Below, piece after piece: positions 1 through 64,000 of a stretch of 64,000 bases of DNA (positions are counted from its first letter, which is position 1; each line of letters starts with the position of its first letter). Below the pieces are notes generated by a model, which was not told where the DNA came from, ran no database searches, and saw only the letters and a list, made by a program, of their open reading frames with translations. Source of the DNA: Methanocaldococcus sp. (GTDB lineage Archaea > AGJL01 > Methanococci > Methanococcales > Methanocaldococcaceae); assembly GCF_024490875.1 (NCBI RefSeq), contig NZ_JACCLX010000008.1, positions 1-64,000 on the forward strand. The letters run 5' to 3'. The position numbers were made by a program, and so were the translations under genes.

Positions 1-93
1 CATCCCCTTTGGGGCTTGATTTTAAACAGGACACAATTTGAAGAGATAATTTTCTAAAATTACTTTATTATTCTCCTTTATATAGGGGTTATA

Positions 94-136
94 GTTCGGA
101 GGGTCAATTACCCTTGTTATTTATATACCTCTGAAC
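94..136 (+). repeat. Imperfect stem-loop
   Basis: GTTCGGAGG at 94-102 can pair with CCTCTGAAC at 128-136 (one G-U wobble if transcribed from the plus strand). An alternative inner hairpin AGGGT-CAATT-ACCCT lies at 100-114 and competes for the same bases. The two mutually exclusive stems could mean a structured RNA or merely a DNA inverted repeat. No family is recognised. Confidence 0.35.
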
Positions 137-476
137 TTATATATAAATTTTTCTATTTTGATTTATTTGCTTAAAAATCCTTTAAATTTTTATTATTATA
201 TTAATTTATCGGGGAAAATTGAAGATAAAAACAATTAAATAAAATCTCCAAAAAATCTCAATAATTTAATAAAATTAAATATTCAAATTAATCAAAACAG
301 GTGACCCTTCGAAATTTGATAAAATCCCCTAAAATTTAAAAATATTAAATTAAAACCCCCTAAATCAAAAAATAAAAATTTTTAGCAAGGGAAGATTAAT
401 TGTAAATTTAACGAATAATACTGACACCTGAGAAAATCTCGATCTAAATATTACTAAATCATATAAATGACAAAAA

Positions 477-516
477 AATATTACAATAATATGAAAAATA
501 TCAAAATTGTAATATT
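477..516. repeat. Inverted repeat with 11-bp arms
   Basis: AATATTACAAT at 477-487 is the exact reverse complement of ATTGTAATATT at 506-516, with an 18-base spacer. It lies about 150 bases upstream of the ATPase gene at 664, outside the usual core promoter. It could be a far-upstream regulator site or a transcription end for something to the left. No function is assigned. Confidence 0.4.
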
Positions 517-663
517 ATTATAATAAAAAACAAATTTTTTTATGATTTAATATTATCAAGTTCCGAGTATGAGTATTATTCATTATAAAAATAATATTCC
601 AAACATATTTATATATACTTAAACGATAGTTATTTTAGTTAATCAAGATATGTAGGGATTATT

Positions 664-1407
664 ATGAAGATTTCTATATGTGGAAAAGGTGGATGTGGAA
701 AAAGTACAATAACTTCTTTAATTGCTAAAGAATTTGCTAAAAGAGGTTATAATGTTTTAGTAATTGATGGAGATGAATCTAATATAAGTTTGCATAAATT
801 TTTAGGAATAGATCAGCCAAAAGATTTTATAGAATACTTAGGCGGTAGAAAAAAATTTATGCAAAAGATAAAATCTAAAAAAAATGTTGATTTATTTGAT
901 GAAATGACAATTGACGATTTACCAAAAGATTACATAGTTGAGAAAGACAATATAAAACTTTTAGCTATGGGTAAAATCCACGATTTTGGAGAAGGTTGTG
1001 CATGTCCAATGGGTGTTTTATTGAGAGAACTATTAAAGAGTTTAAAGTTAAAAGATAATGAAATAGTTATCGTAGATACTGAGGCTGGAATTGAGCATTT
1101 TGGTAGAGGTGTAGAGGGAGGCTGTGATGTTATCATAGCAATTATTGACGCAACTTATGAGTCTATAAGATTGGCAAAAAAAATAGAGGAAATTGGAGAA
1201 AAACTTGGTAAAAAGGTTTATTTCATAGTAAATAAGGTAGATGATGAAACAAAAGACATAATTCTTGAAAATATTAACAAAGATAAAGTAATAGCTATAA
1301 TTCCTACAAACAAAGATATAGTAAAATTGTGTCTAAGAGGGGAAGAGCTAAATATTGAACTTCCAGAAATTAACAAAGTAGTCGAATTTTTAATTAACCA
1401 AAATTAA
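664..1407 (+). CDS. CooC/NifH-like P-loop ATPase
   Basis: A 247-residue MinD/NifH-superfamily ATPase. The deviant Walker A GKGGCGKST is at residues 7-15, an aspartate-containing switch (IDGDES) at about 34-39, and a CxC pair (C112, C114) lies where CooC-type nickel-insertion ATPases carry their metal-binding cysteines. DTEAGIEHF at about 139-147 matches the family switch II. Proteins of this group dimerise on nucleotide and metal and load nickel into CO dehydrogenase or related enzymes. The substrate here is unknown, because no CODH gene is nearby. A second member of the family lies at 25246. The start follows GGGATTATT and a TATA-like element about 50 bases upstream. The ATPase class is sure; the nickel role is inferred. 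Confidence 0.75.
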   Translation: MKISICGKGGCGKSTITSLIAKEFAKRGYNVLVIDGDESNISLHKFLGIDQPKDFIEYLGGRKKFMQKIKSKKNVDLFDEMTIDDLPKDYIVEKDNIKLLAMGKIHDFGEGCACPMGVLLRELLKSLKLKDNEIVIVDTEAGIEHFGRGVEGGCDVIIAIIDATYESIRLAKKIEEIGEKLGKKVYFIVNKVDDETKDIILENINKDKVIAIIPTNKDIVKLCLRGEELNIELPEINKVVEFLINQN

Positions 1408-1575
1408 ATCCTCTTTTTACCTATTAAATTCTAATAAAAGTATCTTTAAAAAATTAAATAATTTACTATTTTTAAAATTATCTTTATAATAATTAAAATA
1501 TACCATAATATTTATATAGAAGTATCCTTAAAAATTATTAATCAAAAATTTTTTAATAACCATCAAGGTGGGAAT

Positions 1576-1701
1576 ATGGTAAAACCACATAAACCTGGAG
1601 AATTGGAAATGAAAGTTTATCCTGTAGGAGAACCCACGCCAGAAGGAATAAAGCCAGTTATCGTATTTTCTGGAATATATGTTTCAGTATGGTTTAGATG
1701 A
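1576..1701 (+). pseudogene. Probable 5' part of a frameshifted gene
   Basis: A 41-codon frame begins with ATG directly after a good ribosome site (GGTGGGAAT) and runs PHKPGELEMKVYPVGEPTPE and on to IVFSGIY before it stops at 1699-1701. The following larger frame (from 1679) is in the +1 register, lacks a ribosome site of its own, and is open back to 1652. The simplest reading is one gene from 1576 to 2434 with a one-base indel between about 1652 and 1698. Alternatively these are two separate small genes. The protein family is not recognised. Confidence 0.45.
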
Positions 1702-2434
1702 TACATACTTAAATGAAAATATACGTAATAAAATTAATGAAATATTGAAAAATGCTAATTATGATAAAAATAATCCATATGCATATAAAAATAGAAAAAC
1801 TAGAGCAGCTTTTATTAAAAAATATGACAAAGACTCCGACAACGTCCATCCAGATGCAGATGCACCATTATATTACATAGAAATAACTTGTGAAAGTTGT
1901 ATGGAGTTAAATGAAATTAAAAGTATGGTTGATAAAATACTATATGATATTAATTCAATAATAAGTGAATCAGAAGATAATGATTTATCTTCAATAGAAT
2001 TATCTTTAGCAGATTATCGCAAAGCAATACATGTAAAATATTTCTATAATGTTCTTGCATGGAAACTAATATATACTAAAATTTCATCAGATGGATATTT
2101 AGACACTCCAAGAGAAAATAATTGGTTAGAGGTTTGGTGTGAAGCTAATTACTGCACTAAGGATAACAAATGGCATTGGTATTCATCACAACGTTATAAG
2201 CTAATGGATTATACCTCTGAAGAATTTGGTAAAGAATTTGATGTTTCAAATGGTTATCCATATTATGCCCTAATAGACAAAAAATCCAAAGAAATTACAG
2301 GCTTTAAATATTTTAATGGTGATGATGATTATACATACCCACCAAGATATGAAAGAAAATTTGGATATACATCGATTACAGGATGGCCAATAATATTATG
2401 GTCTGATAGTATATATCAATGGATGGTAAAATAG
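1679..2434 (+). CDS. Hypothetical protein, probably the main part of a frameshifted gene
   Basis: A frame of 251 residues, hydrophilic, rich in Tyr, Trp, Asn and Asp, without signal peptide or membrane segment. I do not recognise it. The middle (about residues 60-150) is acidic and helical-looking, and the end is rich in aromatic residues (YPPRYERKFGYTSITGWPII). The ATG at 1679 has no Shine-Dalgarno sequence, while a frame at 1576 has one, which suggests that the native start is upstream and that an indel separates the two. It stands between an ATPase and a secreted beta-propeller gene that also looks frameshifted, so this corner may be decaying accessory DNA. Confidence 0.5.
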   Translation: MFQYGLDDTYLNENIRNKINEILKNANYDKNNPYAYKNRKTRAAFIKKYDKDSDNVHPDADAPLYYIEITCESCMELNEIKSMVDKILYDINSIISESEDNDLSSIELSLADYRKAIHVKYFYNVLAWKLIYTKISSDGYLDTPRENNWLEVWCEANYCTKDNKWHWYSSQRYKLMDYTSEEFGKEFDVSNGYPYYALIDKKSKEITGFKYFNGDDDYTYPPRYERKFGYTSITGWPIILWSDSIYQWMVK

Positions 2435-2488
2435 CTTAATCTTTTAACTTTTTTTATTATTTTATTCTAAATTAAGAGGGGGTCATTA

Positions 2489-3577
2489 ATGAAATATTCA
2501 ATACTAATTCTTTTCCTTGGAATTTTTTTATGTGTGCCAATAACCTTTGGAGAAAATATAAGTGGAGGATGGAGTTATAGTAGTAATTTTATTCATATTG
2601 ATTCAATTTTAATGAGCGAAGATGGAAAATATATTGGAGTTGGAGTTTATGACCATACAGTTGATAAACTCTTTTATATATACCTCTTTGATAATAATGG
2701 GAAACTCATATGGACTTATAAAGAAAATTACTATTGTCCATTTACTATAACACCTAATGGAAAATATATTATAGTAGGGGATAAAAATAATATTTATTTA
2801 TTTGAAAATAATAATAAATCCGTAAGAATGGTTTTTAGTTGTAATTTAGGGAAACATATATCTTCAATTTTTATAACTAAGGATGGAAAGTATATTTTAG
2901 CAGTAGATAACAATAGCAACATTTATTTTTTAAATCAAAAAAATGGATTGTTATGGTATAAAAATATAAGCAATAAAATTAACTCGATCTCTTTAATATC
3001 TGATGGAAAATACATTTTTATAAAATGTAAAAATAAAAATTATTTATTTGACAGAGAAGGTAATTTATTGTGGAATACAACAAAAATATCCTATGTAAGT
3101 ACTAATGGAAGTTATGTCTTCTCAGTAGATTATAATAACAAAACGGTCTTGAAAGTTTATAATATTAGCAATGAAAAACTGTTATGGAGTTATGTTTTAG
3201 GAAATAATGAATATACAGTATTTGCAAATACTACATGGGTTACAAATTGGTATGATATTGATTCAATAAAAACATCTTCTGATGATAAGTATATCATTGT
3301 AATATATGATATTATTAGTGGAGAAGAGCCGGAAATAATTCCATCATGTAGTGGTATATTAGTATTTGACAATAAAGGTAAATTGCTATGGGAGAATCAT
3401 ACATACAGCGGGAATGTTATTACAGCATTTTCTATGACACCAGATGCTAAATATATAGTTATAGGAACTGGCTCTCCTCCACCATCATCTGCCTATGGAG
3501 GAAAAGTTTCAGCGAAAGTGCTATTATATAACAATAACGGAAGTTTATTGTGGAGTTCTATATGGGGGATTAGTTAA
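2489..3577 (+). CDS. Secreted WD40/PQQ-like beta-propeller protein (C-terminally frameshifted)
   Basis: Residues 1-21 are a signal peptide (basic MKY, hydrophobic core, small residues before ENISGG). The rest is a series of blade-like repeats built on a D/N-GKYI motif: EDGKYIGVG, PNGKYIIVG, KDGKYILAV, SDGKYIFIK, SDDKYIIVI, PDAKYIVIG. These alternate with strands of the LLW type (LLWYKN, LLWNTT, LLWENH). That pattern is typical of WD40/PQQ-type beta-propellers, which act as binding platforms at the cell surface. The frame ends at TAG-TTAA after a GGGGG run (3564-3568). Removing one G joins it to a further blade (SSDGKYVVIK) in the next frame. The start follows GAGGGGGTCATT. Confidence 0.65.
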   Translation: MKYSILILFLGIFLCVPITFGENISGGWSYSSNFIHIDSILMSEDGKYIGVGVYDHTVDKLFYIYLFDNNGKLIWTYKENYYCPFTITPNGKYIIVGDKNNIYLFENNNKSVRMVFSCNLGKHISSIFITKDGKYILAVDNNSNIYFLNQKNGLLWYKNISNKINSISLISDGKYIFIKCKNKNYLFDREGNLLWNTTKISYVSTNGSYVFSVDYNNKTVLKVYNISNEKLLWSYVLGNNEYTVFANTTWVTNWYDIDSIKTSSDDKYIIVIYDIISGEEPEIIPSCSGILVFDNKGKLLWENHTYSGNVITAFSMTPDAKYIVIGTGSPPPSSAYGGKVSAKVLLYNNNGSLLWSSIWGIS

Positions 3578-3768
3578 TGATGTTTATATGAGTTCTGATG
3601 GAAAATATGTTGTTATTAAGTTATGGAATGGAATTAACTATTTTTATACAAATATTGGAAATACAAAAGAAGACAAAAACACGATAGATTTATAATATTA
3701 TATATGCGATCTTATTAATAATTTGTTTAGTATTTGTAGGATTAACTAAAAATTATTTAATCAAATAA
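3569..3768 (+). pseudogene. Displaced C-terminal part of the beta-propeller gene
   Basis: Just past the frameshift the +1 frame reads GLVNDVYMSSDGKYVVIK to a stop at 3693-3695, clearly another blade of the upstream propeller. A second shift at about 3690 would then add a frame from 3697 to 3768 that encodes IIYAILLIICLVFVGL followed by TKNYLIK, a classic C-terminal membrane anchor with a short basic tail. Together they suggest an original signal peptide-propeller-anchor protein broken by two indels. A surface-anchored protein that has lost its anchor would be released or non-functional. Confidence 0.5.
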
Positions 3769-3847
3769 TAACTTTTTTCCTCCTATTCTATCAAAATAAT
3801 TTATATAGATGATATCTAATTTTATAAAATTAAATAAAGTGATTATT

Positions 3848-5065
3848 ATGGTAGAGTTATTATCTCCTGCAAATAATATAATATGTCTAAAAACAGCTAT
3901 TGATTATGGAGCTGATGCTGTTTATTGTGGTTTGAAAGAGTTAAATATGAGATCTAATGCAAAGAACTTTACAAGAGAGGAGTTAATTAAAGGAGTTAAA
4001 TATGCTCACAATAATAATAAAAAGGTTTATCTCTGCACAAATACAGTTATTTATGAAAAAGATTTAAAAAAAGTTATGGAAATTTTAGATTTTGCAAATT
4101 CTGCTGAGGTTGATGCAGTTATTGTTTCAGACATTGGAACTATGCAGTTAGCCAAAGAGTATGGTTTAAGAGTTCATGCAAGTGTTCAATGTAATATAAC
4201 AAATTCTTTAACAGCCAAATTTTACTCTAAATTTGTTAAGAGAGTTATATTATCAAGAGAATTAACTTTAAATCAAATAAGAGAGATTAGAAAAAATTTA
4301 AAAAAAGATAATGTAGATTTAGAATTAGAGGGCTTTGTTCATGGGGCTTTATGTGTTGCTATAAGTGGTAGATGTTTTTTAAGCTCTTATCTATTTAATA
4401 GGCATGCAAACTGTGGCGACTGCTTACAGCCATGTAGAAGAAGGTGGAAGTTAATTAATGAGCATTTTGATGGAACCTATGAAGTAGTTTGTGAAGGAAA
4501 ATATCTGTTATCTCCAAAAGATTTATGCATGATAGAGCATATTCCAGAATTATTGGAGGTTTTTGATTCCTTTAAAATTGAAGGTAGATCTAAAAATGTA
4601 GATTATGTTATGAGAACAACAAAAATTTATAGAGAGGCAATTGATAGCGTTTTTGATGGAACTTACTATGAAAAACTCCCATACTTCAAAAAAGAACTTC
4701 AAAAAGTATATAATAGAGGATATGACACAGGATTTTATTTTAGAGATGTTAATAAAAGTCATGATTTCCAATACAATATAGAGGGTAATGCTTCAAAGTA
4801 TAGAAAAATAGAAATAGGAAGAGTAGTTAATTTCTATAAAAAAGTTAGTGTGGCAGAAATTGAATTATGGGCTGATTTAAAAATTGGAGACACTATATTG
4901 ATAGTAGGAAAAACAACTGGATGCGTTGAAGAAACAGTGAAATCAATGCAAATAAATCATAAAAATGTTGATGTGGCAAAAAAAGGAGATAGAGTTGGAG
5001 TTAAATTAAATCACTTAGTTAGGGAGGGAGATAGAGTTTATATATTAAAAGAAATTAGTAAATAG
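3848..5065 (+). CDS. Peptidase U32 family protein
   Basis: A 405-residue U32-family protein starting MVELLSPA, the usual beginning of the family. The ATG at 3848 follows GTGATTATT and is preferred to an upstream in-frame ATG at 3809 that has no ribosome site. The N-terminal TIM-barrel-like part ends in the family signature EGFVHGALCVAISGRC (about residues 160-175), followed by NCGDCLQPCRRRW, a cysteine cluster resembling the iron-sulfur ligands of the RlhA/TrhP/UbiU group. The C-terminal part (about 320-405) looks like a small beta-barrel. Bacterial relatives hydroxylate RNA or ubiquinone precursors rather than cutting protein, so the peptidase name is historical. Substrate unknown. It is followed almost at once by the exchanger gene. 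Confidence 0.8.
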   Translation: MVELLSPANNIICLKTAIDYGADAVYCGLKELNMRSNAKNFTREELIKGVKYAHNNNKKVYLCTNTVIYEKDLKKVMEILDFANSAEVDAVIVSDIGTMQLAKEYGLRVHASVQCNITNSLTAKFYSKFVKRVILSRELTLNQIREIRKNLKKDNVDLELEGFVHGALCVAISGRCFLSSYLFNRHANCGDCLQPCRRRWKLINEHFDGTYEVVCEGKYLLSPKDLCMIEHIPELLEVFDSFKIEGRSKNVDYVMRTTKIYREAIDSVFDGTYYEKLPYFKKELQKVYNRGYDTGFYFRDVNKSHDFQYNIEGNASKYRKIEIGRVVNFYKKVSVAEIELWADLKIGDTILIVGKTTGCVEETVKSMQINHKNVDVAKKGDRVGVKLNHLVREGDRVYILKEISK

Positions 5066-5078
5066 TTTGGGAGATAAA

Positions 5079-6005
5079 ATGCTAATATTAGGAATATTTT
5101 ATTTTTTATTGGGGCTTATTCTGTTATATTATGGAAGTGATTGGTTTGTATTAGGTAGTGAGAGATTAGCAAGGTATTTTAGTGTATCTAATTTCGTTAT
5201 TGGTGCTACAGTAGTGGCTATAGGAACCTCTCTACCAGAAGTAATAACATCCGTTTATGCATCTTATACTCATATCTCTGGAATAGCGATTGGAAACGCT
5301 ATCGGTTCATGCATTTGTAATATTGGAATAGTTTTAGGACTTAGTGCTATTTTAAATCCTATAAAGGTTAACAATAATTTAAGAAGTAATATACTCTTTT
5401 ATCTTTTGTATGTTATTCTTACGGCAATCCTTGGAGTTAATGGATTTTCTTGGATTGATGGAACTATATTATTGCTAATTTTTTTAATATATTTAAGATG
5501 GACGATAAAAAATGGATATATTGATAACATAGAAATAGAGGAAATAGAGAAAGATATTGAAAAACATAATATTTCTTTAGCCTTTTCATTAGTTTTATCA
5601 ATTGTTGGATTAATTGGTGTTTTAGTAGGGGCAAAACTATTTGTTGATGGAGCAAAAAATATAGCTATTGCTTTAAATATCTCTGATAAAATTATTGGAT
5701 TTACCTTAGTAGCTTTTGGAACCTCAGTTCCTGAGTTGATGGTTTCATTAGCGGCGGCGAAGAGAAATTTAGGTGGCATAATATTAGGAAATGTTATTGG
5801 TAGTAATATGGCAGACATTGGAGTGGCTTTGGCTGTTAGTTGTTTATTTACCAATCTACCCTCAGCAAACATTCAAATGGTTATTTTAATAGTTATGAGT
5901 CTTTTAATATATCTATTTGCAAGATTTGGAAGGATTAATAGATTACATGGACTTATATTATTAATTCTCTATATACTTTCAATAGTAACATTAAGGATGG
6001 GATAA
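5079..6005 (+). CDS. Sodium/calcium exchanger (NCX_Mj orthologue)
   Basis: A 308-residue membrane antiporter of the CaCA superfamily, with ten membrane helices arranged as two inverted repeats. Each alpha repeat keeps its ion-binding motif: GTSLPE, with T50, S51 and E54 when counted from the start chosen here, and GTSVPE in the second half, plus GSNMADIG with the conserved Asp. Numbering and sequence match closely the structurally characterised M. jannaschii exchanger (MJ0091). It exports Ca2+ from the cell using the Na+ gradient. The start at ATG 5079 follows GGGAGAT; the upstream in-frame start at 5067 has no such site. The last base overlaps the first base of tfrB. Confidence 0.93.
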   Translation: MLILGIFYFLLGLILLYYGSDWFVLGSERLARYFSVSNFVIGATVVAIGTSLPEVITSVYASYTHISGIAIGNAIGSCICNIGIVLGLSAILNPIKVNNNLRSNILFYLLYVILTAILGVNGFSWIDGTILLLIFLIYLRWTIKNGYIDNIEIEEIEKDIEKHNISLAFSLVLSIVGLIGVLVGAKLFVDGAKNIAIALNISDKIIGFTLVAFGTSVPELMVSLAAAKRNLGGIILGNVIGSNMADIGVALAVSCLFTNLPSANIQMVILIVMSLLIYLFARFGRINRLHGLILLILYILSIVTLRMG

Positions 6006-7477
6006 TGGTAAAAATAAAGATTAAAAGATTTGATGGAAAAAAAGATTATTATGAAAGTTATGAAGTTCCAGAAGGTTTAACAGTGTTGGAGGCATTGGAA
6101 TACATAAATAACAACTATGGAGCGAATATTTTGTTTAGAGCATCATGTAGAAATGGACAGTGTGGTTCTTGTGCAATGACTATAAATGGAGAGCCAAGAT
6201 TGGCGTGTGAGACAAAAGTAGAGAATAATATGGTTATTGAACCACTAAAAGGATTTAAAGTTATTATAGATTTAATTGTCGATAGGGAATCATACTACAA
6301 AAAATTATTAAATATAAAGAATTATTTGGTAAGAAAAGAATATCCAGAAAATTTAGAGATAATTCCTCAAAAGTATGTTGAAAAAAATAAAGATTTAAGG
6401 GGATGTATTGACTGTTTATCCTGCCTATCTATCTGTCCATCAAGAGAAGTTAGTGAATATCCTGGACCAACATTTATGAGGCAACTTGCAAGGTTTGCCT
6501 TTGATAGGAGAGATGAAGATAATAGAGAAATAACTGCATATTTTGAAAATATTTATAATTGCACAACCTGTGCCAAGTGTGTTGAGGTTTGTCCAAAAGA
6601 GATTGACATAGTTCATAATGCAATAGAAAAATTGAGGGCGTTATCATTTAGTAAAGGTTATTTAATAAAGAATCACTTAAAAGTTAGAGAGAATGTTTTA
6701 AAATACAATAGGAGTGTTGTTGAGGAAGATACACCATTATTAAAGCAAGTAAATAATATTTATGAAGCAGAAAATGAAAAGTTAAGAGTAGCGTTTTTTA
6801 CCGGCTGTTTGGTAGATTTCAGATTACAAGATGTTGGTAAAAATGCTATAAAAGTTTTAAATGCTCATGGTGTCTCTGTATATATACCAAAAGAGCAAGT
6901 TTGCTGTGGTTCTCCATTTTTTAGAACTGGACAGAGAGATATCGCTGAAAAGTTAAAAAAGAAAAATTTGGAGATATTTAATAAATTAGATGTTGATTAT
7001 ATAGTTACTATATGTGCTGGCTGTGGTTCAACATTAAAAAATGATTATAAAAATGAAAGAGAGTTTGAAGTTAAGGATATTACAGAGGTTTTAACTGATG
7101 TTGGCTTATTAAAATACAAACCACTGAAAATTAGAGTAACCTATCACGATCCATGCCATTTAAAGAGGGGACAGGGAATAGATGAGCAACCAAGAAAAAT
7201 AATTAAGAGTATTCCAGAAATTGAATTCATAGATATAGAGGCGAGATGTTGTGGAGCTGGAGGAGGAGTGAGAAGTGGAAAGCCAGATATTGCATACTTA
7301 ATTGGTAAAAGAAGGGCTAAGATGATTTATGATACTAATGCAGATGCAGTAATTACAGTTTGCCCATTTTGTGAGTATCACTTAAAAGATTCCTTAAAAA
7401 AATACAAAGAAGAAAATAACTTAAAAAAAGACATAGAAGTTATGAATATTGTTTCATTACTAAGTAAAGTGATTTAA
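6005..7477 (+). CDS. tfrB: Thiol:fumarate reductase iron-sulfur subunit TfrB
   Basis: A 490-residue protein built like an SdhB fused to HdrB. The N-terminal [2Fe-2S] ferredoxin domain has CRNGQCGSC and a further Cys (about residues 48-72). Two [4Fe-4S] motifs follow, CIDCLSCLSICP and CTTCAKCVEVCP (about 138-200). The C-terminal half carries two CCG domains (CCGSPFFRTG and CCGAGGGVRSG), the signature of heterodisulfide reductase HdrB. In methanogens TfrA/TfrB reduces fumarate with coenzymes M and B, feeding an incomplete reductive TCA cycle. The flavoprotein TfrA is not in this window. The start codon shares one base with the stop of the exchanger gene, so co-transcription is likely. Confidence 0.9.
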   Translation: MVKIKIKRFDGKKDYYESYEVPEGLTVLEALEYINNNYGANILFRASCRNGQCGSCAMTINGEPRLACETKVENNMVIEPLKGFKVIIDLIVDRESYYKKLLNIKNYLVRKEYPENLEIIPQKYVEKNKDLRGCIDCLSCLSICPSREVSEYPGPTFMRQLARFAFDRRDEDNREITAYFENIYNCTTCAKCVEVCPKEIDIVHNAIEKLRALSFSKGYLIKNHLKVRENVLKYNRSVVEEDTPLLKQVNNIYEAENEKLRVAFFTGCLVDFRLQDVGKNAIKVLNAHGVSVYIPKEQVCCGSPFFRTGQRDIAEKLKKKNLEIFNKLDVDYIVTICAGCGSTLKNDYKNEREFEVKDITEVLTDVGLLKYKPLKIRVTYHDPCHLKRGQGIDEQPRKIIKSIPEIEFIDIEARCCGAGGGVRSGKPDIAYLIGKRRAKMIYDTNADAVITVCPFCEYHLKDSLKKYKEENNLKKDIEVMNIVSLLSKVI

Positions 7478-7484
7478 AATAATT

Positions 7485-7913
7485 CTAAATTCCAACATAT
7501 ATTTTTTTGTCCAATACTTCTATAACTTCCTTTTCTCCTTCTGGCATCTCTTCAACTATTTCAATATAATCTCTATTAGCAATATCATTGCTTAAAACAT
7601 TTAGTATATATTTTAATTCTTCATCATCAGTATAAATCTTTGCTTTAACCTTAAACTTCCTTGCCAATCTTGCAATATCTCTCAACGCTAACTTTGCCTC
7701 AGTGAGTAATTTTAAATACTCTTTTGCTTTTTTTAACTGTTCCTCTTTTCCAATTAAGACAGGATATTTTACATTATAAAATTCATCCTCTCTAACATCA
7801 AATTTTACATCACATAGTTCTATTAATCTGGCGATTATTGACTGAGGCAAACCTGGAGGAAGAACTAATTCCTTTTCATCAATATCATAGCATTTAAAAT
7901 TAAAGTTACTCAT
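7485..7913 (-). CDS. Probable methanogenesis marker protein 17 (Mmp17)
   Basis: A 142-residue soluble protein, placed 15 bases downstream of the marker protein 7 gene on the same strand. The N-terminal third has LPPGLPQSIIARLIELCD, the middle is a charged helix (about 55-90), and the end is an alpha/beta stretch. I assign it to Mmp17 mainly because mmp7 and mmp17 are usually adjacent in methanogens; I cannot verify the family match from a motif alone. Mmp7 and Mmp17 are reported components of the ATP-dependent machinery that reductively activates methyl-coenzyme M reductase. If not Mmp17, it is a methanogen-specific conserved protein of unknown role. Confidence 0.55.
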   Translation of the reverse strand: MSNFNFKCYDIDEKELVLPPGLPQSIIARLIELCDVKFDVREDEFYNVKYPVLIGKEEQLKKAKEYLKLLTEAKLALRDIARLARKFKVKAKIYTDDEELKYILNVLSNDIANRDYIEIVEEMPEGEKEVIEVLDKKIYVGI

Positions 7914-7928
7914 AATATTTCCCCCAAA

Positions 7929-8849
7929 TTATTCATTCTTAATGTGCATTTCAAATTCTACTTCTGACTTTGGCTTTATCTTTATAAGTATATAATTCTT
8001 CATTTCACTTCTTTTAATGTTTGCAATATCTTTCAAAATGTAATTTTTAACTTTAACTTCTTTTATATTATCAACAAATTTATCATAATCTAACTTAACT
8101 CTCAGACCATCCAACTGTGTAGCTATAGGCATAGGGGATAGTATAGAATATATTTCATCAACTTGCTTTTCAATTTCATCTTTAACGACTACTGGTGGAA
8201 CGATTGGAGGATCGTAAGACAATTCTTTTCTTTTTTCATTTATAAGTTCAGTTATCACTTCAACCATTTTTCTTAAGGCTCTAATTTCTTCTCCATGTCT
8301 CAATCTATGACTTCTCCTTCCTAAATTACCAACATAAGGATAAGGAATATCTACCTTTTCAGGACCTCCAGTAACTACAACTGGAATATCTACATCAAAT
8401 AAATGAGTTTTATCTTTAATACACGCTTCAAAATTACCCATTACATAAACAGCCAAATCATGCTCTTCTATTAATCTTTTCTCTTTTTCTCTTAATTGAG
8501 CAATATCTTTCCCTACTCCTCTTGCTAAGCCAATCATATTTGACTTTGCTCCAAATCTTCTTAAGTATTCAGCAACATCACAGGCAATATGGGGAAGATG
8601 ATGCCTTGACAAACTTGGGGCTACAACTGCTATTTCAGTTCCAGCCAATGGTGTTTCTATTATCTTCCCCTTATACTTCTTAGCCTCTTCTTTAAGATTT
8701 TCTAATTCATTTTGTGGAATTGCTAATGTTATATAAACATCTAACTGCATAATATGTTCCTGTAAGATAAAACCCCCAATATCTTCAATCCATTCTTTGA
8801 AAATGTTGTTTTTATAAACTCCTCCTTCATATCTAACTATTTCATACAT
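7929..8849 (-). CDS. Methanogenesis marker protein 7 (Mmp7)
   Basis: A 306-residue cytoplasmic protein whose opening MYEIVRYEGGVYKNNIFKEW fits the methanogen-only marker 7 family. The conserved parts include APSLSRHHLPHIACD (His-rich, about 95-110), IGLARGVGKDIAQLREKE and VVTGGPEKVDIPYPYVGNLG. The start at ATG 8849 is 3 codons inside the longest frame and follows GGTGAT at the usual spacing; the longer frame would need a TTG that lies before the ribosome site. The family is described as part of the complex that activates methyl-coenzyme M reductase together with McrC and an ATPase. It lies between a DUF2209 gene and the probable mmp17 gene. Confidence 0.75.
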   Translation of the reverse strand: MYEIVRYEGGVYKNNIFKEWIEDIGGFILQEHIMQLDVYITLAIPQNELENLKEEAKKYKGKIIETPLAGTEIAVVAPSLSRHHLPHIACDVAEYLRRFGAKSNMIGLARGVGKDIAQLREKEKRLIEEHDLAVYVMGNFEACIKDKTHLFDVDIPVVVTGGPEKVDIPYPYVGNLGRRSHRLRHGEEIRALRKMVEVITELINEKRKELSYDPPIVPPVVVKDEIEKQVDEIYSILSPMPIATQLDGLRVKLDYDKFVDNIKEVKVKNYILKDIANIKRSEMKNYILIKIKPKSEVEFEMHIKNE

Positions 8850-8874
8850 CAAAATCACCAACAGTTATTTACAG

Positions 8875-9005
8875 TTATTTATTGTTTTTATTTTTACATA
8901 TTTTCTGTTTTTCTATTAATATCTTTCTAACTGAATATGATACATGATGAGCAATATTTATAGCTTCAAACTCTCCCTGTGTCTTTGGATGAATAACTTC
9001 TTTTT
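8875..9005 (-). pseudogene. Out-of-frame C-terminal end of the DUF2209 gene
   Basis: Directly after the early stop of the gene at 9006-9290 another frame continues KKEVIHPKTQGEFEAINIAH and HVSYSVRKILIEK to a stop at 8875-8877. It reads as the natural C-terminus of a DUF2209 protein. One extra A in the AAAAA run near 9015-9020 would restore an uninterrupted frame (ISTILKNLKKEVIH). Its end, 25 bases before the next start codon, fits operon spacing better than the early stop does. Confidence 0.55.
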
Positions 9006-9290
9006 TTAAATTTTTAAAATAGTTGATATTATATCCTTAGATATATTAAAGAATTCCCCTTTTTCACAAAGGATATAGTCAAAATCTTTCCCAATTTTTT
9101 CAATTAGTTCTTTAACCTCTTTAATAATATCTCTCAACTTTTGAGATTCTTTCTCTTTAACCATAATATCTATTTTTTCAACATGGACAATTCTATCTGC
9201 CTTAATTTCTACTAAAACTCCAGCATAGACTCTAAAAAATTTATCATCTTCGTGATGTCTTCCAGAAATATCTATAGCCAATACTTTAAT
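9006..9290 (-). CDS. DUF2209-type protein, apparently ATT start and frameshifted
   Basis: The sequence (I)KVLAIDISGRHHEDDKFFRV resembles the archaeal DUF2209 family, RNase H-like proteins of unknown function whose members begin MKVLAVDISG. The first conventional start is a TTG at 9281, but the ribosome site GGTGAT lies at 9299-9294, three bases before an ATT at 9290-9288, exactly the spacing of other GGTGAT-N3-ATG starts here. So initiation at AUU, or a base change from ATG, is likely. The frame stops at 9006-9008 after 94 codons, and the typical C-terminus follows in another frame (8875-9005). Sequencing error, a real lesion or recoding are all possible. Confidence 0.55.
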   Translation of the reverse strand: MKVLAIDISGRHHEDDKFFRVYAGVLVEIKADRIVHVEKIDIMVKEKESQKLRDIIKEVKELIEKIGKDFDYILCEKGEFFNISKDIISTILKI

Positions 9291-9310
9291 CTTATCACCT
9301 CAAAATAAAA

Positions 9311-10090
9311 CTAAATAATATATACTAAACTTAAAAGTAGATGTTTATATATTGTTATAATAGCATGTAATAATGGAATGTTATATATTTGTGAATAGTA
9401 ATATATTGCCCAATCTATAGGTTCTAACATTCCAGCAATGAAAATAAAAATAAATGAACATAAAATTAATGCCATAATTTTTTTGTAAGATATATTTTTT
9501 TTAACTATTGGACAAATTTTGTTTGCTATTTCTAATCCTACAACTATGGCTATTGCAAATCCTAAAAATTCAAATAAACCATGAGGTAAAACAACGATTA
9601 AATCTAAATATTTAAGATTTATACCAATTAATCCAGTTAGAGGATTTATAACAGTGAATACAAACAGTATAAATAAATATTTTGTGTAGTTTTTAATTAT
9701 CTCTTCTTTTTCTTTAATTGATCTTACTTTCTCTAAATCTTTTTTATATAAATATCCAAGAGTAGCTAAAGCAAAAATTATAATTAAACAACTGGTAAAA
9801 TTAGAAATTATATAAGATAGAGAATAATCTAAATACATATTTTTAACGCCAACTGTTTTTGATATTGTATGAGAAACAGTAGTAAATTTAGCCGTTCCAA
9901 TAGTTTGAGCAACTTTGGCTGGTTTTAATATATAATTATTTTTTAAAATAGATGATAAATATAATAAAAATTTTCCAAGTGAAAATGAAAATAAAAACCC
10001 AATCCAACATAAGAGATATGTTATAAAAACTTTTTTAATAATATTTAAAGACAGATATTTTATAAAATAATCTATCAATTTTTCCTTCAT
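9311..10090 (-). CDS. SpoIIM-like integral membrane protein
   Basis: A 259-residue protein with about six hydrophobic helices. The motif VVLPHGLFEFLGFAIAIVVG near residue 165 is the hallmark of the stage II sporulation protein M (DUF95) family, where a loop LPHGxxE precedes a membrane helix. In archaea, which do not sporulate, the role is unknown; family members sometimes accompany ABC transport or membrane remodelling genes. It lies between the aIF2-beta gene and the DUF2209 gene in a minus-strand run. The start ATG follows AGTGAAAAT. Class call is good, function unknown. Confidence 0.7.
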   Translation of the reverse strand: MKEKLIDYFIKYLSLNIIKKVFITYLLCWIGFLFSFSLGKFLLYLSSILKNNYILKPAKVAQTIGTAKFTTVSHTISKTVGVKNMYLDYSLSYIISNFTSCLIIIFALATLGYLYKKDLEKVRSIKEKEEIIKNYTKYLFILFVFTVINPLTGLIGINLKYLDLIVVLPHGLFEFLGFAIAIVVGLEIANKICPIVKKNISYKKIMALILCSFIFIFIAGMLEPIDWAIYYYSQIYNIPLLHAIITIYKHLLLSLVYII

Positions 10091-10108
10091 ATTTTCACTA
10101 AGTAATTG

Positions 10109-10537
10109 TTAAATCATTCTTATAGGTCTTATTGCCCCACAAGCCATACATTTAAGTAAATGAACTCTTCCCTCTTTGATAATTTTAGTATCAGGCTTAC
10201 CGCACTCTCTACAAATAACATATTCTTTTAGAAAATCATTAATTCTTGATTTCAATAGTTCTGGGTTGATTTTTCTTTGAAGTATTAATCTACCTCCCTC
10301 TAAGTTACCAGCACTACCAGTTTCCTTTAAAAGATACTTAGCAAAAAACTCCTCATCCCTATTAACTGCCTTAGCTAATTCTCTAAAGTTTCTAATTATA
10401 GTTCTATTTCCTTCTATTAATATTTCAATTGGAGGGAGTTCAAATCTATCTTTCTGAAAAACATAATCTGGAATCTGACTTCTTGCTCTCTTTAATAATG
10501 CTTTATAATCATAATAATCGATATTTTCAATACTCAT
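10109..10537 (-). CDS. Translation initiation factor aIF2 subunit beta
   Basis: A 142-residue archaeal aIF2-beta. An N-terminal helix and core alpha/beta domain (ELPPIEILIEGNRTIIRNF) are followed by a C-terminal zinc ribbon CRECGKPDTKII...CMACG (about residues 105-130). With the alpha and gamma subunits it delivers initiator Met-tRNA to the ribosome. The start at 10537 follows GGTGATAAT; the open frame extends 17 codons further upstream, but that part overlaps the L37e stop and has no ribosome site. The L37e gene lies 31 bases upstream, giving a translation operon. Confidence 0.92.
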   Translation of the reverse strand: MSIENIDYYDYKALLKRARSQIPDYVFQKDRFELPPIEILIEGNRTIIRNFRELAKAVNRDEEFFAKYLLKETGSAGNLEGGRLILQRKINPELLKSRINDFLKEYVICRECGKPDTKIIKEGRVHLLKCMACGAIRPIRMI

Positions 10538-10568
10538 ATTATCACCAAATATAAAATAGAAAAAAATT

Positions 10569-10754
10569 TTATTTAATTCTTTTTCCATTAACTTTTTTGT
10601 TTTGCCATGAGTATTTTCTCATTCTTTTATTTGGATAACCACATGCAGCACATCTCTTTTTTCTTACATGGTATGCTCTTCTACCACATCTTCTACATCT
10701 AATGTGATATGAACCTTTGTTTCTTTTACCCATTGATGGAGTACCTTTTGACAT
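10569..10754 (-). CDS. rpl37e: Ribosomal protein L37e
   Basis: A 61-residue basic large-subunit protein with the L37e zinc finger [20 protein letters not shown] (four cysteines, residues 20-39) and the family start [15 protein letters not shown]. It is the first gene of the minus-strand run leading into aIF2-beta. The length equals that of archaeal orthologues. The ribosome site AAGGTGATAAATT stands just before the ATG. Confidence 0.95.
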
Positions 10755-10926
10755 AATTTATCACCTTAAAATCTTAATTAGTGTTTATTTTTCACCTATC
10801 TAAAAAATAATAAAAATTTTTTTTATTTAAGATTAAAATATTAAATGATGTAATATAATATTGTGCTATTTAAACTTTACTTTTATTGCGATATATTTCT
10901 GATTATATAAATGCTGAACCATAAAA

Positions 10927-10935
10927 TTTATATAT
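10927..10935 (+). promoter_or_regulatory. TATA box for tRNA-Cys
   Basis: TTTATATAT lies about 50 bases before the mature tRNA 5' end, preceded by AT-rich DNA. Transcription should start about 25 bases downstream, at about 10957, leaving a short 5' leader for RNase P. Confidence 0.5.
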
Positions 10936-10983
10936 CACTTCTTTATAGTTAATGTATGCAAAGTATCTGATAGGATGTAAAGA

Positions 10984-11058
10984 GCCGGGGTAGTCTAGGG
11001 GCTAGGCAGCGGACTGCAGATCCGCCTTACGTGGGTTCGAATCCCACCCCCGGCTCCA
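10984..11058 (+). tRNA. tRNA-Cys (anticodon GCA), CCA encoded
   Basis: The acceptor arms GCCGGGG (10984-10990) and CCCCGGC (11048-11054) pair fully. The anticodon stem GCGGA/TCCGC encloses the loop CTGCAGA, giving anticodon GCA. The T arm is GTGGG-TTCGAAT-CCCAC. The discriminator is T (U73), a known identity element of tRNA-Cys, followed by an encoded CCA (11056-11058). No intron is present. The high G+C stands out from the flanks. Confidence 0.97.
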
Positions 11059-11217
11059 TTTTTTTATAGATTTTTTAAATAACTAATTTACTAACTTTCT
11101 TTTTTTGTTTTTTTTATAGTAGAAATAATAAGATATAAATATAACCTTATCAAATTATTACTAAGTTTTTAATTTATTTAAAATTTAGAATTAAAAATTA
11201 TAATTAGAGGTGTAAAA

Positions 11218-11664
11218 ATGGTAACTGTCTATGATGTTCCAGCAGATAAATTAATTCAAAAAACTGCTGAAAAATTAAAAGAAATGGATATAGAAGTCCC
11301 AGAGTGGGTTCCTTTTGTTAAAACAGGGGTTAGTAGAGAGAGAAGACCTGAGCAAGAGGACTGGTGGTATATTAGATGTGCTTCTATTTTAAGAAAAATA
11401 TACATATACGGCCCTGTTGGAGTTTCAAGATTAAGAACTGCCTACGGTGGAAGAAAGAACAGAGGACACGAGCCAGAGCACTTTTATAAGGGTAGTGGAA
11501 ATATTATAAGGAAAGCCTTACAAGAATTAGAAAAATTAGGTTTAGTTGAAAAGAGACCAGAAGGAAGAGTAATAACTTCAAAAGGTAGAAGTTTCTTGGA
11601 TAACATTGCCAAAGAAGTTTATGACGAAATAGTTAAAGAAATCCCAGCTCTTGCTAAATACTAA
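11218..11664 (+). CDS. rps19e: Ribosomal protein S19e
   Basis: A 148-residue small-subunit protein. It has the S19e winged-helix features: [19 protein letters not shown] at the start, [20 protein letters not shown] (about residues 58-77), and [17 protein letters not shown]. The start follows GAGGTGTAAAA. It leads a four-gene plus-strand run: S19e, PDCD5-like, PP-loop ATPase, L39e, with spacings of about 6-12 bases, a common archaeal ribosomal arrangement. Confidence 0.95.
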
Positions 11665-11675
11665 GGGGATATTTT

Positions 11676-12005
11676 ATGGATATTGAAGAAATTAAAAGAA
11701 AAAAACTTCTTGAATTACAAAAAAAATTAGCTGAACAACAACAGCAAGAAGAGGCATTGTTAGAGGCTGAACTTCAAAAAAGAGCATTATTAAGAAAAAT
11801 ACTAACTCCTGAAGCCAGAGAAAGATTAGAGAGAATAAGATTAGCAAGACCAGAGTTTGCTGAAATGGTAGAAGTTCAATTAATCCAACTTGCTCAACTT
11901 GGAAAATTACCAATTCCTCTAAAAGATAAAGAATTTAAAGCATTACTTGAAAAATTAAGTGCAATGACTAAGAAGAAGAGAAATATTAAAATCATTAGAA
12001 AGTGA
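11676..12005 (+). CDS. PDCD5-like DNA-binding protein
   Basis: A 109-residue protein with the PDCD5/TFAR19 layout: a charged N-terminal helix (DIEEIKRKKLLELQKKLAEQ), a three-helix core with LTPEARERLERIRLARPEFA, and a basic tail. Archaeal members bind DNA weakly and are almost always encoded next to S19e, as here. Role unknown in archaea. Length is normal for the family. Confidence 0.9.
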   Translation: MDIEEIKRKKLLELQKKLAEQQQQEEALLEAELQKRALLRKILTPEARERLERIRLARPEFAEMVEVQLIQLAQLGKLPIPLKDKEFKALLEKLSAMTKKKRNIKIIRK

Positions 12006-12011
12006 AACAGT

Positions 12012-12605
12012 ATGGATGCTTATGTTCTATTTAGTGGAGGGAAGGATAGTTCCCTATCGGCGGTTATATTAAAAAAACTTGGATACAATCCTCATCTAAT
12101 AACAATAAATTTTGGGATTATTGACTCATATAAACTGGCTGAGGAGACAGCCAAGATTTTGGGATTTAAGCATAAAGTTATAACATTGGATAGAAAAATT
12201 GTTGAAAAAGCGGCTGATATGGTTGTTGAATATAAATATCCCTCTCCTGCAATACAGTATGTTCATAAAACTGTCTTAGAAACATTGGCAGATGATTACA
12301 AGATTTTAGCAGATGGAACAAGAAGAGATGATAAAGTTCCAAAACTTAACTATTCAGAAGTTCAAAGTTTAGAGATGAGGAAAAATATTCAATATATAAC
12401 ACCACTTATGGGTTTTGGATATAAAACTTTGAGAGATTTGGCAAACGAATTCTTTATAATGGAAGAGATAAAAAGTGGAACTAAACTAAGTTCTGATTAC
12501 GAGGCTGAAATTAGACATATTCTTAAAGAGAGAGGAGAAGATCCTAAAAAATATTTCCCTGAACATAAACAAACAAGAGTAGTTGGCCTAAAAAAGAAAA
12601 TTTAG
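12012..12605 (+). CDS. PP-loop ATP pyrophosphatase-type protein (unknown substrate)
   Basis: A 197-residue protein with an adenine nucleotide alpha-hydrolase fold. SGGKDSS (residues 8-14) is the PP-loop that binds pyrophosphate in enzymes adenylating RNA or small molecules. LADGTRRDDKVPKL (about 97-110) and SLEMRKNIQYITPLMGFGYK follow. Between S19e/PDCD5 and L39e, it is a conserved archaeal neighbour of ribosomal genes, which suggests tRNA or rRNA modification, but the substrate is not known to me. Related in fold to QueC and Dph6, both also encoded in this window. The gene ends 9 bases before L39e. Confidence 0.75.
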   Translation: MDAYVLFSGGKDSSLSAVILKKLGYNPHLITINFGIIDSYKLAEETAKILGFKHKVITLDRKIVEKAADMVVEYKYPSPAIQYVHKTVLETLADDYKILADGTRRDDKVPKLNYSEVQSLEMRKNIQYITPLMGFGYKTLRDLANEFFIMEEIKSGTKLSSDYEAEIRHILKERGEDPKKYFPEHKQTRVVGLKKKI

Positions 12606-12614
12606 GTGAGAAAA

Positions 12615-12770
12615 ATGGGAAGCAACAAGCCATTAGGAAAAAAGTTGAGATTGGCTAAGGCATTAAAGCAGAATAGAAGAGTTCCATTGTTTGTTATTGT
12701 TAAAACAAGAGGATCTGTAAAATATCATCCAAAAATGAGATATTGGAGAAGAACTAAATTAAAGGCATAA
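12615..12770 (+). CDS. rpl39e: Ribosomal protein L39e
   Basis: A 51-residue, very basic protein beginning [20 protein letters not shown] and ending YWRRTKLKA, characteristic of L39e. This is the normal archaeal length. In the large subunit it lines the nascent-chain tunnel. The start at 12615 follows TTAGGTGAGAAA. It closes the S19e operon and converges with the UPF0146 gene, whose stop lies 2 bases away. Confidence 0.93.
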
Positions 12771-12771
12771 T

Positions 12772-13197
12772 TTATATAGAGTATTGTTTTTTATTTTCAT
12801 ATATATAAAACACTTCTCCTTTGTACGATTTTAATTTTAATCCTTCTATAACTTCCTCATTTAAGAGAGGTCTTATTATTAAATTGGCATTAACTTTTTT
12901 TGATAAATTTAAAATATATATCTGTAAATCTCTTGGAGGCCTTATGGAATATATTAAATCAATATTTTTATACATTTCAATATTTGGATTAAATAGATTA
13001 TCCTCATAAGCGTTTAATCCCAACAATTTACCTTTTTCAACAGATTTTTTATTAATATCTGTAACCATTACATCAAAATACTTACTTAACTCTTTTGCAA
13101 TGTCAAATTTAAAACCAATCCCAACCTCAGCAATTTTTTTGGATTTGTATTTTTCTGCATAATTTTTTATAAATTCAACTATTGTATCTATATTCAT
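12772..13197 (-). CDS. UPF0146 family protein
   Basis: A 141-residue protein with a Rossmann-like methyltransferase outline: IAEVGIGFKFDIAKELSKYF near residues 22-41 resembles the SAM-binding glycine loop, and DVMVTDINKKSVEKG (about 42-56) the acidic second strand. SIRPPRDLQ is a family motif. UPF0146 proteins occur in archaea; their substrate is unknown. The gene overlaps the end of the radical SAM gene by 4 bases, so they are translationally coupled. Confidence 0.75.
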   Translation of the reverse strand: MNIDTIVEFIKNYAEKYKSKKIAEVGIGFKFDIAKELSKYFDVMVTDINKKSVEKGKLLGLNAYEDNLFNPNIEMYKNIDLIYSIRPPRDLQIYILNLSKKVNANLIIRPLLNEEVIEGLKLKSYKGEVFYIYENKKQYSI

Positions 13198-14138
13198 TTT
13201 ATCACTTTAATAAAGTAATATTTCTTTCCATAAATTTCTATATATTCTAAATTTTCACTATTTTTTAATGCATATAGATACTTTCCAACCTCTGAAATAT
13301 GCAATCCCAAAGCGTTTGATAAATCTTCAACTGTGCATGGTCTTATTTTTAATATTGATGAAATTCTTTCGAGAATATTAGAATTCAACGACTCTTTATA
13401 TTTCTTTGGACTTTTTTTACATATTATAAATGCTTTTTCCCCGAGAATTTCTTTAATCTCTTTTAACCTCTCATACTTTACTTTTTTTGCATACTTTTCG
13501 CATGGAGGTCTTATTGGAGTGTTTATTTCAATATTCTCTGGATTTATTTTATTAAATATCTCTTTGAGTTTGTATATTGTTTCATCATCGTCATTTATCC
13601 CTTCTAAAACCATTAGCTCTATATTTAAGATAGTTTCATCTGCCTCTCTTCTAAATTTAATCAATCCTCTAATAACATCTTTAAGTTTTATCTTTGTCCT
13701 ATGAATTTTTTCGAACATTTCTTGATTTGTTGAAGTTAAAGTTGCAGAAACTAAATCAGCATTTTTTAATGCATCTCTAACAGATTTATAGTTCATCAAT
13801 GATGAGTTAGTTATAACACAAATTGGTATATTGAATTCTTTTAATCTTTCAATAGATTCTTTTAAATAAGGAGATAATGTTGGCTCTCCACTACCAGCAA
13901 AAGTTATGTAATCAATATTTGGATTTTCAGAAACTATCTTTTTGACTTCTCTATATATGTCTTCATCAGTTGGAAACTTTTCTAAAACTTCCTTTGGAAT
14001 TTCTTTTGGAGAATTTAATAGATATCTCGTCCTTCCGAGTTGGCAGTATATACAGTTAAATGTGCAAGTGTAATAAACTGGATCTATTCCTAAGGATAAA
14101 CCTAACCTTCTCGAAGGAACTGGACCATAGACGAACAT
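13194..14138 (-). CDS. Radical SAM protein
   Basis: A 314-residue radical SAM enzyme. YYTCTFNCIYCQLGRT (about residues 22-37) holds the CxxxCxxC ligands of the SAM-bound [4Fe-4S] cluster, and FAGSGEPTLSP (about 80-90) is the GGEP-like motif. The core barrel is followed by a C-terminal segment (about 250-310) that looks like a winged helix (RPCTVEDLSNALGLHISEVG). The family is related to MoaA-like and TYW1-like proteins of unknown substrate. It is encoded just upstream of UPF0146. The start follows AGTGATAAAA. Confidence 0.85.
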   Translation of the reverse strand: MFVYGPVPSRRLGLSLGIDPVYYTCTFNCIYCQLGRTRYLLNSPKEIPKEVLEKFPTDEDIYREVKKIVSENPNIDYITFAGSGEPTLSPYLKESIERLKEFNIPICVITNSSLMNYKSVRDALKNADLVSATLTSTNQEMFEKIHRTKIKLKDVIRGLIKFRREADETILNIELMVLEGINDDDETIYKLKEIFNKINPENIEINTPIRPPCEKYAKKVKYERLKEIKEILGEKAFIICKKSPKKYKESLNSNILERISSILKIRPCTVEDLSNALGLHISEVGKYLYALKNSENLEYIEIYGKKYYFIKVIK

Positions 14139-14155
14139 TTTTTATCACTATAAAT

Positions 14156-14422
14156 TTATTTATTATTTTGTTTATTTTCTCTTTTTGATAGAAGGAAATA
14201 AATTATTGCCCCTATAATTCCTAAAAACCAAACTACTAAAAGCCACAATATTTTTTCAATTGTCTTTAAATCATCTCTTTTTATAATGTCCAATACAACT
14301 ATTATAAAAACAAATATTTTTATTATCCACCATATAAATCCAAAAAATGCAAAATTAAAGAATGGAAATCCATAAAAGCCATAATTATACCCCCAAGGAG
14401 GACACATTGGAGGATACCACAT
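14156..14422 (-). CDS. Small membrane protein with PLDc_N-like domain
   Basis: An 88-residue protein. The N-terminus is rich in Pro, Trp, Tyr and Phe ([20 protein letters not shown]). Two membrane helices follow, and the spacing [20 protein letters not shown] near the end matches the PLDc_N (cardiolipin synthase N-terminal) family of short membrane proteins. The C-terminus is basic (KRENKQNNK), so it probably faces the cytoplasm. Function unknown. Confidence 0.6.
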
Positions 14423-14451
14423 TTTTATATCACCTTAACTTAATATTATAA

Positions 14452-15444
14452 TTAATCTCCCCTATATTGCATTTTCTCAGTTTCGCTTATTTGAGTTATG
14501 TCTATCCCTTTCATAGCTTCTCCTAAGTTCTTACTAACTTCTGCGATAATCTCTGGTTTATCGTAATTGTATGTTGCTTCAACAATTGCCTTTGCCCTTT
14601 CTAATGGATTCTCTGACTTAAATATTCCTGAACCTACGAATACTCCATCAGAACCAAGTTGCATCATTAATGCCGCATCTGCTGGTGTAGCAACTCCACC
14701 AGCGGCGAAATTAACTACTGGTAATCTGTTTAATTTCTTAACTTCTAATAAAACTTTATACAATCCATCGATAATTTCTGATAATGTATATCCTTCATAA
14801 ACTACCTCATTTTCTAAAACTGTTGGATTTAATCCCATACTCTCTCTAACTGTTTTAGATAGTTCTGCATATCTTTGAGCATAAAATTTAGCAACTCCAT
14901 AAACTTCTTCATCGCTCATTCTTTGTAGTTGAGCTATAGCTTCATTCATCAATCTCATATGTCTAACAGCCTCAACTATATTTCCAGTTCCTGCCTCTCC
15001 TTTTGTTCTTATCATTGCCGCTCCTTCCCAGATTCTTCTAACTGCCTCTCCCAAGCTTCTTGCCCCACAAACAAATGGAACGTTAAATTTTTTCTTATAT
15101 ATGTGGAAGAATGGGTCTGCCTGGGTTAAAACTTCACTTTCATCAATCATATCCACTCCAATTGCTTCTAAAACTTCTGCCTCTTTTGTATGTCCAATTC
15201 TACACTTAGCCATGACAGGAATTGAAACTGCATCCATTATTTCCTCAATTAAAGCTGGGTCTGACATTCTTGCAACTCCACCAGCTGCCCTAATATCTGC
15301 AGGAACTCTTTCTAAAGCCATAACTGCTACAGCCCCTGCCTCTTCAGCTATTTGAGCTTGTTCAACATTAGTAACGTCCATAACTACTCCATGTTTAACC
15401 ATTTTGGCAAATCCTTTTTTTAATAAATCAGTTCCTTTTTTCAT
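14452..15444 (-). CDS. pdxS: Pyridoxal 5'-phosphate synthase subunit PdxS
   Basis: A 330-residue TIM-barrel enzyme that makes pyridoxal phosphate from ribose 5-phosphate (or ribulose 5-phosphate), glyceraldehyde 3-phosphate and ammonia supplied by PdxT. Visible markers are the start [20 protein letters not shown], the Lys of VMAKCRIGH that binds the sugar, [18 protein letters not shown] and [15 protein letters not shown]. Archaeal PdxS has an insert, which explains the length above the usual 290-300. PdxT is not in the window. It is the last gene of a run with both transketolase halves and the epimerase, which make its pentose substrate. The start follows GAGTGATAGT. Confidence 0.95.
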
Positions 15445-15464
15445 ACTATCACTCTAAAAAATTT

Positions 15465-16430
15465 TTATTTTAATTTTTGATAATTATTTATATATATATC
15501 AATTATTTTTTTTGCTATGCTCTCTCCATCTAAGCCATAGTATTTTAATAACTCATCAGCCTTTCCACTTTTTCCAAATACATCATTTATTCCTATTCTT
15601 AAAAGTTTTTTGTTTAGACCTTTTGATGCAATAACCTCAGATACAGCCCCTCCTAAACCTCCGATAATACTGTGATCTTCAACTGTAACAATAAAATCTT
15701 TTGATTTTTCTATAATCTTTTCATCTATTGGTTTTATTGTAGCCATCTCTACAATTTCAGCAGAGATTCCATTTTCTTTTAAAATCTCTGCCGCCCTTAA
15801 AGCTTCTGGTACTTCTTCTCCTGTTGCTATTATAGTTAAATCATCACCATCATTTAAAATTTTCCCTTTCCCAATCTCAAATATAGCCTCTTCCTCATTT
15901 TCATAAATTATCTCAGTATCTCTTCTTGGCATTCTAACATAAACTGGCCCTTTATACTCTGCTATGGTTCTAATCACATTTTTTGTGTGATAGTAATCAG
16001 TTGGAGCAATAACTACCATGTTTGGAATAACCCTCATTATAGCAATATCCTCACACATTTGATGAGATGCTCCATCCTCTCCAACAGTTATTCCTGCGTG
16101 TGTTGCAACTACTTTAACATTTAACTTAGGATATGCCACTAAGTTCCTTATTATCTCCCATGCTCTTCCACTGGCAAACATTGCAAAAGATGAAGCAAAG
16201 ACAATTTTTCCAGTAGTAGCCAAACCTGCTGCCATACCTATCATATTTTGCTCTGCCACTCCTGCATTAAAAAATCTATCTGGAAATTCCTTAGCAAACA
16301 TCGCTGTCTGTGTAGAGCCAGATAGATCAGCATCTAAAACTACAACATTTTCATATTTTTTTCCTAACTCTATGAGTGTTTCTCCATAACCTTTTCTCAT
16401 TCCTTTATAAACTCCACTCAACTTAACCAT
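15465..16430 (-). CDS. Transketolase, C-terminal subunit
   Basis: A 321-residue transketolase beta half, holding the pyrimidine-binding and C-terminal domains. DADLSGSTQT (about 33-42), FNAGVAEQNMIGMAAGLA with the catalytic-type Glu, and HAGITVGEDGASHQ are characteristic. Split transketolases occur in archaea and some bacteria. The other half is encoded at 17199-18035, with the epimerase gene between them. Without oxidative pentose-phosphate enzymes, this pair makes pentoses from glycolytic intermediates. Confidence 0.93.
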   Translation of the reverse strand: MVKLSGVYKGMRKGYGETLIELGKKYENVVVLDADLSGSTQTAMFAKEFPDRFFNAGVAEQNMIGMAAGLATTGKIVFASSFAMFASGRAWEIIRNLVAYPKLNVKVVATHAGITVGEDGASHQMCEDIAIMRVIPNMVVIAPTDYYHTKNVIRTIAEYKGPVYVRMPRRDTEIIYENEEEAIFEIGKGKILNDGDDLTIIATGEEVPEALRAAEILKENGISAEIVEMATIKPIDEKIIEKSKDFIVTVEDHSIIGGLGGAVSEVIASKGLNKKLLRIGINDVFGKSGKADELLKYYGLDGESIAKKIIDIYINNYQKLK

Positions 16431-16447
16431 AATTTTCCACCTAACAA

Positions 16448-17155
16448 TTAATCTTTATTAATATTAAAATTTTTAGTCAAAAAGTTCTGATTTTCTATAT
16501 TTAAAGCTTTTAAGGCTGATTCTCTTAAATTTTTAACAGCTGTTTTAACATCGTCACTTCCAAATATTGCTGATGCTGCAATTAATACATCTGCTCCTGC
16601 TTTAACTGCTAATGGGGCAGTTTCAACATTTATACCCCCATCAACAAAGATTTTTGTATCATAACCATTTTCGACTATCATACTCTTCAATTTTCTAATC
16701 TTTTTTGTCATCACTGGAATAAACTTCTGTCCTGAAAAACCTGGCTCAACTGTCATAACTAAAACTCCATAAACTTCATCTAAAATATATTCTATCATAT
16801 CCAAAGGTGTTGCTGGATTTAAAGCAACTATTGGCTCAGCTCCAATGCTTTTAATCTTATTTATAATTCTAAATGGAAATCTTACAGCCTCTATATGGAA
16901 AGTTATATAATCCATTTCTTCAAATTCATTAATAAATAAATCAACATTCTCAACCATTAAATGAACATCAATAGGGAGGTTTGTTAATTTTTTAACATGT
17001 TTTGCAATCCCAATACCCATACTTATATTTGGAACAAAATGCCCATCCATCATATCCACATGGAAGAAATCAACTCCTGCTTCTTCAGCCTTCTTAATCT
17101 CTTCCTTTAAATGCCCAAAATCCGCAGATAATATTGAGGCTCCAATTTTAATCAT
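16448..17155 (-). CDS. rpe: Ribulose-phosphate 3-epimerase
   Basis: A 235-residue TIM-barrel epimerase that interconverts ribulose 5-phosphate and xylulose 5-phosphate. GASILSADFGHLKEEI at the start, FHVDMMDGHFVPNISMG with the metal-binding His and Asp, and TVEPGFSGQKFIPVM are family motifs, as is IFVDGGIN. It stands between the two transketolase halves in one transcription unit, a compact non-oxidative pentose-phosphate module. The last 15 residues (LNIENQNFLTKNFNINKD) form an unremarkable hydrophilic tail. Confidence 0.95.
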   Translation of the reverse strand: MIKIGASILSADFGHLKEEIKKAEEAGVDFFHVDMMDGHFVPNISMGIGIAKHVKKLTNLPIDVHLMVENVDLFINEFEEMDYITFHIEAVRFPFRIINKIKSIGAEPIVALNPATPLDMIEYILDEVYGVLVMTVEPGFSGQKFIPVMTKKIRKLKSMIVENGYDTKIFVDGGINVETAPLAVKAGADVLIAASAIFGSDDVKTAVKNLRESALKALNIENQNFLTKNFNINKD

Positions 17156-17198
17156 TTAAACCACCAAAAAGCAATAATAAAAACTAATAAAATCGTTA

Positions 17199-18035
17199 TT
17201 ATTCATTTTCCAACTCTTCTAATGCTTGTTTTAACTGCTCTTCATTTGGAGCTTTTCCATGAAATCCAACATTATGTTCCATAAATGAAACTCCTTTACC
17301 TTTAATTGTATAGGCTATAATCATTTTTGGCTTTCCATTTTTTAAACTTTTAGCCATTTCAACAGTATTTATAATTTCTTCAAAGTTATGGCCATCTATT
17401 TCAAAAACATCCCATCCAAATGCCTCAAATTTAGCTTTTAAATCCCCTAAACTCATAACATCTTCAGTATTCCCATCTATTTGTAGCATATTTCTATCTA
17501 TAAATGCAATTAAGTTGTCTAATTTGTAATGAGATGCTGCCATTGCCGCTTCCCATACAATGCCTTCTTGGCATTCTCCATCTCCCAATAATACATAAAT
17601 ATAGTTGTTTAATTTATCTAATCTACAACCCAAAGCCATTCCAACACTTGCTGAAAACCCTTGCCCTAATGAACCTGTACATATCTCTATTCCAGGAGTA
17701 TCCATTGAAGGATGTCCTTGTAATTTTCCTTCTAATCTTCTTAATTTCCAAAGTTCTTCTTCTTCAATAAGTCCTAATTCAGAGAATACTGCATACAATG
17801 CTGGAGCCGCATGTCCCTTACTTAAAACAAACCTATCTCTATCTTTTTTATAAGGATTTTTTGGGTCGTAATTCATTATTTTAAAATATAAAGATACAAT
17901 TATATCAGTTGCTGATAAACTTCCCCCTGGATGTCCTGACTTTGCTAATCCAACCATTTTAACGATTTTATATCTAACCCTTTTTGCAATTTTTTTTAGT
18001 TTTTCAATTTCATCTTTATCAACTTTATTGTTCAT
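17199..18035 (-). CDS. Transketolase, N-terminal subunit
   Basis: A 278-residue transketolase alpha half that binds thiamine diphosphate through [14 protein letters not shown] (about 150-163), the GDG-N motif, with [14 protein letters not shown] and [17 protein letters not shown] upstream. I start it at ATG 18035, because AAGGTGG lies before it and the longer frame would use a GTG overlapping that site. The partner half is two genes downstream. The N-terminal 20 residues are a charged extension. Confidence 0.93.
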
Positions 18036-18178
18036 ATTTTCCACCTTTTTATTAGTTAAATTTCAAAAACATTGTGTAATTTAAAATAAAAAATCCATAA
18101 AATTGCTTTATACAAAAATAACTAATAGTTATATTTAAAACTTACTTTAATATTAAAATTTAAAAAATTAAAAAAATT

Positions 18179-21100
18179 TTATCCTTTAATAACACCTAAT
18201 GGTTTCATTCTTGCAACTTTTAAAGATATTCCTGCTATATGGCATGTATCAGCCACTAAATCTATGTTTTTATAAGCATCTGGTGCTTCCTCAGCCAATA
18301 CTGCCTTTGAATCACTCAATGCAATAATTCCCATCTCAGCCAATTTTCTTTGAATCTCTCTACCTTTCCACAACTTTAATGCCTTTGCTCTACTTAACTT
18401 TCTACCTGCACCATGAGCGGTAGAACCAAAAGTTTCTCTCATTGCTATTTTAGTTCCTCTCATTAAATATGATGCTGTTCCCATATCTCCTGGAAGTAAT
18501 ACTGGTTGTCCAATATCTCTATACTCTCTTGGGATCGCCTCGTGCCCTGGTGGAAATGCCCTTGTGGCTCCTTTTCTATGAACTATAACATTAACCCATC
18601 TATTATCAATTTTATGCTTCTCTCTCTTTGCAATGTTGTGTGCCACATCATAAACTATACTCATTTCTAAATCCTCAGCATGTATTTTAAATACTTCCTC
18701 AAAGCTCTCTCTAACCCAGTGAGTAATCATCTGTCTATTTGCCCACGCATAGTTTGCTCCACAACACATTGCCTTAAAGTAACTCTGCCCTTCTTCTGAT
18801 TCAAATGGAGCACATGCCAATTGTCTATCTGGAAGTTTAATTCCATATATTTTTGCGGCTTTTTCTAAAATTCTTAAATAATCTGTGCAAATTTGATGAC
18901 CCAACCCTCTTGAACCTGTATTACTAACTATGAAATTATTTGCAATGAAGTTATGATTTTCGTTATCTATTGTTAAATCATAAACTATATCTATGTTTTC
19001 TTTAACTTCTTCTACTGATACTACAATATCCCATAAGGTTAAGTCCCCGTTAGAATACTTTGATATATATGTGTCAAATTTCTCCATTTTTGTTTTTCTA
19101 TATTTGTATGAAGTTATTAGTAATTTTTCTTCACTTATTCCAGTTTCAATTGACTCTTGTTTTATAATTTTTTTCTTGTATATGTAATATTGTAATGATT
19201 TCATTAGCATTGACTGTCTCTTCTTATTGTATTCGTATCCAATTTTACTTGCAAATTTTATAACATTATCTATTTTTCCACTCAATTTTAGTATTATTTT
19301 GTAACTTGTTTTTCCATCTTTTCTTTTGGTGTATGGTTTTACATAGATACTTTCTTTAATATCGAATTCTTCTAATAATTGTTTAATTTCTTCCATAAAT
19401 TTAATTCCATTATCTACTAAATCCTCAACTTTATTTAAAGACACTTTTAGGTTTTCTACTCTATATGGTTCATTTTTTCTTGGACTAACAATATTCATTT
19501 CAGCCCCGAAATATCCAGCTAAGAACAATCTTTTTATCCATTTTGGACTTTGTTTTATCCATTCTGGGACAGAGAATGGAATATCTGATTTTTTACCATA
19601 TGGAACTCCCAATGCTTTTAGGAATATGGCAAAGGATGGGGCTCTAACTACTAATTGATATCCTTCTCCCTCAAAATTATGCTTTATTAGGTCTCCATTA
19701 CTATTAATGTGAGTTATTTCTGATTTATGTTTCTTTAATTTTACTAATGTTGATGAAAAGCCCAACTCTTCCAAATCAGATTTTATTTCATTTAATACAT
19801 CTAAATTATCAATAAATTTAACTGTTGGTCTTTTTCCACCTATCCATGCATCACCAATGGCATATCCTACCAATCTTGCAATAATTCCTATCTTTTCATG
19901 GTTTAATTTTAGAGGTAGTAATCCTTTTTTCTTTAGATTTTTAATCATTCTTGGAGTTCCCCCTGCTTTAATGATATCTTCCTCATCTACTATTGTAATA
20001 TCGTCTGGTTTTTCATACTCAACACCTTCAAATGGATATATTAAGACTAAATCATCTATCTTTAAGTCTTTACATTGTTTCCATCCTGAGGGTGTCCATA
20101 TTGGATGGTCTTCTGTGCAAATAAGTTCTTTTCCAGTGAAAGTTTTTATTTTATATATTTTCTTATTATTTTTGAATTTCCAAAACTTTTTAATTTTTGC
20201 TGGAATTAATGTTTTATTTTCTTTGTCATAGATTAGAAGTTTAACTTTATCATAACAGTTTTCTAAATCTTTAATTTTTACATAATATCCATATTCAGTC
20301 ATTATTTTTGCATCTTCCGGTAGGCAATGCACCATAACAACGACTTGATTTTCCTCTATTCCATAAACTTCTGCCGCTTCTTCATCAAATACTCTCTCAA
20401 CATACTGAACTTCTAAGAAGTGATTTCCACTACCTAAGCTACCTAACTGAACTCTTCCTCTCTCTTTTGCCTTATCTGATACATAAGAAGAATCTGCCTC
20501 CTCTTCTATACATCCATTCTCTTCAATAAACTCTAAATCTTCTTTCCAACCATAACCCTCTCTAACAGCCCATCTAACTCCTTCTTCTAAAACTTCGTCC
20601 ATCACACTCTTACTGAACTTTATAATCCCTTTACTACCTAAACCAGAAGGAACATTTTTAAATAATGTTTTTATAAGCTCTTTTATTTTTGGTTCTACAT
20701 CATCTTTTGTTAAATTGGTTCTTATTAATCTAACTCCACAGTTGTGAACAACTATATTGTTTGCTATAAAGTTATGCTCCTTGCTTACAATTCCAACATC
20801 ATATAATTTTGATTTGTAAGGAATCTCTTCAATTTTTATTATTTTATCTATTACAAATCCTCCTCTAACCCCATATTTTTTAATAAATTCTTCAAACTTT
20901 GGGAATTTTGTTGAAACCCTTACATCATCTAACTTTTCATATATTGCTCTTTCAATTAACCTTCTGTTTATAAACTCATTTCTGAATTCATCCATCTTTA
21001 AAATTTCTGAAATAGATAACCCCTTGTTATATAGTTCTTTTGCTTTTTCAACACATTTCTTCCTTATCTCTTTTATAGCATCTTTTCTCTTTAAGTATTC

Positions 21101-23965
21101 ATAAGATAATAATCCAATAACTTTCTTTTCTTCTGCATATTCATAGTTTATTTTTCCTAAGAAGTTTCTTATACTCTCTTCTTCAACAATTGCTAATCTA
21201 TATGAAACTCTTCCATCTAATGATTTTATCTCATAAATTACACTTTCAATTTCAAATTCTTTCAACAAATGCTTAATTTCATTTAAAAACTCTAAAATGT
21301 TATCTTTTACCTCTGACATTGTTAGGTTTATTGGCAATGGTGTGTAGTTTTTAAACACTACTCTACTCCCATCTGCTCCAAACAAACCAGCCAAGAAATT
21401 CCTCTTTACCCATTTTGGTGCTTTTTTTATCCACTCTGGAACATTATATTTTTGTTCTGTCTTTTTACCAATTGGCATTCCTAATTTATGCATAAACAAC
21501 GCAAATGCCTTTGAAGTTATTTTTATATAGTTGTCTTCACATAAACTTGTATATTCATCTCCATAAGCATTTTTTATCTCAATTTCTCTCTTCCTTAAAT
21601 ATATTTTTGAAGATTTTATTCCCAATTTCTTTAAATCTTCTTTAATCTTAATAAGTGTCTCTCTCTTTCCATAGAATTCTAAATATAATTTACCTCCATT
21701 CTCTTTAACTATACTTCCATCTCCATAAGCAAAGCCCAACAACCTTGCAATAATTCCAATATTTCTATTGTTCATTTTAAATGGTAATAAATTCCTATCT
21801 TTTAGATATTTAATTATTTGTTTATCACAATCTGCAAAATCTTTTTCATCTAATATTACTTCATCTGATGGTTCTTCATATTCAACGCCTTCAAATGGAT
21901 AAACTATTATATTATCTCCTTCTTTTAGCATACCCATTGAAACATAGCCATTTAATGTTAAAACTGGATGGTCTTTACTACCCTCTAAGATTCTTCCAGA
22001 TTCTGTTTTTATTCTTATTATTTTTTCTTCTGCATCCCTTTCAGAAACAAATAATATATTAGAAGATTTTTCTTTTCCTTCCTCTGTGTTGTAAATCTTA
22101 ACATACAAATCTAACTTTTCTTTTAGTTTTTCCAATTTTATGAAATATCCGTCTTCTGTTAATATTTTCGCCTCTGGGGTAAGGCAATTTATATCAAAAC
22201 CTACTCCTCCGGGGCTTATAACCCCCTCTCTCTGGTCAAAAGCCGCTACTCCTCCGATACAGTTTGAAACTAAGAAGTTATCTGCTATAAAGTTGTGGTC
22301 TTTGTGATTTATAGTAAAGTCATAAACCTCCTCTATATCATCAACTTCCTCTATACTTTCAATCTCATCCCAAATTAGTCCATCTCCGACCTTTTTTTCT
22401 TTAATAAATTCTTCAAATCTTGGGAATTTTGAGGAAATTCTTATCTCATTAATATCTTTTCCATTTTTTAATTTATTCCAAACATCTTTGACAAATCTTT
22501 CATCTGACTTATCTACATTTAATAGTTTTATAATTTCTGAAAGTTTTTTTCCTTTTTTAAATAATTCTTTTACTTTTTCTACGAGTTCTTTTTTTCTATT
22601 TATTTCTCTTTCTCTATACTTTATATATGCCACTGCATAACATCCGAGTTCTTGTTTCTCTCTATTGTATTCATAGCCAATCTTAGACCATAGATTTATT
22701 AAGTTCTTAGAAGTTCCATTTATTGTTAAAACATATCTAACTGTCTCTACACCATCCTTTCCTTTGTGTGTTGAATTTCTCTTTTTAATTGTTGCTTCAA
22801 TACCAAATTCACTTAACAATTTGGCAATATTTCCTAAGAATTTTAAAGCATCTTCTTTAATTTTTACATCTTTAACCATTTCTAATGTTGGGAATGTAAA
22901 GAGGGCTTTCCTATCTTTTCTTGGATATGGTTTTCTTAACTCTGCTCCAAAGAATGACGCTAAAAATAATCTCTTCTGCCATAATTTACATTTAAATATC
23001 CATTTTGGAAAGTCATATCCTTTTAATGTCTTATTACCTATTGGAACTCCCAAAGTATTGAGATAAACCAATAAACTGGATGAATTTACTACAAAGAAGT
23101 AGCAATTATTCTTTTCATAAACTTTTGAAGGAGTGTATCCTAATTTTATAATATCTTTTCTAATCTCCTCTAAGTCATTTGGATTTTTTGAAGAAAATTG
23201 AATTATTCCATCTTTTCTTTTCCCTATGAAGTTCATAGAGCCATCTCCAAAGATAAAGCCTATAATTTTTAATAGGTAAGGTAGTTTTTTATGATTGTAT
23301 GTTAATGGAATTAAGCCCTTTTCTTTCAATTTCCTTAAAATTATTTCTTTACTCTTTTCACTTAACTTTAAGTCATTCATACATTCAATTATATCATTCT
23401 CATCAATAATTATCTCATCTGATGGCTCCTCATATTTAATTCCTTCAAATGGATAAATTCCTATAAAATCACCAATCTTTAAGTGTTTGAGTTCTATCAT
23501 TCCATTTGGTGTATAGAAAGGATGGTCTTCTGTGGCTATTGTTTCATATCCTAATTTTGTCTTAACTCTATAAACTTTACAGTATGGTTTTAATTTGAAG
23601 AACCTTTCAACATCTGTATTTTCTATTTTTTTGTCTTCTGTATTGAAAACCTTAACTTTTTCATCTTTTAAGTTTTCGTAATCTTTTATTTTATAGTAGA
23701 AACCATATTCTGTTAATACTTTTGCATTTGGATGAAGACAAAATCCATATCCGTAATGCACATCAGGCATAGCGATAGAATATTTATAAATTCCAGGGAG
23801 ACATGCAACATTAGCTATTTGTTCTAAAACCTCTGGCTCTAACTCATCTAAAAGAATCTCATTTAAATATATCCTTCCAGGAACTCTCATACATTCTTTA
23901 TAACCCTTAGGTAATTCCCAAACTACATCAGAAACTCTCTTTAAAATACTTTTAATATCAGTCAT
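18179..23965 (-). CDS. rtcB: RNA-splicing ligase RtcB interrupted by three inteins
   Basis: A frame of 1928 codons in which about 484 encode RtcB and 1444 encode three inteins. RtcB joins RNA ends with 2',3'-cyclic phosphate and 5'-OH, mainly in tRNA splicing. After removal of the inteins the ligase reads [31 protein letters not shown] and [15 protein letters not shown] without gaps. Manganese ligands are in place (Asp and Cys of FDINC, Asn-His of SGSGNHFLE, His of MVHTGS, His of YDVAHN), as is the guanylylated His of STAHGAGRK. Intein residues are 76-568, 594-1075 and 1214-1682. The start ATG at 23965 follows GGTGAGAATT; an upstream ATG at 23977 overlaps this site. M. jannaschii rtcB, as I recall, has one intein. 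Confidence 0.95.
18920..20326 (-). mobile_element. RtcB intein 3 (469 residues)
   Basis: It starts [13 protein letters not shown], directly after the manganese-binding His of VVMVH, and ends [11 protein letters not shown] before Thr of TGSRGLG. So the +1 nucleophile is Thr, and the penultimate residue is Ser. Block B is CTEDHPIWT. The endonuclease motifs are [11 protein letters not shown] and [10 protein letters not shown], somewhat degenerate. [14 protein letters not shown] is shared almost exactly with inteins 1 and 2. Confidence 0.92.
20741..22186 (-). mobile_element. RtcB intein 2 (482 residues)
   Basis: It starts [13 protein letters not shown] and ends [11 protein letters not shown] with the standard His-Asn, followed by the extein Cys of CGVRL. 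Block B is GSKDHPVLT. Both LAGLIDADG motifs look intact ([21 protein letters not shown]), so this one has the best claim to an active homing endonuclease. The extein Cys next to it is the manganese ligand (C98 in P. horikoshii numbering), so the splice site is inside the active site. Confidence 0.93.
22262..23740 (-). mobile_element. RtcB intein 1 (493 residues)
   Basis: The segment starts with Cys ([13 protein letters not shown], block A) and ends [10 protein letters not shown] before the extein CIGG. Block B is ATEDHPFYT. Homing-endonuclease blocks are [11 protein letters not shown] and [10 protein letters not shown], a LAGLIDADG type; the second has Glu-Leu instead of the typical Asp-Gly, so endonuclease activity is uncertain. 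The residue before the terminal Asn is Ser, not the usual His, which some active inteins tolerate. It interrupts the extein between GYGF and CIGG. Confidence 0.92.
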
Positions 23966-24035
23966 AATTCTCACCATATAATCATTAAAACCTTTATTCT
24001 ATTAATTATATTAGCGTTGATCTAACTTAAATATT

Positions 24036-25148
24036 TTATCTCTCATTTAAAAATTCTTTAATCCTTTTTAAACCCTCTTTAATGTTTTCATATGAATTTG
24101 CATAACTTATTCTAATACAATTCTTTCCTTTACTTCCAAAACCTATTCCAGGAGTTAAAGCAACATATTTTTCTTTCAATAATTTGTAAGTAAATTCTCT
24201 ACCATCCTCTTCAATGTTTGGAAAGACATAATAGGCAGCAATTGGATTATTAACTTTCCATCCAAAATATTTAACATATTTTAAAACCAATTTTCTCCTT
24301 CTATTAAATTCTTTTATCATATTATTTATTTCTTTTTCAGTTTCTTTTTCAAATGCCTTTAACGCGGCATATTGAGACATTGTTGGGGCAGAGATAAATA
24401 AATTTTGCTGTAATTTTAATACTCCTTCAATAATTTTCTTATTTGATATAACATAACCAATTCTCCATCCAGTCATCGCATATAATTTAGAGAATCCATT
24501 AACCAATATTGTTTTTTCCAAATTTTCATCAAACTCAATTGCTGAATAGCATTTTCCTTCATAAACTAAGCCGTTGTAGATTTCATCTGAGATAATGTAA
24601 GGAATATATTCATAAGCAAATTCATAAATCTCTTTATCTATAACCTCTCCTAATGGATTAGATGGGGAATTTATGATTATTGCCTTAGTTTTATTAGATA
24701 TTGCCTTTTCTAAACTTTCAACTGTAAAATCACAAAATACTGGTTTTCCCCCTAAAAACTTAATAAAATTTTTATAACATGGATATGAGGGATTTTGAAT
24801 TAAAACTTCATCTCCCTCATCAATTATTGAAGATAGAGCAAAAAATAAACCTAAGGAACTACCTCCTGTAATGATTATGTTATCTGGATTTATATCTGCT
24901 TTATATTTATTTTTATATAAATTACTAATCTTTTCTCTTAACTCTAAAATCCCTCTACTGTCTGTATAATGAGTAAATCCTTCTTTTAAAGATTTAATTC
25001 CCTCTTCAACTATTGACTTTGGAGTATTAAAATCTGGTTCCCCTATTTCCAAGTGTATAACTTTATGCTCCTTTTCTAATTTTTGAGCTAATGATAAAAT
25101 ATCCATAACTTCAAAAGATTCAAAATTTAAAAGTCGCTTTGATAGCAT
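24036..25148 (-). CDS. Class I/II pyridoxal-phosphate aminotransferase
   Basis: A 370-residue fold-type I aminotransferase of the AspC/AlaT group. HLEIGEPDFNTPKSIVEEG opens it, ITGGSSLGLFFALSS (about 94-108) is the cofactor phosphate loop, NSPSNPLGEV and ISDEIYNGLVY hold the conserved Asn and Asp/Tyr, and GFSKLYAMTGWRIGY (about 225-239) contains the Schiff-base Lys and the following Arg. The C-terminal RISYA has the substrate carboxylate Arg. The amino-acid substrate cannot be read from the sequence. It is transcribed divergently from the CooC-like ATPase gene at 25246. Confidence 0.88.
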   Translation of the reverse strand: MLSKRLLNFESFEVMDILSLAQKLEKEHKVIHLEIGEPDFNTPKSIVEEGIKSLKEGFTHYTDSRGILELREKISNLYKNKYKADINPDNIIITGGSSLGLFFALSSIIDEGDEVLIQNPSYPCYKNFIKFLGGKPVFCDFTVESLEKAISNKTKAIIINSPSNPLGEVIDKEIYEFAYEYIPYIISDEIYNGLVYEGKCYSAIEFDENLEKTILVNGFSKLYAMTGWRIGYVISNKKIIEGVLKLQQNLFISAPTMSQYAALKAFEKETEKEINNMIKEFNRRRKLVLKYVKYFGWKVNNPIAAYYVFPNIEEDGREFTYKLLKEKYVALTPGIGFGSKGKNCIRISYANSYENIKEGLKRIKEFLNER

Positions 25149-25245
25149 TATACATCACCATTATAAATATTAAAAACAAACAATTATTAATTATTAATAC
25201 CAATAAATTCAACCTAAATCAAATATCTTACTATGGTGACATAAA

Positions 25246-26001
25246 ATGATTATTGCTGTTAGTGGAAAAGGAGGAGTAGGAAAGACTGTATTTACAACAC
25301 TGTTAATTAAAGCGTTATCGAAAAAAACAAACAGTATCTTAGTTGTAGATGCTGATCCCGACTCAAATTTACCAGAAACCTTAGGTGTTGAGGTAGAAAA
25401 AACTGTTGGAGACATTAGAGAGGAATTAAAAAGGTTAATTGAAAAAAATGAAATACCCTCAGGAATGACAAAATTTGATTATTTAAAAAGTAAAATATAC
25501 GAAATTTTAGTTGAGACAGATAATTATGATTTATTGGTTATGGGAAGACCAGAAGGTAGTGGTTGTTATTGTAGTGTAAATAACTGGCTAAGGCAAATAA
25601 TTGATAATTTATCTAAATATTATGAATTTGTTGTTATAGATACAGAAGCGGGTTTAGAGCATCTTAGTAGGAGAACTACTCAGAATGTAGATGTTATGAT
25701 TGTTATAACTGATGCATCAAAGAGAGGTTTAGGGACTGCTAAGAGAATAAAAAAATTGGCAAATGAGTTAGAGGTTAAATTTAAATATATTTATGTAGTG
25801 GCAAATAAAGTTAAGCCAGAGTATGAAAAATTAATTGAAGAATATGCAAAGGAACTTGGATTAAATTTGATTGGAAAACTACCATACAATAAAGAGATAG
25901 CAGAGTATGACTTAAAAGGTATTCCTCTCTGGAACCTTCCAGAGGATAATGAGGTTTATAAAAAAGTTGAAGAGATATCTGAGAAAATAATTAAAAAATA
26001 A
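25246..26001 (+). CDS. CooC-like P-loop ATPase
   Basis: A 251-residue MinD/NifH-superfamily ATPase with GKGGVGKT at residues 7-14, VVDADPDSNLPETLG (about 33-47) and DTEAGLEHLSRRT. C107 and C109 (GSGCYCSV) form the CxC pair typical of CooC nickel-loading ATPases. It is closely related in layout to the protein at 664. The start follows TATGGTGACATAAA. The next downstream genes encode glutamate synthase, but the 136-base gap has its own TATA-like stretch, so it is probably transcribed alone. Which metalloprotein it serves is unknown. Confidence 0.78.
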   Translation: MIIAVSGKGGVGKTVFTTLLIKALSKKTNSILVVDADPDSNLPETLGVEVEKTVGDIREELKRLIEKNEIPSGMTKFDYLKSKIYEILVETDNYDLLVMGRPEGSGCYCSVNNWLRQIIDNLSKYYEFVVIDTEAGLEHLSRRTTQNVDVMIVITDASKRGLGTAKRIKKLANELEVKFKYIYVVANKVKPEYEKLIEEYAKELGLNLIGKLPYNKEIAEYDLKGIPLWNLPEDNEVYKKVEEISEKIIKK

Positions 26002-26137
26002 AAAATTTTTATTTTATTCATTTATTTAAATTTACAACCTCTACATTAAAACCATATTATATAAATATAACCTTGAATAATATTTTAAAACCTAAATAAT
26101 CTTATCTTTTTTATACCCAATTTATGGAGGGTTGTTT

Positions 26138-27226
26138 ATGTGTGGAATTATCGGTTTTATGAGTAGAAAAAAAAGAATGATAAAAGGAGATAAAATAGCA
26201 TTAGCACTGGATAGTTTAAAAGAGAGAGGTAATGGTAAAGGGTCTGGATATGTAGGTTATGGAATTTATCCAACAAAATATAAAGATTGCTATGCATTTC
26301 ATATATTATTTGACAACACTCCAAAATTTGAAAAAATAAAAATAAATGTTGAAAATATATTGGAAGAGTATGGAACTATTGTTAAAGATGAGGAAATACC
26401 AACAGAAGAAGGAATAATTGAAAAAGTTCATATTCCTTGGAGATACTTCTATGAAGTTGATGAAAAATATTCTGATAGAGAGGAGGATGTTATAGTAGAT
26501 ATTGTAATGGAAATTAACGATAAAGTTGATGGTGCCTTTGTTATTTCAAGTGGTAAAGATTTAGGCGTTTTTAAGGCAGTAGGATGGCCTAATGAAGTGG
26601 CAGAGTTTTATAGAATAGATAGATATGAAGGTTATTTATGGCTTGCCCATGCAAGATATCCAACAAATACAAAGGCGTGGTGGGGAGGAGCTCATCCTTT
26701 CAATTTATTAAATTGGAGTGTAGTGCATAATGGTGAGATAACAAGTTATGGAACTAATAAAAGGTTTGTTGAAATGTTTGGCTATAAGTGTAGATTATTA
26801 ACTGACACTGAAGTTGTTACATATATTTTAGATTTATTAATGAGAAAGCATAAAGTTCCAGTAGAATATGCCTTATCAGCCTTAGCCCCAAGATTTTGGG
26901 ATGAAATTGATAAAATGCCAGAGGAAGAGAGAGAGTTGCATACAGCAATAAGATTAACTTATGGAGGGGCTATGTTAAATGGTCCATTTGCCATTGCAGT
27001 TGGAACACCAAGTGGTTTAATCTTTATGAATGGAGATATTGAAAAAGAAACTATAATGTTTGGTTTAACAGATAGAATTAAGTTAAGACCACTAATTGCC
27101 GCTGAAAAAGATGACTTGATATTTATTTCAAGTGAGGAATCTGCGATAAGAAGAATTTGCCCAGACTTAGATAGAGTTTGGATGCCTGATGCAGGAGTTC
27201 CAGTAATTGCAAGAATTTGGAAGTAA
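26138..27226 (+). CDS. Archaeal glutamate synthase, glutamine amidotransferase-type subunit
   Basis: A 362-residue class II amidotransferase (Ntn-hydrolase) that matches the N-terminal domain of glutamate synthase. The ATG at 26138 puts Cys at position 2 (MCGIIGFM), the catalytic nucleophile once Met is removed; GGAGGG precedes it, whereas the longer frame would use a [21 protein letters not shown] (about 170-187) and VVHNGEI bind glutamine. Archaea split this enzyme into separate proteins; this subunit releases ammonia from glutamine for the FMN subunit encoded next. Confidence 0.85.
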
Positions 27227-27279
27227 GTTTATTATTATAAGCAATAATAAAAAATTAAAAAATTTTTGGATGTGAAAGC

Positions 27280-28812
27280 ATGATTCCAAGCTATGTTCCT
27301 CCAAAGTATAAAGTAGAGGTAGATCCAAATAAATGTATGCTATGTGAGAGATGCACAGTAGAGTGTTCTTGGGGAGTGCATAGAAGAGAGGGAGATAGAA
27401 TTATTAGTTATTCAAATAGATGTGGAGCATGTCACAGATGTGTAGTAATGTGTCCAAGAGATGCAATTACAATTAAAGAAAACGCTATTTCTTGGAGAAG
27501 TCATCCACTGTGGGATATTGATGCGAGAACTGACATATACAATCAGGCAAAAACTGGATGTATCTTGTTGAGTGGAATGGGTAACGCTAAAAATCATCCA
27601 ATATACTTTGACCATATTGTATTAGATGCCTGTCAGGTTACAAATCCATCTATTGATCCTCTTAGAGAGCCAATGGAGCTAAGAACATATATTGGTAAAA
27701 AACCTAAGCAGTTAGAGTTTGAATTTGTTGAGGAAGAAATAGATGGTAAAAAGATTAAAAAAGCCAAGTTAAAAACAAAAATAGCTCCAAATTTAAAGTT
27801 GGATACTCCTATAATGATTGCACACATGTCTTATGGGGCTTTATCATTAAATGCTCACTTATCATTTGCAAAGGCCGTTAAAGAATGTGGAACATTTATG
27901 GGAACTGGTGAAGGAGGTTTGCCAAAGGCACTCTACCCCTATGCAGATCATATAATTACACAGGTAGCAAGTGGAAGATTTGGAGTAAATGAAGAATATT
28001 TAATGAAAGGAGCGGCAATAGAGATTAAAATAGGTCAAGGAGCAAAGCCAGGAATTGGAGGGCATTTACCAGGAGAAAAGGTTACAGCAGAAATTTCAGC
28101 AACGAGAATGATTCCTGAAGGTAGTGATGCAATATCTCCAGCTCCTCATCATGACATTTACTCAATTGAAGACTTAGCTCAATTAGTTAGAAGTTTAAAA
28201 GAAGCCACAAGATGGAAAAAGCCAGTATTTGTTAAAATAGCCGCTGTCCACAACGCTCCTGCAATTGCGGTTGGAATTGCTACAAGTGATGCAGATGCAG
28301 TAGTTATTGATGGATATAAGGGAGGAACTGGAGCAGCTCCTAAGGTATTTAGAGACCATGTAGGGATTCCAATAGAAATGGCTATTGCCGCAGTTGATAG
28401 AAGATTGAGAGAAGAAGGATTGAGAAATGAAATAAGTATTATAGCAAGTGGAGGAATTAGATGTTCAGCAGATGTATTTAAGGCAATTGCATTGGGAGCA
28501 GATGCTGTTTATATTGGAACTGCTGCAATGGTTGCTCTTGGCTGTAGAGTATGTGGAAGATGTTACACTGGTTTGTGTGCTTGGGGAATTGCTACCCAAA
28601 AACCTGAATTAGTTAAAAGATTAGATCCTGATGTTGGAGCAAAAAGGGTGGCAAATTTAATTAAGGCATGGACTCACGAAATTAAAGAATTGTTAGGAGC
28701 GGCAGGAATTAACTCAATAGAAAGTTTAAGAGGTAACAGAGATAGATTAAGAGGAGTAGGATTAAATGAAAAAGAACTTGAAATTTTAGGAATAAAAGCG
28801 GCAGGAGAATAA
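27280..28812 (+). CDS. Archaeal glutamate synthase, FMN/iron-sulfur subunit
   Basis: A 510-residue protein equal to the synthase domain of GltB with an added N-terminal ferredoxin. Two [4Fe-4S] motifs, CMLCERCTVECSW and CGACHRCVVMCP (about residues 19-65), precede the FMN-binding TIM barrel (GTGEGGLPKALYPYAD, IKIGQGAKPGIGGHLPG, IDGYKGGTGAAPKVF). CRVCGRCYTGLCAWGI (about 424-439) holds the cysteines for the [3Fe-4S] cluster. It makes two glutamates from 2-oxoglutarate and glutamine using reduced electron carriers. It is the core of a four-gene operon. Confidence 0.9.
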   Translation: MIPSYVPPKYKVEVDPNKCMLCERCTVECSWGVHRREGDRIISYSNRCGACHRCVVMCPRDAITIKENAISWRSHPLWDIDARTDIYNQAKTGCILLSGMGNAKNHPIYFDHIVLDACQVTNPSIDPLREPMELRTYIGKKPKQLEFEFVEEEIDGKKIKKAKLKTKIAPNLKLDTPIMIAHMSYGALSLNAHLSFAKAVKECGTFMGTGEGGLPKALYPYADHIITQVASGRFGVNEEYLMKGAAIEIKIGQGAKPGIGGHLPGEKVTAEISATRMIPEGSDAISPAPHHDIYSIEDLAQLVRSLKEATRWKKPVFVKIAAVHNAPAIAVGIATSDADAVVIDGYKGGTGAAPKVFRDHVGIPIEMAIAAVDRRLREEGLRNEISIIASGGIRCSADVFKAIALGADAVYIGTAAMVALGCRVCGRCYTGLCAWGIATQKPELVKRLDPDVGAKRVANLIKAWTHEIKELLGAAGINSIESLRGNRDRLRGVGLNEKELEILGIKAAGE

Positions 28813-28879
28813 TAAAGCTATTATTGTTTATTCTCTTCTATTATCTTTTAGAATTTACATTTTTAGAAGGTGAAAAATT

Positions 28880-29656
28880 ATGGAAGAGGTAGTTATAGAT
28901 GCAAAGGATATGCATTATAGGGAGTTAAATGAGAAGATTCATGAAATTTTAAGGAAAAATCCAGATGTTAAAAAGATAATACTAAAAAATGTTTTAGGAC
29001 AGAGATTTATTGGAAATGGATTGCAGAAAAAAGATTTAACTATTGAAATTTATGGTATTCCTGGTGGAGACTTAGGAATGTTTATGAGTGGTCCAACAAT
29101 AATAGTTCATGGTAATGCTGAATTTGCTCCAGGAAACACAATGGATGACGGGACAATAGTTATTTATGGAAGTAGTGGAGATGTAACCGCCCACTCTATG
29201 AGAGGAGGAAAGGTTTTTGTTAGAGGAGATGTTGGATATAGAAGTGGAATACATATGAAGGCATACAAAGATAAGGTTCCTGTTCTTGTTATTGGTGGGA
29301 GAGCAAAAGATTTCTTAGGAGAATATATGGCAGGAGGTATTATAATAGTTTTAAACATAGATGAAAAAGGAAATGATTTAGGAGAAGTTAAAGGGAGAAT
29401 GATAGGAACTGGAATTCATGGTGGAGCAATATACATTAGAGGTAATGTTGATAAAGACCAATTAGGAGTTGCCGCAGATATAAAAGAATTTATCAAAGAG
29501 GATTTAGAAAAAATTAAGCCATATATTGAAGAATTTTGTAAATGGTTTAATCTTTCAGATGAAATTAAAAACAAATTATTAAATTCAAAATGGACAAAAA
29601 TAGCACCAATTTCAAAAAGACCATTTGGAAAACTCTATACTCCTGATTTAATGTAA
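28880..29656 (+). CDS. Archaeal glutamate synthase, GXGXG domain subunit
   Basis: A 258-residue right-handed beta-helix of the glutamate synthase C-terminal domain. The GXGXG-type repeats are visible as PGGDLGMFMSGPTIIVHGNA, MDDGTIVIYGSSGD, GGKVFVRGDVGYRSGI and GTGIHGGAIYIRGNV. In bacterial GltB this domain is fused to the synthase part and has a structural role beside the ammonia tunnel. Here it is a separate protein between the FMN subunit and an F420-hydrogenase-like protein. It starts after AGAAGGTGAAAAATT. Confidence 0.88.
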   Translation: MEEVVIDAKDMHYRELNEKIHEILRKNPDVKKIILKNVLGQRFIGNGLQKKDLTIEIYGIPGGDLGMFMSGPTIIVHGNAEFAPGNTMDDGTIVIYGSSGDVTAHSMRGGKVFVRGDVGYRSGIHMKAYKDKVPVLVIGGRAKDFLGEYMAGGIIIVLNIDEKGNDLGEVKGRMIGTGIHGGAIYIRGNVDKDQLGVAADIKEFIKEDLEKIKPYIEEFCKWFNLSDEIKNKLLNSKWTKIAPISKRPFGKLYTPDLM

Positions 29657-29721
29657 TAATTCGTTTTATTTAAATTAGAATCAGTAATGTTTTAAAAATT
29701 AAGATGGATTAGGTGAGATTA

Positions 29722-30801
29722 ATGAAATCATATAAAAATCTAAAAGAGGAAGTTTGGGATACAAATAGATGTAGTGGCTGTGGTGCCTGTGTAGCAGTAT
29801 GTCCAGTAAATAACTTATATTTTGTAGAGGAAAGCCCAGTAAAATTTGAATGCGACGAATGTTCTTGTATCTTAATACCAACTGACATGACTACTGAACA
29901 TCCAATTTCTGCAGAATTTTGTAAAACAGTTGTGTATGATGTCCCATGTGGATCTTGTTATGATGCTTGCCCGAGGATAAAAAAATCTTCAATTACTATT
30001 CCTAAGAAGGAGGGATTAGGAAATATATTAAAAGCAGTAAAGGCAAAATCTTTAATAGAAATAAAAAATGCCCAAAATGGTGGAGTTGTAACAGCAATAT
30101 TGGCAAATGCCTTTGAAGAAGGATTAATTGACGGAGCCCTTGTTATGATAGATGATAAATTTACATTAGAGCCAAAATCATACTTATCTTTATCAAAAGA
30201 AGATGTTATAAAAGCAGCAGGAAGTAAATATCTTTGGAAAGGACCTATATTAAAATCATTAAAAACTGCTGTTATGGAGAAAAAATTAAAGAAGTTGGCA
30301 GTAGTAGGAACTCCATGTGTAATTAATGCAATCACTCAAATAATGGCATCAGATAATGATTTATTAAAACCATTTAAAAATGCCATAAGATTAAAGATTG
30401 CCATATTCTGTTTTGAAACTTATGATTACAATAAAATGATTAAAAAACTAAAATCAGAAGGTATAGAACCATGGGAGATTAAAAAAATGGATATTGAATC
30501 TGGAAAATTAAAAATTAAGTTAATAAATGGAGATGTTGTTGAATACAAATTAAAAGATTTAGAGGATTTAATGAGAAGTGGTTGTAAGGTTTGTGGTGAT
30601 TTCACTGGATTAACATCTGATATTTCAGTAGGTAATGTTGGTAGTGAGGAAGGATATTCAACAGTTTTAATAAGAAATAAATGGGGAGAAGGTTTCTTTA
30701 AAAGGGCAGTTTGTAATGGTTACTTAACTTATGATGAAGATGTAGATTTAGAGGCAGTTAAAAAACTATCTGAATTGAAGAAATCAAGAGTAAAAAAATA
30801 A
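29722..30801 (+). CDS. FrhB-like F420-binding iron-sulfur flavoprotein, probable electron input for glutamate synthase
   Basis: A 359-residue protein. The N-terminus has a ferredoxin motif CSGCGACVAVCPV (about 16-28) and further cysteines (CDECSC; CGSCYDACP). The rest is the coenzyme F420 hydrogenase/dehydrogenase beta-subunit domain: NAQNGGVVTAILANAFEEG, AAGSKYLWKGPIL, VVGTPCVINAI and CKVCGDFTGLTSDISVGNVG. Such proteins pass electrons between F420H2 and iron-sulfur clusters. Its place at the end of the glutamate synthase operon suggests F420H2 as reductant, an inference from context. The ATG at 29722 follows TAGGTGAGATTA. Confidence 0.8.
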   Translation: MKSYKNLKEEVWDTNRCSGCGACVAVCPVNNLYFVEESPVKFECDECSCILIPTDMTTEHPISAEFCKTVVYDVPCGSCYDACPRIKKSSITIPKKEGLGNILKAVKAKSLIEIKNAQNGGVVTAILANAFEEGLIDGALVMIDDKFTLEPKSYLSLSKEDVIKAAGSKYLWKGPILKSLKTAVMEKKLKKLAVVGTPCVINAITQIMASDNDLLKPFKNAIRLKIAIFCFETYDYNKMIKKLKSEGIEPWEIKKMDIESGKLKIKLINGDVVEYKLKDLEDLMRSGCKVCGDFTGLTSDISVGNVGSEEGYSTVLIRNKWGEGFFKRAVCNGYLTYDEDVDLEAVKKLSELKKSRVKK

Positions 30802-30805
30802 TAAT

Positions 30806-31504
30806 TTATTCAATATACTTTGTTTTATCTTCAACACCAGCCATTAAAAAGGCTCTTTTTCTTCTAATGCAACTTTCACATTTTCCACAGTGTAAAAAAT
30901 CTTCTCCATTGTCTTTATAACACGAATAAGTATATTTTAAAACCTCTACGCCAAGCTTTTTCTCAATCTCATGACCAATTTTAACAATATCCTCTTTTGT
31001 TTTATCATATAAAGGAGCCTCTATTTTAACCTTATTTAGTGTTCCATATTCTAAAGCTTTATTAAATGCATTAACAAACTCTATGGTGTTGTCAGGAAAT
31101 GTTACTCCTTCCTCTTTATTTATTCCGATAAATACTTTTTTTGCATCTAATGCCTCAGCAAAACCACTAGCAATACTAAACATTATTAAGTTTCTTGCAG
31201 GAACCCATACAGATTTCATAGTTTCATAAACTTTCTCACTATCCAATTCTTCTATTTTTAAAGTAGGAATTTCTTTGTCAGTAATTAAGGAACTTTTTTT
31301 AAATTGTTTAACGAATGGCAAATCAACGACAATAGGTTTAATATTTAATATTTCACAAATTTTTTTTGCTGAATTTATCTCTCTTTTAGCCGCTTTTTGC
31401 CCATAGTTAAAAATAACTGCTGTAAGGTCATAACCTAAATCTTTGGCTATTAATGTCGCTACAGTAGAATCTAATCCACCACTTAAAACAGTTACCGCTT
31501 TCAT
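30806..31504 (-). CDS. queC: 7-cyano-7-deazaguanine synthase QueC
   Basis: A 232-residue PP-loop enzyme that turns 7-carboxy-7-deazaguanine into preQ0, the precursor of archaeosine in tRNA. LSGGLDSTVATL (residues 7-18) is the PP-loop. SVWVPARNLIMFSIASGFAE and GINKEEGVTFPDN match the family. The end has the zinc-binding cysteines CYKD and CGKCESCIRRKRAF. It converges with the F420-linked gene (4 bases between stops) and lies downstream of glnA, with about 90 bases between. Confidence 0.93.
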   Translation of the reverse strand: MKAVTVLSGGLDSTVATLIAKDLGYDLTAVIFNYGQKAAKREINSAKKICEILNIKPIVVDLPFVKQFKKSSLITDKEIPTLKIEELDSEKVYETMKSVWVPARNLIMFSIASGFAEALDAKKVFIGINKEEGVTFPDNTIEFVNAFNKALEYGTLNKVKIEAPLYDKTKEDIVKIGHEIEKKLGVEVLKYTYSCYKDNGEDFLHCGKCESCIRRKRAFLMAGVEDKTKYIE

Positions 31505-31594
31505 AGTATCACAATAATAATAATTTTATTTTTTCAAAAAAATTAATTTAAATTTATGGAAATTTAGTTTAATAAAAAAATTTGAAGAAATAAT

Positions 31595-32941
31595 TTAGTA
31601 GATTAAGTATTTACTAACTTCCCAGTCAGTAACTGATATTCTGAACTCATCCCACTCTGCTCTCTTAATTTCCATATATTTCTCATAGATGTATTTACCT
31701 AATGCTTTTTGTAATACTTCGTCACATTCTAATTCATCTAATGCTGCTGCTAAGTTTGCAGGGACTGACTCAATTCCTAACTGCTTTTTCTCTTCTTCTG
31801 ACATCTTGAAGATGTTTCTCTCAACTGGCTCTGGAGCTTCCATTTTATTCTTAATTCCATCTAAACCTGCTGCTAACATACAGGCGAATGCTAAGTATGG
31901 GTTGCATGTTGGGTCTGGAGCTCTGAACTCAATTCTTGTTGCCTTACCTCTTGCAGCTGGAACTCTGATGATAGCACTTCTGTTCTTGTTAGCCCATGCA
32001 ATGTTTACTGGAGCTTCGTATCCTGGAACTAATCTCTTGTATGAGTTAACTGTTGGGTTTGTTACAGCAACTAATGCCTTAGCATGGCTTAAAATTCCAG
32101 CAATGTAACTTAAACAGGTTTCACTTAACCCATTGTATGGTCCTTCTGGATCGTAGAATGATGGTTCTCCGTTAAACCAAACACTCTGGTGGCAGTGCAT
32201 ACCGTTTCCATTCATTCCAAAGAATGGTTTTGGCATAAATGTTGCTCTTAATCCATGTTTCTTAGCAATGTTTTTAATTGTCATTTTGAATGTTACAACG
32301 CTATCAGCAGTTTTTAAAGCGTTATCGAATTTGAAATCAACTTCGTGCTGTCCAGGAGCTACTTCGTGGTGTGATGCCTCAACGTGGAATCCAAGGTTTT
32401 CTAATGCTAAGACAATATCTCTCCTTATGTCAGGAGCTTCATCTAATGGCTCAACATCAAAGTAGCCACCATCATCTGCTGGAATCCATCTGTGTGGGTT
32501 GTGTGGGTCTCTCTTTAACAAGAAGAACTCTGGTTCTGGCCCAACAAAGAACTCTCCATTCATTTCTTCTTTTAATTCATTTAAAATAGCTTTTAATCTA
32601 CTTCTTGGATCTCCTTCGAATGGAGTCTTTTCGTTTCTATAAACATCACAGATAACTCTTGCAACACTTTTCTCTTCAGGTCTCCATGGTAAAACAGAGA
32701 GTGTGGATAAATCTGGCTTTAATAACATATCTGATTCTTCTATTCCAACAAAACCTGTAATTGATGAGCCATCAAACCATACTCCGTTTTCAAATATTTC
32801 TCTTAATTCTTCAATTCCCTTTTCTCCACTTTTTACTGGATACGCTACATTTTTTGGGAACCCTAAAATATCGACAAACTGGAACCTTATAAATTTAACA
32901 TTGTTCTTTTTTACATACTCAATCGCTTGCTCAACATTCAT
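31595..32941 (-). CDS. glnA: Glutamine synthetase, type I
   Basis: A 448-residue GSI-type enzyme that makes glutamine from glutamate, ATP and ammonia. FDGSSITGFVGIEESDMLL opens the catalytic part, GPEPEFFLL and HHEVAPGQHEVDF bear metal ligands, NGNGMHCHQSVW and ANKNRSAIIRVP bind substrate and ATP. The tail RAEWDEFRISVTDWEVSKY is typical of the archaeal/Gram-positive GSI-alpha kind, which is not adenylylated. The promoter has a TATA box at about 33009-33020 and an NrpR-type operator at 32988-33001, so nitrogen repression is likely. The neighbour amtB is divergent and has the same operator type. Confidence 0.96.
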   Translation of the reverse strand: MNVEQAIEYVKKNNVKFIRFQFVDILGFPKNVAYPVKSGEKGIEELREIFENGVWFDGSSITGFVGIEESDMLLKPDLSTLSVLPWRPEEKSVARVICDVYRNEKTPFEGDPRSRLKAILNELKEEMNGEFFVGPEPEFFLLKRDPHNPHRWIPADDGGYFDVEPLDEAPDIRRDIVLALENLGFHVEASHHEVAPGQHEVDFKFDNALKTADSVVTFKMTIKNIAKKHGLRATFMPKPFFGMNGNGMHCHQSVWFNGEPSFYDPEGPYNGLSETCLSYIAGILSHAKALVAVTNPTVNSYKRLVPGYEAPVNIAWANKNRSAIIRVPAARGKATRIEFRAPDPTCNPYLAFACMLAAGLDGIKNKMEAPEPVERNIFKMSEEEKKQLGIESVPANLAAALDELECDEVLQKALGKYIYEKYMEIKRAEWDEFRISVTDWEVSKYLIY

Positions 32942-32987
32942 ATTTATCCCCTTAATGTATTTTTAATGTTGTTTGCTAAAACAATCT

Positions 32988-33001
32988 GGAAATAAGTTTC
33001 C
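32988..33001. promoter_or_regulatory. NrpR-type operator of glnA
   Basis: GGAAATAAGTTTCC fits the NrpR consensus GGAA-N6-TTCC exactly. It lies about 25 bases from the glnA TATA element (33009-33020, read on the minus strand), so it should cover the transcription start. NrpR represses nitrogen genes in Methanococcales when 2-oxoglutarate is low. Confidence 0.8.
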
Positions 33002-33008
33002 TGGTTCC

Positions 33009-33020
33009 ATATATATATAA
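33009..33020 (-). promoter_or_regulatory. TATA box of glnA
   Basis: ATATATATATAA (TTATATATATAT on the minus strand) in the divergent spacer, with the operator at 32988-33001 beginning about 8 bases downstream of it. The leader to the start codon is about 45-50 bases. Confidence 0.6.
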
Positions 33021-33107
33021 TTTACGGTATAATTCAGTATTAACCAAAGAATATAGATTACAAAATATTATTAATTCTTTCTTTTAAATCTATGATTTTT
33101 AGAAAAA

Positions 33108-33117
33108 TTTATATATT
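33108..33117 (+). promoter_or_regulatory. TATA box of amtB
   Basis: TTTATATATT preceded by purine-rich AGAAAAA, a reasonable BRE-TATA. The expected start, about 25 bases downstream, falls at the first of the two operators (33134-33147). Confidence 0.6.
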
Positions 33118-33133
33118 GCATACTTCTATAATA

Positions 33134-33147
33134 GGAAATAAGTTTCC
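33134..33147. promoter_or_regulatory. NrpR-type operator 1 of amtB
   Basis: GGAAATAAGTTTCC, identical over all 14 bases to the glnA operator at 32988. It overlaps the predicted amtB transcription start. Confidence 0.8.
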
Positions 33148-33156
33148 TTTTACATA

Positions 33157-33170
33157 GGAATAATGCTTCC
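33157..33170. promoter_or_regulatory. NrpR-type operator 2 of amtB
   Basis: GGAATAATGCTTCC, again GGAA-N6-TTCC, 23 bases centre to centre from operator 1. Tandem sites are known for the M. maripaludis nif operon, where the two differ in strength. The spacer sequence is different here, which suggests a weaker or auxiliary site. Confidence 0.7.
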
Positions 33171-33193
33171 GCTCTAAATATAAAGGTGAAAAA

Positions 33194-34447
33194 ATGGCTA
33201 CAGCAGATTTATTTACACACGCTACAAATATACATTCAATAGTTCAAGCACTAATAACATTGGCAAATGCGAGTGATGTTTTCTTCCTTGTAGTTATGGG
33301 AGTTCTCGTTTTCATGATGCAGTGGGGCTTTGCGATGCTCGAAGGAGGACAAGTTAGAAAGAAAAACGCTAACAATGTTATGATGAAAAACATGGTTGAT
33401 TGGCTAATTGGTTGTGTTGCATGGTTGTTTATTGGTGGAATATTATGGAAACATGGATTTGATATTTCAGCATATATTGACTGGTGGAGTAAAATATTCA
33501 ATACAAATTGGCCAAACAATGGGTTAGATTTAGCAAGTTGGTTTTTTGGTTTAGTATTCTGTGCAACAGCGGCAACTATAGTTTCAGGTGGAGTTGCAGA
33601 AAGGATTAAGTTCAGTGCTTATGTATTGATTTCATTAATTATTACAGCATTAATATATCCATTGTTTGTTTATTTAGGACCTTGGGGAGCAAGTATTGTT
33701 CCATGGCACGATTATGCAGGAAGTTTAGTAGTCCACGGATTAGGTGGATTTTTAGCTTTAGGAGCTATAATGGCATTAGGTCCAAGAATTGGTAGATTTG
33801 TCGATGGAAAACCAATTCCGATTTTAGGGCACAACATTCCAATGGCAGTGTTTGGGGCATTTGCCTTAGCAATAGGTTGGTATGGATTCAACGTAGGAAG
33901 TTCATTGGCATTGGGTGATATTTCAGGATTAGTTTGTGCTACAACAACAATGGCTATGGCTGGAGGAGGATTAGGAGCCTTGATAGCATCTAAAAATGAT
34001 GTTTTATTTACAGCAAACGGTATTGTTGCTGGTTTAGTAGCTATCTGTTCAGGAACTGATGTGGTAAGTCCAGTTGGTGGTTTAATAATTGGATTAATTG
34101 CTGGATTACAAGTTCCAATAGTTTATAAACTGATTGAGAAATGTGGATTGGATGACGTTTGTGGGGTTGTCCCAGTTCATGGAGTTTCAGGAGTTGTAGG
34201 TGCAATCTTAACAGGAATTTTAGGAATGAAAGTATTTGGTGGAGCTGGAGGAGTTAGCTTATTAGATCAAATAATAGGTTCAGTATTCTGTATTGTTTAT
34301 GGAACTGGTTTAGGATACATACTTGCTAAACTCGTAGGATTAGTACTTGGAGGATTAAGAGTTAGTGAAGAAGAAGAAAGAATGGGTCTTGATTTAGCAG
34401 AACACAAGATGCCTGCATATCCTGAAGAAGAATCTTCTTTTGGTTAA
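33194..34447 (+). CDS. amtB: Ammonium transporter, Amt/Rh family
   Basis: A 417-residue membrane protein with about 11 helices. MQWGFAMLEGGQVRKKNANN (about 40-60), the pore region GGVAERIKFSAYVLIS, and the twin histidines of VVHGLGGF and VPVHGVSGVVGA identify an Amt channel. The C-terminal tail SEEEERMGLDLAEHKMPAYP is conserved and contacts GlnK, the PII regulator. Notably, no glnK gene follows it here. Divergent from glnA, with two NrpR-type operators in its promoter; expression should rise in nitrogen shortage. Ribosome site AAAGGTGAAAAA. Confidence 0.95.
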   Translation: MATADLFTHATNIHSIVQALITLANASDVFFLVVMGVLVFMMQWGFAMLEGGQVRKKNANNVMMKNMVDWLIGCVAWLFIGGILWKHGFDISAYIDWWSKIFNTNWPNNGLDLASWFFGLVFCATAATIVSGGVAERIKFSAYVLISLIITALIYPLFVYLGPWGASIVPWHDYAGSLVVHGLGGFLALGAIMALGPRIGRFVDGKPIPILGHNIPMAVFGAFALAIGWYGFNVGSSLALGDISGLVCATTTMAMAGGGLGALIASKNDVLFTANGIVAGLVAICSGTDVVSPVGGLIIGLIAGLQVPIVYKLIEKCGLDDVCGVVPVHGVSGVVGAILTGILGMKVFGGAGGVSLLDQIIGSVFCIVYGTGLGYILAKLVGLVLGGLRVSEEEERMGLDLAEHKMPAYPEEESSFG

Positions 34448-34457
34448 TTTTAAAAAT

Positions 34458-34709
34458 TTAATCTCCTTTACCTTCGATTTCTATGACTTTTACATATATT
34501 GGATGCTCTTTTAATTGCTCATAAACTTTTTGAGCGGCTCTTCTTGATCTTGCAAGCATGACAAAAGCAATATCTCCTTGATATCTCGCTTCTGTAAATG
34601 ACAATATATCTCCTCTTGCAATACCTTCTCCTATAATTCTTCTTATTAAATCTTCATATTTAGTAGCATGTTTTTCAGGAATATTTAGTAAGATTCCATA
34701 AATCATCAT
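34458..34709 (-). CDS. Conserved small protein, unknown function
   Basis: An 83-residue soluble protein. MMIYGILLNIPEKHATKYED suggests a beta-alpha-beta ferredoxin-like fold, followed by FTEARYQGDIAFVMLARSRR and a last strand VKVIEIEG. I do not recognise a named family. The gene ends 10 bases from the convergent amtB stop and is 31 bases downstream of another unrecognised gene at 34741. The start follows GAGGTGAA. Proximity to nitrogen genes hints at, but does not prove, a shared role. Confidence 0.6.
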   Translation of the reverse strand: MMIYGILLNIPEKHATKYEDLIRRIIGEGIARGDILSFTEARYQGDIAFVMLARSRRAAQKVYEQLKEHPIYVKVIEIEGKGD

Positions 34710-34740
34710 TTCACCTCATCATAATATTTTAATATTTATT

Positions 34741-35442
34741 TTATTCTGAAGTTTTTAATATTCCTAATGTGTCATTTGTCTTTTTTGCAATGTCTAAGTC
34801 AAACAGTGCGATTGTTGGCAATAACCAAGAGAACCAAAATCTTGGCTCTCCATCCTTAGTTTCTCCGTAGTATGCAAATGACAATCTACCAAATCCTGTT
34901 TCTTTTTCAACTTTTCTCGCACTTCTTAAAAATCTCCTTGCAATGTTTGGAAGTTCTTCATAACTGTATGGCTTACCTCCAACACCATTCTGCATATACA
35001 ACTCTGAACTAATTCCAACATTTTTTATAGCTTTTATTAAGTTTCCTAATTTATTCTTTTTAAAGAATGCCAACAATAAAGAAGCCGCTGGAACTCTTAA
35101 AACTTCTATATTTTGGTTATCTTCATCTCTCAACTGACAAACTATATATGCTCTACCCATTTCCATCTCAATATGTGCATATAATTCCCTATTCTTTGGT
35201 AACTCTTCAAGAACTTCAATAACTTCATACTCCTTTCCATCCTTTGTAAATTTATCTCCAGCCTTTCTTTCATCTAATTCTACAGTAAAGTATGTCTCTT
35301 TACCATCAATCTTACCAAATATTAAATCAAATCCCCATTTTTTCAATGACTTTAATTTGAACTCTCTTTCTCTTTCTGGATTTCCAAGAGTTTCAAAAAC
35401 TAAAGTATTTACAACTTCGACTTCTTTTGCATCAACAACCAA
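34741..35442 (-). CDS. Conserved protein of unknown function, TTG start
   Basis: A 233-residue soluble protein. The N-terminal half is an alpha/beta part with many charged residues ([36 protein letters not shown]), and the C-terminal half has [20 protein letters not shown] and [20 protein letters not shown] do not recognise the family. The start codon is TTG at 35442: GGTGATATA stands before it at the same spacing seen for other genes (GGTGAT-N3-start), and no ATG is near. It is followed by the 83-residue gene and both may form an operon. Confidence 0.6.
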
Positions 35443-35630
35443 TATATCACCTTTTATTGAATTTTGTTAATTAAATTTTATTTATATATTTACAAAATGT
35501 ATATGTCTTTGAAGTTCTATAAATACTTTTCTATAATTTGTTAATTTATATATTTATATTAAATGCTAAAAGGTTTAAAATAGTAAAAATAGAGAAATAT
35601 TAAAAATAGAACTAAAAATAGGTGATAATT

Positions 35631-36737
35631 ATGAGATACAAGAAAGTTCCAGTTAAAAAGATTGTTAATAAAATAATTGATGAGTGTGATGTAATTTTAT
35701 TGGTCTTAGATGCAAGAGATCCAGAGATGACAAGGAATAGAGAATTAGAAAATAAAATTAAAAACAAAGGGAAAAAATTAATTTATGTATTAAATAAGGC
35801 AGATTTAGTTCCTAAGGAGATTTTAGAAAAATGGAAAAATGTATTTGGAGAAAATACTGTATTTATCTCTGCTAAAAGAAGATTGGGAACTAAGATACTA
35901 AGAGATATGATAAAAAAATCTCTAAGAGAGATGAACAAAAAAGAGGGAAAAGTTGGAATTGTTGGCTATCCTAATGTCGGAAAGTCATCTATAATTAACG
36001 CATTAACTGGAAAGAGAAAGGCATTAACTGGTTCAATAGCAGGATTAACAAAAGGAGAGCAGTGGGTTAGATTAACAAAAAATATTAAACTTATGGACAC
36101 TCCCGGAGTCTTAGAGATGAAGGATGAGGATGACTTAGTTATAAGTGGAGCATTGAGATTAGAAAAGGTAGAGAATCCAATTCCTCCTGCCTTAAAAATC
36201 TTAAAAAGAATAGATAATTTTGATAAGTCAATAGTAAGGGAATATTTCAATATTAACTATAAAGAGATTGATGAAGAGACACTAAAAAAGATAGGAGAAA
36301 AAAGAGGTTATTTAATAAAAGGAGGGGAAGTAGATTTAGTTAGAACAGCCAGAACAATTATTAAAGAATACCAAGATGGAAAGCTCAACTATTACAAAGT
36401 AGATTTAAAGAAGTATGGTCAAGATAGAAATAAGGATATTTCATTTATAACAAAGTATTTAAAAGATTTTCCATTTATTGAAGATGCTAAAATGATTATC
36501 ACTCATTTAAAAGACTTTAAAGAACTATATAAGAGAATAAAAAAACCTGTTTTAGGTTTTGAAGAAATAGATGGGAATATTGTTGTTATATCCTTTGGAG
36601 AAAAAACTAAAGATACTGGAAGGAAAAAAGTAGAAGATTTTTGTAAAAGTAAAAATATTGAGATTATTTCAAAGTTTGGAGATAAAATTGGTAATAATAA
36701 TATATATGTGGCTGTTGGGAGAAAAGTTAAAAAATAG
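35631..36737 (+). CDS. Circularly permuted GTPase (YlqF/RbgA-type)
   Basis: A 368-residue GTPase in which the motif order is rotated: NKADLVP (G4, about residue 55) and SAKRRLG (G5, about 82) come first, then GYPNVGKSSIINAL (G1, about 111-124), the T-rich switch LTGSIAGLTKG and DTPG (G3). That order marks the ribosome-assembly GTPases of the YlqF/RbgA/NOG2 group. The C-terminal 130 residues (NIVVISFGEKTKDTGRKKVE) are a separate domain of unknown fold. It probably acts in large-subunit maturation. The ATG at 35631 follows ATAGGTGATAATT. Confidence 0.87.
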   Translation: MRYKKVPVKKIVNKIIDECDVILLVLDARDPEMTRNRELENKIKNKGKKLIYVLNKADLVPKEILEKWKNVFGENTVFISAKRRLGTKILRDMIKKSLREMNKKEGKVGIVGYPNVGKSSIINALTGKRKALTGSIAGLTKGEQWVRLTKNIKLMDTPGVLEMKDEDDLVISGALRLEKVENPIPPALKILKRIDNFDKSIVREYFNINYKEIDEETLKKIGEKRGYLIKGGEVDLVRTARTIIKEYQDGKLNYYKVDLKKYGQDRNKDISFITKYLKDFPFIEDAKMIITHLKDFKELYKRIKKPVLGFEEIDGNIVVISFGEKTKDTGRKKVEDFCKSKNIEIISKFGDKIGNNNIYVAVGRKVKK

Positions 36738-36755
36738 GTTAGGTATTTAGATAAA

Positions 36756-37013
36756 TTATCGCATGTTTTTATTATTTTTAAGAATTTCCTTTATTTCATA
36801 TAGCGTATCTTTCATCTCAATTAAAATCTTTTTATGTTCTTCTAACTCGCTAAATATAAACTTAATATACTTCACTCCTTCATCCAACTTTTTATTTAAC
36901 TCTATTAAATCATCTGCCGATATTCTATTAATGCCCTCTGGAAACTCAATATAGGTATTCAATGCTCTTTCCTCAATCTTCTCTATTTTTATAAGGTTAT
37001 CTTTTTTAGACAT
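36756..37013 (-). CDS. Small coiled-coil protein, unknown function
   Basis: An 85-residue hydrophilic protein. [20 protein letters not shown] and [20 protein letters not shown] give heptad-like spacing over residues 38-80, so a coiled coil is likely. No motif or signal peptide. The ribosome site is weak (no GGTGA within 12 bases), so the start is less certain. It converges with the GTPase gene and lies next to a repeat-bearing spacer. Confidence 0.5.
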
Positions 37014-37114
37014 ATTTTTAACTCATAAGTCGTTGCCATATTTTTACCTCTCTATATAACATGTTTCCATCCTGGTATACCTCCCATATTAAGCATGCTT
37101 TTTTAATTTAGGGT

Positions 37115-37145
37115 ATAGGGCGGAGCCCCCTATTGGTATACCCCC
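37115..37145. repeat. GGTATACC hairpin repeat, copy A
   Basis: The unit reads ATAGGG-CGGAG-CCCCCTAT followed by TGGTATACCCCC. Its first part can fold into a short G/C-rich hairpin, and the second part contains the self-complementary GGTATACC. The same design occurs at 49034-49060 (same orientation) and 49246-49275 (opposite). Confidence 0.65.
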
Positions 37146-37628
37146 AGAGTATTCTATTTTTTATTTGTTATTCCTTGTTTTAATCCTTATTTTAATGGAC
37201 TACCGATTTAAACCCTACTAACTATTGCTTATTTTATACTCGAACTCTTATATAAATCTTTCTTTTAACACTCGATTTTTCTGACTGCCTGATTATCAAA
37301 GTATTTATAAGAGTAAGAAAGGTTGTGCTAACTATTTATAAATAAAATGAACAACCATAAGAAAAAATAAGCACAATAAGAAGAGATTTTATATAAAATA
37401 ACTCTTATCTAACAATGAAATACACAAAATAAAAACAAACAATCAAAATCTCTAAAAAATCTAAATTTTAATAGGAAAAAATTGGTAATACTTTTTACCA
37501 TTTTTCTAGTACCAAATCCAAACAACCCCTTTATAAAAGCAAGAAAGTAAAATTAATATTATTAATATGCATTATTAAAAAAGTTAATAAAATTTAAAGA
37601 AGCATAACTTATTTATATTTAAATTATA

Positions 37629-37654
37629 ATTTATCATTAAAGATAATGATAAAT
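37629..37654. promoter_or_regulatory. 26-bp palindrome at the ehbM promoter
   Basis: ATTTATCATT (37629-37638) and AATGATAAAT (37645-37654) are perfect reverse complements around a 6-base spacer. A TATA-like TTATTTATATTT lies at about 37608-37620, so the start of transcription should fall inside the palindrome. The ribosome site and ATG at 37668 follow 13 bases later. This is where an archaeal repressor would bind. No regulator is identified. Confidence 0.6.
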
Positions 37655-37667
37655 TACTGGTGGCATT

Positions 37668-38111
37668 ATGATTAAAAAAATAGCAAGAAAAAAATGTATT
37701 CACATTATGCTTGTTTATACTGGTGGATGTAATGGTTGTGATATTGAAGTAGTTAATGCAGTATTTTCTCCATTTTACGATGCTGAACAATATAATGTTT
37801 TTTTAACTTTTAATCCAAGAGAGGCAGATATTTTAGTAGTTTCTGGATGTGTAACTAAGTTTGTTGAAGAATCCTTAAGAAAGATTTATGAAAAAATTCC
37901 TGAGCCTAAGGCAGTTGTTGCTGTTGGTTCCTGTGCGTTAATGGGAGGAGTTTATAAAAATATAGGAGGAGATTTGGGAACTTCAGATTTTATAGCAGGA
38001 CCTGTTGAAAATATAATTCCAGTTGATGTTAAAGTGCCTGGCTGTGCTCCAAGACCTGAAGACATTATTGCTGGAATTGCCAAGGCAATTCATAAAGTTG
38101 TTGAAGGATGA
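37668..38111 (+). CDS. ehbM: Energy-converting hydrogenase B small subunit EhbM (NuoB-like)
   Basis: A 147-residue [NiFe]-hydrogenase small subunit of the short, membrane-complex kind. Cysteines for the proximal [4Fe-4S] cluster are in GGCNGCD (about 20-26), [17 protein letters not shown] and PGCAPRPED. In the Ehb complex it passes electrons from the [NiFe] subunit to ferredoxin, driven by ion flow, for biosynthetic CO2 fixation. The Ehb rather than Eha assignment rests on its being paired only with an NuoH-type gene, as ehb genes are scattered in this genus. The stop overlaps the downstream frame by 4 bases. Confidence 0.75.
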
Positions 38112-38137
38112 AAACAACATATTTTGGGGGAAATATT

Positions 38138-39106
38138 ATGATTGAAGAAGTTATTTCAATTTTAGGAATTCCTTCATTGGCGTTTGTTATATCAACATAC
38201 ATTCCTGGAATTCAGAGAAAGATAGAGGCAAGAATTCAACAAAGAATAGGACCAAGTATATTAGCCCCTGGATTTTGGGCATTTTTTAAGTTTTTATTTA
38301 AAAAAGTTGATAATCCAGATGCCAATTTACCAAATTTGTATAATAGATTACCATTACTATCAATAGTTGTTTTATGGACTATATTGGCTATAACTTCACT
38401 TACAAGTTTTCATATTCTTTCAAATGAAATAGGAATTGTAGGACTTTTAAAGTTAGAGGAAATGATGTATATAATTCTCGGCTCTCTATCATTTTCAATT
38501 ATGGGTTGGAGAATGCCTTACATAGATGAATGTAAAGGAACTCCATTTATAAAAACTTTAAAAATATCATTAGAGCAGTTAGGGGCTGTAAGATGTTTTA
38601 AAATGATAACTATTGGTTCATTTCCATTTTACTTAGCAACATTTTTACCATTTATAAATAAGCATAGTATATTTTTAAAAGATATTGTTGGAGAGCCATT
38701 TTTATTTTCATTGGGAGGAATATTTGGGGCTATATGCTATTTCATTGGGTATATTATTATGGTTAAAGAATATCCTTTCTCAATAACTCACACTAAGGCA
38801 GATGTTATTGAGGGTCCAACACTGGAGTTAATGGCTAAGTATAGGGCATTATATTTAGCAAGTTATGAACTTCTTTTAATAACATTGGGTAGTTTATTCG
38901 CCACTTTATATTTAGGAATAGCCCCAGATGTTAGTAATCCAATAACTATAATTGAAAACTTTGCTATTGCATTAATATTCCCAATATTGGCGGCAATTGT
39001 TAGAGCATTTTCCCCTCTATTGTTATTTAAACAAATATATCCTATTTCATTTATAGCCACTCTATTTGGAGTTATTGGATTTATATTTGCATTGTTAGGA
39101 TGGTAA
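38138..39106 (+). CDS. ehbO: Energy-converting hydrogenase B membrane subunit EhbO (NuoH-like)
   Basis: A 322-residue membrane protein with about eight helices related to NuoH and HycD. GIQRKIEARIQQRIGPSILA (about 23-42) is the conserved cytoplasmic loop by which this subunit meets the hydrogenase module, and EYPFSITHTKADVIEGPTLE is the second family loop with conserved acidic residues. It carries ions across the membrane in the Ehb complex. I start at ATG 38138, preceded by TTTTGGGGGAAATATT; a start at 38108 overlapping the ehbM stop is possible but poorly placed relative to its ribosome site. Confidence 0.75.
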   Translation: MIEEVISILGIPSLAFVISTYIPGIQRKIEARIQQRIGPSILAPGFWAFFKFLFKKVDNPDANLPNLYNRLPLLSIVVLWTILAITSLTSFHILSNEIGIVGLLKLEEMMYIILGSLSFSIMGWRMPYIDECKGTPFIKTLKISLEQLGAVRCFKMITIGSFPFYLATFLPFINKHSIFLKDIVGEPFLFSLGGIFGAICYFIGYIIMVKEYPFSITHTKADVIEGPTLELMAKYRALYLASYELLLITLGSLFATLYLGIAPDVSNPITIIENFAIALIFPILAAIVRAFSPLLLFKQIYPISFIATLFGVIGFIFALLGW

Positions 39107-39113
39107 TTTAATT

Positions 39114-39554
39114 TTATAAAGATTTAGCAATTTTATATGGGATTATTGATAAAACTCCTAAAATTAAATATATAGTTATATCTTTAAATAAACTCCAATT
39201 TTTCCAATCTTCCAATCCAACCAAAAATCCAATAGCATTAGATAATAACAACAAAATAGATACTATTCCTATACCCAAACCAATGATTGAAGCAGTAAAT
39301 AAATAAGAAACTGCCTTTATATCTCCAATAACTGCTTTTTTTACTCCTAAAAAATAAGTTACTCCTATTGCCAATAATGCAAATCCTCCAAATACATCTC
39401 CTACAAATAATGGAAATTCTATCTTTATATTAAGTATTGAATTAGAAAAACCTATTAAAATTTCAATTATTCCTGAAGTTGAAAACAATGCTCCAAAGAT
39501 TAAAGATAATGCCAGTAAAGTATTTTTAACCTCTTTAATATTTTTTAGTTCCAT
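39114..39554 (-). CDS. Integral membrane protein, four helices (unknown)
   Basis: A 146-residue protein with four clear membrane segments (about residues 12-32, 50-70, 85-108, 125-142) and loops with Gly and Asp (FVGDVFGGFALLAIGVTYFL). The layout resembles small archaeal membrane proteins without assigned function; I do not name a family. It lies between ehbO (convergent) and feoB (same strand, 21 bases upstream), so it may be the last gene of the feo operon. Confidence 0.6.
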   Translation of the reverse strand: MELKNIKEVKNTLLALSLIFGALFSTSGIIEILIGFSNSILNIKIEFPLFVGDVFGGFALLAIGVTYFLGVKKAVIGDIKAVSYLFTASIIGLGIGIVSILLLLSNAIGFLVGLEDWKNWSLFKDITIYLILGVLSIIPYKIAKSL

Positions 39555-39575
39555 ATTTTAACACCTTTGAAATTA

Positions 39576-41612
39576 TTAAATAACTGAAAAGAGTTGCAAA
39601 ATTCCTGAGCCTACTACTGTTATTATTAATGCCACAATATAAGCCAATACAAGTTCATAGATTAAAGTAAATACTGCCCACTTCCAACCGATTTCCTGTT
39701 TTATTACTGCCAATGTCGCCAAACAAGGGGTATATATTAAACAGAATGCCATATATGCGTAGGCAGATACTGGAGTGAATACTTTCGATAAAATACTTAC
39801 TAAATTTTCTTCTCCTACTCCATATAAGACAGCCATAGAACCTACAACTACTTCTTTTGCTATGAATCCAAATACTAATGCTGAACACGCTCTCCAATCC
39901 CAACCCATCGGACTAAATATTGGAGTTAAAGTTTTTCCAATAATTGCTACATAAGATTTTTCAATAAGTTGTGGATTTTGTAATGCATCAACTACTAAGA
40001 ATCCTGAAGGACCATATACAGATAAAAACCAAACTAACATAACTCCAAATACTATAATAGTTCCTGCCTTCTTTAAAAAGTCATAAACTCTATCCCACGT
40101 GTTCATTAAAACTACATTTAAATTTGGGAGATGATAGGGAGGAAGTTCTACAATTAAAGGCATAGGAGATGATTTAAAAATAAACTTTCTAAATAAAACT
40201 GCTAAAATTAACGCTAAACACAATCCAAGGGCATACATACTTATAACAACCAAACCCTGATACTTTTGAAACAACGCCCCTGCAAAGAAGGCATAAATTG
40301 GCAATCTTGCAGAGCAAGACATCAAAGGATTTATTATAATGGTTAAAATTCTATCTTTCTCGTTTTCTATAGTTCTCGTAGCCATAATTGCTGGGACATT
40401 ACATCCAAAACCCATAACTAATGGAATTATTGCCTTTCCAGGCAAACCAAATTTGTTCATAATCCTATCTGCAATAAATGGAATCCTTGCCATATATCCA
40501 CTTTCCTCCAATAGAGAGAGAGCAAAAAACAAAAATGCCAATATTGGGAAAAATGTTAAAACAGCCCCAACTCCTGAAATAATTCCATCAGATAACAAGG
40601 AGGCAATAAATTTGTTTGGTATAGATGATTTAACAATGTCTGCTAAAACTCCAAATCCATAATTAATCATAGCAGAAAATGGAGCTGAAACATCAAAGGC
40701 AAATTTAAACAACATCCATAGCATTGGAATTAACAGTAAAATTCCCACTTTTTCGTCAGTTAAAACATCGTCAAGCATCTGAGTAGTTGTTAATTTTCCA
40801 GAAGTTTTCCTAACAACCTCACTGATGATTTTATCAATAATCTTATATCTTTCCTCAACTATTCCCAACTCTGGCTCTCCATATTTTTTAGATAATTCTT
40901 CCATTATTTTATTTAAAACTGAGTTTAATTCATTCCAAACTTTGCTATTTTTTATTAGTTCTTCTATATATTTATCTCTTTCAAGGAATTTTATAGCAAG
41001 ATACTTTAAATTGTATTTTTTTAAATTTTCATCCTTTTGCAAGATAGAGACAATTTTTTTTATGTATGGCTCTAATTTAGGATATTCAATTTTAGTAAAT
41101 TTTTTATTTTTTACAGCTTCTGAAATAACCTTTTTTAACTCTTCAATTCCCATCTTCTTTGCGGCGGATATTGGAACAACTCTAACCCCTAATAGCTTCT
41201 CTAATTTATTTATATCGATATTTATTCCAGATTTTTCTGCTAAATCCATTTTATTTAATGCTAACAATAGATTAGTGCCCATTTCCATTAACTGTAAAGT
41301 TAAATATAAATTTCTTTCCAAAGATGTGGCATCAACTATATTAACGACTAAATCTGGTTTTTCATTTAATATGTAATCCCTTGCAACGACCTCATCAATA
41401 GAGTTGGCAGTTAAACTATAAACTCCGGGTAAATCTACAACTTTAAATTTTTTTCCATTGTATGTAAATTCTCCTTCTTTTTTTTCAACAGTTACTCCGG
41501 GCCAATTTCCTATATATACATTCTCTCCAGTTAAGGCGTTAAATAATGTAGATTTACCTACATTTGGGTTTCCAATTAAGGCAATTTCATATTTATCTTC
41601 ATTATTAGACAT
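39576..41612 (-). CDS. feoB: Ferrous iron transport protein FeoB
   Basis: A 678-residue FeoB. The N-terminal G domain has GNPNVGKSTLFNAL (residues 14-27), VTVEKKEG (switch I region), DLPGVYSL (G3) and NKMDLAEK (G4), followed by a helical spacer domain. The C-terminal part (about 290-670) contains two Gate-type repeats with about 8-10 membrane helices and a Cys in MGFGCNVPAIMATRT. It imports Fe2+, regulated by GTP binding. feoA lies 21 bases upstream, and a divergent DtxR-type gene suggests iron control. Confidence 0.95.
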   Translation of the reverse strand: MSNNEDKYEIALIGNPNVGKSTLFNALTGENVYIGNWPGVTVEKKEGEFTYNGKKFKVVDLPGVYSLTANSIDEVVARDYILNEKPDLVVNIVDATSLERNLYLTLQLMEMGTNLLLALNKMDLAEKSGINIDINKLEKLLGVRVVPISAAKKMGIEELKKVISEAVKNKKFTKIEYPKLEPYIKKIVSILQKDENLKKYNLKYLAIKFLERDKYIEELIKNSKVWNELNSVLNKIMEELSKKYGEPELGIVEERYKIIDKIISEVVRKTSGKLTTTQMLDDVLTDEKVGILLLIPMLWMLFKFAFDVSAPFSAMINYGFGVLADIVKSSIPNKFIASLLSDGIISGVGAVLTFFPILAFLFFALSLLEESGYMARIPFIADRIMNKFGLPGKAIIPLVMGFGCNVPAIMATRTIENEKDRILTIIINPLMSCSARLPIYAFFAGALFQKYQGLVVISMYALGLCLALILAVLFRKFIFKSSPMPLIVELPPYHLPNLNVVLMNTWDRVYDFLKKAGTIIVFGVMLVWFLSVYGPSGFLVVDALQNPQLIEKSYVAIIGKTLTPIFSPMGWDWRACSALVFGFIAKEVVVGSMAVLYGVGEENLVSILSKVFTPVSAYAYMAFCLIYTPCLATLAVIKQEIGWKWAVFTLIYELVLAYIVALIITVVGSGILQLFSVI

Positions 41613-41633
41613 ACATTTTCACCATTTTTTGAA

Positions 41634-41855
41634 CTAAACTCTCTCAACAATTATTTTCATAGCCAAACCCTTTCCAACGGCTATATTACAACCTCTCACT
41701 GAGACAATTACTGGGCCATTCTGATTTCTGATAACCTTTAATTTACTCCCAATATTCAATCCCATACTACTTAATCTTTGAATTACGCCAAATCCTGCAT
41801 TAATACTCTTTACAATAACTGTTTCCCCTTCTTTAGCAAACGCTAACGGATACAT
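41634..41855 (-). CDS. feoA: Ferrous iron transport protein FeoA
   Basis: A 73-residue SH3-like protein (MYPLAFAKEGETVIVKSINA, LSSMGLNIGSKLKVIR, RGCNIAVGKGLAMKI) of the FeoA family, which interacts with FeoB. The start is taken at ATG 41855; an in-frame GTG three codons upstream would leave no room for a ribosome site. It is the first gene of the feoAB unit, divergent from the regulator gene at 41967, sharing a 111-base promoter region. Confidence 0.92.
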   Translation of the reverse strand: MYPLAFAKEGETVIVKSINAGFGVIQRLSSMGLNIGSKLKVIRNQNGPVIVSVRGCNIAVGKGLAMKIIVERV

Positions 41856-41941
41856 AGTTACCACAACGTTTATATATGATTAAAATTTTTAATTATAATT
41901 AAATTTTTTAAGTATGGTTAAATATTAAGTAACTATATAGG

Positions 41942-41953
41942 GGTATAAATACC
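41942..41953. promoter_or_regulatory. Palindrome in the feoA/DtxR divergent promoter
   Basis: GGTATAAATACC is a perfect 12-bp palindrome 13 bases before the regulator start codon, in the spacer between feoA and the DtxR-type gene. A self-regulating operator is plausible. The AT-rich setting makes short palindromes likely by chance, so this is tentative. A minus-strand TATA for feoA is seen near 41868-41878. Confidence 0.4.
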
Positions 41954-41966
41954 TTTCTGTGATACT

Positions 41967-42347
41967 ATGTCTCAAAGTATTGAAGATTACTTAGAAAAAA
42001 TATATATTTTTACTAAAGAAAATAAGAGACCTATAAAAACTACGGAATTAGCAAAGTTGTTAAATATAAAGCCATCAGCAGTTACAAGTATGGCACAAAA
42101 ATTAAGTAAGTTAGGATATGTTGAGTATGAGCCATATATAGGAATAACATTAACAAAAAAAGGATTAGATCTTGCCAAAAAAGTTTTAGATAAACATCAA
42201 ACTTTACAGACATTTTTAGAAAAATATTTAGGAATAGATAAAGAAATGGCGTCAAAAGAGGCGTGTAAATTAGAACATGCAATGTCTGATGAAGTTTTGA
42301 AAAAATTAAAGATATTTATGGAGGAACATAAGGATTTAGTTGAATAA
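41967..42347 (+). CDS. DtxR/MntR-family metal-dependent repressor
   Basis: A 126-residue regulator. An N-terminal winged helix (SIEDYLEKIYIFTKENKRPI, TTELAKLLNIKPSAVTSMAQ) is followed by the dimerisation/metal domain with KLEHAMSDEV (about 102-111), the E-x-x-H type metal ligands. There is no C-terminal SH3-like domain, as in MntR-size members. Adjacent and divergent to feoAB, so iron-responsive repression of iron uptake is the likely role. The ribosome site is GTGATACT. Fe2+ versus Mn2+ cannot be told from sequence. Confidence 0.85.
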   Translation: MSQSIEDYLEKIYIFTKENKRPIKTTELAKLLNIKPSAVTSMAQKLSKLGYVEYEPYIGITLTKKGLDLAKKVLDKHQTLQTFLEKYLGIDKEMASKEACKLEHAMSDEVLKKLKIFMEEHKDLVE

Positions 42348-42354
42348 TAAATAA

Positions 42355-43233
42355 TTATTCTTTCAATTTTTTACCAATTTTTTTTCCTAATTCAACTGCC
42401 TTATCAATATCTTTTACTTTACATTTTATTTCTCCACAGGCTTTTTTTATTTTATCGTTAATAATAACCCCTGCATCTAATTTTAATAACTCATCTTTTT
42501 CATCGTAAATTGCTAATGCACCCATCGGAACGCTACAACCTCCACCAAATTCATTTAAAGCTGTTCTTTCACATGTCGATTCTAAGTAAGTTTTTTCATC
42601 ATTTATTTTTTCTAATATTTTTCTTAAATTTTTGTCATCTTTTTTACAAGCAACGGCTATAATCCCTTGAGCAGGAGCTGGGAGAATATTTAGCCTTTTA
42701 TATTTGAAATCACTCAAATCAATTCCCAATCTTATTATTCCTGCCTCAGATAAGACAATAGCATCATATAAACCTTCTTTTAGTTTTCTTAATCTTGTAT
42801 CTACATTACCTCTGAGGAGTTTAAACTTTACATTTGGATATAGAAACTTTAAAAAAGCTCTCCTTCTTAAACTTGAAGTTCCTATAACTATTTCACTATC
42901 TTCATCAAAATCTTTATCTTTATTCCATATTAACAAATCATAGTAACTGTCTCTTTCTAAAACTGCTCCAATTATTAAGTTTTCATTCCACACAGTTGGA
43001 ATATCCTTTAAACTATGAACAGCTATGTCTATCTCATTATTTAATAATGCCAAGTCCAACTCTTTAGTAAAGACACCAATACCAATATCTGAGAGTTTTT
43101 TATTTAAAACTCTATCCCCAGTAGTTTTTATTATTTTTATTTCAACATCATAACCTAAATTTTTTAGTTTTTCAGATACTTTATTTGCCTGATATAATGC
43201 TAACTTACTGCCTCTCGTTCCTATTCTTATCAT
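42355..43233 (-). CDS. hemC: Porphobilinogen deaminase (hydroxymethylbilane synthase)
   Basis: A 292-residue enzyme that joins four porphobilinogens, on the way to F430, cobamides and haem-like tetrapyrroles. IGTRGSKLALYQANKV (3-18), VHSLKDIPT (about 73-81), GTSSLRRRAFL and RGNVDTRLRKL are family motifs. GGGCSVPMGA (about 229-238) holds the Cys that carries the dipyrromethane cofactor. It is followed by the divergent iron regulator (convergent stop 8 bases away), and dph6 lies 13 bases upstream on the same strand. Confidence 0.95.
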   Translation of the reverse strand: MIRIGTRGSKLALYQANKVSEKLKNLGYDVEIKIIKTTGDRVLNKKLSDIGIGVFTKELDLALLNNEIDIAVHSLKDIPTVWNENLIIGAVLERDSYYDLLIWNKDKDFDEDSEIVIGTSSLRRRAFLKFLYPNVKFKLLRGNVDTRLRKLKEGLYDAIVLSEAGIIRLGIDLSDFKYKRLNILPAPAQGIIAVACKKDDKNLRKILEKINDEKTYLESTCERTALNEFGGGCSVPMGALAIYDEKDELLKLDAGVIINDKIKKACGEIKCKVKDIDKAVELGKKIGKKLKE

Positions 43234-43245
43234 AGTTTCCCATTT

Positions 43246-43917
43246 TTATTCCTTATCAACCAATTTAGCTTTTTTTATATTGTATATTCCCCAAGTTTCA
43301 TGCCACTCAATCTCTGCTTCAACAACTTCAATTCTCTTTTTAAAAACAGGTGAATCAAATACAAATGTTTCTGCCTCTCCTCCTTCAAATGCCTTATGTA
43401 TCCCATACTTTTCGCAAATATTTAGTAGTTTATCAATATTATCCTTTGTTATTCTCTTTCCTAACCACTCTTTACCTAATCCATAGGCATAAACTCCAAC
43501 AATTCTCACATCGAAAAGATTACTTACAGTTCTTAAAATCCATTCTGGATCTTTATGCCACAATGGAGAAAAAGATTTTAATCCAAGTTCTTCACAAACT
43601 CTATCAATTCTTGATTTTTGATAGACACTTGCCACAGCTCCTGTAACAATTCCCTCAACATCTAACTTTTCCAAGCCTTTTTTTAAATCTTCAACTTCTT
43701 TCTCCTTCTCACCCTTTGTATAAATCTTTACAAGAGGTATTCCAACAGCCTTAGAACTGAGTTCAGTTAAATGCACATTTGGTATGTGGAACATATAACT
43801 TTCTTTATTCTCGCTCTCTACATTTACAAGATATTTCACATTAAATCCTTCCTTTAATGCCCAATATAATGCATAATTTGAATCTTTTCCTCCTGAATAT
43901 AGAACAGCAACATCCAT
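43246..43917 (-). CDS. Diphthine--ammonia ligase (Dph6-like PP-loop ATPase)
   Basis: A 223-residue PP-loop enzyme. [15 protein letters not shown] (6-20) binds ATP, and [18 protein letters not shown] (about 178-195) is the second signature of the Dph6/ATPBD4 family. It performs the last amidation in making diphthamide on elongation factor 2. Archaeal members cover just this domain. Ribosome site AGGTGATTATAA. Upstream of hemC on the same strand. Confidence 0.88.
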
Positions 43918-43957
43918 TTATAATCACCTAAAAATATTTAAAAATAAGAATTAAAAT

Positions 43958-44983
43958 TTAAGGATGTAACCCAACATTAAACAACCCTTCTTTTTCATCA
44001 AATCCAAACATTATATTCATGTTTTGTATTGCTTGCCCACTGGCTCCTTTAACTAAGTTATCTATTGCTGAAATAATAACTAATCTATTGTGTTCATCTA
44101 TCTCAAACCCACCAATATCGCAAAAATTCGTTCCTCTAACCCAAGTTAATTTAGGAATCTCTTCTGGAAATATTCTAATAAAAATTTCATCTTTATAAAA
44201 TCTCTCATAAATCTTAATTATATCTTCTCTATCCAAATTTTCAACTAAAAATGTGTGTGCTGTTGTCAAAATACCCCTTGTGATTGGAGCTAAGTGAGGA
44301 GTAAATGAAACTTTAACATTTCCAAGTTTTTTTAATTCTTTTTCTATTTCTGGTGTATGCCTATGAGTTGTTATTTTATATGGGTTTATATTTTCATTCA
44401 CATTAGGGAAATGGGTAGTTTCTGTTGGATTTATTCCTGCTCCACTGACTCCAGTTTTTGAATCAAATATAATTCTCTCCTCAATAATTCTTTCTTTTAC
44501 CAATGGTGCTACTGCTAAAATACATCCAGTAGGAAAACATCCGGGATTTGCTACTAATTGAGCCTCTTTTATTTCTTTTCTATGTAATTCAGGCAATCCA
44601 TAGGCAATTTTTGCATCTACAAGACCCTTATGCTTTATTTTGTAATACTTTTCATACAATGATATATCTTCAAATCTGTAATCGCCACTTAAATCTATAA
44701 CTTTAATTCCCCTCTCAATAAAATCTGGAACTATATTCATTGAAGCTCCGTGTGGTGTTGCAGTAAATATTAAATCTACATCAATTTTATCTAAATCATT
44801 AGTAAAATATAAATTTTCATACTTTTTAATTCCCTTTAAATAAGGATGAACTTTAAAAACATTTTTTCCCTCTTCTTTTCTTGAAGTTATATACTTTACC
44901 TCAACCTCCTTATGGTTTGACAACAATCTTAAGAGTTCCGCCCCTGTATATCCAGTAGCTCCAATTATAGATACTTCAATCAT
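43958..44983 (-). CDS. argC: N-acetyl-gamma-glutamyl-phosphate reductase
   Basis: A 341-residue NADPH-dependent reductase of arginine synthesis. [15 protein letters not shown] (8-22) binds [18 protein letters not shown] (about 144-157) holds the catalytic Cys, and [16 protein letters not shown] and [11 protein letters not shown] follow. In archaea lacking a dedicated LysW route it may also serve other acyl-phosphate substrates. It lies 15 bases downstream of an ArsR-type regulator gene and could be read through from it. Ribosome site GGTGATATT. Confidence 0.95.
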
Positions 44984-44998
44984 AATATCACCAAAAAA

Positions 44999-45283
44999 TT
45001 ATTTCTCAAAGAATTCATTTATTTTATCATTGTCTATATAAAATTTAAATTTTTTTGCTCTATACATTCTCTTAGCCCTTGCATCATCTAATATTAAATA
45101 ACTTTCCACTAAATCAGCCTCTTCCAGTTTTTTTAAATGGGTATATAACACAGGCCTCGATAGATTTAGAGCTTTAGCTAATTCATAAATACTCATCGGT
45201 TTTTTATTCAAAAGATATAATATTTTAATCCTTACGGGATTAGATAATGCTGTTCCTATCTTAACAGTTTTCTCTAAATCCAT
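44999..45283 (-). CDS. ArsR-type winged-helix regulator
   Basis: A 94-residue winged-helix protein: VKIGTALSNPVRIKILYLLN, then the recognition region MSIYELAKALNLSRPVLYTH, and a wing with EADLVESYLI. No Cys metal-box (CxCxxC) is present, so it is ArsR-like in fold but not a classic arsenic sensor. The start is the ATG at 45283 behind GAGTGATTTT; that site overlaps the stop of the membrane protein gene, so the two are coupled. It may control the operon of surface proteins upstream, whose promoter has strong palindromes. Confidence 0.75.
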   Translation of the reverse strand: MDLEKTVKIGTALSNPVRIKILYLLNKKPMSIYELAKALNLSRPVLYTHLKKLEEADLVESYLILDDARAKRMYRAKKFKFYIDNDKINEFFEK

Positions 45284-45287
45284 AAAA

Positions 45288-45524
45288 TCACTCAATTTCT
45301 TCCCATTTTTTCTTTAAATCTTTAACTATTTCTTTTATTTCCTCCACATCTTTCTCTATTTTTGCTAATTCTATTTCACTACTTGGTTTTTTGAATATTA
45401 AGTATCCTAACATTAGTATGATAATTACTAAAAGAATTATTATAATATATTCGTATCCTGCAAATATATGTCCCATTGTTGTATGAGTATCAACAATATG
45501 GTTCATTCCAGCACCATAAGGCAT
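45288..45524 (-). CDS. Small membrane protein with His/Met-rich head and coiled-coil tail
   Basis: A 78-residue protein: an N-terminal segment with several His and Met (PYGAGMNHIVDTHTTMGHIF), one membrane helix of about 22 residues (YIIIILLVIIILMLGYLIF), and a C-terminal charged helix (IELAKIEKDVEEIKEIVKDL) expected to form a coiled coil in the cytoplasm. No family recognised. The His/Met-rich head outside the membrane could bind metal. Start ATG 45524 after GAGGTGGTTACA. It sits between a secreted ferritin-like protein gene and an ArsR-type regulator gene. Confidence 0.6.
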   Translation of the reverse strand: MPYGAGMNHIVDTHTTMGHIFAGYEYIIIILLVIIILMLGYLIFKKPSSEIELAKIEKDVEEIKEIVKDLKKKWEEIE

Positions 45525-45614
45525 TGTAACCACCTCAAAAAATAGGAAAAATTATAAAATAAAAAAGAATTTTAAAATAGAAAATTTGTTATATTTTAAA
45601 ATAAAAAAACTAGA

Positions 45615-47189
45615 TTATTTTGCATAGCCTCTTTCAGTAGGAGTATTTATAATTTGTTCATATTCTTGTTGACTTATATATTGAGGAGTATAGTTTGCAC
45701 CATACTGTTCTAACATTCTGACAAAGGCTCTCATGTGGTTTCTTGAACCTTTCATTAAGTTTTCATATACGAATTTTATATCTTCGTTATCAGTCCTGTT
45801 TATCCAATATTGTAAGTCAGCAATATCTAAATCTTCAATAGTTGCTCCTACTTTCAAAGCATCTACAACTGATTTACTTCCTTCCTCAACTAACTTATTA
45901 TATAGTTCTTCAAATTTTGGATTGGAGAATTTTCCAACTTCGTCAGTTTTTACAGGATCTGTGATATTGTATTTCCTTAATAGACACTTAATAGCATCTG
46001 TGTGAGTTTGCTCAGCATTTGCAATATTCTTGAATATTGGTAATTTCCATTTATTGTATAAGGTTAAATATACATCTCTTGCTAATTTTTCTTCTTCTCT
46101 CATTTCTATTAATCCTTCTTTCTCTTCTTCACTTATTGGCTGTTTAGGCATTTCCATTATCATTTTACACATTAAACTATCATTTATTGCTCCATTACTT
46201 CCTATAATTACTCCCTGTCCTACATTTTGTGGATTTTGGTTATTTTGGGCATTTCTTCCTTTAAATCCTCCTCTTGAAGCATTCATATAGTTCATATGTG
46301 AGATATTTACAGACATTCTACCATTATTATACATTCCATGACCCATTGGATGGAAGTGCATTCTTATTTGCATCATTTGCATTTCTTGGAGTTGAACAAG
46401 AATTTGGTATGCTTCTTGATATTTGTTTTGATTCATTAGTTGTATTGCTGTTTTCAGTTTGTTTTCTAATTCTGTGGTATTTATACCTAGATTTTTTAAT
46501 TTTTCAATTTTCATTTCTATTACTCTAATTCTATTTTGTAACATTAATTTTACTCTTTCATCAGAAATTTTAGATACCTTAACCTTAAATCCTCTATGCA
46601 TTAACATATTTGTGATTTTTGAATAATTACAAAATGGACAAATTGGATTTTCAATAATGTCAATATTTTGTATCCTTAATTGCAATTTTTCAGGATTTAC
46701 TGATAAATTAGTACCATTATATAATAACACTAAATAGTTTCCTTGTTTAATTTTTTCTATACTTTCATTTAATGCTATGTCATCTAATCCATAGCAAACA
46801 CATGCTGATACATTATTTCCAAAAGCATTTTTAAATTGATTTTGGAATCTTAATGTTACATTGGCATTAGTTTCATATCTTGTTTGTCCTCCTACTCTTT
46901 CAACAGTAATTCCAGCATTTTCCAAAGTTGTTGTATAGTTTTCAACAACTGCTAATGGTCCTCCAATTATTATAACCTTATCAGGTTTTAATGATAAGAT
47001 TTTATTTACAACATTTTCGTCATAAACTCCCCAAGTTGTTGTTACAACTGTAGCATTTAACGCCTTTGCTAATTCAAGAGCAGTTGCCTGATCTGCACAG
47101 TTGTCACTTACTAATATAACATCTGTGGCTGATACTATTGGCAGAGCTACTAATGATAATAATAGAACTACCATTTTCTTTATTATCAT
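45615..47189 (-). CDS. Secreted protein: cell-wall-binding repeat plus ferritin-like DUF2202 domain
   Basis: A 524-residue protein. Residues 1-21 are a signal peptide. Residues 22-115 look like a CWB2-type domain (IIIGGPLAVVE at 73-83 and RVGGQTRYETN at 98-108). Cys pairs (ACVCYG, CPFC) follow. The middle is helical and then Met/His/Asn-rich (QMMQIRMHFHPMGHGMYNNG). The C-terminal 165 residues match a DUF2202 ferritin-like four-helix domain: EEEKLARD, AEQTH (E393, H396) and NHMRAF (H485) are placed like di-iron ligands. It probably sits at the S-layer and binds metal or reacts with peroxide/oxygen; that is inference. The start follows AGGTGATAAGCCT. Confidence 0.7.
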   Translation of the reverse strand: MIIKKMVVLLLSLVALPIVSATDVILVSDNCADQATALELAKALNATVVTTTWGVYDENVVNKILSLKPDKVIIIGGPLAVVENYTTTLENAGITVERVGGQTRYETNANVTLRFQNQFKNAFGNNVSACVCYGLDDIALNESIEKIKQGNYLVLLYNGTNLSVNPEKLQLRIQNIDIIENPICPFCNYSKITNMLMHRGFKVKVSKISDERVKLMLQNRIRVIEMKIEKLKNLGINTTELENKLKTAIQLMNQNKYQEAYQILVQLQEMQMMQIRMHFHPMGHGMYNNGRMSVNISHMNYMNASRGGFKGRNAQNNQNPQNVGQGVIIGSNGAINDSLMCKMIMEMPKQPISEEEKEGLIEMREEEKLARDVYLTLYNKWKLPIFKNIANAEQTHTDAIKCLLRKYNITDPVKTDEVGKFSNPKFEELYNKLVEEGSKSVVDALKVGATIEDLDIADLQYWINRTDNEDIKFVYENLMKGSRNHMRAFVRMLEQYGANYTPQYISQQEYEQIINTPTERGYAK

Positions 47190-47224
47190 AGGCTTATCAC
47201 CTGATTATTGTTTATATTTTATTT

Positions 47225-47512
47225 TTATCTATACCATCCCCAACAACATCCACATCTACAATAACCACAGCAAGGACAATAACCATATGGAGGATGGTAA
47301 TTATCAAAAGGTGAATGGTAGTAGTCGCTAATGTTATCATTAATTGAATTATCATTTGGGTAAGGGTAATAATGAGAAGGATAGTAATAATTTGGAGGAT
47401 AGGCATGATAGCCCCAATATCCATAAGGAACCCATGCAAATACAACGCCTATCAAACAAAGAACCCCCAAAGCAACGATACCTTTTAGCATTTTACTTTT
47501 AAAAAGTGTCAT
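47225..47512 (-). CDS. Small secreted Tyr/Pro- and Cys-rich protein
   Basis: A 95-residue protein. The signal peptide (MTLFKSKMLKGIVALGVLCL, then IGVVFA) is followed by a low-complexity part rich in Tyr, Pro, Asn and His (PPNYYYPSHYYPYPNDN) and a terminal cysteine cluster, GYCPCCGYCRCGCCWGWYR, with seven Cys in 19 residues. Such an end could bind metals or crosslink. No family is recognised. The ATG at 47512 follows AGGGGGAATAAA and leaves the signal peptide intact; a longer frame would add 13 polar residues. It is the first gene of the operon with the ferritin-like protein. Confidence 0.6.
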   Translation of the reverse strand: MTLFKSKMLKGIVALGVLCLIGVVFAWVPYGYWGYHAYPPNYYYPSHYYPYPNDNSINDNISDYYHSPFDNYHPPYGYCPCCGYCRCGCCWGWYR

Positions 47513-47553
47513 TTTATTCCCCCTATTAATATCTGTTTTATTATTTAACAATA

Positions 47554-47571
47554 TGTAGTATTTTTACTACA
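47554..47571. promoter_or_regulatory. 18-bp palindrome at the surface-protein operon promoter
   Basis: TGTAGTA-TTTT-TACTACA has perfect 7-bp arms. On the minus strand a TATA-like ATATAAATATATG lies at about 47590-47603, so the palindrome lies around or just after the predicted transcription start, a usual repressor position. The ArsR-type protein at 44999 is a candidate binder. Confidence 0.55.
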
Positions 47572-47577
47572 CATTAT

Positions 47578-47593
47578 TATGTTATGCAACATA
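47578..47593. promoter_or_regulatory. Second palindrome next to the TATA region
   Basis: TATGTT-ATGC-AACATA has perfect 6-bp arms and overlaps the edge of the TATA-like element of the same promoter. Together with the palindrome at 47554-47571 it suggests two protein sites, though short AT-rich palindromes can arise by chance. Confidence 0.4.
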
Positions 47594-47699
47594 TATTTAT
47601 ATATTACGGAGTTGTTCAAATATTAATCACAACTGTAAAAATAAAAAATTAAGGTAAATTTAAAACAAATTAAATCAAATTAAAAATAGAAATGGAAAA

Positions 47700-49007
47700 T
47701 TACAATAAATGAGGGGGAACAATATCTTTATAAATCAAATCTGCATAAGTTTCTCTTTCTCTAATTATGAATACTCCCTTTTTACTTGTTAAAATCATTC
47801 TTGGTCTTCCTCTTGCATTGTAGTTGTTAGCCATACTTATTCCATAAGCACCAACATCAAATATAGCCAATACATCTCCTACTTCAACTTTGTCCAATTC
47901 TCTATCTCTACCAAAAACATCACTACTTTCACAAAGTCCTCCTGCTATACTGACAATTTCTTTTTCATCCTTAACTTTACAGTTTATTATGTGATGATAT
48001 GCATCATACATAGCAGGTCTCATCATATCGTTCATTCCAGTATCAATCATAACCCATTTTGTTACTGGTGTTTCTTTTATGTGATGAACCTTCCCCAATA
48101 AATAGCCAGCAGTGGCAACTATACTTCTACCTGGTTCTAATATTAGGTTTGGCATTTTAACTTTATCACTATATTTTAGCATCGTATCTATTATTGCGTC
48201 TGCCAAATCTTTTGGAGTAGGTATTTTTTTATCTTTTTCATAAGGAATTCCTAAACCTCCTCCTAAATTAACATCCTCTATTTCTATTCCCTCATTTTTT
48301 AATTCTACGACAAAATCCATAACTTTTCTTGTTTCTTCAATAAATGGACTTATATCTGTCAATTGAGAACCAATATGACAATGAACTCCAACCACATTAA
48401 CATTTTCCATTTCCATAGCCATTTTTATAGCCTTTAATGCCAGACCACTTTCAACATCCAATCCAAATTTGTTCTTTTTTAAGCCAGTTGAAATCTTTGG
48501 ATGTGTTTTTGGATCTACATTTGGATTTATTCTAAAAGCTACATTTGCTACTTTTCCCAAATCTTTTGCAGTTTCATTTATTAAAATTAATTCACTTATA
48601 CTATCTACATTAAAGGCTCTAATATTTGCCTCAATTCCCATTATAATTTCTTCTTTTGTTTTACAGTTTCCATTAAAAACTATTTTTTTTGAAGGAACAT
48701 TTGATAACTTTGCTATATATAGTTCTCCTCCACTGACTACATCAGCCCCACATCCTAATTTAGTTAATAATCTTGTAATAGCCAAGTTAGCGTTTGCTTT
48801 ATATGCGTAGGCAAGAATAAAATCTTTTCCAGTCTCTTCTTTCCATCTTTTAAACGCCTCAAAATATCTATTTACATTTATTTTAATTTGCTCCTCTGAC
48901 ATAACATACAAAGGTGTTCCAAACTTTTCAGCCAATTCTATAGCATCATAACCATCTATAAAAAATCTCCCTTCTTTTATCTCTACTGTATCATTACCTA
49001 AAAACAT
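47700..49007 (-). CDS. lysA: Diaminopimelate decarboxylase
   Basis: A 435-residue fold-type III PLP enzyme, the last step of lysine synthesis. AYAYKANAN (about 64-72) holds the PLP Lys, GVHCHIGSQ and NLGGGLGIPY follow, EPGRSIVATAGY binds phosphate, and GGLCESSDVFGRDR carries the catalytic Cys and Asp. The upstream lysine-pathway enzyme DapA is encoded at 51109, but in a separate unit. The start follows AGGTGAAAAG. The region just upstream is full of hairpin repeats. Confidence 0.96.
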   Translation of the reverse strand: MFLGNDTVEIKEGRFFIDGYDAIELAEKFGTPLYVMSEEQIKINVNRYFEAFKRWKEETGKDFILAYAYKANANLAITRLLTKLGCGADVVSGGELYIAKLSNVPSKKIVFNGNCKTKEEIIMGIEANIRAFNVDSISELILINETAKDLGKVANVAFRINPNVDPKTHPKISTGLKKNKFGLDVESGLALKAIKMAMEMENVNVVGVHCHIGSQLTDISPFIEETRKVMDFVVELKNEGIEIEDVNLGGGLGIPYEKDKKIPTPKDLADAIIDTMLKYSDKVKMPNLILEPGRSIVATAGYLLGKVHHIKETPVTKWVMIDTGMNDMMRPAMYDAYHHIINCKVKDEKEIVSIAGGLCESSDVFGRDRELDKVEVGDVLAIFDVGAYGISMANNYNARGRPRMILTSKKGVFIIRERETYADLIYKDIVPPHLL

Positions 49008-49033
49008 CTTTTCACCTGAAACTTTTTAGAACC

Positions 49034-49060
49034 ATAGGGCTTCGCCCTATTGGTATACCC
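49034..49060. repeat. GGTATACC hairpin repeat, copy B
   Basis: ATAGGGC-TTC-GCCCTAT (perfect 7-bp stem) directly followed by TGGTATACCC. It matches copy A at 37115 in order and orientation. It stands about 27 bases upstream of the lysA start codon. Confidence 0.7.
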
Positions 49061-49070
49061 AAATTTTTGA

Positions 49071-49093
49071 TGAACCTTTTTTTAAAAGGTTCA
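49071..49093. repeat. Perfect 10-bp inverted repeat, copy 1
   Basis: TGAACCTTTT-TTT-AAAAGGTTCA. A nearly identical hairpin recurs at 49130-49150. The two flank the decayed tRNA 3' end. It may act as a transcription terminator or be part of a mobile hairpin family. Confidence 0.65.
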
Positions 49094-49096
49094 TGT

Positions 49097-49129
49097 GAAT
49101 AAAAAATACGCCCCAGCCGAGATTCAAAC
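49097..49129 (-). repeat. Decayed copy of the tRNA-Arg 3' end
   Basis: These 33 bases match 49277-49309 except for three G-to-A differences. The matched part covers 3' flank, acceptor 3' strand and T arm of tRNA-Arg (GCCCCAGCCGAGATTCAAAC versus GCCCCGGCCGGGATTCGAAC). The rest of the tRNA is missing, and a hairpin takes over. The 180-base offset gives a direct repeat like that left by an integrated element at a tRNA 3' end, or a failed duplication. Confidence 0.7.
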
Positions 49130-49150
49130 GAACCTTTTAGTAAAAGGTTC
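49130..49150. repeat. Perfect 9-bp inverted repeat, copy 2
   Basis: GAACCTTTT-AGT-AAAAGGTTC, almost the same as the hairpin at 49071-49093. It starts exactly where similarity to the tRNA ends. Confidence 0.65.
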
Positions 49151-49211
49151 ATCAAAATGGATGCATTACCTCGCTAACGCTTGGCAATGTCTCTTAGCAA
49201 AACTTGGACAT

Positions 49212-49237
49212 TAATTGCCCCTGAAAGGGGCAACTTA
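49212..49237. repeat. Inverted repeat TTAATTGCCCC / GGGGCAACTTAA
   Basis: TTAATTGCCCC, a TGAAA loop and GGGGCAACTTAA form a hairpin with one bulged C. It lies inside the 147-base segment between the tRNA fragment and the intact tRNA-Arg. The CCCC-N3-GGGG core recalls the first 15 bases of the window. Confidence 0.5.
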
Positions 49238-49245
49238 ATGGACGT

Positions 49246-49275
49246 GGGGTATACCAATAGGGGGTTTCCCCCTAT
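49246..49275. repeat. GGTATACC hairpin repeat, copy C
   Basis: GGGGTATACCAATAGGGGG followed by TTTCCCCCTAT: copy A/B in reverse orientation, with a G5/C5 stem. It abuts the 3' flank of tRNA-Arg. Confidence 0.7.
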
Positions 49276-49288
49276 GGAATAAAAAATA

Positions 49289-49360
49289 CGCCCCGGCCGG
49301 GATTCGAACCCGGGTCTTGACATCCGCAGTGTCAAAGGATATCCGCTACCCCACCGGGGC
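49289..49360 (-). tRNA. tRNA-Arg (anticodon GCG)
   Basis: Read on the minus strand, GCCCCGG at the 5' end pairs with CCGGGGC at the 3' end, and the discriminator is G. The anticodon stem TGACA/TGTCA encloses the loop CTGCGGA with anticodon GCG, for CGC and CGU. The T arm is CCGGG-TTCGAAT-CCCGG. CCA is not encoded (GTA follows), unlike tRNA-Cys in this window. No intron. Confidence 0.95.
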
Positions 49361-49435
49361 AAAAACTACAAATAATTGTAAATTGGAATATATGATACAA
49401 AAAATTAATTAGAAATAATAAAAAAGTTTTTTGCT

Positions 49436-49549
49436 TTAAAGCCCTATTAAAAATACAGGAATTATAGAAAGCATCATAACTATAGCTACAAATATTGCTA
49501 ATATTTTCCTCTTAGTTAATTTTGATTTAGATTTTTTGGAAGTTTTCAT
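49436..49549 (-). CDS. 37-residue basic membrane peptide
   Basis: A small frame with a good ribosome site, GGGGATAGT before ATG at 49549. It encodes a basic head (MKTSKKSKSKLTKRK) and a single hydrophobic helix (ILAIFVAIVMMLSIIPVFL) to the stop. Its start lies 2 bases from the stop of the CYTH-domain gene, so co-transcription is likely. I do not recognise a family. The clear ribosome site and membrane pattern argue that it is real. Confidence 0.55.
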   Translation of the reverse strand: MKTSKKSKSKLTKRKILAIFVAIVMMLSIIPVFLIGL

Positions 49550-49550
49550 A

Positions 49551-50081
49551 CTATCCCCTTAATTCCAAGTATGATTTTCTAATAATCTTATCTTTACTAA
49601 TATTTAAACTTTTCAGTAAATCTAATAGTTCATTTAAAATTTCATCTTTCTTGGTAATCTCAGAATCAGATATTGATTTTTCCAATTCTAAGAATATTCC
49701 TAATCCTTCTACATTATCAATACTGGCTATAATATCTCCTCTTTTATATATTTCTCTAATTTTTCTTATTGGAGGAACTTCTTTAAATCCAAGTTTTTTT
49801 AAAATTAATCTCATCTTTTCTTTATCTTCAATTTTTACTTCAATTTCTTCTCTGGTTTTTGAGATATTATCTAACTTTGGTCCTTTATATGTAATAAAAA
49901 AAGTTCCATTATCGTCTCTAATCCTTAAAGCTTCATCAGTTTTTTTAAAGTCTCTATTACTTCCATTAAAATAAATATCTTCCTGAAATTTCTTTTTAAT
50001 AAATTTAAATCCGAGTTTTTTTAATTTTTCTATTATTTCATCCTTATTATCAATTTTTACCTTAATTTCAATTTCTATCAT
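49551..50081 (-). CDS. CYTH-domain protein (class IV adenylyl cyclase-like, CyaB)
   Basis: A 176-residue protein with the CYTH tunnel fold. EIEIKVKID near the start is the ExExK motif that binds triphosphate and metal. EALRIRDDNGTFFITYKGPK, REEIEVKIED and SIDNVEGLGIFLELEK give the other charged strands. Members are adenylyl cyclases (CyaB) or triphosphatases acting on thiamine triphosphate or polyphosphate. The archaeal activity is not established, so I leave the reaction open. It follows the ACT regulator gene by 6 bases. Confidence 0.82.
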   Translation of the reverse strand: MIEIEIKVKIDNKDEIIEKLKKLGFKFIKKKFQEDIYFNGSNRDFKKTDEALRIRDDNGTFFITYKGPKLDNISKTREEIEVKIEDKEKMRLILKKLGFKEVPPIRKIREIYKRGDIIASIDNVEGLGIFLELEKSISDSEITKKDEILNELLDLLKSLNISKDKIIRKSYLELRG

Positions 50082-50087
50082 AATATT

Positions 50088-50543
50088 TCACCATATAATA
50101 GAGAATTTTTTAACAATATCCTTTAATGCGTTTTCTATTTCTTCTTTCTCTACATTTTCTACAATTAAATATATAATAACATCTTCTCCATCTCTTTCAA
50201 GAATTGTTGAAGTTATATTTCCACCAATTTTTGAGATTTTTGATGTAATATCTGCCAATAACCCGATTCTATCCTTAGCCACTATTTGTAACTTTAAAGA
50301 ATTTAATTTAATTTCTCCTTTTTCTAATAAGTATAATCCTTCTTTTGATAATCTAACCCAGCCATTTCTACCTTTTTTTGTTTCTACTAATCCTAAATCT
50401 CTTAAAACTCTGATTTTAACATCTAAGTTTTTAGGATGAATATTAAGTTTTTTAGCAAGTTCTTTAATTGTAGTTGGTTCTTTTAAATTTTCCATAATTT
50501 TTTTAGTTAATCCTTCAACTTTCATTCTCTCACAATTATCCAT
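50088..50543 (-). CDS. Winged-helix and ACT-domain regulator
   Basis: A 151-residue protein: an N-terminal helix-turn-helix (TIKELAKKLNIHPKNLDVKI with wing LVETKKGRNGWVRLS) and a C-terminal ACT domain (LQIVAKDRIGLLADITSKIS, about 83-102), which usually binds an amino acid. This arrangement suggests a transcription regulator sensing an amino-acid or related ligand. The ligand and targets are unknown; dapA, chorismate mutase and lysA are nearby. It lies upstream of the CYTH gene. Confidence 0.78.
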   Translation of the reverse strand: MDNCERMKVEGLTKKIMENLKEPTTIKELAKKLNIHPKNLDVKIRVLRDLGLVETKKGRNGWVRLSKEGLYLLEKGEIKLNSLKLQIVAKDRIGLLADITSKISKIGGNITSTILERDGEDVIIYLIVENVEKEEIENALKDIVKKFSIIW

Positions 50544-50626
50544 TTAAATTTATTAATGAATTATCTGATAAAAATTAAAAATAATTAAAAACAATAGAAA
50601 AAATAAAATATTAATTTATAAATTTA

Positions 50627-50734
50627 TTATGCTCTTGCTCTTCTTCTTTCTCTCTTTAACCTTCTTAATCTTTTCTTATACCATTTCCATCTCATTCTAC
50701 CTTTCTTTTTCCATCTTCTTGAACTTCTCTTTAT
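50627..50734 (-). CDS. rpl41e: Ribosomal protein L41e with ATA start codon
   Basis: A 35-residue, extremely basic protein, [20 protein letters not shown] followed by [14 protein letters not shown], that I recognise as archaeal L41e. There is no ATG, GTG or TTG in frame upstream of the conserved part. The ribosome site GGTGAT stands three bases before an ATA codon at 50734-50732, exactly the spacing seen at other GGTGAT-N3-ATG starts here (for example aIF2-beta). So translation appears to begin at AUA, or the native ATG has mutated or been misread. The gene is easily missed by automatic methods. Confidence 0.82.
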
Positions 50735-50824
50735 AGTATCACCCTCTATATTATTTTTTTCTATTTATAAAACTTTTAGAAGTAAATTGTTAAGATGTAA
50801 TAGTGATAGGTATTATATATATTT

Positions 50825-51073
50825 TTATTTTAGCCAACTACCTTTTTCTACTATGATATAACCTTCTTTATTTGCCTTAGGGGCTATTTTTAAGAAATTT
50901 TCTCTAAATTCTGGATCGCTTTCTACTGCTTCATCATCTCTAAGAACATTTCTACTATCAATAATATAGTAACTTTCTTCCATCTCTAAGTTATATTTTT
51001 CTAAAACTTCGCTGAATTTATTAATTATTTCTTCAGCCTCTTTCTTTAACTTTTCAATAGTTTTTTCGTCCAT
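50825..51073 (-). CDS. Archaeal GatC-like protein
   Basis: An 82-residue protein: a charged helix (IEKLKKEAEEIINKFSEVLE) and a conserved end, LRDDEAVESDPEFRENFLKI then APKANKEGYIIVEKGSW. It fits the archaeal relatives of GatC, the small subunit that stabilises Asp/Glu-tRNA amidotransferase GatCAB. In archaea its true role is less clear. GatA and GatB are not in the window. It follows dapA downstream by 35 bases. Confidence 0.7.
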   Translation of the reverse strand: MDEKTIEKLKKEAEEIINKFSEVLEKYNLEMEESYYIIDSRNVLRDDEAVESDPEFRENFLKIAPKANKEGYIIVEKGSWLK

Positions 51074-51108
51074 ATTAATTCACCATAAAATTAATAGAAA
51101 ATTAAACA

Positions 51109-51978
51109 TTAAATTAAACCTAAATCTCTTAAAACATTTTCTAATATTTTCTTATGTTCTTCACTCATTTCACATAGAGGAAGTCTTAACTCTCCTCCTG
51201 GTCTTCCAATCATATTTAGAGCAGTTTTAACTGGAATTGGATTTGTTTCAATAAACATTGCTTTCATTAAGGGAAAGAGTTTATAATGAATCTCTCTCGC
51301 TTTTTCAAAATCTCCTTTAAGTGCAGAATCAACCATTTCAACGAATTCTTTTGGAACTATATTTGCTACAACGCTTATAACTCCTTTGCCTCCTAACGCA
51401 ATTATTGGTAAGGTTAATTCATCATTTCCTGAAAGAACTGTAACTTTGGCATCATATATTAATTCAGAAACCTGAGAGAGATTTGGATTAGCCTCTTTAA
51501 CTGCTGAAATATTACTATATTCTTCTGCCAACATTTTAACGGTTTTTGGTTCTAAATTAACAGAAGTCCTTGAAGGAACATTATATAAAATAATAGGAAT
51601 ATTTATAGATTCAGCTATTTTACTAAAATGTCTTCTTAAACCTTCTTGAGGTGGTTTATTATAGTATGGAGTTATAGATAAAACAGCATCTGCTCCTACA
51701 TCTTCAGCAAATACTGATAGTTCAATAGCCTCTCTTGTGCAGTTTGATCCTGCACCTGCAATTACCTGAACTCTACCATTTACTATATCGACAACTTTTT
51801 CAACAACTCTTTTATGCTCTTCATGAGATAGTGTAGGACTTTCTCCAGTAGTTCCAACTGCTACAATACCACTAACTCCATTTTCAATTAAAAAATTTAT
51901 ATTTTCTTCTAATCCCTCATAATCTACTTCATTATTTTTGAAAGGAGTAACAATTGCGGGATAAACCCCTTTAAACAT
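51109..51978 (-). CDS. dapA: 4-hydroxy-tetrahydrodipicolinate synthase
   Basis: A 289-residue TIM-barrel aldolase that condenses aspartate semialdehyde with pyruvate, first step of the lysine/diaminopimelate branch. VGTTGESPTLSHEEH (about 42-56) holds the conserved Thr-Thr, ITPYYNKPPQEGL the Tyr, LYNVPSRTSV the substrate Arg region, and AVKEANPN the Schiff-base Lys. S17e and chorismate mutase genes lie just upstream in the same run. Confidence 0.96.
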   Translation of the reverse strand: MFKGVYPAIVTPFKNNEVDYEGLEENINFLIENGVSGIVAVGTTGESPTLSHEEHKRVVEKVVDIVNGRVQVIAGAGSNCTREAIELSVFAEDVGADAVLSITPYYNKPPQEGLRRHFSKIAESINIPIILYNVPSRTSVNLEPKTVKMLAEEYSNISAVKEANPNLSQVSELIYDAKVTVLSGNDELTLPIIALGGKGVISVVANIVPKEFVEMVDSALKGDFEKAREIHYKLFPLMKAMFIETNPIPVKTALNMIGRPGGELRLPLCEMSEEHKKILENVLRDLGLI

Positions 51979-51991
51979 ATCTTCACCTTTA

Positions 51992-52180
51992 TTATTGTAT
52001 CTGTCTCATTTTGTGAGTTATATATCCAGCGATTCTATTTCTTAATCTTTTTGTAGATATTACAGCAACTTTTTCTAAAACTTTTTTATTGGTTTCAAAG
52101 TCAGTTGTAAATAAATCTCTATATTTTTTAATTAACTCCATAGAAGTTCTTTTAATAAATGCTTGCCTTACTCTTCCCAT
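51992..52180 (-). CDS. rps17e: Ribosomal protein S17e
   Basis: A 62-residue basic protein starting MGRVRQAFIKRTSMELIKKY, the S17e signature, with the family length in archaea. Located between chorismate mutase (21 bases upstream) and dapA (13 bases downstream). A well-placed ribosome site GGTGAGAAA precedes it. Confidence 0.94.
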   Translation of the reverse strand: MGRVRQAFIKRTSMELIKKYRDLFTTDFETNKKVLEKVAVISTKRLRNRIAGYITHKMRQIQ

Positions 52181-52201
52181 TTTCTCACCTACCTAAGTTA
52201 T

Positions 52202-52489
52202 TTATTTTTGTGTTTCTTTCAGATATTTTTTTTGGAGGTATTTATTATGTTCAATTAATATTTGAAATATTTTTATACCAACATCTTCATTAACATTATG
52301 TTCTTTACAAAGTTTTCTTATTCTATTGTATATATATTTTTCTCTATCTGGATCATTAATAGGAATTCCTAGTTCCTTTTTAACTTTAGCAACTTCCTTG
52401 GCTAAACTATTTCTTTCAGCAATTAACTTTAATATCTGGTTGTCAATTTCATCAATTCTTTTTCTAATTTCACTAAGTTTCTCTATCAT
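52202..52489 (-). CDS. Chorismate mutase (AroQ type)
   Basis: A 95-residue all-helical AroQ mutase that converts chorismate to prephenate for Phe and Tyr. LSEIRKRIDEIDNQILKLIA (helix 1 with Arg), ERNSLAKEVAKVKKELGIPI with the active-site Lys, and NDPDREKYIYNRIRKL are characteristic. Free-standing, without fused dehydratase or dehydrogenase. The aromatic pathway enzyme ADH synthase is encoded at 54504. Confidence 0.93.
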   Translation of the reverse strand: MIEKLSEIRKRIDEIDNQILKLIAERNSLAKEVAKVKKELGIPINDPDREKYIYNRIRKLCKEHNVNEDVGIKIFQILIEHNKYLQKKYLKETQK

Positions 52490-52645
52490 TTTAACTCTCC
52501 TAAAAATTTACTATAGAGAGTTTAATTTTAATAACAAAATAAGCAATATTTAAAAAATAGAAAGGGATATAAAAATGTTTTCAATATCATATAGATACAA
52601 AATTATATTTAGAAGTTACATAAATATTTTTGTTGGTGATGTAAT

Positions 52646-53389
52646 ATGTTTAGGGGAGTTTTAGAAAGTGCTAAGGAGTTTAAAAAAGTGGTTGATACAG
52701 TAGCAACACTTTTAGATGAAATTTGCTTTGAAGTAGATGAAGAAGGTGTTAAAGCAGCGGCAATGGATCCAAGTCACGTAGCATTAGTAAGTTTAGAAAT
52801 ACCAAGATTAGCATTTGAAGAGTATGAAGCAGATTCTCATGATATTGGAATTGATTTAGAGGCATTTAAAAAAGTTATGAATAGAGCAAAATCAAAAGAT
52901 AAATTGATTTTGGAATTAGATGAAGATAAAAATAAATTAAATGTTATATTTGAAAATACTGGTAAGAGAAAATTTAGTTTGGCATTGTTAGATATTAGTT
53001 CATCATCAATAAAAGTTCCAGATATAGAATATCCAAATGTAATAATGATTAAAGGAGATGCCTTTAAAGAGGCATTAAAAGATGCTGATTTATTCAGTGA
53101 TTATGTAATTTTAAAAGTGGATGAGGAAAAATTCGTAGTACATGCAAAAAGTGACTTAAATGAAAGTGAGGCTATATTTGAAAAAGATAGTTCAGCAATA
53201 ATAAGTTTAGATGTAAAAGAAGAGGCAAAAAGTGCATTTAACTTAGATTATTTAATGGATATGGTTAAAGGAGTTAGTAAAGGGGATATAATTAAAATTT
53301 ATTTGGGAACTGACATGCCTGTAAAAATAGAATATTCTTTGGCAGGGGTAAATTTAACATTCCTTTTAGCTCCAAGAATCGAAAGTTAA
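52646..53389 (+). CDS. pcn: DNA polymerase sliding clamp (PCNA)
   Basis: A 247-residue PCNA with two similar domains. [20 protein letters not shown]-like motif here reads [20 protein letters not shown], then [12 protein letters not shown] and an interdomain stretch; the second domain has [20 protein letters not shown]-type strands ([13 protein letters not shown]). The last residues LLAPRIES match the family end. It forms a trimeric ring that holds polymerase on DNA. The GINS gene starts 9 bases after its stop, a replication pair. Ribosome site GGTGATGTAAT. Confidence 0.95.
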
Positions 53390-53398
53390 TGTGAGATT

Positions 53399-53914
53399 AT
53401 GGATAATATTTATAATCTATTAAAAAATTATTTTTTTGAAGAAATTAAATCAGACAAATTATTAAAACTACCTGACAATTTTTATGAAGACATTAGAAAG
53501 TATATAAATGAAATAAATGATGAAATTGAAATCGAGAGAGTTAAATACTATTTTAAAGAACTTAGAAAGTTAAGAATATATAAAGCCTTATATTTGGATA
53601 AATGTAGAGAGTATTTACTTCCAGAAGAGGATAATATTATAAAATCTATTGAAGATATTGATATTGAAGTTAAAATTAAAGAACTTAAAGAAGAAAATGA
53701 AGATATAGATATACCAAAATCTATATATACAACTAATGATATTGATGTTGTAAAGATAGACAAAAACTTTCCTCCTTTCACAGATGGCACTTTTATATAT
53801 CACTTAAATAAAAATGATGTAATCTCTTTAAATAAAAAAATAGTTAATATTTTACAAAAACACAACATTGTATCAAAGATAGGTGAAAGTTATGAAGATG
53901 CCAAAGAAGATTAG
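53399..53914 (+). CDS. GINS complex subunit (Gins51-like)
   Basis: A 171-residue protein with the order of Gins51: an N-terminal helical A domain ([40 protein letters not shown]), an acidic linker and a C-terminal small beta B domain ([20 protein letters not shown]). Archaeal GINS joins MCM in the replicative helicase. Adjacency to PCNA supports the call. The 3' end overlaps the L44e gene by 23 bases, so the two are coupled. Confidence 0.78.
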
Positions 53915-54176
53915 AAGATACTGTCCATATTGTAAAAAACACACAATACACATTGTAGAAAAAGCAAAAAAAGGAAAACCAAGTGAATTAACTTGGGGTC
54001 AGAGACAGTTCAGAAGAGTTACAGCAGGTTATGGAGGTTTCCCAAGACCTTTACCAGACAGATCCAAGCCAGTTAAAAAAATTGATTTAAGATTTAAATG
54101 TACAGTTTGTGGAAAAATGCATACAAAGGCTAATGGTTGCTTTAGATCTGGAAGATTTGAAATAGTTGAAAAATAA
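53892..54176 (+). CDS. rpl44e: Ribosomal protein L44e
   Basis: A 94-residue zinc-binding protein with CPYCKKHT (about 9-16) and CTVCGKMH near the end, [20 protein letters not shown] at the start and [20 protein letters not shown] in the middle. The start is placed at 53892, preceded by GGTGAAAGTT, inside the end of the GINS gene. L44e and S27e are usually neighbours in archaea, as here. Confidence 0.95.
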
Positions 54177-54217
54177 TTTTAGGCTAAAATTAAATAAAAT
54201 TTGAAAGAGGGGAGATG

Positions 54218-54403
54218 ATGGACTTAATCCCAAAACCAAGAAGTAAATTCTTAAAAGTTCAATGTCCTGAATGTAACAATGAGCAGATAGTATTTGGAAG
54301 TCCAGCAACTGTAGTCAAATGTTTAACATGTGGAAAAGTTTTGGTAGAGCCAAGAGGAGGTAAGGGTAGAGTTAAAGCAAAAATCTTAGAAATATTAGGT
54401 TAA
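54218..54403 (+). CDS. rps27e: Ribosomal protein S27e
   Basis: A 61-residue protein with a CPECNNEQ ... CLTCGKVL zinc finger (about residues 15-39), starting [20 protein letters not shown]. Two consecutive ATGs (54215 and 54218) follow AGAGGGGAG; I chose the second because it gives the family start. It closes the PCNA-GINS-L44e-S27e run. Confidence 0.93.
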
Positions 54404-54503
54404 ATTTTAATTTTTTTCTTTTATTTTTTATTATTTTATTTGGTATCTAAATATGTAAATATATAAATGTAATTAATTAAATAAAAAGCAAAAGAGATAA
54501 CTT

Positions 54504-55325
54504 TTATAATCTCTTAATCTCTTTTAAAGCCTCTTTAACATCAGCATTTTCATGAACTATTTTACAAACAGCCCTTGTCATTCCTACGACATCATCATGT
54601 TGGAATATGTTTCTTCCAACTGCTACTCCTACAGCTCCTGCTTCTATGGCATCTTTTATCATTTGTAAAAATTCTTCATCAGTATTAGTTTTTGGACCTC
54701 CTGCAACTACAATCGGAGCTGGACAACCCTTAACTACATTTCTAAATGAATCGATATCTCCTGTATAACTTGTTTTAATTATATCTGCTCCTAACTCCGC
54801 CCCTAATCTTGCTGCATGAGCAACTAATTCAGGATCTCTCTCATTTTTAATATGTTTTCCTCTTGGGTACATCATAGCAATTAGAGGCATTCCCCAGTAT
54901 TCACATGTCTCTGCTATCATTCCCAAATCTCTGTATGCTTCCCAGTCTTCATCTGAACCTACATTTACATGAACTGAAACAGCATCTGCTCCCATTCTAA
55001 TAGCTTCTTCAACTGTTGTAACAATAACTTTCTTCAAAGGATTTGGTGATATTGAGGTTCCTGCTGATAAATGAATAATTAATCCAATATCTTTGCCATA
55101 GCCTCTATATCCATGTCTAACAATCCCTTTATGTAATAAAACTGCATTAGCGCCTCCTTCAGCTACATCATTTACAGTTTTCTTCATATCTATTAATCCC
55201 TTAATTGGACCATTTGACACTCCGTGATCCATTGGAACAATTACTGTTCTCTCACTATCTTTATTAAATATTCTTTCCAACCTTACAAGTTTTCCTAGAT
55301 TTTTAATATTAGCAAATAATTTCAT
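54504..55325 (-). CDS. aroA': 2-amino-3,7-dideoxy-D-threo-hept-6-ulosonate (ADH) synthase
   Basis: A 273-residue class I aldolase of the archaeal alternative shikimate route. It joins 6-deoxy-5-ketofructose 1-phosphate and aspartate semialdehyde. [61 protein letters not shown] and [13 protein letters not shown], with the Schiff-base Lys, match the M. jannaschii enzyme MJ0400. The partner 3-dehydroquinate synthase II is not in the window. Transcribed divergently from the hexomutase gene at 55448. Confidence 0.93.
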
Positions 55326-55447
55326 ACTATCACATTTTTAGTAGTTTTTTGTTTTAACCTATATATATTATTAATTTAATAAAAGTAGTTGTAGTCATAG
55401 AAAAATGTTGCCCATTAATATTTAAAATTTATGTTTATGGTGATTAG

Positions 55448-56791
55448 ATGGTATTTAAGGCATATGATATTAGGGGAATATATGGTAAAGATTTAAATGA
55501 AAAATTTGCATACTCCTTAGGAAAATGTTTAGGAAAAAAATATGAAGATAAAAATATATTAGTTGGAAATGATGTAAGAATTGGTTCTAAAAAACTACTA
55601 CCATACTTTATTGTAGGTTTAAAGGAACATTCAAATGTTTATTATGCTGGAACTATATCTACACCATTAATGTATTTTGGAACCAAGGATAAATATGATT
55701 TAGGAGTTATATTGACAGCCTCTCACAATCCACCAGAATATACTGGATTTAAGATGTGTGATAAAAACGCTATTCCAATATCTCCAATTGAGGAAATTAA
55801 ACCAATATTTAAAGAGTATGAGTTAAATGATAAAATAAAATTAGAGGCAGAAAATCTAAATTTGGAAGATTTTAGAGTAGATATTATAAAAGATTATAAA
55901 AAGTTTTTTTTAAATAGGTGTAGTTCATCAGATGTAAAAATAGCGGTTGATTTTGCAAATGGCTCTACAACAATTGCTGAAAAAGAAATATTATCGGAAT
56001 TATTTGAAAATGCTATTTTTATAAATGACTATCCAGATGGAAATTTTCCAAGTCATCAGCCAGACACTTTAAAGATGGAATGTTTAAAAGATATAATAAA
56101 GGCTGTTAAAGAAAATAACTGTGATTTGGGATTAATCTTTGATGGAGATGGGGATAGATTAGGAATTGTTGATGAAAATGGAGATGTATTAAGAGGGGAT
56201 ATTTTAACTGCAATAATAGCAAAAGAAATTTTAAAAGAAAAACCAAAATCTAAGATTGTTTATGATTTAAGATGTTCTAAAATAGTTCCAGAAATTATTA
56301 AAATGTATGGGGGAATTCCAGTAAAGAGTAGAGTAGGACATTACTTTATTAAAAAGTTAATGCATGAAATAGATGCAGAATTTGCCGGAGAGTTGAGTAA
56401 TCATTTCTACTTTAAAGAAATTGGATATTTTGAAAGTCCTTTATTAGCATTAAACTATATTTTAAAGGCAATGGAAGAAGAAAATAAAAAATTATCTGAA
56501 TTAAATAAAGTATATAATAAATATTCACATAGTGGTGAAATAAACTTTAAAGTAAGAGACCAAAAATATATAATGGAAAAAATAAAAGAACACTTTAAAA
56601 ATTGCAAAATTGAAGAGTTAGATGGAATTTCAGTTTATTGTAAAGATTTCTGGTTCAATTTAAGGCCTTCTAATACAGAACCATTATTGAGATTAAACTT
56701 AGAGGCAGACAATGAAAATATAATGAAGGAGAAGGTAGAAGAAATTAAAAATCTTATTGAGAAATATAATAAAGAAATTGAATATATTTAA
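55448..56791 (+). CDS. Phosphomannomutase/phosphoglucomutase family protein
   Basis: A 447-residue phosphohexomutase. FKAYDIRGIYGKDLNEK starts domain 1, TASHNPPEYTGFKMC (about 93-107) holds the phosphorylated Ser, FDGDGDRLGIVDENG (about 232-246) binds Mg2+, AGELSNHFYFKE the sugar, and RPSNTEPLLRL phosphate. It interconverts mannose or glucose 1- and 6-phosphates for glycan synthesis. Substrate preference (mannose, glucose or glucosamine) is not clear. Starts after GGTGATTAG. Confidence 0.9.
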   Translation: MVFKAYDIRGIYGKDLNEKFAYSLGKCLGKKYEDKNILVGNDVRIGSKKLLPYFIVGLKEHSNVYYAGTISTPLMYFGTKDKYDLGVILTASHNPPEYTGFKMCDKNAIPISPIEEIKPIFKEYELNDKIKLEAENLNLEDFRVDIIKDYKKFFLNRCSSSDVKIAVDFANGSTTIAEKEILSELFENAIFINDYPDGNFPSHQPDTLKMECLKDIIKAVKENNCDLGLIFDGDGDRLGIVDENGDVLRGDILTAIIAKEILKEKPKSKIVYDLRCSKIVPEIIKMYGGIPVKSRVGHYFIKKLMHEIDAEFAGELSNHFYFKEIGYFESPLLALNYILKAMEEENKKLSELNKVYNKYSHSGEINFKVRDQKYIMEKIKEHFKNCKIEELDGISVYCKDFWFNLRPSNTEPLLRLNLEADNENIMKEKVEEIKNLIEKYNKEIEYI

Positions 56792-56871
56792 ATTTATTAA
56801 AAATTATTTTTAAAAATTAGAAGTCCAAATAGATATTTTTAATAACTTTTATTTTTATTACTCGTGATATT

Positions 56872-57222
56872 ATGGATAAAGAGCAGTTAATGAAATTACA
56901 TCAATTTTTTGTTTATGTTGTAAAGGATATCAATGAGGATAATAATCTAAATAGAGATTGTAAAGAATTGCTTAGATTATATGAAATGTTAGATATAAGA
57001 CCTCATCATATTCATCGACTTAAAAATGAACAGAAAGCGGCCATATTGTTATTATCTGCTTATGTAGCCAGTTTTTTAGCCAATAATTTAGACAACGTTC
57101 CAGAAAATTTAGCTAAAAAACTTAAAGAAAACGCTATTAAACACTTACTTATTTGTAATAAAAAGAATATTTTAGAGAAAGTTAATATTTTAGAAGAATA
57201 TAACGATGAGATTGAAAAATAA
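56872..57222 (+). CDS. UPF0058 family protein
   Basis: A 116-residue, mainly helical archaeal protein: [40 protein letters not shown] and [10 protein letters not shown] fit UPF0058. No catalytic motif. It lies 14 bases before the GMP synthase gene, in the same direction. Function unknown. Confidence 0.75.
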
Positions 57223-57236
57223 AAGGTGAAATTATT

Positions 57237-58169
57237 ATGTTTAATCCGCAGAAATTTATTGAAGAGTCAATAGAAGAGATAAAAAAACAAATTGGGGATA
57301 GAAAGGCAGTAATTGCTTTAAGTGGTGGAGTTGATAGTTCAGTTGCGGCTGTATTAACACATAAGGCAATTGGAGATAAATTAACTGCGGTATTTGTAGA
57401 TACTGGCTTAATGAGAAAGGGAGAGAAAGAAGAGGTTAAAAAAACATTTAGAGATAAGTTAGGATTAAATTTAATAGTTGTTGATGCAAAAGATAGATTT
57501 TTAAATGCTTTAAAAGGTATTAAAGATCCAGAAGAAAAAAGAAAAATTATTGGAAAATTATTCATTGAAGTTTTTGAAGAAATCGCTGAAAAAATTAAGG
57601 CAGAGGTTTTAGTTCAAGGAACTATTGCTCCAGATTGGATTGAAACCAAAGGAAATATAAAGAGTCATCATAATGTAGCCTTACCTCATGGAATGGTTTT
57701 AGAAGTTGTAGAGCCATTAAGAGAGTTATATAAAGATGAAGTTAGATTATTAGCAAAAGAACTTGGCTTGCCAGATAGTATTGTATATAGACAACCATTC
57801 CCTGGGCCTGGATTGGCTGTAAGAGTTTTAGGAGAAGTTACTGAGGAAAAGTTAGAAATATGTAGAGAGGCTAATGCAATAGTTGAAGAAGAGATTAAAA
57901 AAGCAAAGTTAGATAAAGATTTATGGCAATATTTTGCTGTAGTTTTAGATTGTAAGGCTACTGGGGTTAAAGGAGATGTTAGAGAATACAATTGGATTGT
58001 TGCTTTAAGAATAGTTAAATCTTTAGATGCTATGACTGCTCATGTCCCTGAACTACCTTTTGATTTATTAAAGAGAATTAGTAAAAGAATAACTTCTGAA
58101 ATTCCAAATGTAGCAAGAGTTGTATTTGATATAACTGACAAACCTCCGGCAACTATTGAATTTGAATAA
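57237..58169 (+). CDS. guaAB: GMP synthase, ATP-PPase subunit B
   Basis: A 310-residue protein equal to the C-terminal part of bacterial Gua[15 protein letters not shown] (about 28-41) is the PP-loop, [22 protein letters not shown] the synthetase core, [13 protein letters not shown] and [20 protein letters not shown] the dimerisation domain, which ends in PPATIEFE. It adenylates XMP and adds ammonia from the separate glutaminase subunit (guaAA), which is not in this window. Ribosome site AAGGTGAAATT. Confidence 0.95.
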
Positions 58170-58172
58170 TTA

Positions 58173-58334
58173 TTAAAGGAACATACCATAGTTTAAAAAT
58201 ATTTCAATTATGATAAAGGCAACTGTTACTCCAATAACATACTCTGGTTTAACTTTGATTTTAGAGAAAGTTTCATCCATATATCTTATTAAACCAGCAC
58301 TGGTTGCTAATCCAGTTTCTTCCCTCTTACTCAT
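58173..58334 (-). CDS. secG: Protein translocase subunit SecG (Sec61-beta)
   Basis: A 53-residue tail-anchored protein, [20 protein letters not shown] followed by a linker and one membrane helix ([19 protein letters not shown]). It matches archaeal Sec61-beta, a non-essential subunit of the SecYE channel. The start codon overlaps the coaBC stop by 4 bases (ATGA), with GGTGAAAAG before it. It ends 4 bases from the GMP synthase stop. Confidence 0.92.
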
Positions 58335-59530
58335 CTTTTCACCATATCTTTAACTTTTTCTACAATTTTTTCTGCAACTTCTTTCTTAGTTCCAGATAAT
58401 TTTTCAATGTATGAGTTAGTTATTATATAAACTTCAATATTATCGTCACCAAAATAATATTTACTTAAATCATTGGCAATAATCATATTTAAATTATATT
58501 TATTTAATTTTTCCTTTGCCTTTTTTATAAGTGATTCCTCATCTAAGTTGTATTCAGCCTTAAATCCTATAATTATTTTATCTTTGTATATTTTTCTCAA
58601 CTCTTCTAAAACTTTTGGATTTCTTTTTAATCTTATAGTTAAATCTTTATCAGAACTTAACTTTCCATTAAAACTTTCAACCGTAAAGTCAGATATTGCC
58701 GCTGAGGAAATAATTATATCAAAATCTTTACCTAACTCTATTGCCTTATTTAGCATCTCTTTTGCTGTTAAAACCTTATGAGTCTTTATATAATATGGTG
58801 GCTCTAAACCAATCCCAGATATAACTTCTACATAAAACCCTTCTCTACAAAATGCCTCAGCCAAAGAAATCCCCATTTTTCCAGATGATAAGTTAGAAAT
58901 AACTCTAACCTTGTCTATAAACTCAACAGTTCCTCCATTTAATATTAAAACTCTGTTTCCTTCTTTTTTTAAATTGTTCCCAACTATTTTTATTGTATAA
59001 TTAACAACATCCTCTATATTTGCCACTTTTGCCTTACCCTCTTCAAATTTTGGAGAAACTATATAAATATTTTTATTCATTTTAAGTTCGTCTATATGTT
59101 TTTTAATGGCGTTATACATATTTTCGTGCATTGCTGGGACTATAATTATCGGCTTATTTCCTCCTTTAAACATTAAGGATGTTGTAGTTACTATGTTATC
59201 TCCTAATCCTAAATTTATTTTTGAAATAACATTGGCAGTTGCTGGATAGATTAAAAGGCAGTCACACTCATTGTATAATTTGATATGCTCTATATTTCCA
59301 GTTATTTCTTCATAAACTTCATTACCACATCCAAACTTTAAGGCATCTTTACCAATAATTTTTTTAGTCTCTTTGGTAATTATACAATAAACTTCTGCTC
59401 CATGCCTTATAAGCTCTCTCATCAACTTTGGTGTCTCAATCGCCGCAATTGATGAAGTAACAGCAACTAAGATTTTTTTATTTTCTAAGAGTTTTGACTT
59501 ACTTCCTTTTAAAAACTTTGTTGGATGCAT
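58331..59530 (-). CDS. coaBC: Phosphopantothenoylcysteine synthetase/decarboxylase CoaBC (Dfp)
   Basis: A 399-residue bifunctional enzyme of coenzyme A synthesis. The N-terminal flavoprotein decarboxylase has [40 protein letters not shown] and PAMHENMYN with the catalytic His. The C-terminal synthetase (from about residue 200) has [25 protein letters not shown] and [11 protein letters not shown], and [15 protein letters not shown] near the end. It is preceded by the zinc ribbon gene and followed by secG. Confidence 0.92.
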
Positions 59531-59537
59531 AATTTCC

Positions 59538-59693
59538 CTATTTATTTTTTATTTTTATAATGATTTTACAGTTTGGGCAGATTACCCTTTTCCCAACACA
59601 GTTAAATGTATGAGAACAATTAGGGCATTTTACTTTTTTTATAAAATCGTCTAATTTGTCTAAATCAATTATTGTATATCTTTCAATGTCCAT
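59538..59693 (-). CDS. Small zinc-ribbon protein
   Basis: A 51-residue protein with two CPNC knuckles, CPNCSHTFNCVGKRVICPNC (residues 23-42, with an extra Cys between), and a basic tail KIIIKIKNK. The first 20 residues are acidic (DIERYTIIDLDKLDDF). It starts at ATG 59693 after AAGTGATATT, and its stop lies 7 bases before the coaBC start, so it belongs to the nadX-coaBC-secG run. Such ribbons bind nucleic acid or protein; partner unknown. Confidence 0.75.
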   Translation of the reverse strand: MDIERYTIIDLDKLDDFIKKVKCPNCSHTFNCVGKRVICPNCKIIIKIKNK

Positions 59694-59702
59694 AATATCA
59701 CT

Positions 59703-60506
59703 TTAAGTTCCTATCTTTACAGATTCAGATAAATCTCTAATTAATCTAACTGCTGAATATGCCGCCAATGCAGACGTTTTTGGATTTTCTTCAAAAGGAA
59801 CATTTTCAACACAAACTTTTAATTTACCAATTGAGCTCTCAACTAATATCTCGTGCCTATTTAACTTTGCATTAGGATCAGCGACAATAACAACCTTTGC
59901 TGGATACTCAGATACTATGGATAAAGTTACAGAAACATTTATGTTCATAGGAAATTTCTTTATTGCCTCAAAAACATCTCCTTCAAAAACTACAACTGGA
60001 TTTTTTATATTATCTATATCGTAGTTGAGATTTTTTAATGAATCTTCTAATGCTTTAATTGGCTTTACAGTTTTCAATACAACTTTATAAATTTCTCCCA
60101 ATCTCATAGATTTTATAGCATCTAAACCTCCAATAGCCCCAGAGGGAATATATATCTTTCTACAAACCTTTTTAGCCAATTTTTTAAGTTTTAAAAATAA
60201 ATCCTTATCTACTAATGCTCCAACACTCATTATTAAAACATCTTTATTATTTATTAATGATTTTGTAGCAACTTCTTCAACAGCCTTTACTGAGGCACAT
60301 TCTACAACTAAATCTAAATCTTCATTAACTAACTCATCTATACTGTTGCAAATCTTAGCCCCAGTAAGTTCTGAAAGTTTTTTAGATTTCTCCAAATTTC
60401 TATCATACACAGCAATTATTTTAGCGTTTTTTATAGTTCCATCTACAACTTTCTTTGAAATAAAACTACCAATAGCACCACAGCCAACTATTCCTATTTT
60501 ATACAT
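59703..60506 (-). CDS. nadX: L-aspartate dehydrogenase NadX
   Basis: A 267-residue dehydrogenase that turns aspartate into iminoaspartate for NAD synthesis, the archaeal alternative to NadB. KIGIVGCGAIGSFISKKVVD (residues 3-22) is the Rossmann glycine loop, VVECASVKAVEE and SVGALVDKD follow, YIPSGAIGGLDAIKS holds substrate contacts, and NVPFEENPKTSALAAYSAVR contains the conserved catalytic region near the end. The start at 60506 follows GGAGGTGAATATAACT; the longer frame would begin at an ATG that overlaps this site. Confidence 0.92.
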   Translation of the reverse strand: MYKIGIVGCGAIGSFISKKVVDGTIKNAKIIAVYDRNLEKSKKLSELTGAKICNSIDELVNEDLDLVVECASVKAVEEVATKSLINNKDVLIMSVGALVDKDLFLKLKKLAKKVCRKIYIPSGAIGGLDAIKSMRLGEIYKVVLKTVKPIKALEDSLKNLNYDIDNIKNPVVVFEGDVFEAIKKFPMNINVSVTLSIVSEYPAKVVIVADPNAKLNRHEILVESSIGKLKVCVENVPFEENPKTSALAAYSAVRLIRDLSESVKIGT

Positions 60507-60665
60507 AGTTATATTCACCTCCATAGTTAATAGAGAAATAGAATCTATTAAATTAAAATATTACTCATAACAAAATAATAAATATAAATTTACAAATTAA
60601 AAGTATAAAAATTTTTATTTACTATATCGAAAAATAACACAAAATCTTAAAATTTAGGTGGTCAA

Positions 60666-61301
60666 ATGGAGAAAAGGAAAAAACTTATTTTATTTGACTT
60701 TGATAGCACATTAGTTAATAATGAGACGATTGATGAGATTGCAAAGGAGGCAGGGGTTGAGGAGAAAGTAAAAAAAATTACAAAAGAAGCAATGGGAGGA
60801 AAATTAAATTTTGAACAATCTTTAAGAAAAAGAGTTAGTTTGTTGAAGGATTTACCAATAGAAAAAGTTGAGAAGGCTATTGAAAGAATAACTCTAACAG
60901 AAGGTGCTGAAGAAACTATTAAAGAATTAAAGAAAAGAGGGTATATAATTGGAGTTGTTAGTGGTGGCTTTGACATAGCAGTTAATAAAATTAAAGAAAA
61001 ATTAGGGTTGGATTATGCTTTTGCCAATAGATTAATAGTAAAAGATGGAAAATTAACTGGGGAAGTAGAGGGAGATGTGTTAAAAGAAGATTCCAAAGGA
61101 GAAATTTTAGAGAAAATAGCAAAAATTGAGGGCATTAAATTAGAAGATACCGTTGTAGTAGGAGATGGAGCAAATGACATTAGTATGTTTAAAAAAGCTG
61201 GTTTAAGAATAGCCTTTTGTGCTAAACCTATTTTAAAGGAAAAGGCAGATATATGCATTGAAAAAAGAGATTTAAGAGAAATTTTAAAGCATGTTAAATA
61301 A
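60666..61301 (+). CDS. serB: Phosphoserine phosphatase
   Basis: A 211-residue HAD phosphatase, the last step of serine synthesis. LFDFDSTLVNNE holds the two catalytic aspartates (about residues 11 and 13), VVSGGFD the Ser, ILKEKADICI a late motif, and VVGDGANDISM (about 165-175) the Mg2+ aspartates. The cap domain is NNETIDEIAKEAGVEEKVKK. Close to the crystallised M. jannaschii enzyme. Followed by pyrF. Confidence 0.95.
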   Translation: MEKRKKLILFDFDSTLVNNETIDEIAKEAGVEEKVKKITKEAMGGKLNFEQSLRKRVSLLKDLPIEKVEKAIERITLTEGAEETIKELKKRGYIIGVVSGGFDIAVNKIKEKLGLDYAFANRLIVKDGKLTGEVEGDVLKEDSKGEILEKIAKIEGIKLEDTVVVGDGANDISMFKKAGLRIAFCAKPILKEKADICIEKRDLREILKHVK

Positions 61302-61328
61302 TTAAAAATAAAAAATAAGAGTGATAGT

Positions 61329-61973
61329 ATGCCAAAGTTAATGATAGCCTTAGATGTTTTAAATAGAGAAGAGGCATTGAAAATTGTGAGTGAAATTAAG
61401 GATTATATTGACGCTGTAAAAGTTGGATATCCGTTAGTTTTATCTTCTGGATTGGAAATTGTTGAAGAAATAAAAAAAATATGTGATAGAGAGGTTATAT
61501 GTGACTTTAAAGTTGCAGATATTCCAGAAACTAACAGAAAAATAGCAGAAATTGCCTTAAAATATGCTGATGGGATAATAGTCCATGGCTTCGTTGGAGA
61601 AGACTCTGTTAAATCAGTCCAAGAAGTTGCTAAAAAATTAAATAAAAAGGTAATAATGGTTACAGAAATGAGTCATCCAGGGGCTATTCAATATATGCAA
61701 CCAATTGCCAATGAATTAGCAAAAATGGCTAAAAAGCTTAAAGTTGATGCTATTGTTGCTCCCTCTACAAGACCAGAGAGACTCAAAGAAATTAAGGATA
61801 TCGCAAAACTTCCAGTAATGACGCCAGGAGTTGGTTATCAAGGAGGAAAAATTGAAGAAATTATTAACATTTTAGATGAAAATGACTATGTAATTGTTGG
61901 AAGAAGTATATATCAATCAGAAAATCCAAAAGATGTGGCAAAAAAATTCAAAGAAAAACTAAATAAAAATTAA
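61329..61973 (+). CDS. pyrF: Orotidine 5'-phosphate decarboxylase
   Basis: A 214-residue TIM-barrel enzyme that makes UMP. LMIALDVLNREEALKI starts it; CDFKVADIPETNRKIAEIAL (about 60-79) includes the Asp-Lys-x-x-Asp catalytic array; VAPSTRPERL, MTPGVGYQGG and VIVGRSIYQSENP bind phosphate. Archaeal-type length. Ribosome site GAGTGATAGT. It heads a short run with the hydrogenase protease and radB. Confidence 0.96.
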   Translation: MPKLMIALDVLNREEALKIVSEIKDYIDAVKVGYPLVLSSGLEIVEEIKKICDREVICDFKVADIPETNRKIAEIALKYADGIIVHGFVGEDSVKSVQEVAKKLNKKVIMVTEMSHPGAIQYMQPIANELAKMAKKLKVDAIVAPSTRPERLKEIKDIAKLPVMTPGVGYQGGKIEEIINILDENDYVIVGRSIYQSENPKDVAKKFKEKLNKN

Positions 61974-61992
61974 AACTAAATAGGATGAGAAG

Positions 61993-62472
61993 ATGAAAAA
62001 AAAGAAAGATATATTAGTCGTTGGCTGTGGAAATTTGTTGTTTGGAGATGATGGATTTGGTTGTGAAGTTGTAAAAAAATTAGAGAATATTGTTCCTGAG
62101 AATGTTGAAGTTATCGATACTGGAGCAAGTGGGGCATACTACTTAATGACTTTGGTAGATGAAAACATAAAAAAAATAATTGTAGTTGATGCTATTGATT
62201 TTGGTCTAAAACCAGGAACATTGAAAAAAATAGATATTGATGAACTACCAAATCTTAAAAAATACTCTTTTGATGCTCACAATGTTCCATTATCTCCTTT
62301 TCTTAAAGAGTTACATAATAAAGGAGTAGAAGTTGTAGTTATAGGTTGTCAAGGAAAAGAATTTACAATGCCTTATATAAAGCCAGGATTGTCTAAGGAG
62401 GTTTCTGAAGCCGTAGATAAGGCAGTAGAGATGGTATTAGAGGAAATTAAAAATTTTCAAAGTAAAAGGTAA
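61993..62472 (+). CDS. Hydrogenase maturation protease (F420-reducing hydrogenase type)
   Basis: A 159-residue endopeptidase of the HycI/HybD family that trims the C-terminus of the [NiFe] hydrogenase large subunit after nickel insertion. CGNLLFGDDGFGCEVVKKLE (about 12-31) has the first acidic ligand, VVDAIDFGLKPGT the Asp, and FDAHNVPLSPFLKEL the His that bind Ni2+. It most likely serves the F420-reducing hydrogenase (FrhD/FrcD). No hydrogenase structural gene of that kind is nearby. Ehb proteins, encoded at 37.7 kb, do not seem to be its main substrate, but this is not decided by sequence. Confidence 0.87.
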   Translation: MKKKKDILVVGCGNLLFGDDGFGCEVVKKLENIVPENVEVIDTGASGAYYLMTLVDENIKKIIVVDAIDFGLKPGTLKKIDIDELPNLKKYSFDAHNVPLSPFLKELHNKGVEVVVIGCQGKEFTMPYIKPGLSKEVSEAVDKAVEMVLEEIKNFQSKR

Positions 62473-62484
62473 AGGGAGATTATA

Positions 62485-63165
62485 ATGCTAAAAGAGATAT
62501 TGTTGGGAAATGCTGAAAAACAAACGATAACTCAAATTTATGGTCCCCCAGGAGTTGGTAAAACAAATATTTGCATTATAAATTCAATAAATGCAAGTAA
62601 ATTTGGGAAAGTTATATATATAGACACTGAGGGTGGCTTGTCAATAGAAAGAATAAAGCAAATATCTCCAAATGATTACCAAAAAGTTTTAGAGAATATG
62701 ATAATATACGATGTCTTTGATTTTTATGAGCAAGATAAAATTATACAGAAGGAAGTTCCTCTAATAGCCAAAAATGCAAGTTTAATTGTAGTTGATAACA
62801 TAACTTCTTTGTATAGATTAGAGTTAGGTAATGAGGCTAACAAAAATATTATGCTCAATAAAATGCTTGGTAATCAAGTAAAAACTTTATTAAAAATAGC
62901 TAAAACCTACAACTTAGCAGTTTTAATAACAAATCAAGTTAGAGAGACAGTCAATGGCTTTGAAGCTTCTGGGGGTTCTTTATTGGAATATTGGAGTAAA
63001 TGCATAGTTAGATTAGAGAAAATTAATAGCGAAGAAAGATTGGCAATATTAGAAAAACATAGACATGCTGGAGAGGAAAAGGTTAAATTTAGAATTGTTG
63101 AAAGAGGAATAGAAATTAATAAATTACATTATTCCAAAGGTATCTCCTCTAAGTCCTCTTCTTAA
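62485..63165 (+). CDS. radB: DNA repair and recombination protein RadB
   Basis: A 226-residue RecA-fold protein without the N-terminal helix-hairpin domain of RadA, which is the sign of RadB. Walker A is YGPPGVGKTNIC (about 20-31), Walker B SLIVVDNITSLYRLE (about 94-108), and NQVRETVNGFEASGGSLLEY follows. It helps RadA in recombination in euryarchaea. Its last 42 bases overlap the convergent comA gene. Confidence 0.93.
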   Translation: MLKEILLGNAEKQTITQIYGPPGVGKTNICIINSINASKFGKVIYIDTEGGLSIERIKQISPNDYQKVLENMIIYDVFDFYEQDKIIQKEVPLIAKNASLIVVDNITSLYRLELGNEANKNIMLNKMLGNQVKTLLKIAKTYNLAVLITNQVRETVNGFEASGGSLLEYWSKCIVRLEKINSEERLAILEKHRHAGEEKVKFRIVERGIEINKLHYSKGISSKSSS

Positions 63166-63879
63166 TGTTTCTAAACTTATAACTTCATCAAAGGCAATAT
63201 TTGCCAAATTTACAGAACTACCTAATTTTAATATAAAGCCTACCTGTTGATTTTTATGTGGTGCCTCAAATATGACTTTATTTACATTTACATTTTTTAT
63301 TAATATATTTAATTCTTTCTCCTTAATTTTTCCTTCTTTATCAAATAAGCCAATACATTTACCGCTTTCTCTACCTTCAATAATAACATAATCTGCTCCA
63401 CTATCTAAATCAAAGTTTATTAATTTAATTCTATCTTCTATTGTTAATTTTTTATCTTTTTCAGGTAATTTTTTTCCTACTTCAGTTAATACTATAAATC
63501 CATAGTCTTTAGATTTTTCTATAGCAAATTTTCTTTCTTCTAAACTAATGTCTAAGGAACCGTCAGATATTTCCACAGCGTTAAAGCCCAAATTGTTACA
63601 TTCATTCAAAAATTCATCAAATTTATTTTTAAAATATGCATACTCAAATAATGTGCCTCCTGGATAAACTTTAATGTCCCAATCATTGTAATATTTAATT
63701 TTTTCAATAATTACATCTCTATCAATAACAGCAGAAGTTCCCCATCCAAGTTTTACAAAGTCTATATAGTCACCACAAACTTTTAAGTAATCTTCTACAT
63801 ACTTTGGGGGTAATCCTTTATCTAAAACAACTGTTAAACCTCTCTTATATTTATTATTTAAAAATTCAAATGCTTTCAA
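63124..63879 (-). CDS. comA: Phosphosulfolactate synthase ComA
   Basis: A 251-residue TIM-barrel enzyme that adds sulfite to phosphoenolpyruvate, the first step in coenzyme M synthesis. TVVLDKGLPPKYVEDYLKVC, FVKLGWGTSAVID, KVYPGGTLFEYAY, EISDGSLDI and EVGKKLPEKDKKLTIEDRI are family sequences. The start is a TTG at 63879 with GAGGTGAAAAT before it; no ATG fits. ComB/C/D/E are not in the window. Confidence 0.94.
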   Translation of the reverse strand: MKAFEFLNNKYKRGLTVVLDKGLPPKYVEDYLKVCGDYIDFVKLGWGTSAVIDRDVIIEKIKYYNDWDIKVYPGGTLFEYAYFKNKFDEFLNECNNLGFNAVEISDGSLDISLEERKFAIEKSKDYGFIVLTEVGKKLPEKDKKLTIEDRIKLINFDLDSGADYVIIEGRESGKCIGLFDKEGKIKEKELNILIKNVNVNKVIFEAPHKNQQVGFILKLGSSVNLANIAFDEVISLETLRRGLRGDTFGIM

Positions 63880-64000
63880 ATTTTCACCTCATAATGTTTA
63901 ACCATGTCTTTTAAGGAAATTTTTATAAACAATTTTTCTTATAATATAAATTTATTGTAAAATCATAAAAAGTTTTATGATGATTAACTATATATTTTTT

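Follow-up and report, generated by a model that had tools for sequence, protein, structure and literature searches.

A candidate ArsR-repressed module of surface proteins conserved in the Methanococcales

Introduction

A 64,000-nucleotide stretch of DNA (the window), from contig C8 of a 1.47 Mb Methanocaldococcus genome with relatives including Methanocaldococcus sp. SG1, carries four consecutive minus-strand genes between argC (43958-44983) and lysA (47700-49007). A sequence-only reading of the window had proposed that these genes, together with two perfect palindromes in front of them, form a system for metal capture or oxidant defence at the S-layer. The locus thus raises the question of whether such a system exists, how it might be controlled, and which of the two functions it may serve. 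Here, the four genes were compared with 35 Methanococcales genomes besides the window genome (36 in all). The features considered, in window coordinates, are as follows.

47225..47512, minus strand: small secreted Cys/Tyr-rich protein, with 7 Cys in its last 19 residues
45615..47189, minus strand: fusion protein with signal peptide, CWB2 domains, Met/His-rich disordered linker and DUF2202 (Pfam, AF2/Foldseek)
45618..46172, minus strand: DUF2202 ferritin-like domain of the fusion protein, residues 340-524 (Pfam, E=3e-65)
45288..45524, minus strand: MEM, a short N-terminal head, one TM helix and a conserved C-terminal Lys/Glu helix (alignment)
44999..45295, minus strand: ArsR-fold winged-helix regulator without Cys (HTH_5, E=3e-16)
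47554..47571, no strand assigned: predicted ArsR operator TGTAGTA-AAAA-TACTACA, with 7-bp perfect arms, the core of TATGTAGn8CTACATA
47610..47634, minus strand: possible upstream element GTTGT-n13-ACAACT directly before BRE/TATA (weak)

Results

Gene content of the locus

All four genes, with the parts described for them, and the palindrome are present in the sequence. The set is likely to be one operon, with gaps of 35 nt between the Cys-rich peptide gene and the fusion gene and of 90 nt between the fusion gene and the MEM gene; the MEM and ArsR genes are adjacent or overlapping, depending on the chosen ArsR start, and argC follows ArsR after 15 nt. A small winged-helix protein encoded on the plus strand at 41967-42347, 2.7 kb from the ArsR gene, resembles by eye the N-terminal part of DtxR/MntR-type metal regulators; between the two lie a gene at 42355-43233 (hemC-like by eye), a diphthamide synthase gene, and argC.

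The first gene probably starts at ATG 47512, matching orthologue starts, to give a 95-aa secreted protein with 17 Tyr. Its C-terminal 19 residues, GYCPCCGYCRCGCCWGWYR, contain the seven Cys that had drawn attention to it, a density not approached by the other window ORFs, none of which has more than 4 Cys in 19 residues (72 ORFs called, at least 60 aa). Orthologues of 98-100% identity are limited to G005 and G006. In other species, the first-gene position is occupied by dissimilar secreted Cys-rich proteins that share little sequence; most end in Cys clusters, several of them CCPCGCC-type tails, or have a high Cys and His content (G003, G009, G034). Representative tails are CPCCGYCRCGCCWGW in the window, CCPCGCCYW in G001, and CHCHCGCCCW in G004. 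A search for the Cys-rich peptides in plasmids and viral contigs returned no match. At one locus in G003 (L089:3352-8799), several tandem small secreted proteins with a near-identical N-terminus (e.g., MNIFKSNILKGFAAVAMLCMIGALVAEPVALGD) alternate with small membrane proteins.

The second gene encodes a 524-aa protein with a signal peptide, in which Pfam, AF2, and Foldseek recovered the CWB2-like repeat, Met/His-rich middle, and DUF2202 domain claimed for it. CW_binding_2 (PF04122) passed its cutoff only barely (25.4 versus 24.9 bits, over 20 of 73 positions), and the AF2 model, with pLDDT of about 90 or higher over most of residues 20-210 or so, gave C. difficile SlpA, Cwp6, and Cwp8 as top Foldseek matches (E 8e-7 to 8e-5), confirming at the level of the predicted structure a CWB2 fold of the C. 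difficile SlpA/Cwp type. The CWB2 domains are followed by a helical region and then by a Met/His/Asn-rich linker, disordered in the model, with 9 Met and 4 His in 70 residues. DUF2202 (PF09968) was matched at 219 bits (gathering score, 22 bits) over 161 of 162 positions. Its modelled structure (pLDDT, 95.7) superposes on MJ0754 (3q4n/3q4r) with an rmsd of 0.6 and a TM score of 0.90-0.99, and weaker Foldseek matches were to aldehyde deformylating oxygenase, Dps, bacterioferritin, and symerythrin, so that the ferritin-like fold is confirmed in the model. Across 17 DUF2202 sequences, E28, E54-x-x-H57, E113, and H146 (alignment numbering) are invariant, but where the ferritin-type pattern (E, ExxH, E, ExxH) calls for a final ExxH, these sequences have SxxH; the predicted ferritin-type two-metal site is therefore likely rather than proven.

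Conservation of a larger gene cluster

The co-occurrence expected of a conserved system was found among the 35 genomes, and the system indeed exists and extends beyond the genes first described. The order recurring across genera consists of genes for a Cys-rich secreted protein, a CWB2 protein, a DUF2202 protein, a small secreted protein (WDCP), and then a NapH-type membrane protein, or two of these, in which Fer4_5 and 4Fe-4S motifs are present. The sequence-only reading had correctly picked out four genes of this cluster and had missed the WDCP and NapH partners, which in the window genome lie on another contig. Besides Methanocaldococcus, the full cluster extends to members of other genera (G022, G033, G034); G014 and G016 have a reduced CWB2-WDCP-NapH form, and G025, G027, G028, and G030-G032 have a WDCP-NapH form. 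The cluster is decayed or absent in G002 and G035, although MEM-ArsR is kept in both. The WDCP gene of the reduced cluster in G002 (L104) has an in-frame stop and MEM-ArsR is retained elsewhere in that genome, where the module is apparently decaying.

In the window genome, WDCP and two NapH genes are located at the Tsr3/L40e locus on contig C3, so that DUF2202 is found next to the CWB2 gene and away from NapH; in G005 and G006, the Tsr3/L40e locus includes DUF2202 as well. In all three genomes, the WDCP-NapH operon is unlinked and without the operator described below, so its co-regulation with the four genes is conjectural, a point against the main reading given below. Both NapH-type proteins of the window genome match Fer4_5 and have CX3CP motifs; they score 85.6 and 87.6 bits with the NapH/MauN model TIGR02163 (cutoff, 213 bits). 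WDCP had no credible family match in Pfam or NCBIfam; one of its conserved stretches (e.g., L047:7121-7753), flanked by conserved Cys, matches the pattern of an EF-hand-like calcium loop.

Most relatives encode the CWB2/Met-rich protein and the DUF2202 protein in separate genes, and the separate DUF2202 proteins usually carry a lipoprotein signal (VLLAGC-type). The two are fused in the window genome and in G009, which establishes a direct link between them in two species; because they are fused and often adjacent, the comparison indicates that they cooperate outside the membrane. An S-layer location of the fusion protein is plausible from its CWB2 fold and signal peptide, and we know of no CWB2 ligand among cell-wall polymers in methanogens. 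At other DUF2202 loci, plasmid-borne copies had no consistent partner, and three Desulfurococcales loci (L036, L038, L040) had different neighbours, with no NapH seen.

A predicted operator for the ArsR-type regulator

The last gene encodes a protein of 94 aa (ATG 45283) or 98 aa (TTG 45295) whose winged helix is of ArsR type, as had been claimed (HTH_5, 59.6 versus 22 bits); its orthologues are 62-100% identical. It contains no Cys, and no Cys or metal site is conserved among 16 orthologues. The NCBIfam metalloregulator model NF033788 was missed (48.7 versus a cutoff of 55), and a metal-responsive ArsR was rejected as the default reading for lack of Cys and of conserved metal residues. Upstream of it, MEM is a 78-aa protein when read from the orthologue-like start at ATG 45524 (81 aa from the GTG start chosen previously). 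The single helix and His/Met-rich head reported for MEM are both real in the window protein, but the head varies freely among orthologues, which rules out a conserved His/Met sensor, whereas the C-terminal Lys/Glu-rich helix is strongly conserved. With a Cys-free ArsR and an unconserved MEM head, a metal-sensing switch is doubtful.

MEM and ArsR are neighbours in all 17 pairs found (16 genomes, with MEM searched in the 36 Methanococcales genomes). The pair is within or beside the cluster in G000, G003, G005, G006, G009, G022, and G033, and elsewhere in the others. From this adjacency, we infer that MEM is the membrane partner of ArsR, and MEM rather than ArsR may be the component that receives the signal. 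A second ArsR-like regulator, 35-39% identical, was noted in G013 (L078:5218-5719) and G008 (L079:1101-1602), preceded in both by a small protein in which a short head is joined to a single TM helix and a charged helix; the membrane-protein/ArsR layout is perhaps general, judging from these loci.

The palindrome at 47554 occurs in its exact form once in the 1.47 Mb genome. With at most two mismatches, it precedes the first gene of the cluster in 12 of 13 ArsR-bearing genomes and in none of nine genomes without ArsR (Fisher p=2e-5, uncorrected for ancestry). The sole ArsR-bearing exception is G002, with its decayed cluster. Among the genomes without ArsR, a site with three mismatches is present in G008, a draft in which no ArsR orthologue was detected, and the operator is absent from the other eight. 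The association also holds within one genus (g3), where G022 has both regulator and operator and the other members tested have neither. For comparison, 0.55% of random 206-bp segments from the same loci reach at most two mismatches, a background inflated by the real sites. The operator is also found before the relocated MEM-ArsR genes in G001 and G004, with more mismatches in G011, and before a second MEM-ArsR pair in G033. It begins 27-31 nt (about 28) after the TATA start in nearly all genomes (20 nt in G003; G033 gave no TATA match) and so coincides with the expected start of transcription, a position suited to a repressor. The palindrome is thus likely to be the ArsR operator, and the predicted binding of the 44999 protein to it is strongly supported by cross-genome comparison, making this repressor-operator assignment about as strong as comparison alone allows.

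Both palindromes of the earlier description exist, and only the one at 47554 is conserved in other species. The second inverted repeat, TATGTT-GCAT-AACATA with 6-bp arms (TATGTTGCATAACATA), was rejected as a conserved element, being limited to the closest genomes. A further candidate, GTTGT-n13-ACAACT, has GTTGTG..CACAACT-like counterparts upstream of TATA in G001, G004, and G007 and four exact sites in the genome, one of them within the fusion gene; it was judged weak, with 30-34 matches per strand at one mismatch versus 15-18 for a reversed-pattern control.

Oxidant-defence genes beside the cluster in relatives

FprA and hemerythrin genes are contiguous with the cluster in G004, G007, G011, and G013. 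The first of these is taken to be M. jannaschii, its DUF2202 gene being identical to the PDB MJ0754 sequence, and the other three are congeners. Pfam identifies rubrerythrin next to them in G013, a rubrerythrin-like gene starts at the matching place in G007 and G011, and G011 also has a carboxymuconolactone-decarboxylase-family gene. M. jannaschii FprA (MJ_0748) reduces O2 with F420H2 (PMC6616113). FprA is universal in the Methanococcales and is located elsewhere in the window genome, so the oxidant link is drawn from relatives only. Of the two functions put forward by the sequence-only reading, oxidant defence is favoured by these neighbours, while a core function in metal capture or sensing is not supported, given the Cys-free regulator, the variable MEM head, and the missed metalloregulator cutoff.

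Discussion

We put at roughly 50% the probability that the four genes supply the surface components and the control of a stress module, conserved in the Methanococcales, that handles oxidants on the outer side of the membrane and is repressed by a membrane-controlled ArsR. Regulation of the module as predicted is well supported by the comparison; its biochemistry we infer. The ArsR-like protein, as the comparison suggests, would bind the palindrome at the transcription start and keep the module off. MEM would probably sense a surface or redox condition, its conserved cytoplasmic helix releasing or capturing ArsR. Once the module is on, the Cys-rich protein and the CWB2-Met/His-DUF2202 protein would be exported, and a probable two-metal centre in DUF2202 would reduce O2 or peroxide, or oxidise and trap iron, outside the membrane. 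The electrons may be supplied from the cell interior by the NapH-type [4Fe-4S] membrane proteins, WDCP serving as the outer partner. The specific scheme in which a quinone-free archaeon sends electrons via NapH-type proteins to an S-layer ferritin-like reductase, under a new MEM/ArsR capture-release switch, is put forward tentatively and with low confidence.

The same parts could instead serve surface defence against copper or other soft metals, with the Cys-rich peptide and Met/His linker binding Cu(I)-like metals outside, the NapH-like proteins acting as CcoG-like metal reductases, and DUF2202 as a metal store. Cys clusters and Met/His-rich segments do recur at matching positions across species, one bacterial DUF2202 locus includes a Metal_resist-like protein and an ECF sigma factor, and NapH belongs to the superfamily of CcoG, described as a cupric reductase. 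However, the CcoG model scores far under its own cutoff and below the NapH family, no metal-transporting gene was recognised in the cluster, neither ArsR nor the MEM head offers a conserved metal site, and the neighbours in relatives are oxygen-defence genes; a soft-metal function is possible but rather doubtful. Still less probable is a role in envelope or S-layer maintenance, in which the CWB2 and Cys-rich proteins would play a structural part under disulfide control, and DUF2202 would be a structural helix bundle with bound zinc and no redox enzyme. The CWB2 fold matches C. difficile S-layer proteins, a deposited MJ0754 structure is listed with Zn2+, and G001 has DsbD-like and thioredoxin-like genes at a distance of a few kb; the NapH partners, oxygen-defence neighbours, invariant ferritin-type ligand residues, and a patchy presence across the order, unlike that of a housekeeping S-layer part, argue against it. 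A chance grouping of four unrelated genes between argC and lysA, which the biosynthetic flanking genes and the separation from WDCP-NapH in the window genome might suggest, is highly improbable, contradicted as it is by the MEM-ArsR pairing, by the recurrent placement of these genes with the CWB2/DUF2202 cluster, and by the operator in common.

The proposed module is built from known families, and their combination, with a MEM/ArsR switch and a defined operator, appears to be undescribed in the literature searched. M. jannaschii MJ0754 (PDB 3q4n, 3q4o, 3q4q, 3q4r) has the same ferritin-like domain (83-84% identical in fold alignment) and the same gene neighbourhood; unlike it, the window DUF2202 is fused to a CWB2 protein and lacks its own lipoprotein signal. 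A literature search on DUF2202, MJ0754, and neighbouring locus tags found no paper, and no function was assigned to MJ0754 in the literature searched. In M. jannaschii, the lipoprotein N-terminus and the MJ0754 DUF2202 domain are in different frames (L046:5772-6538), unlike in most relatives, the crystallised sequence is without the lipoprotein part, and NapH and WDCP are separated by a TnpB/OrfB-type (IS605-like) gene (L046:3795-4628). The cluster membrane proteins share Fer4_5 CX3CP motifs and 4Fe-4S clusters with NapH/MauN-type polyferredoxins (with NosR and CcoG), but score 86-88 versus 213 bits, have no NapG or quinol partner seen, and are encoded beside WDCP and DUF2202. SdpR/SdpI is an ArsR-type autorepressor sequestered by a membrane protein. 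The likeness to it is one of layout, an ArsR-type repressor gene adjoining a membrane-protein gene with apparent autoregulation in some species; SdpI is multi-pass, whereas MEM is single-helix and unrelated, with no SdpI match, and ArsR missed the SdpR model NF033789 (40.7 versus 100 bits). The clostridial proteins SlpA, Cwp6, and Cwp8 share the CWB2 fold at about 20% identity with this archaeal protein, and to our knowledge their wall ligand is not to be expected in methanogens. A genetic system exists for M. jannaschii (PMC6616113), making the module testable there.

The FprA, rubrerythrin, and hemerythrin contiguous with the cluster in relatives have no apparent signal peptide and presumably stay in the cytoplasm, whereas the cluster module is exported. 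Strict anaerobes of hydrothermal vents encounter oxygenated seawater, and FprA and rubrerythrin are known methanogen defences thought to be intracellular. If the oxidant-handling reading is true, an outward-facing defence layer would be added to them. For MJ0754, a solved structure without a function, the cluster supplies a genomic setting along with a probable regulator and a defined predicted operator, and the pairing of a small membrane protein with a repressor may represent an archaeal mode of signalling.
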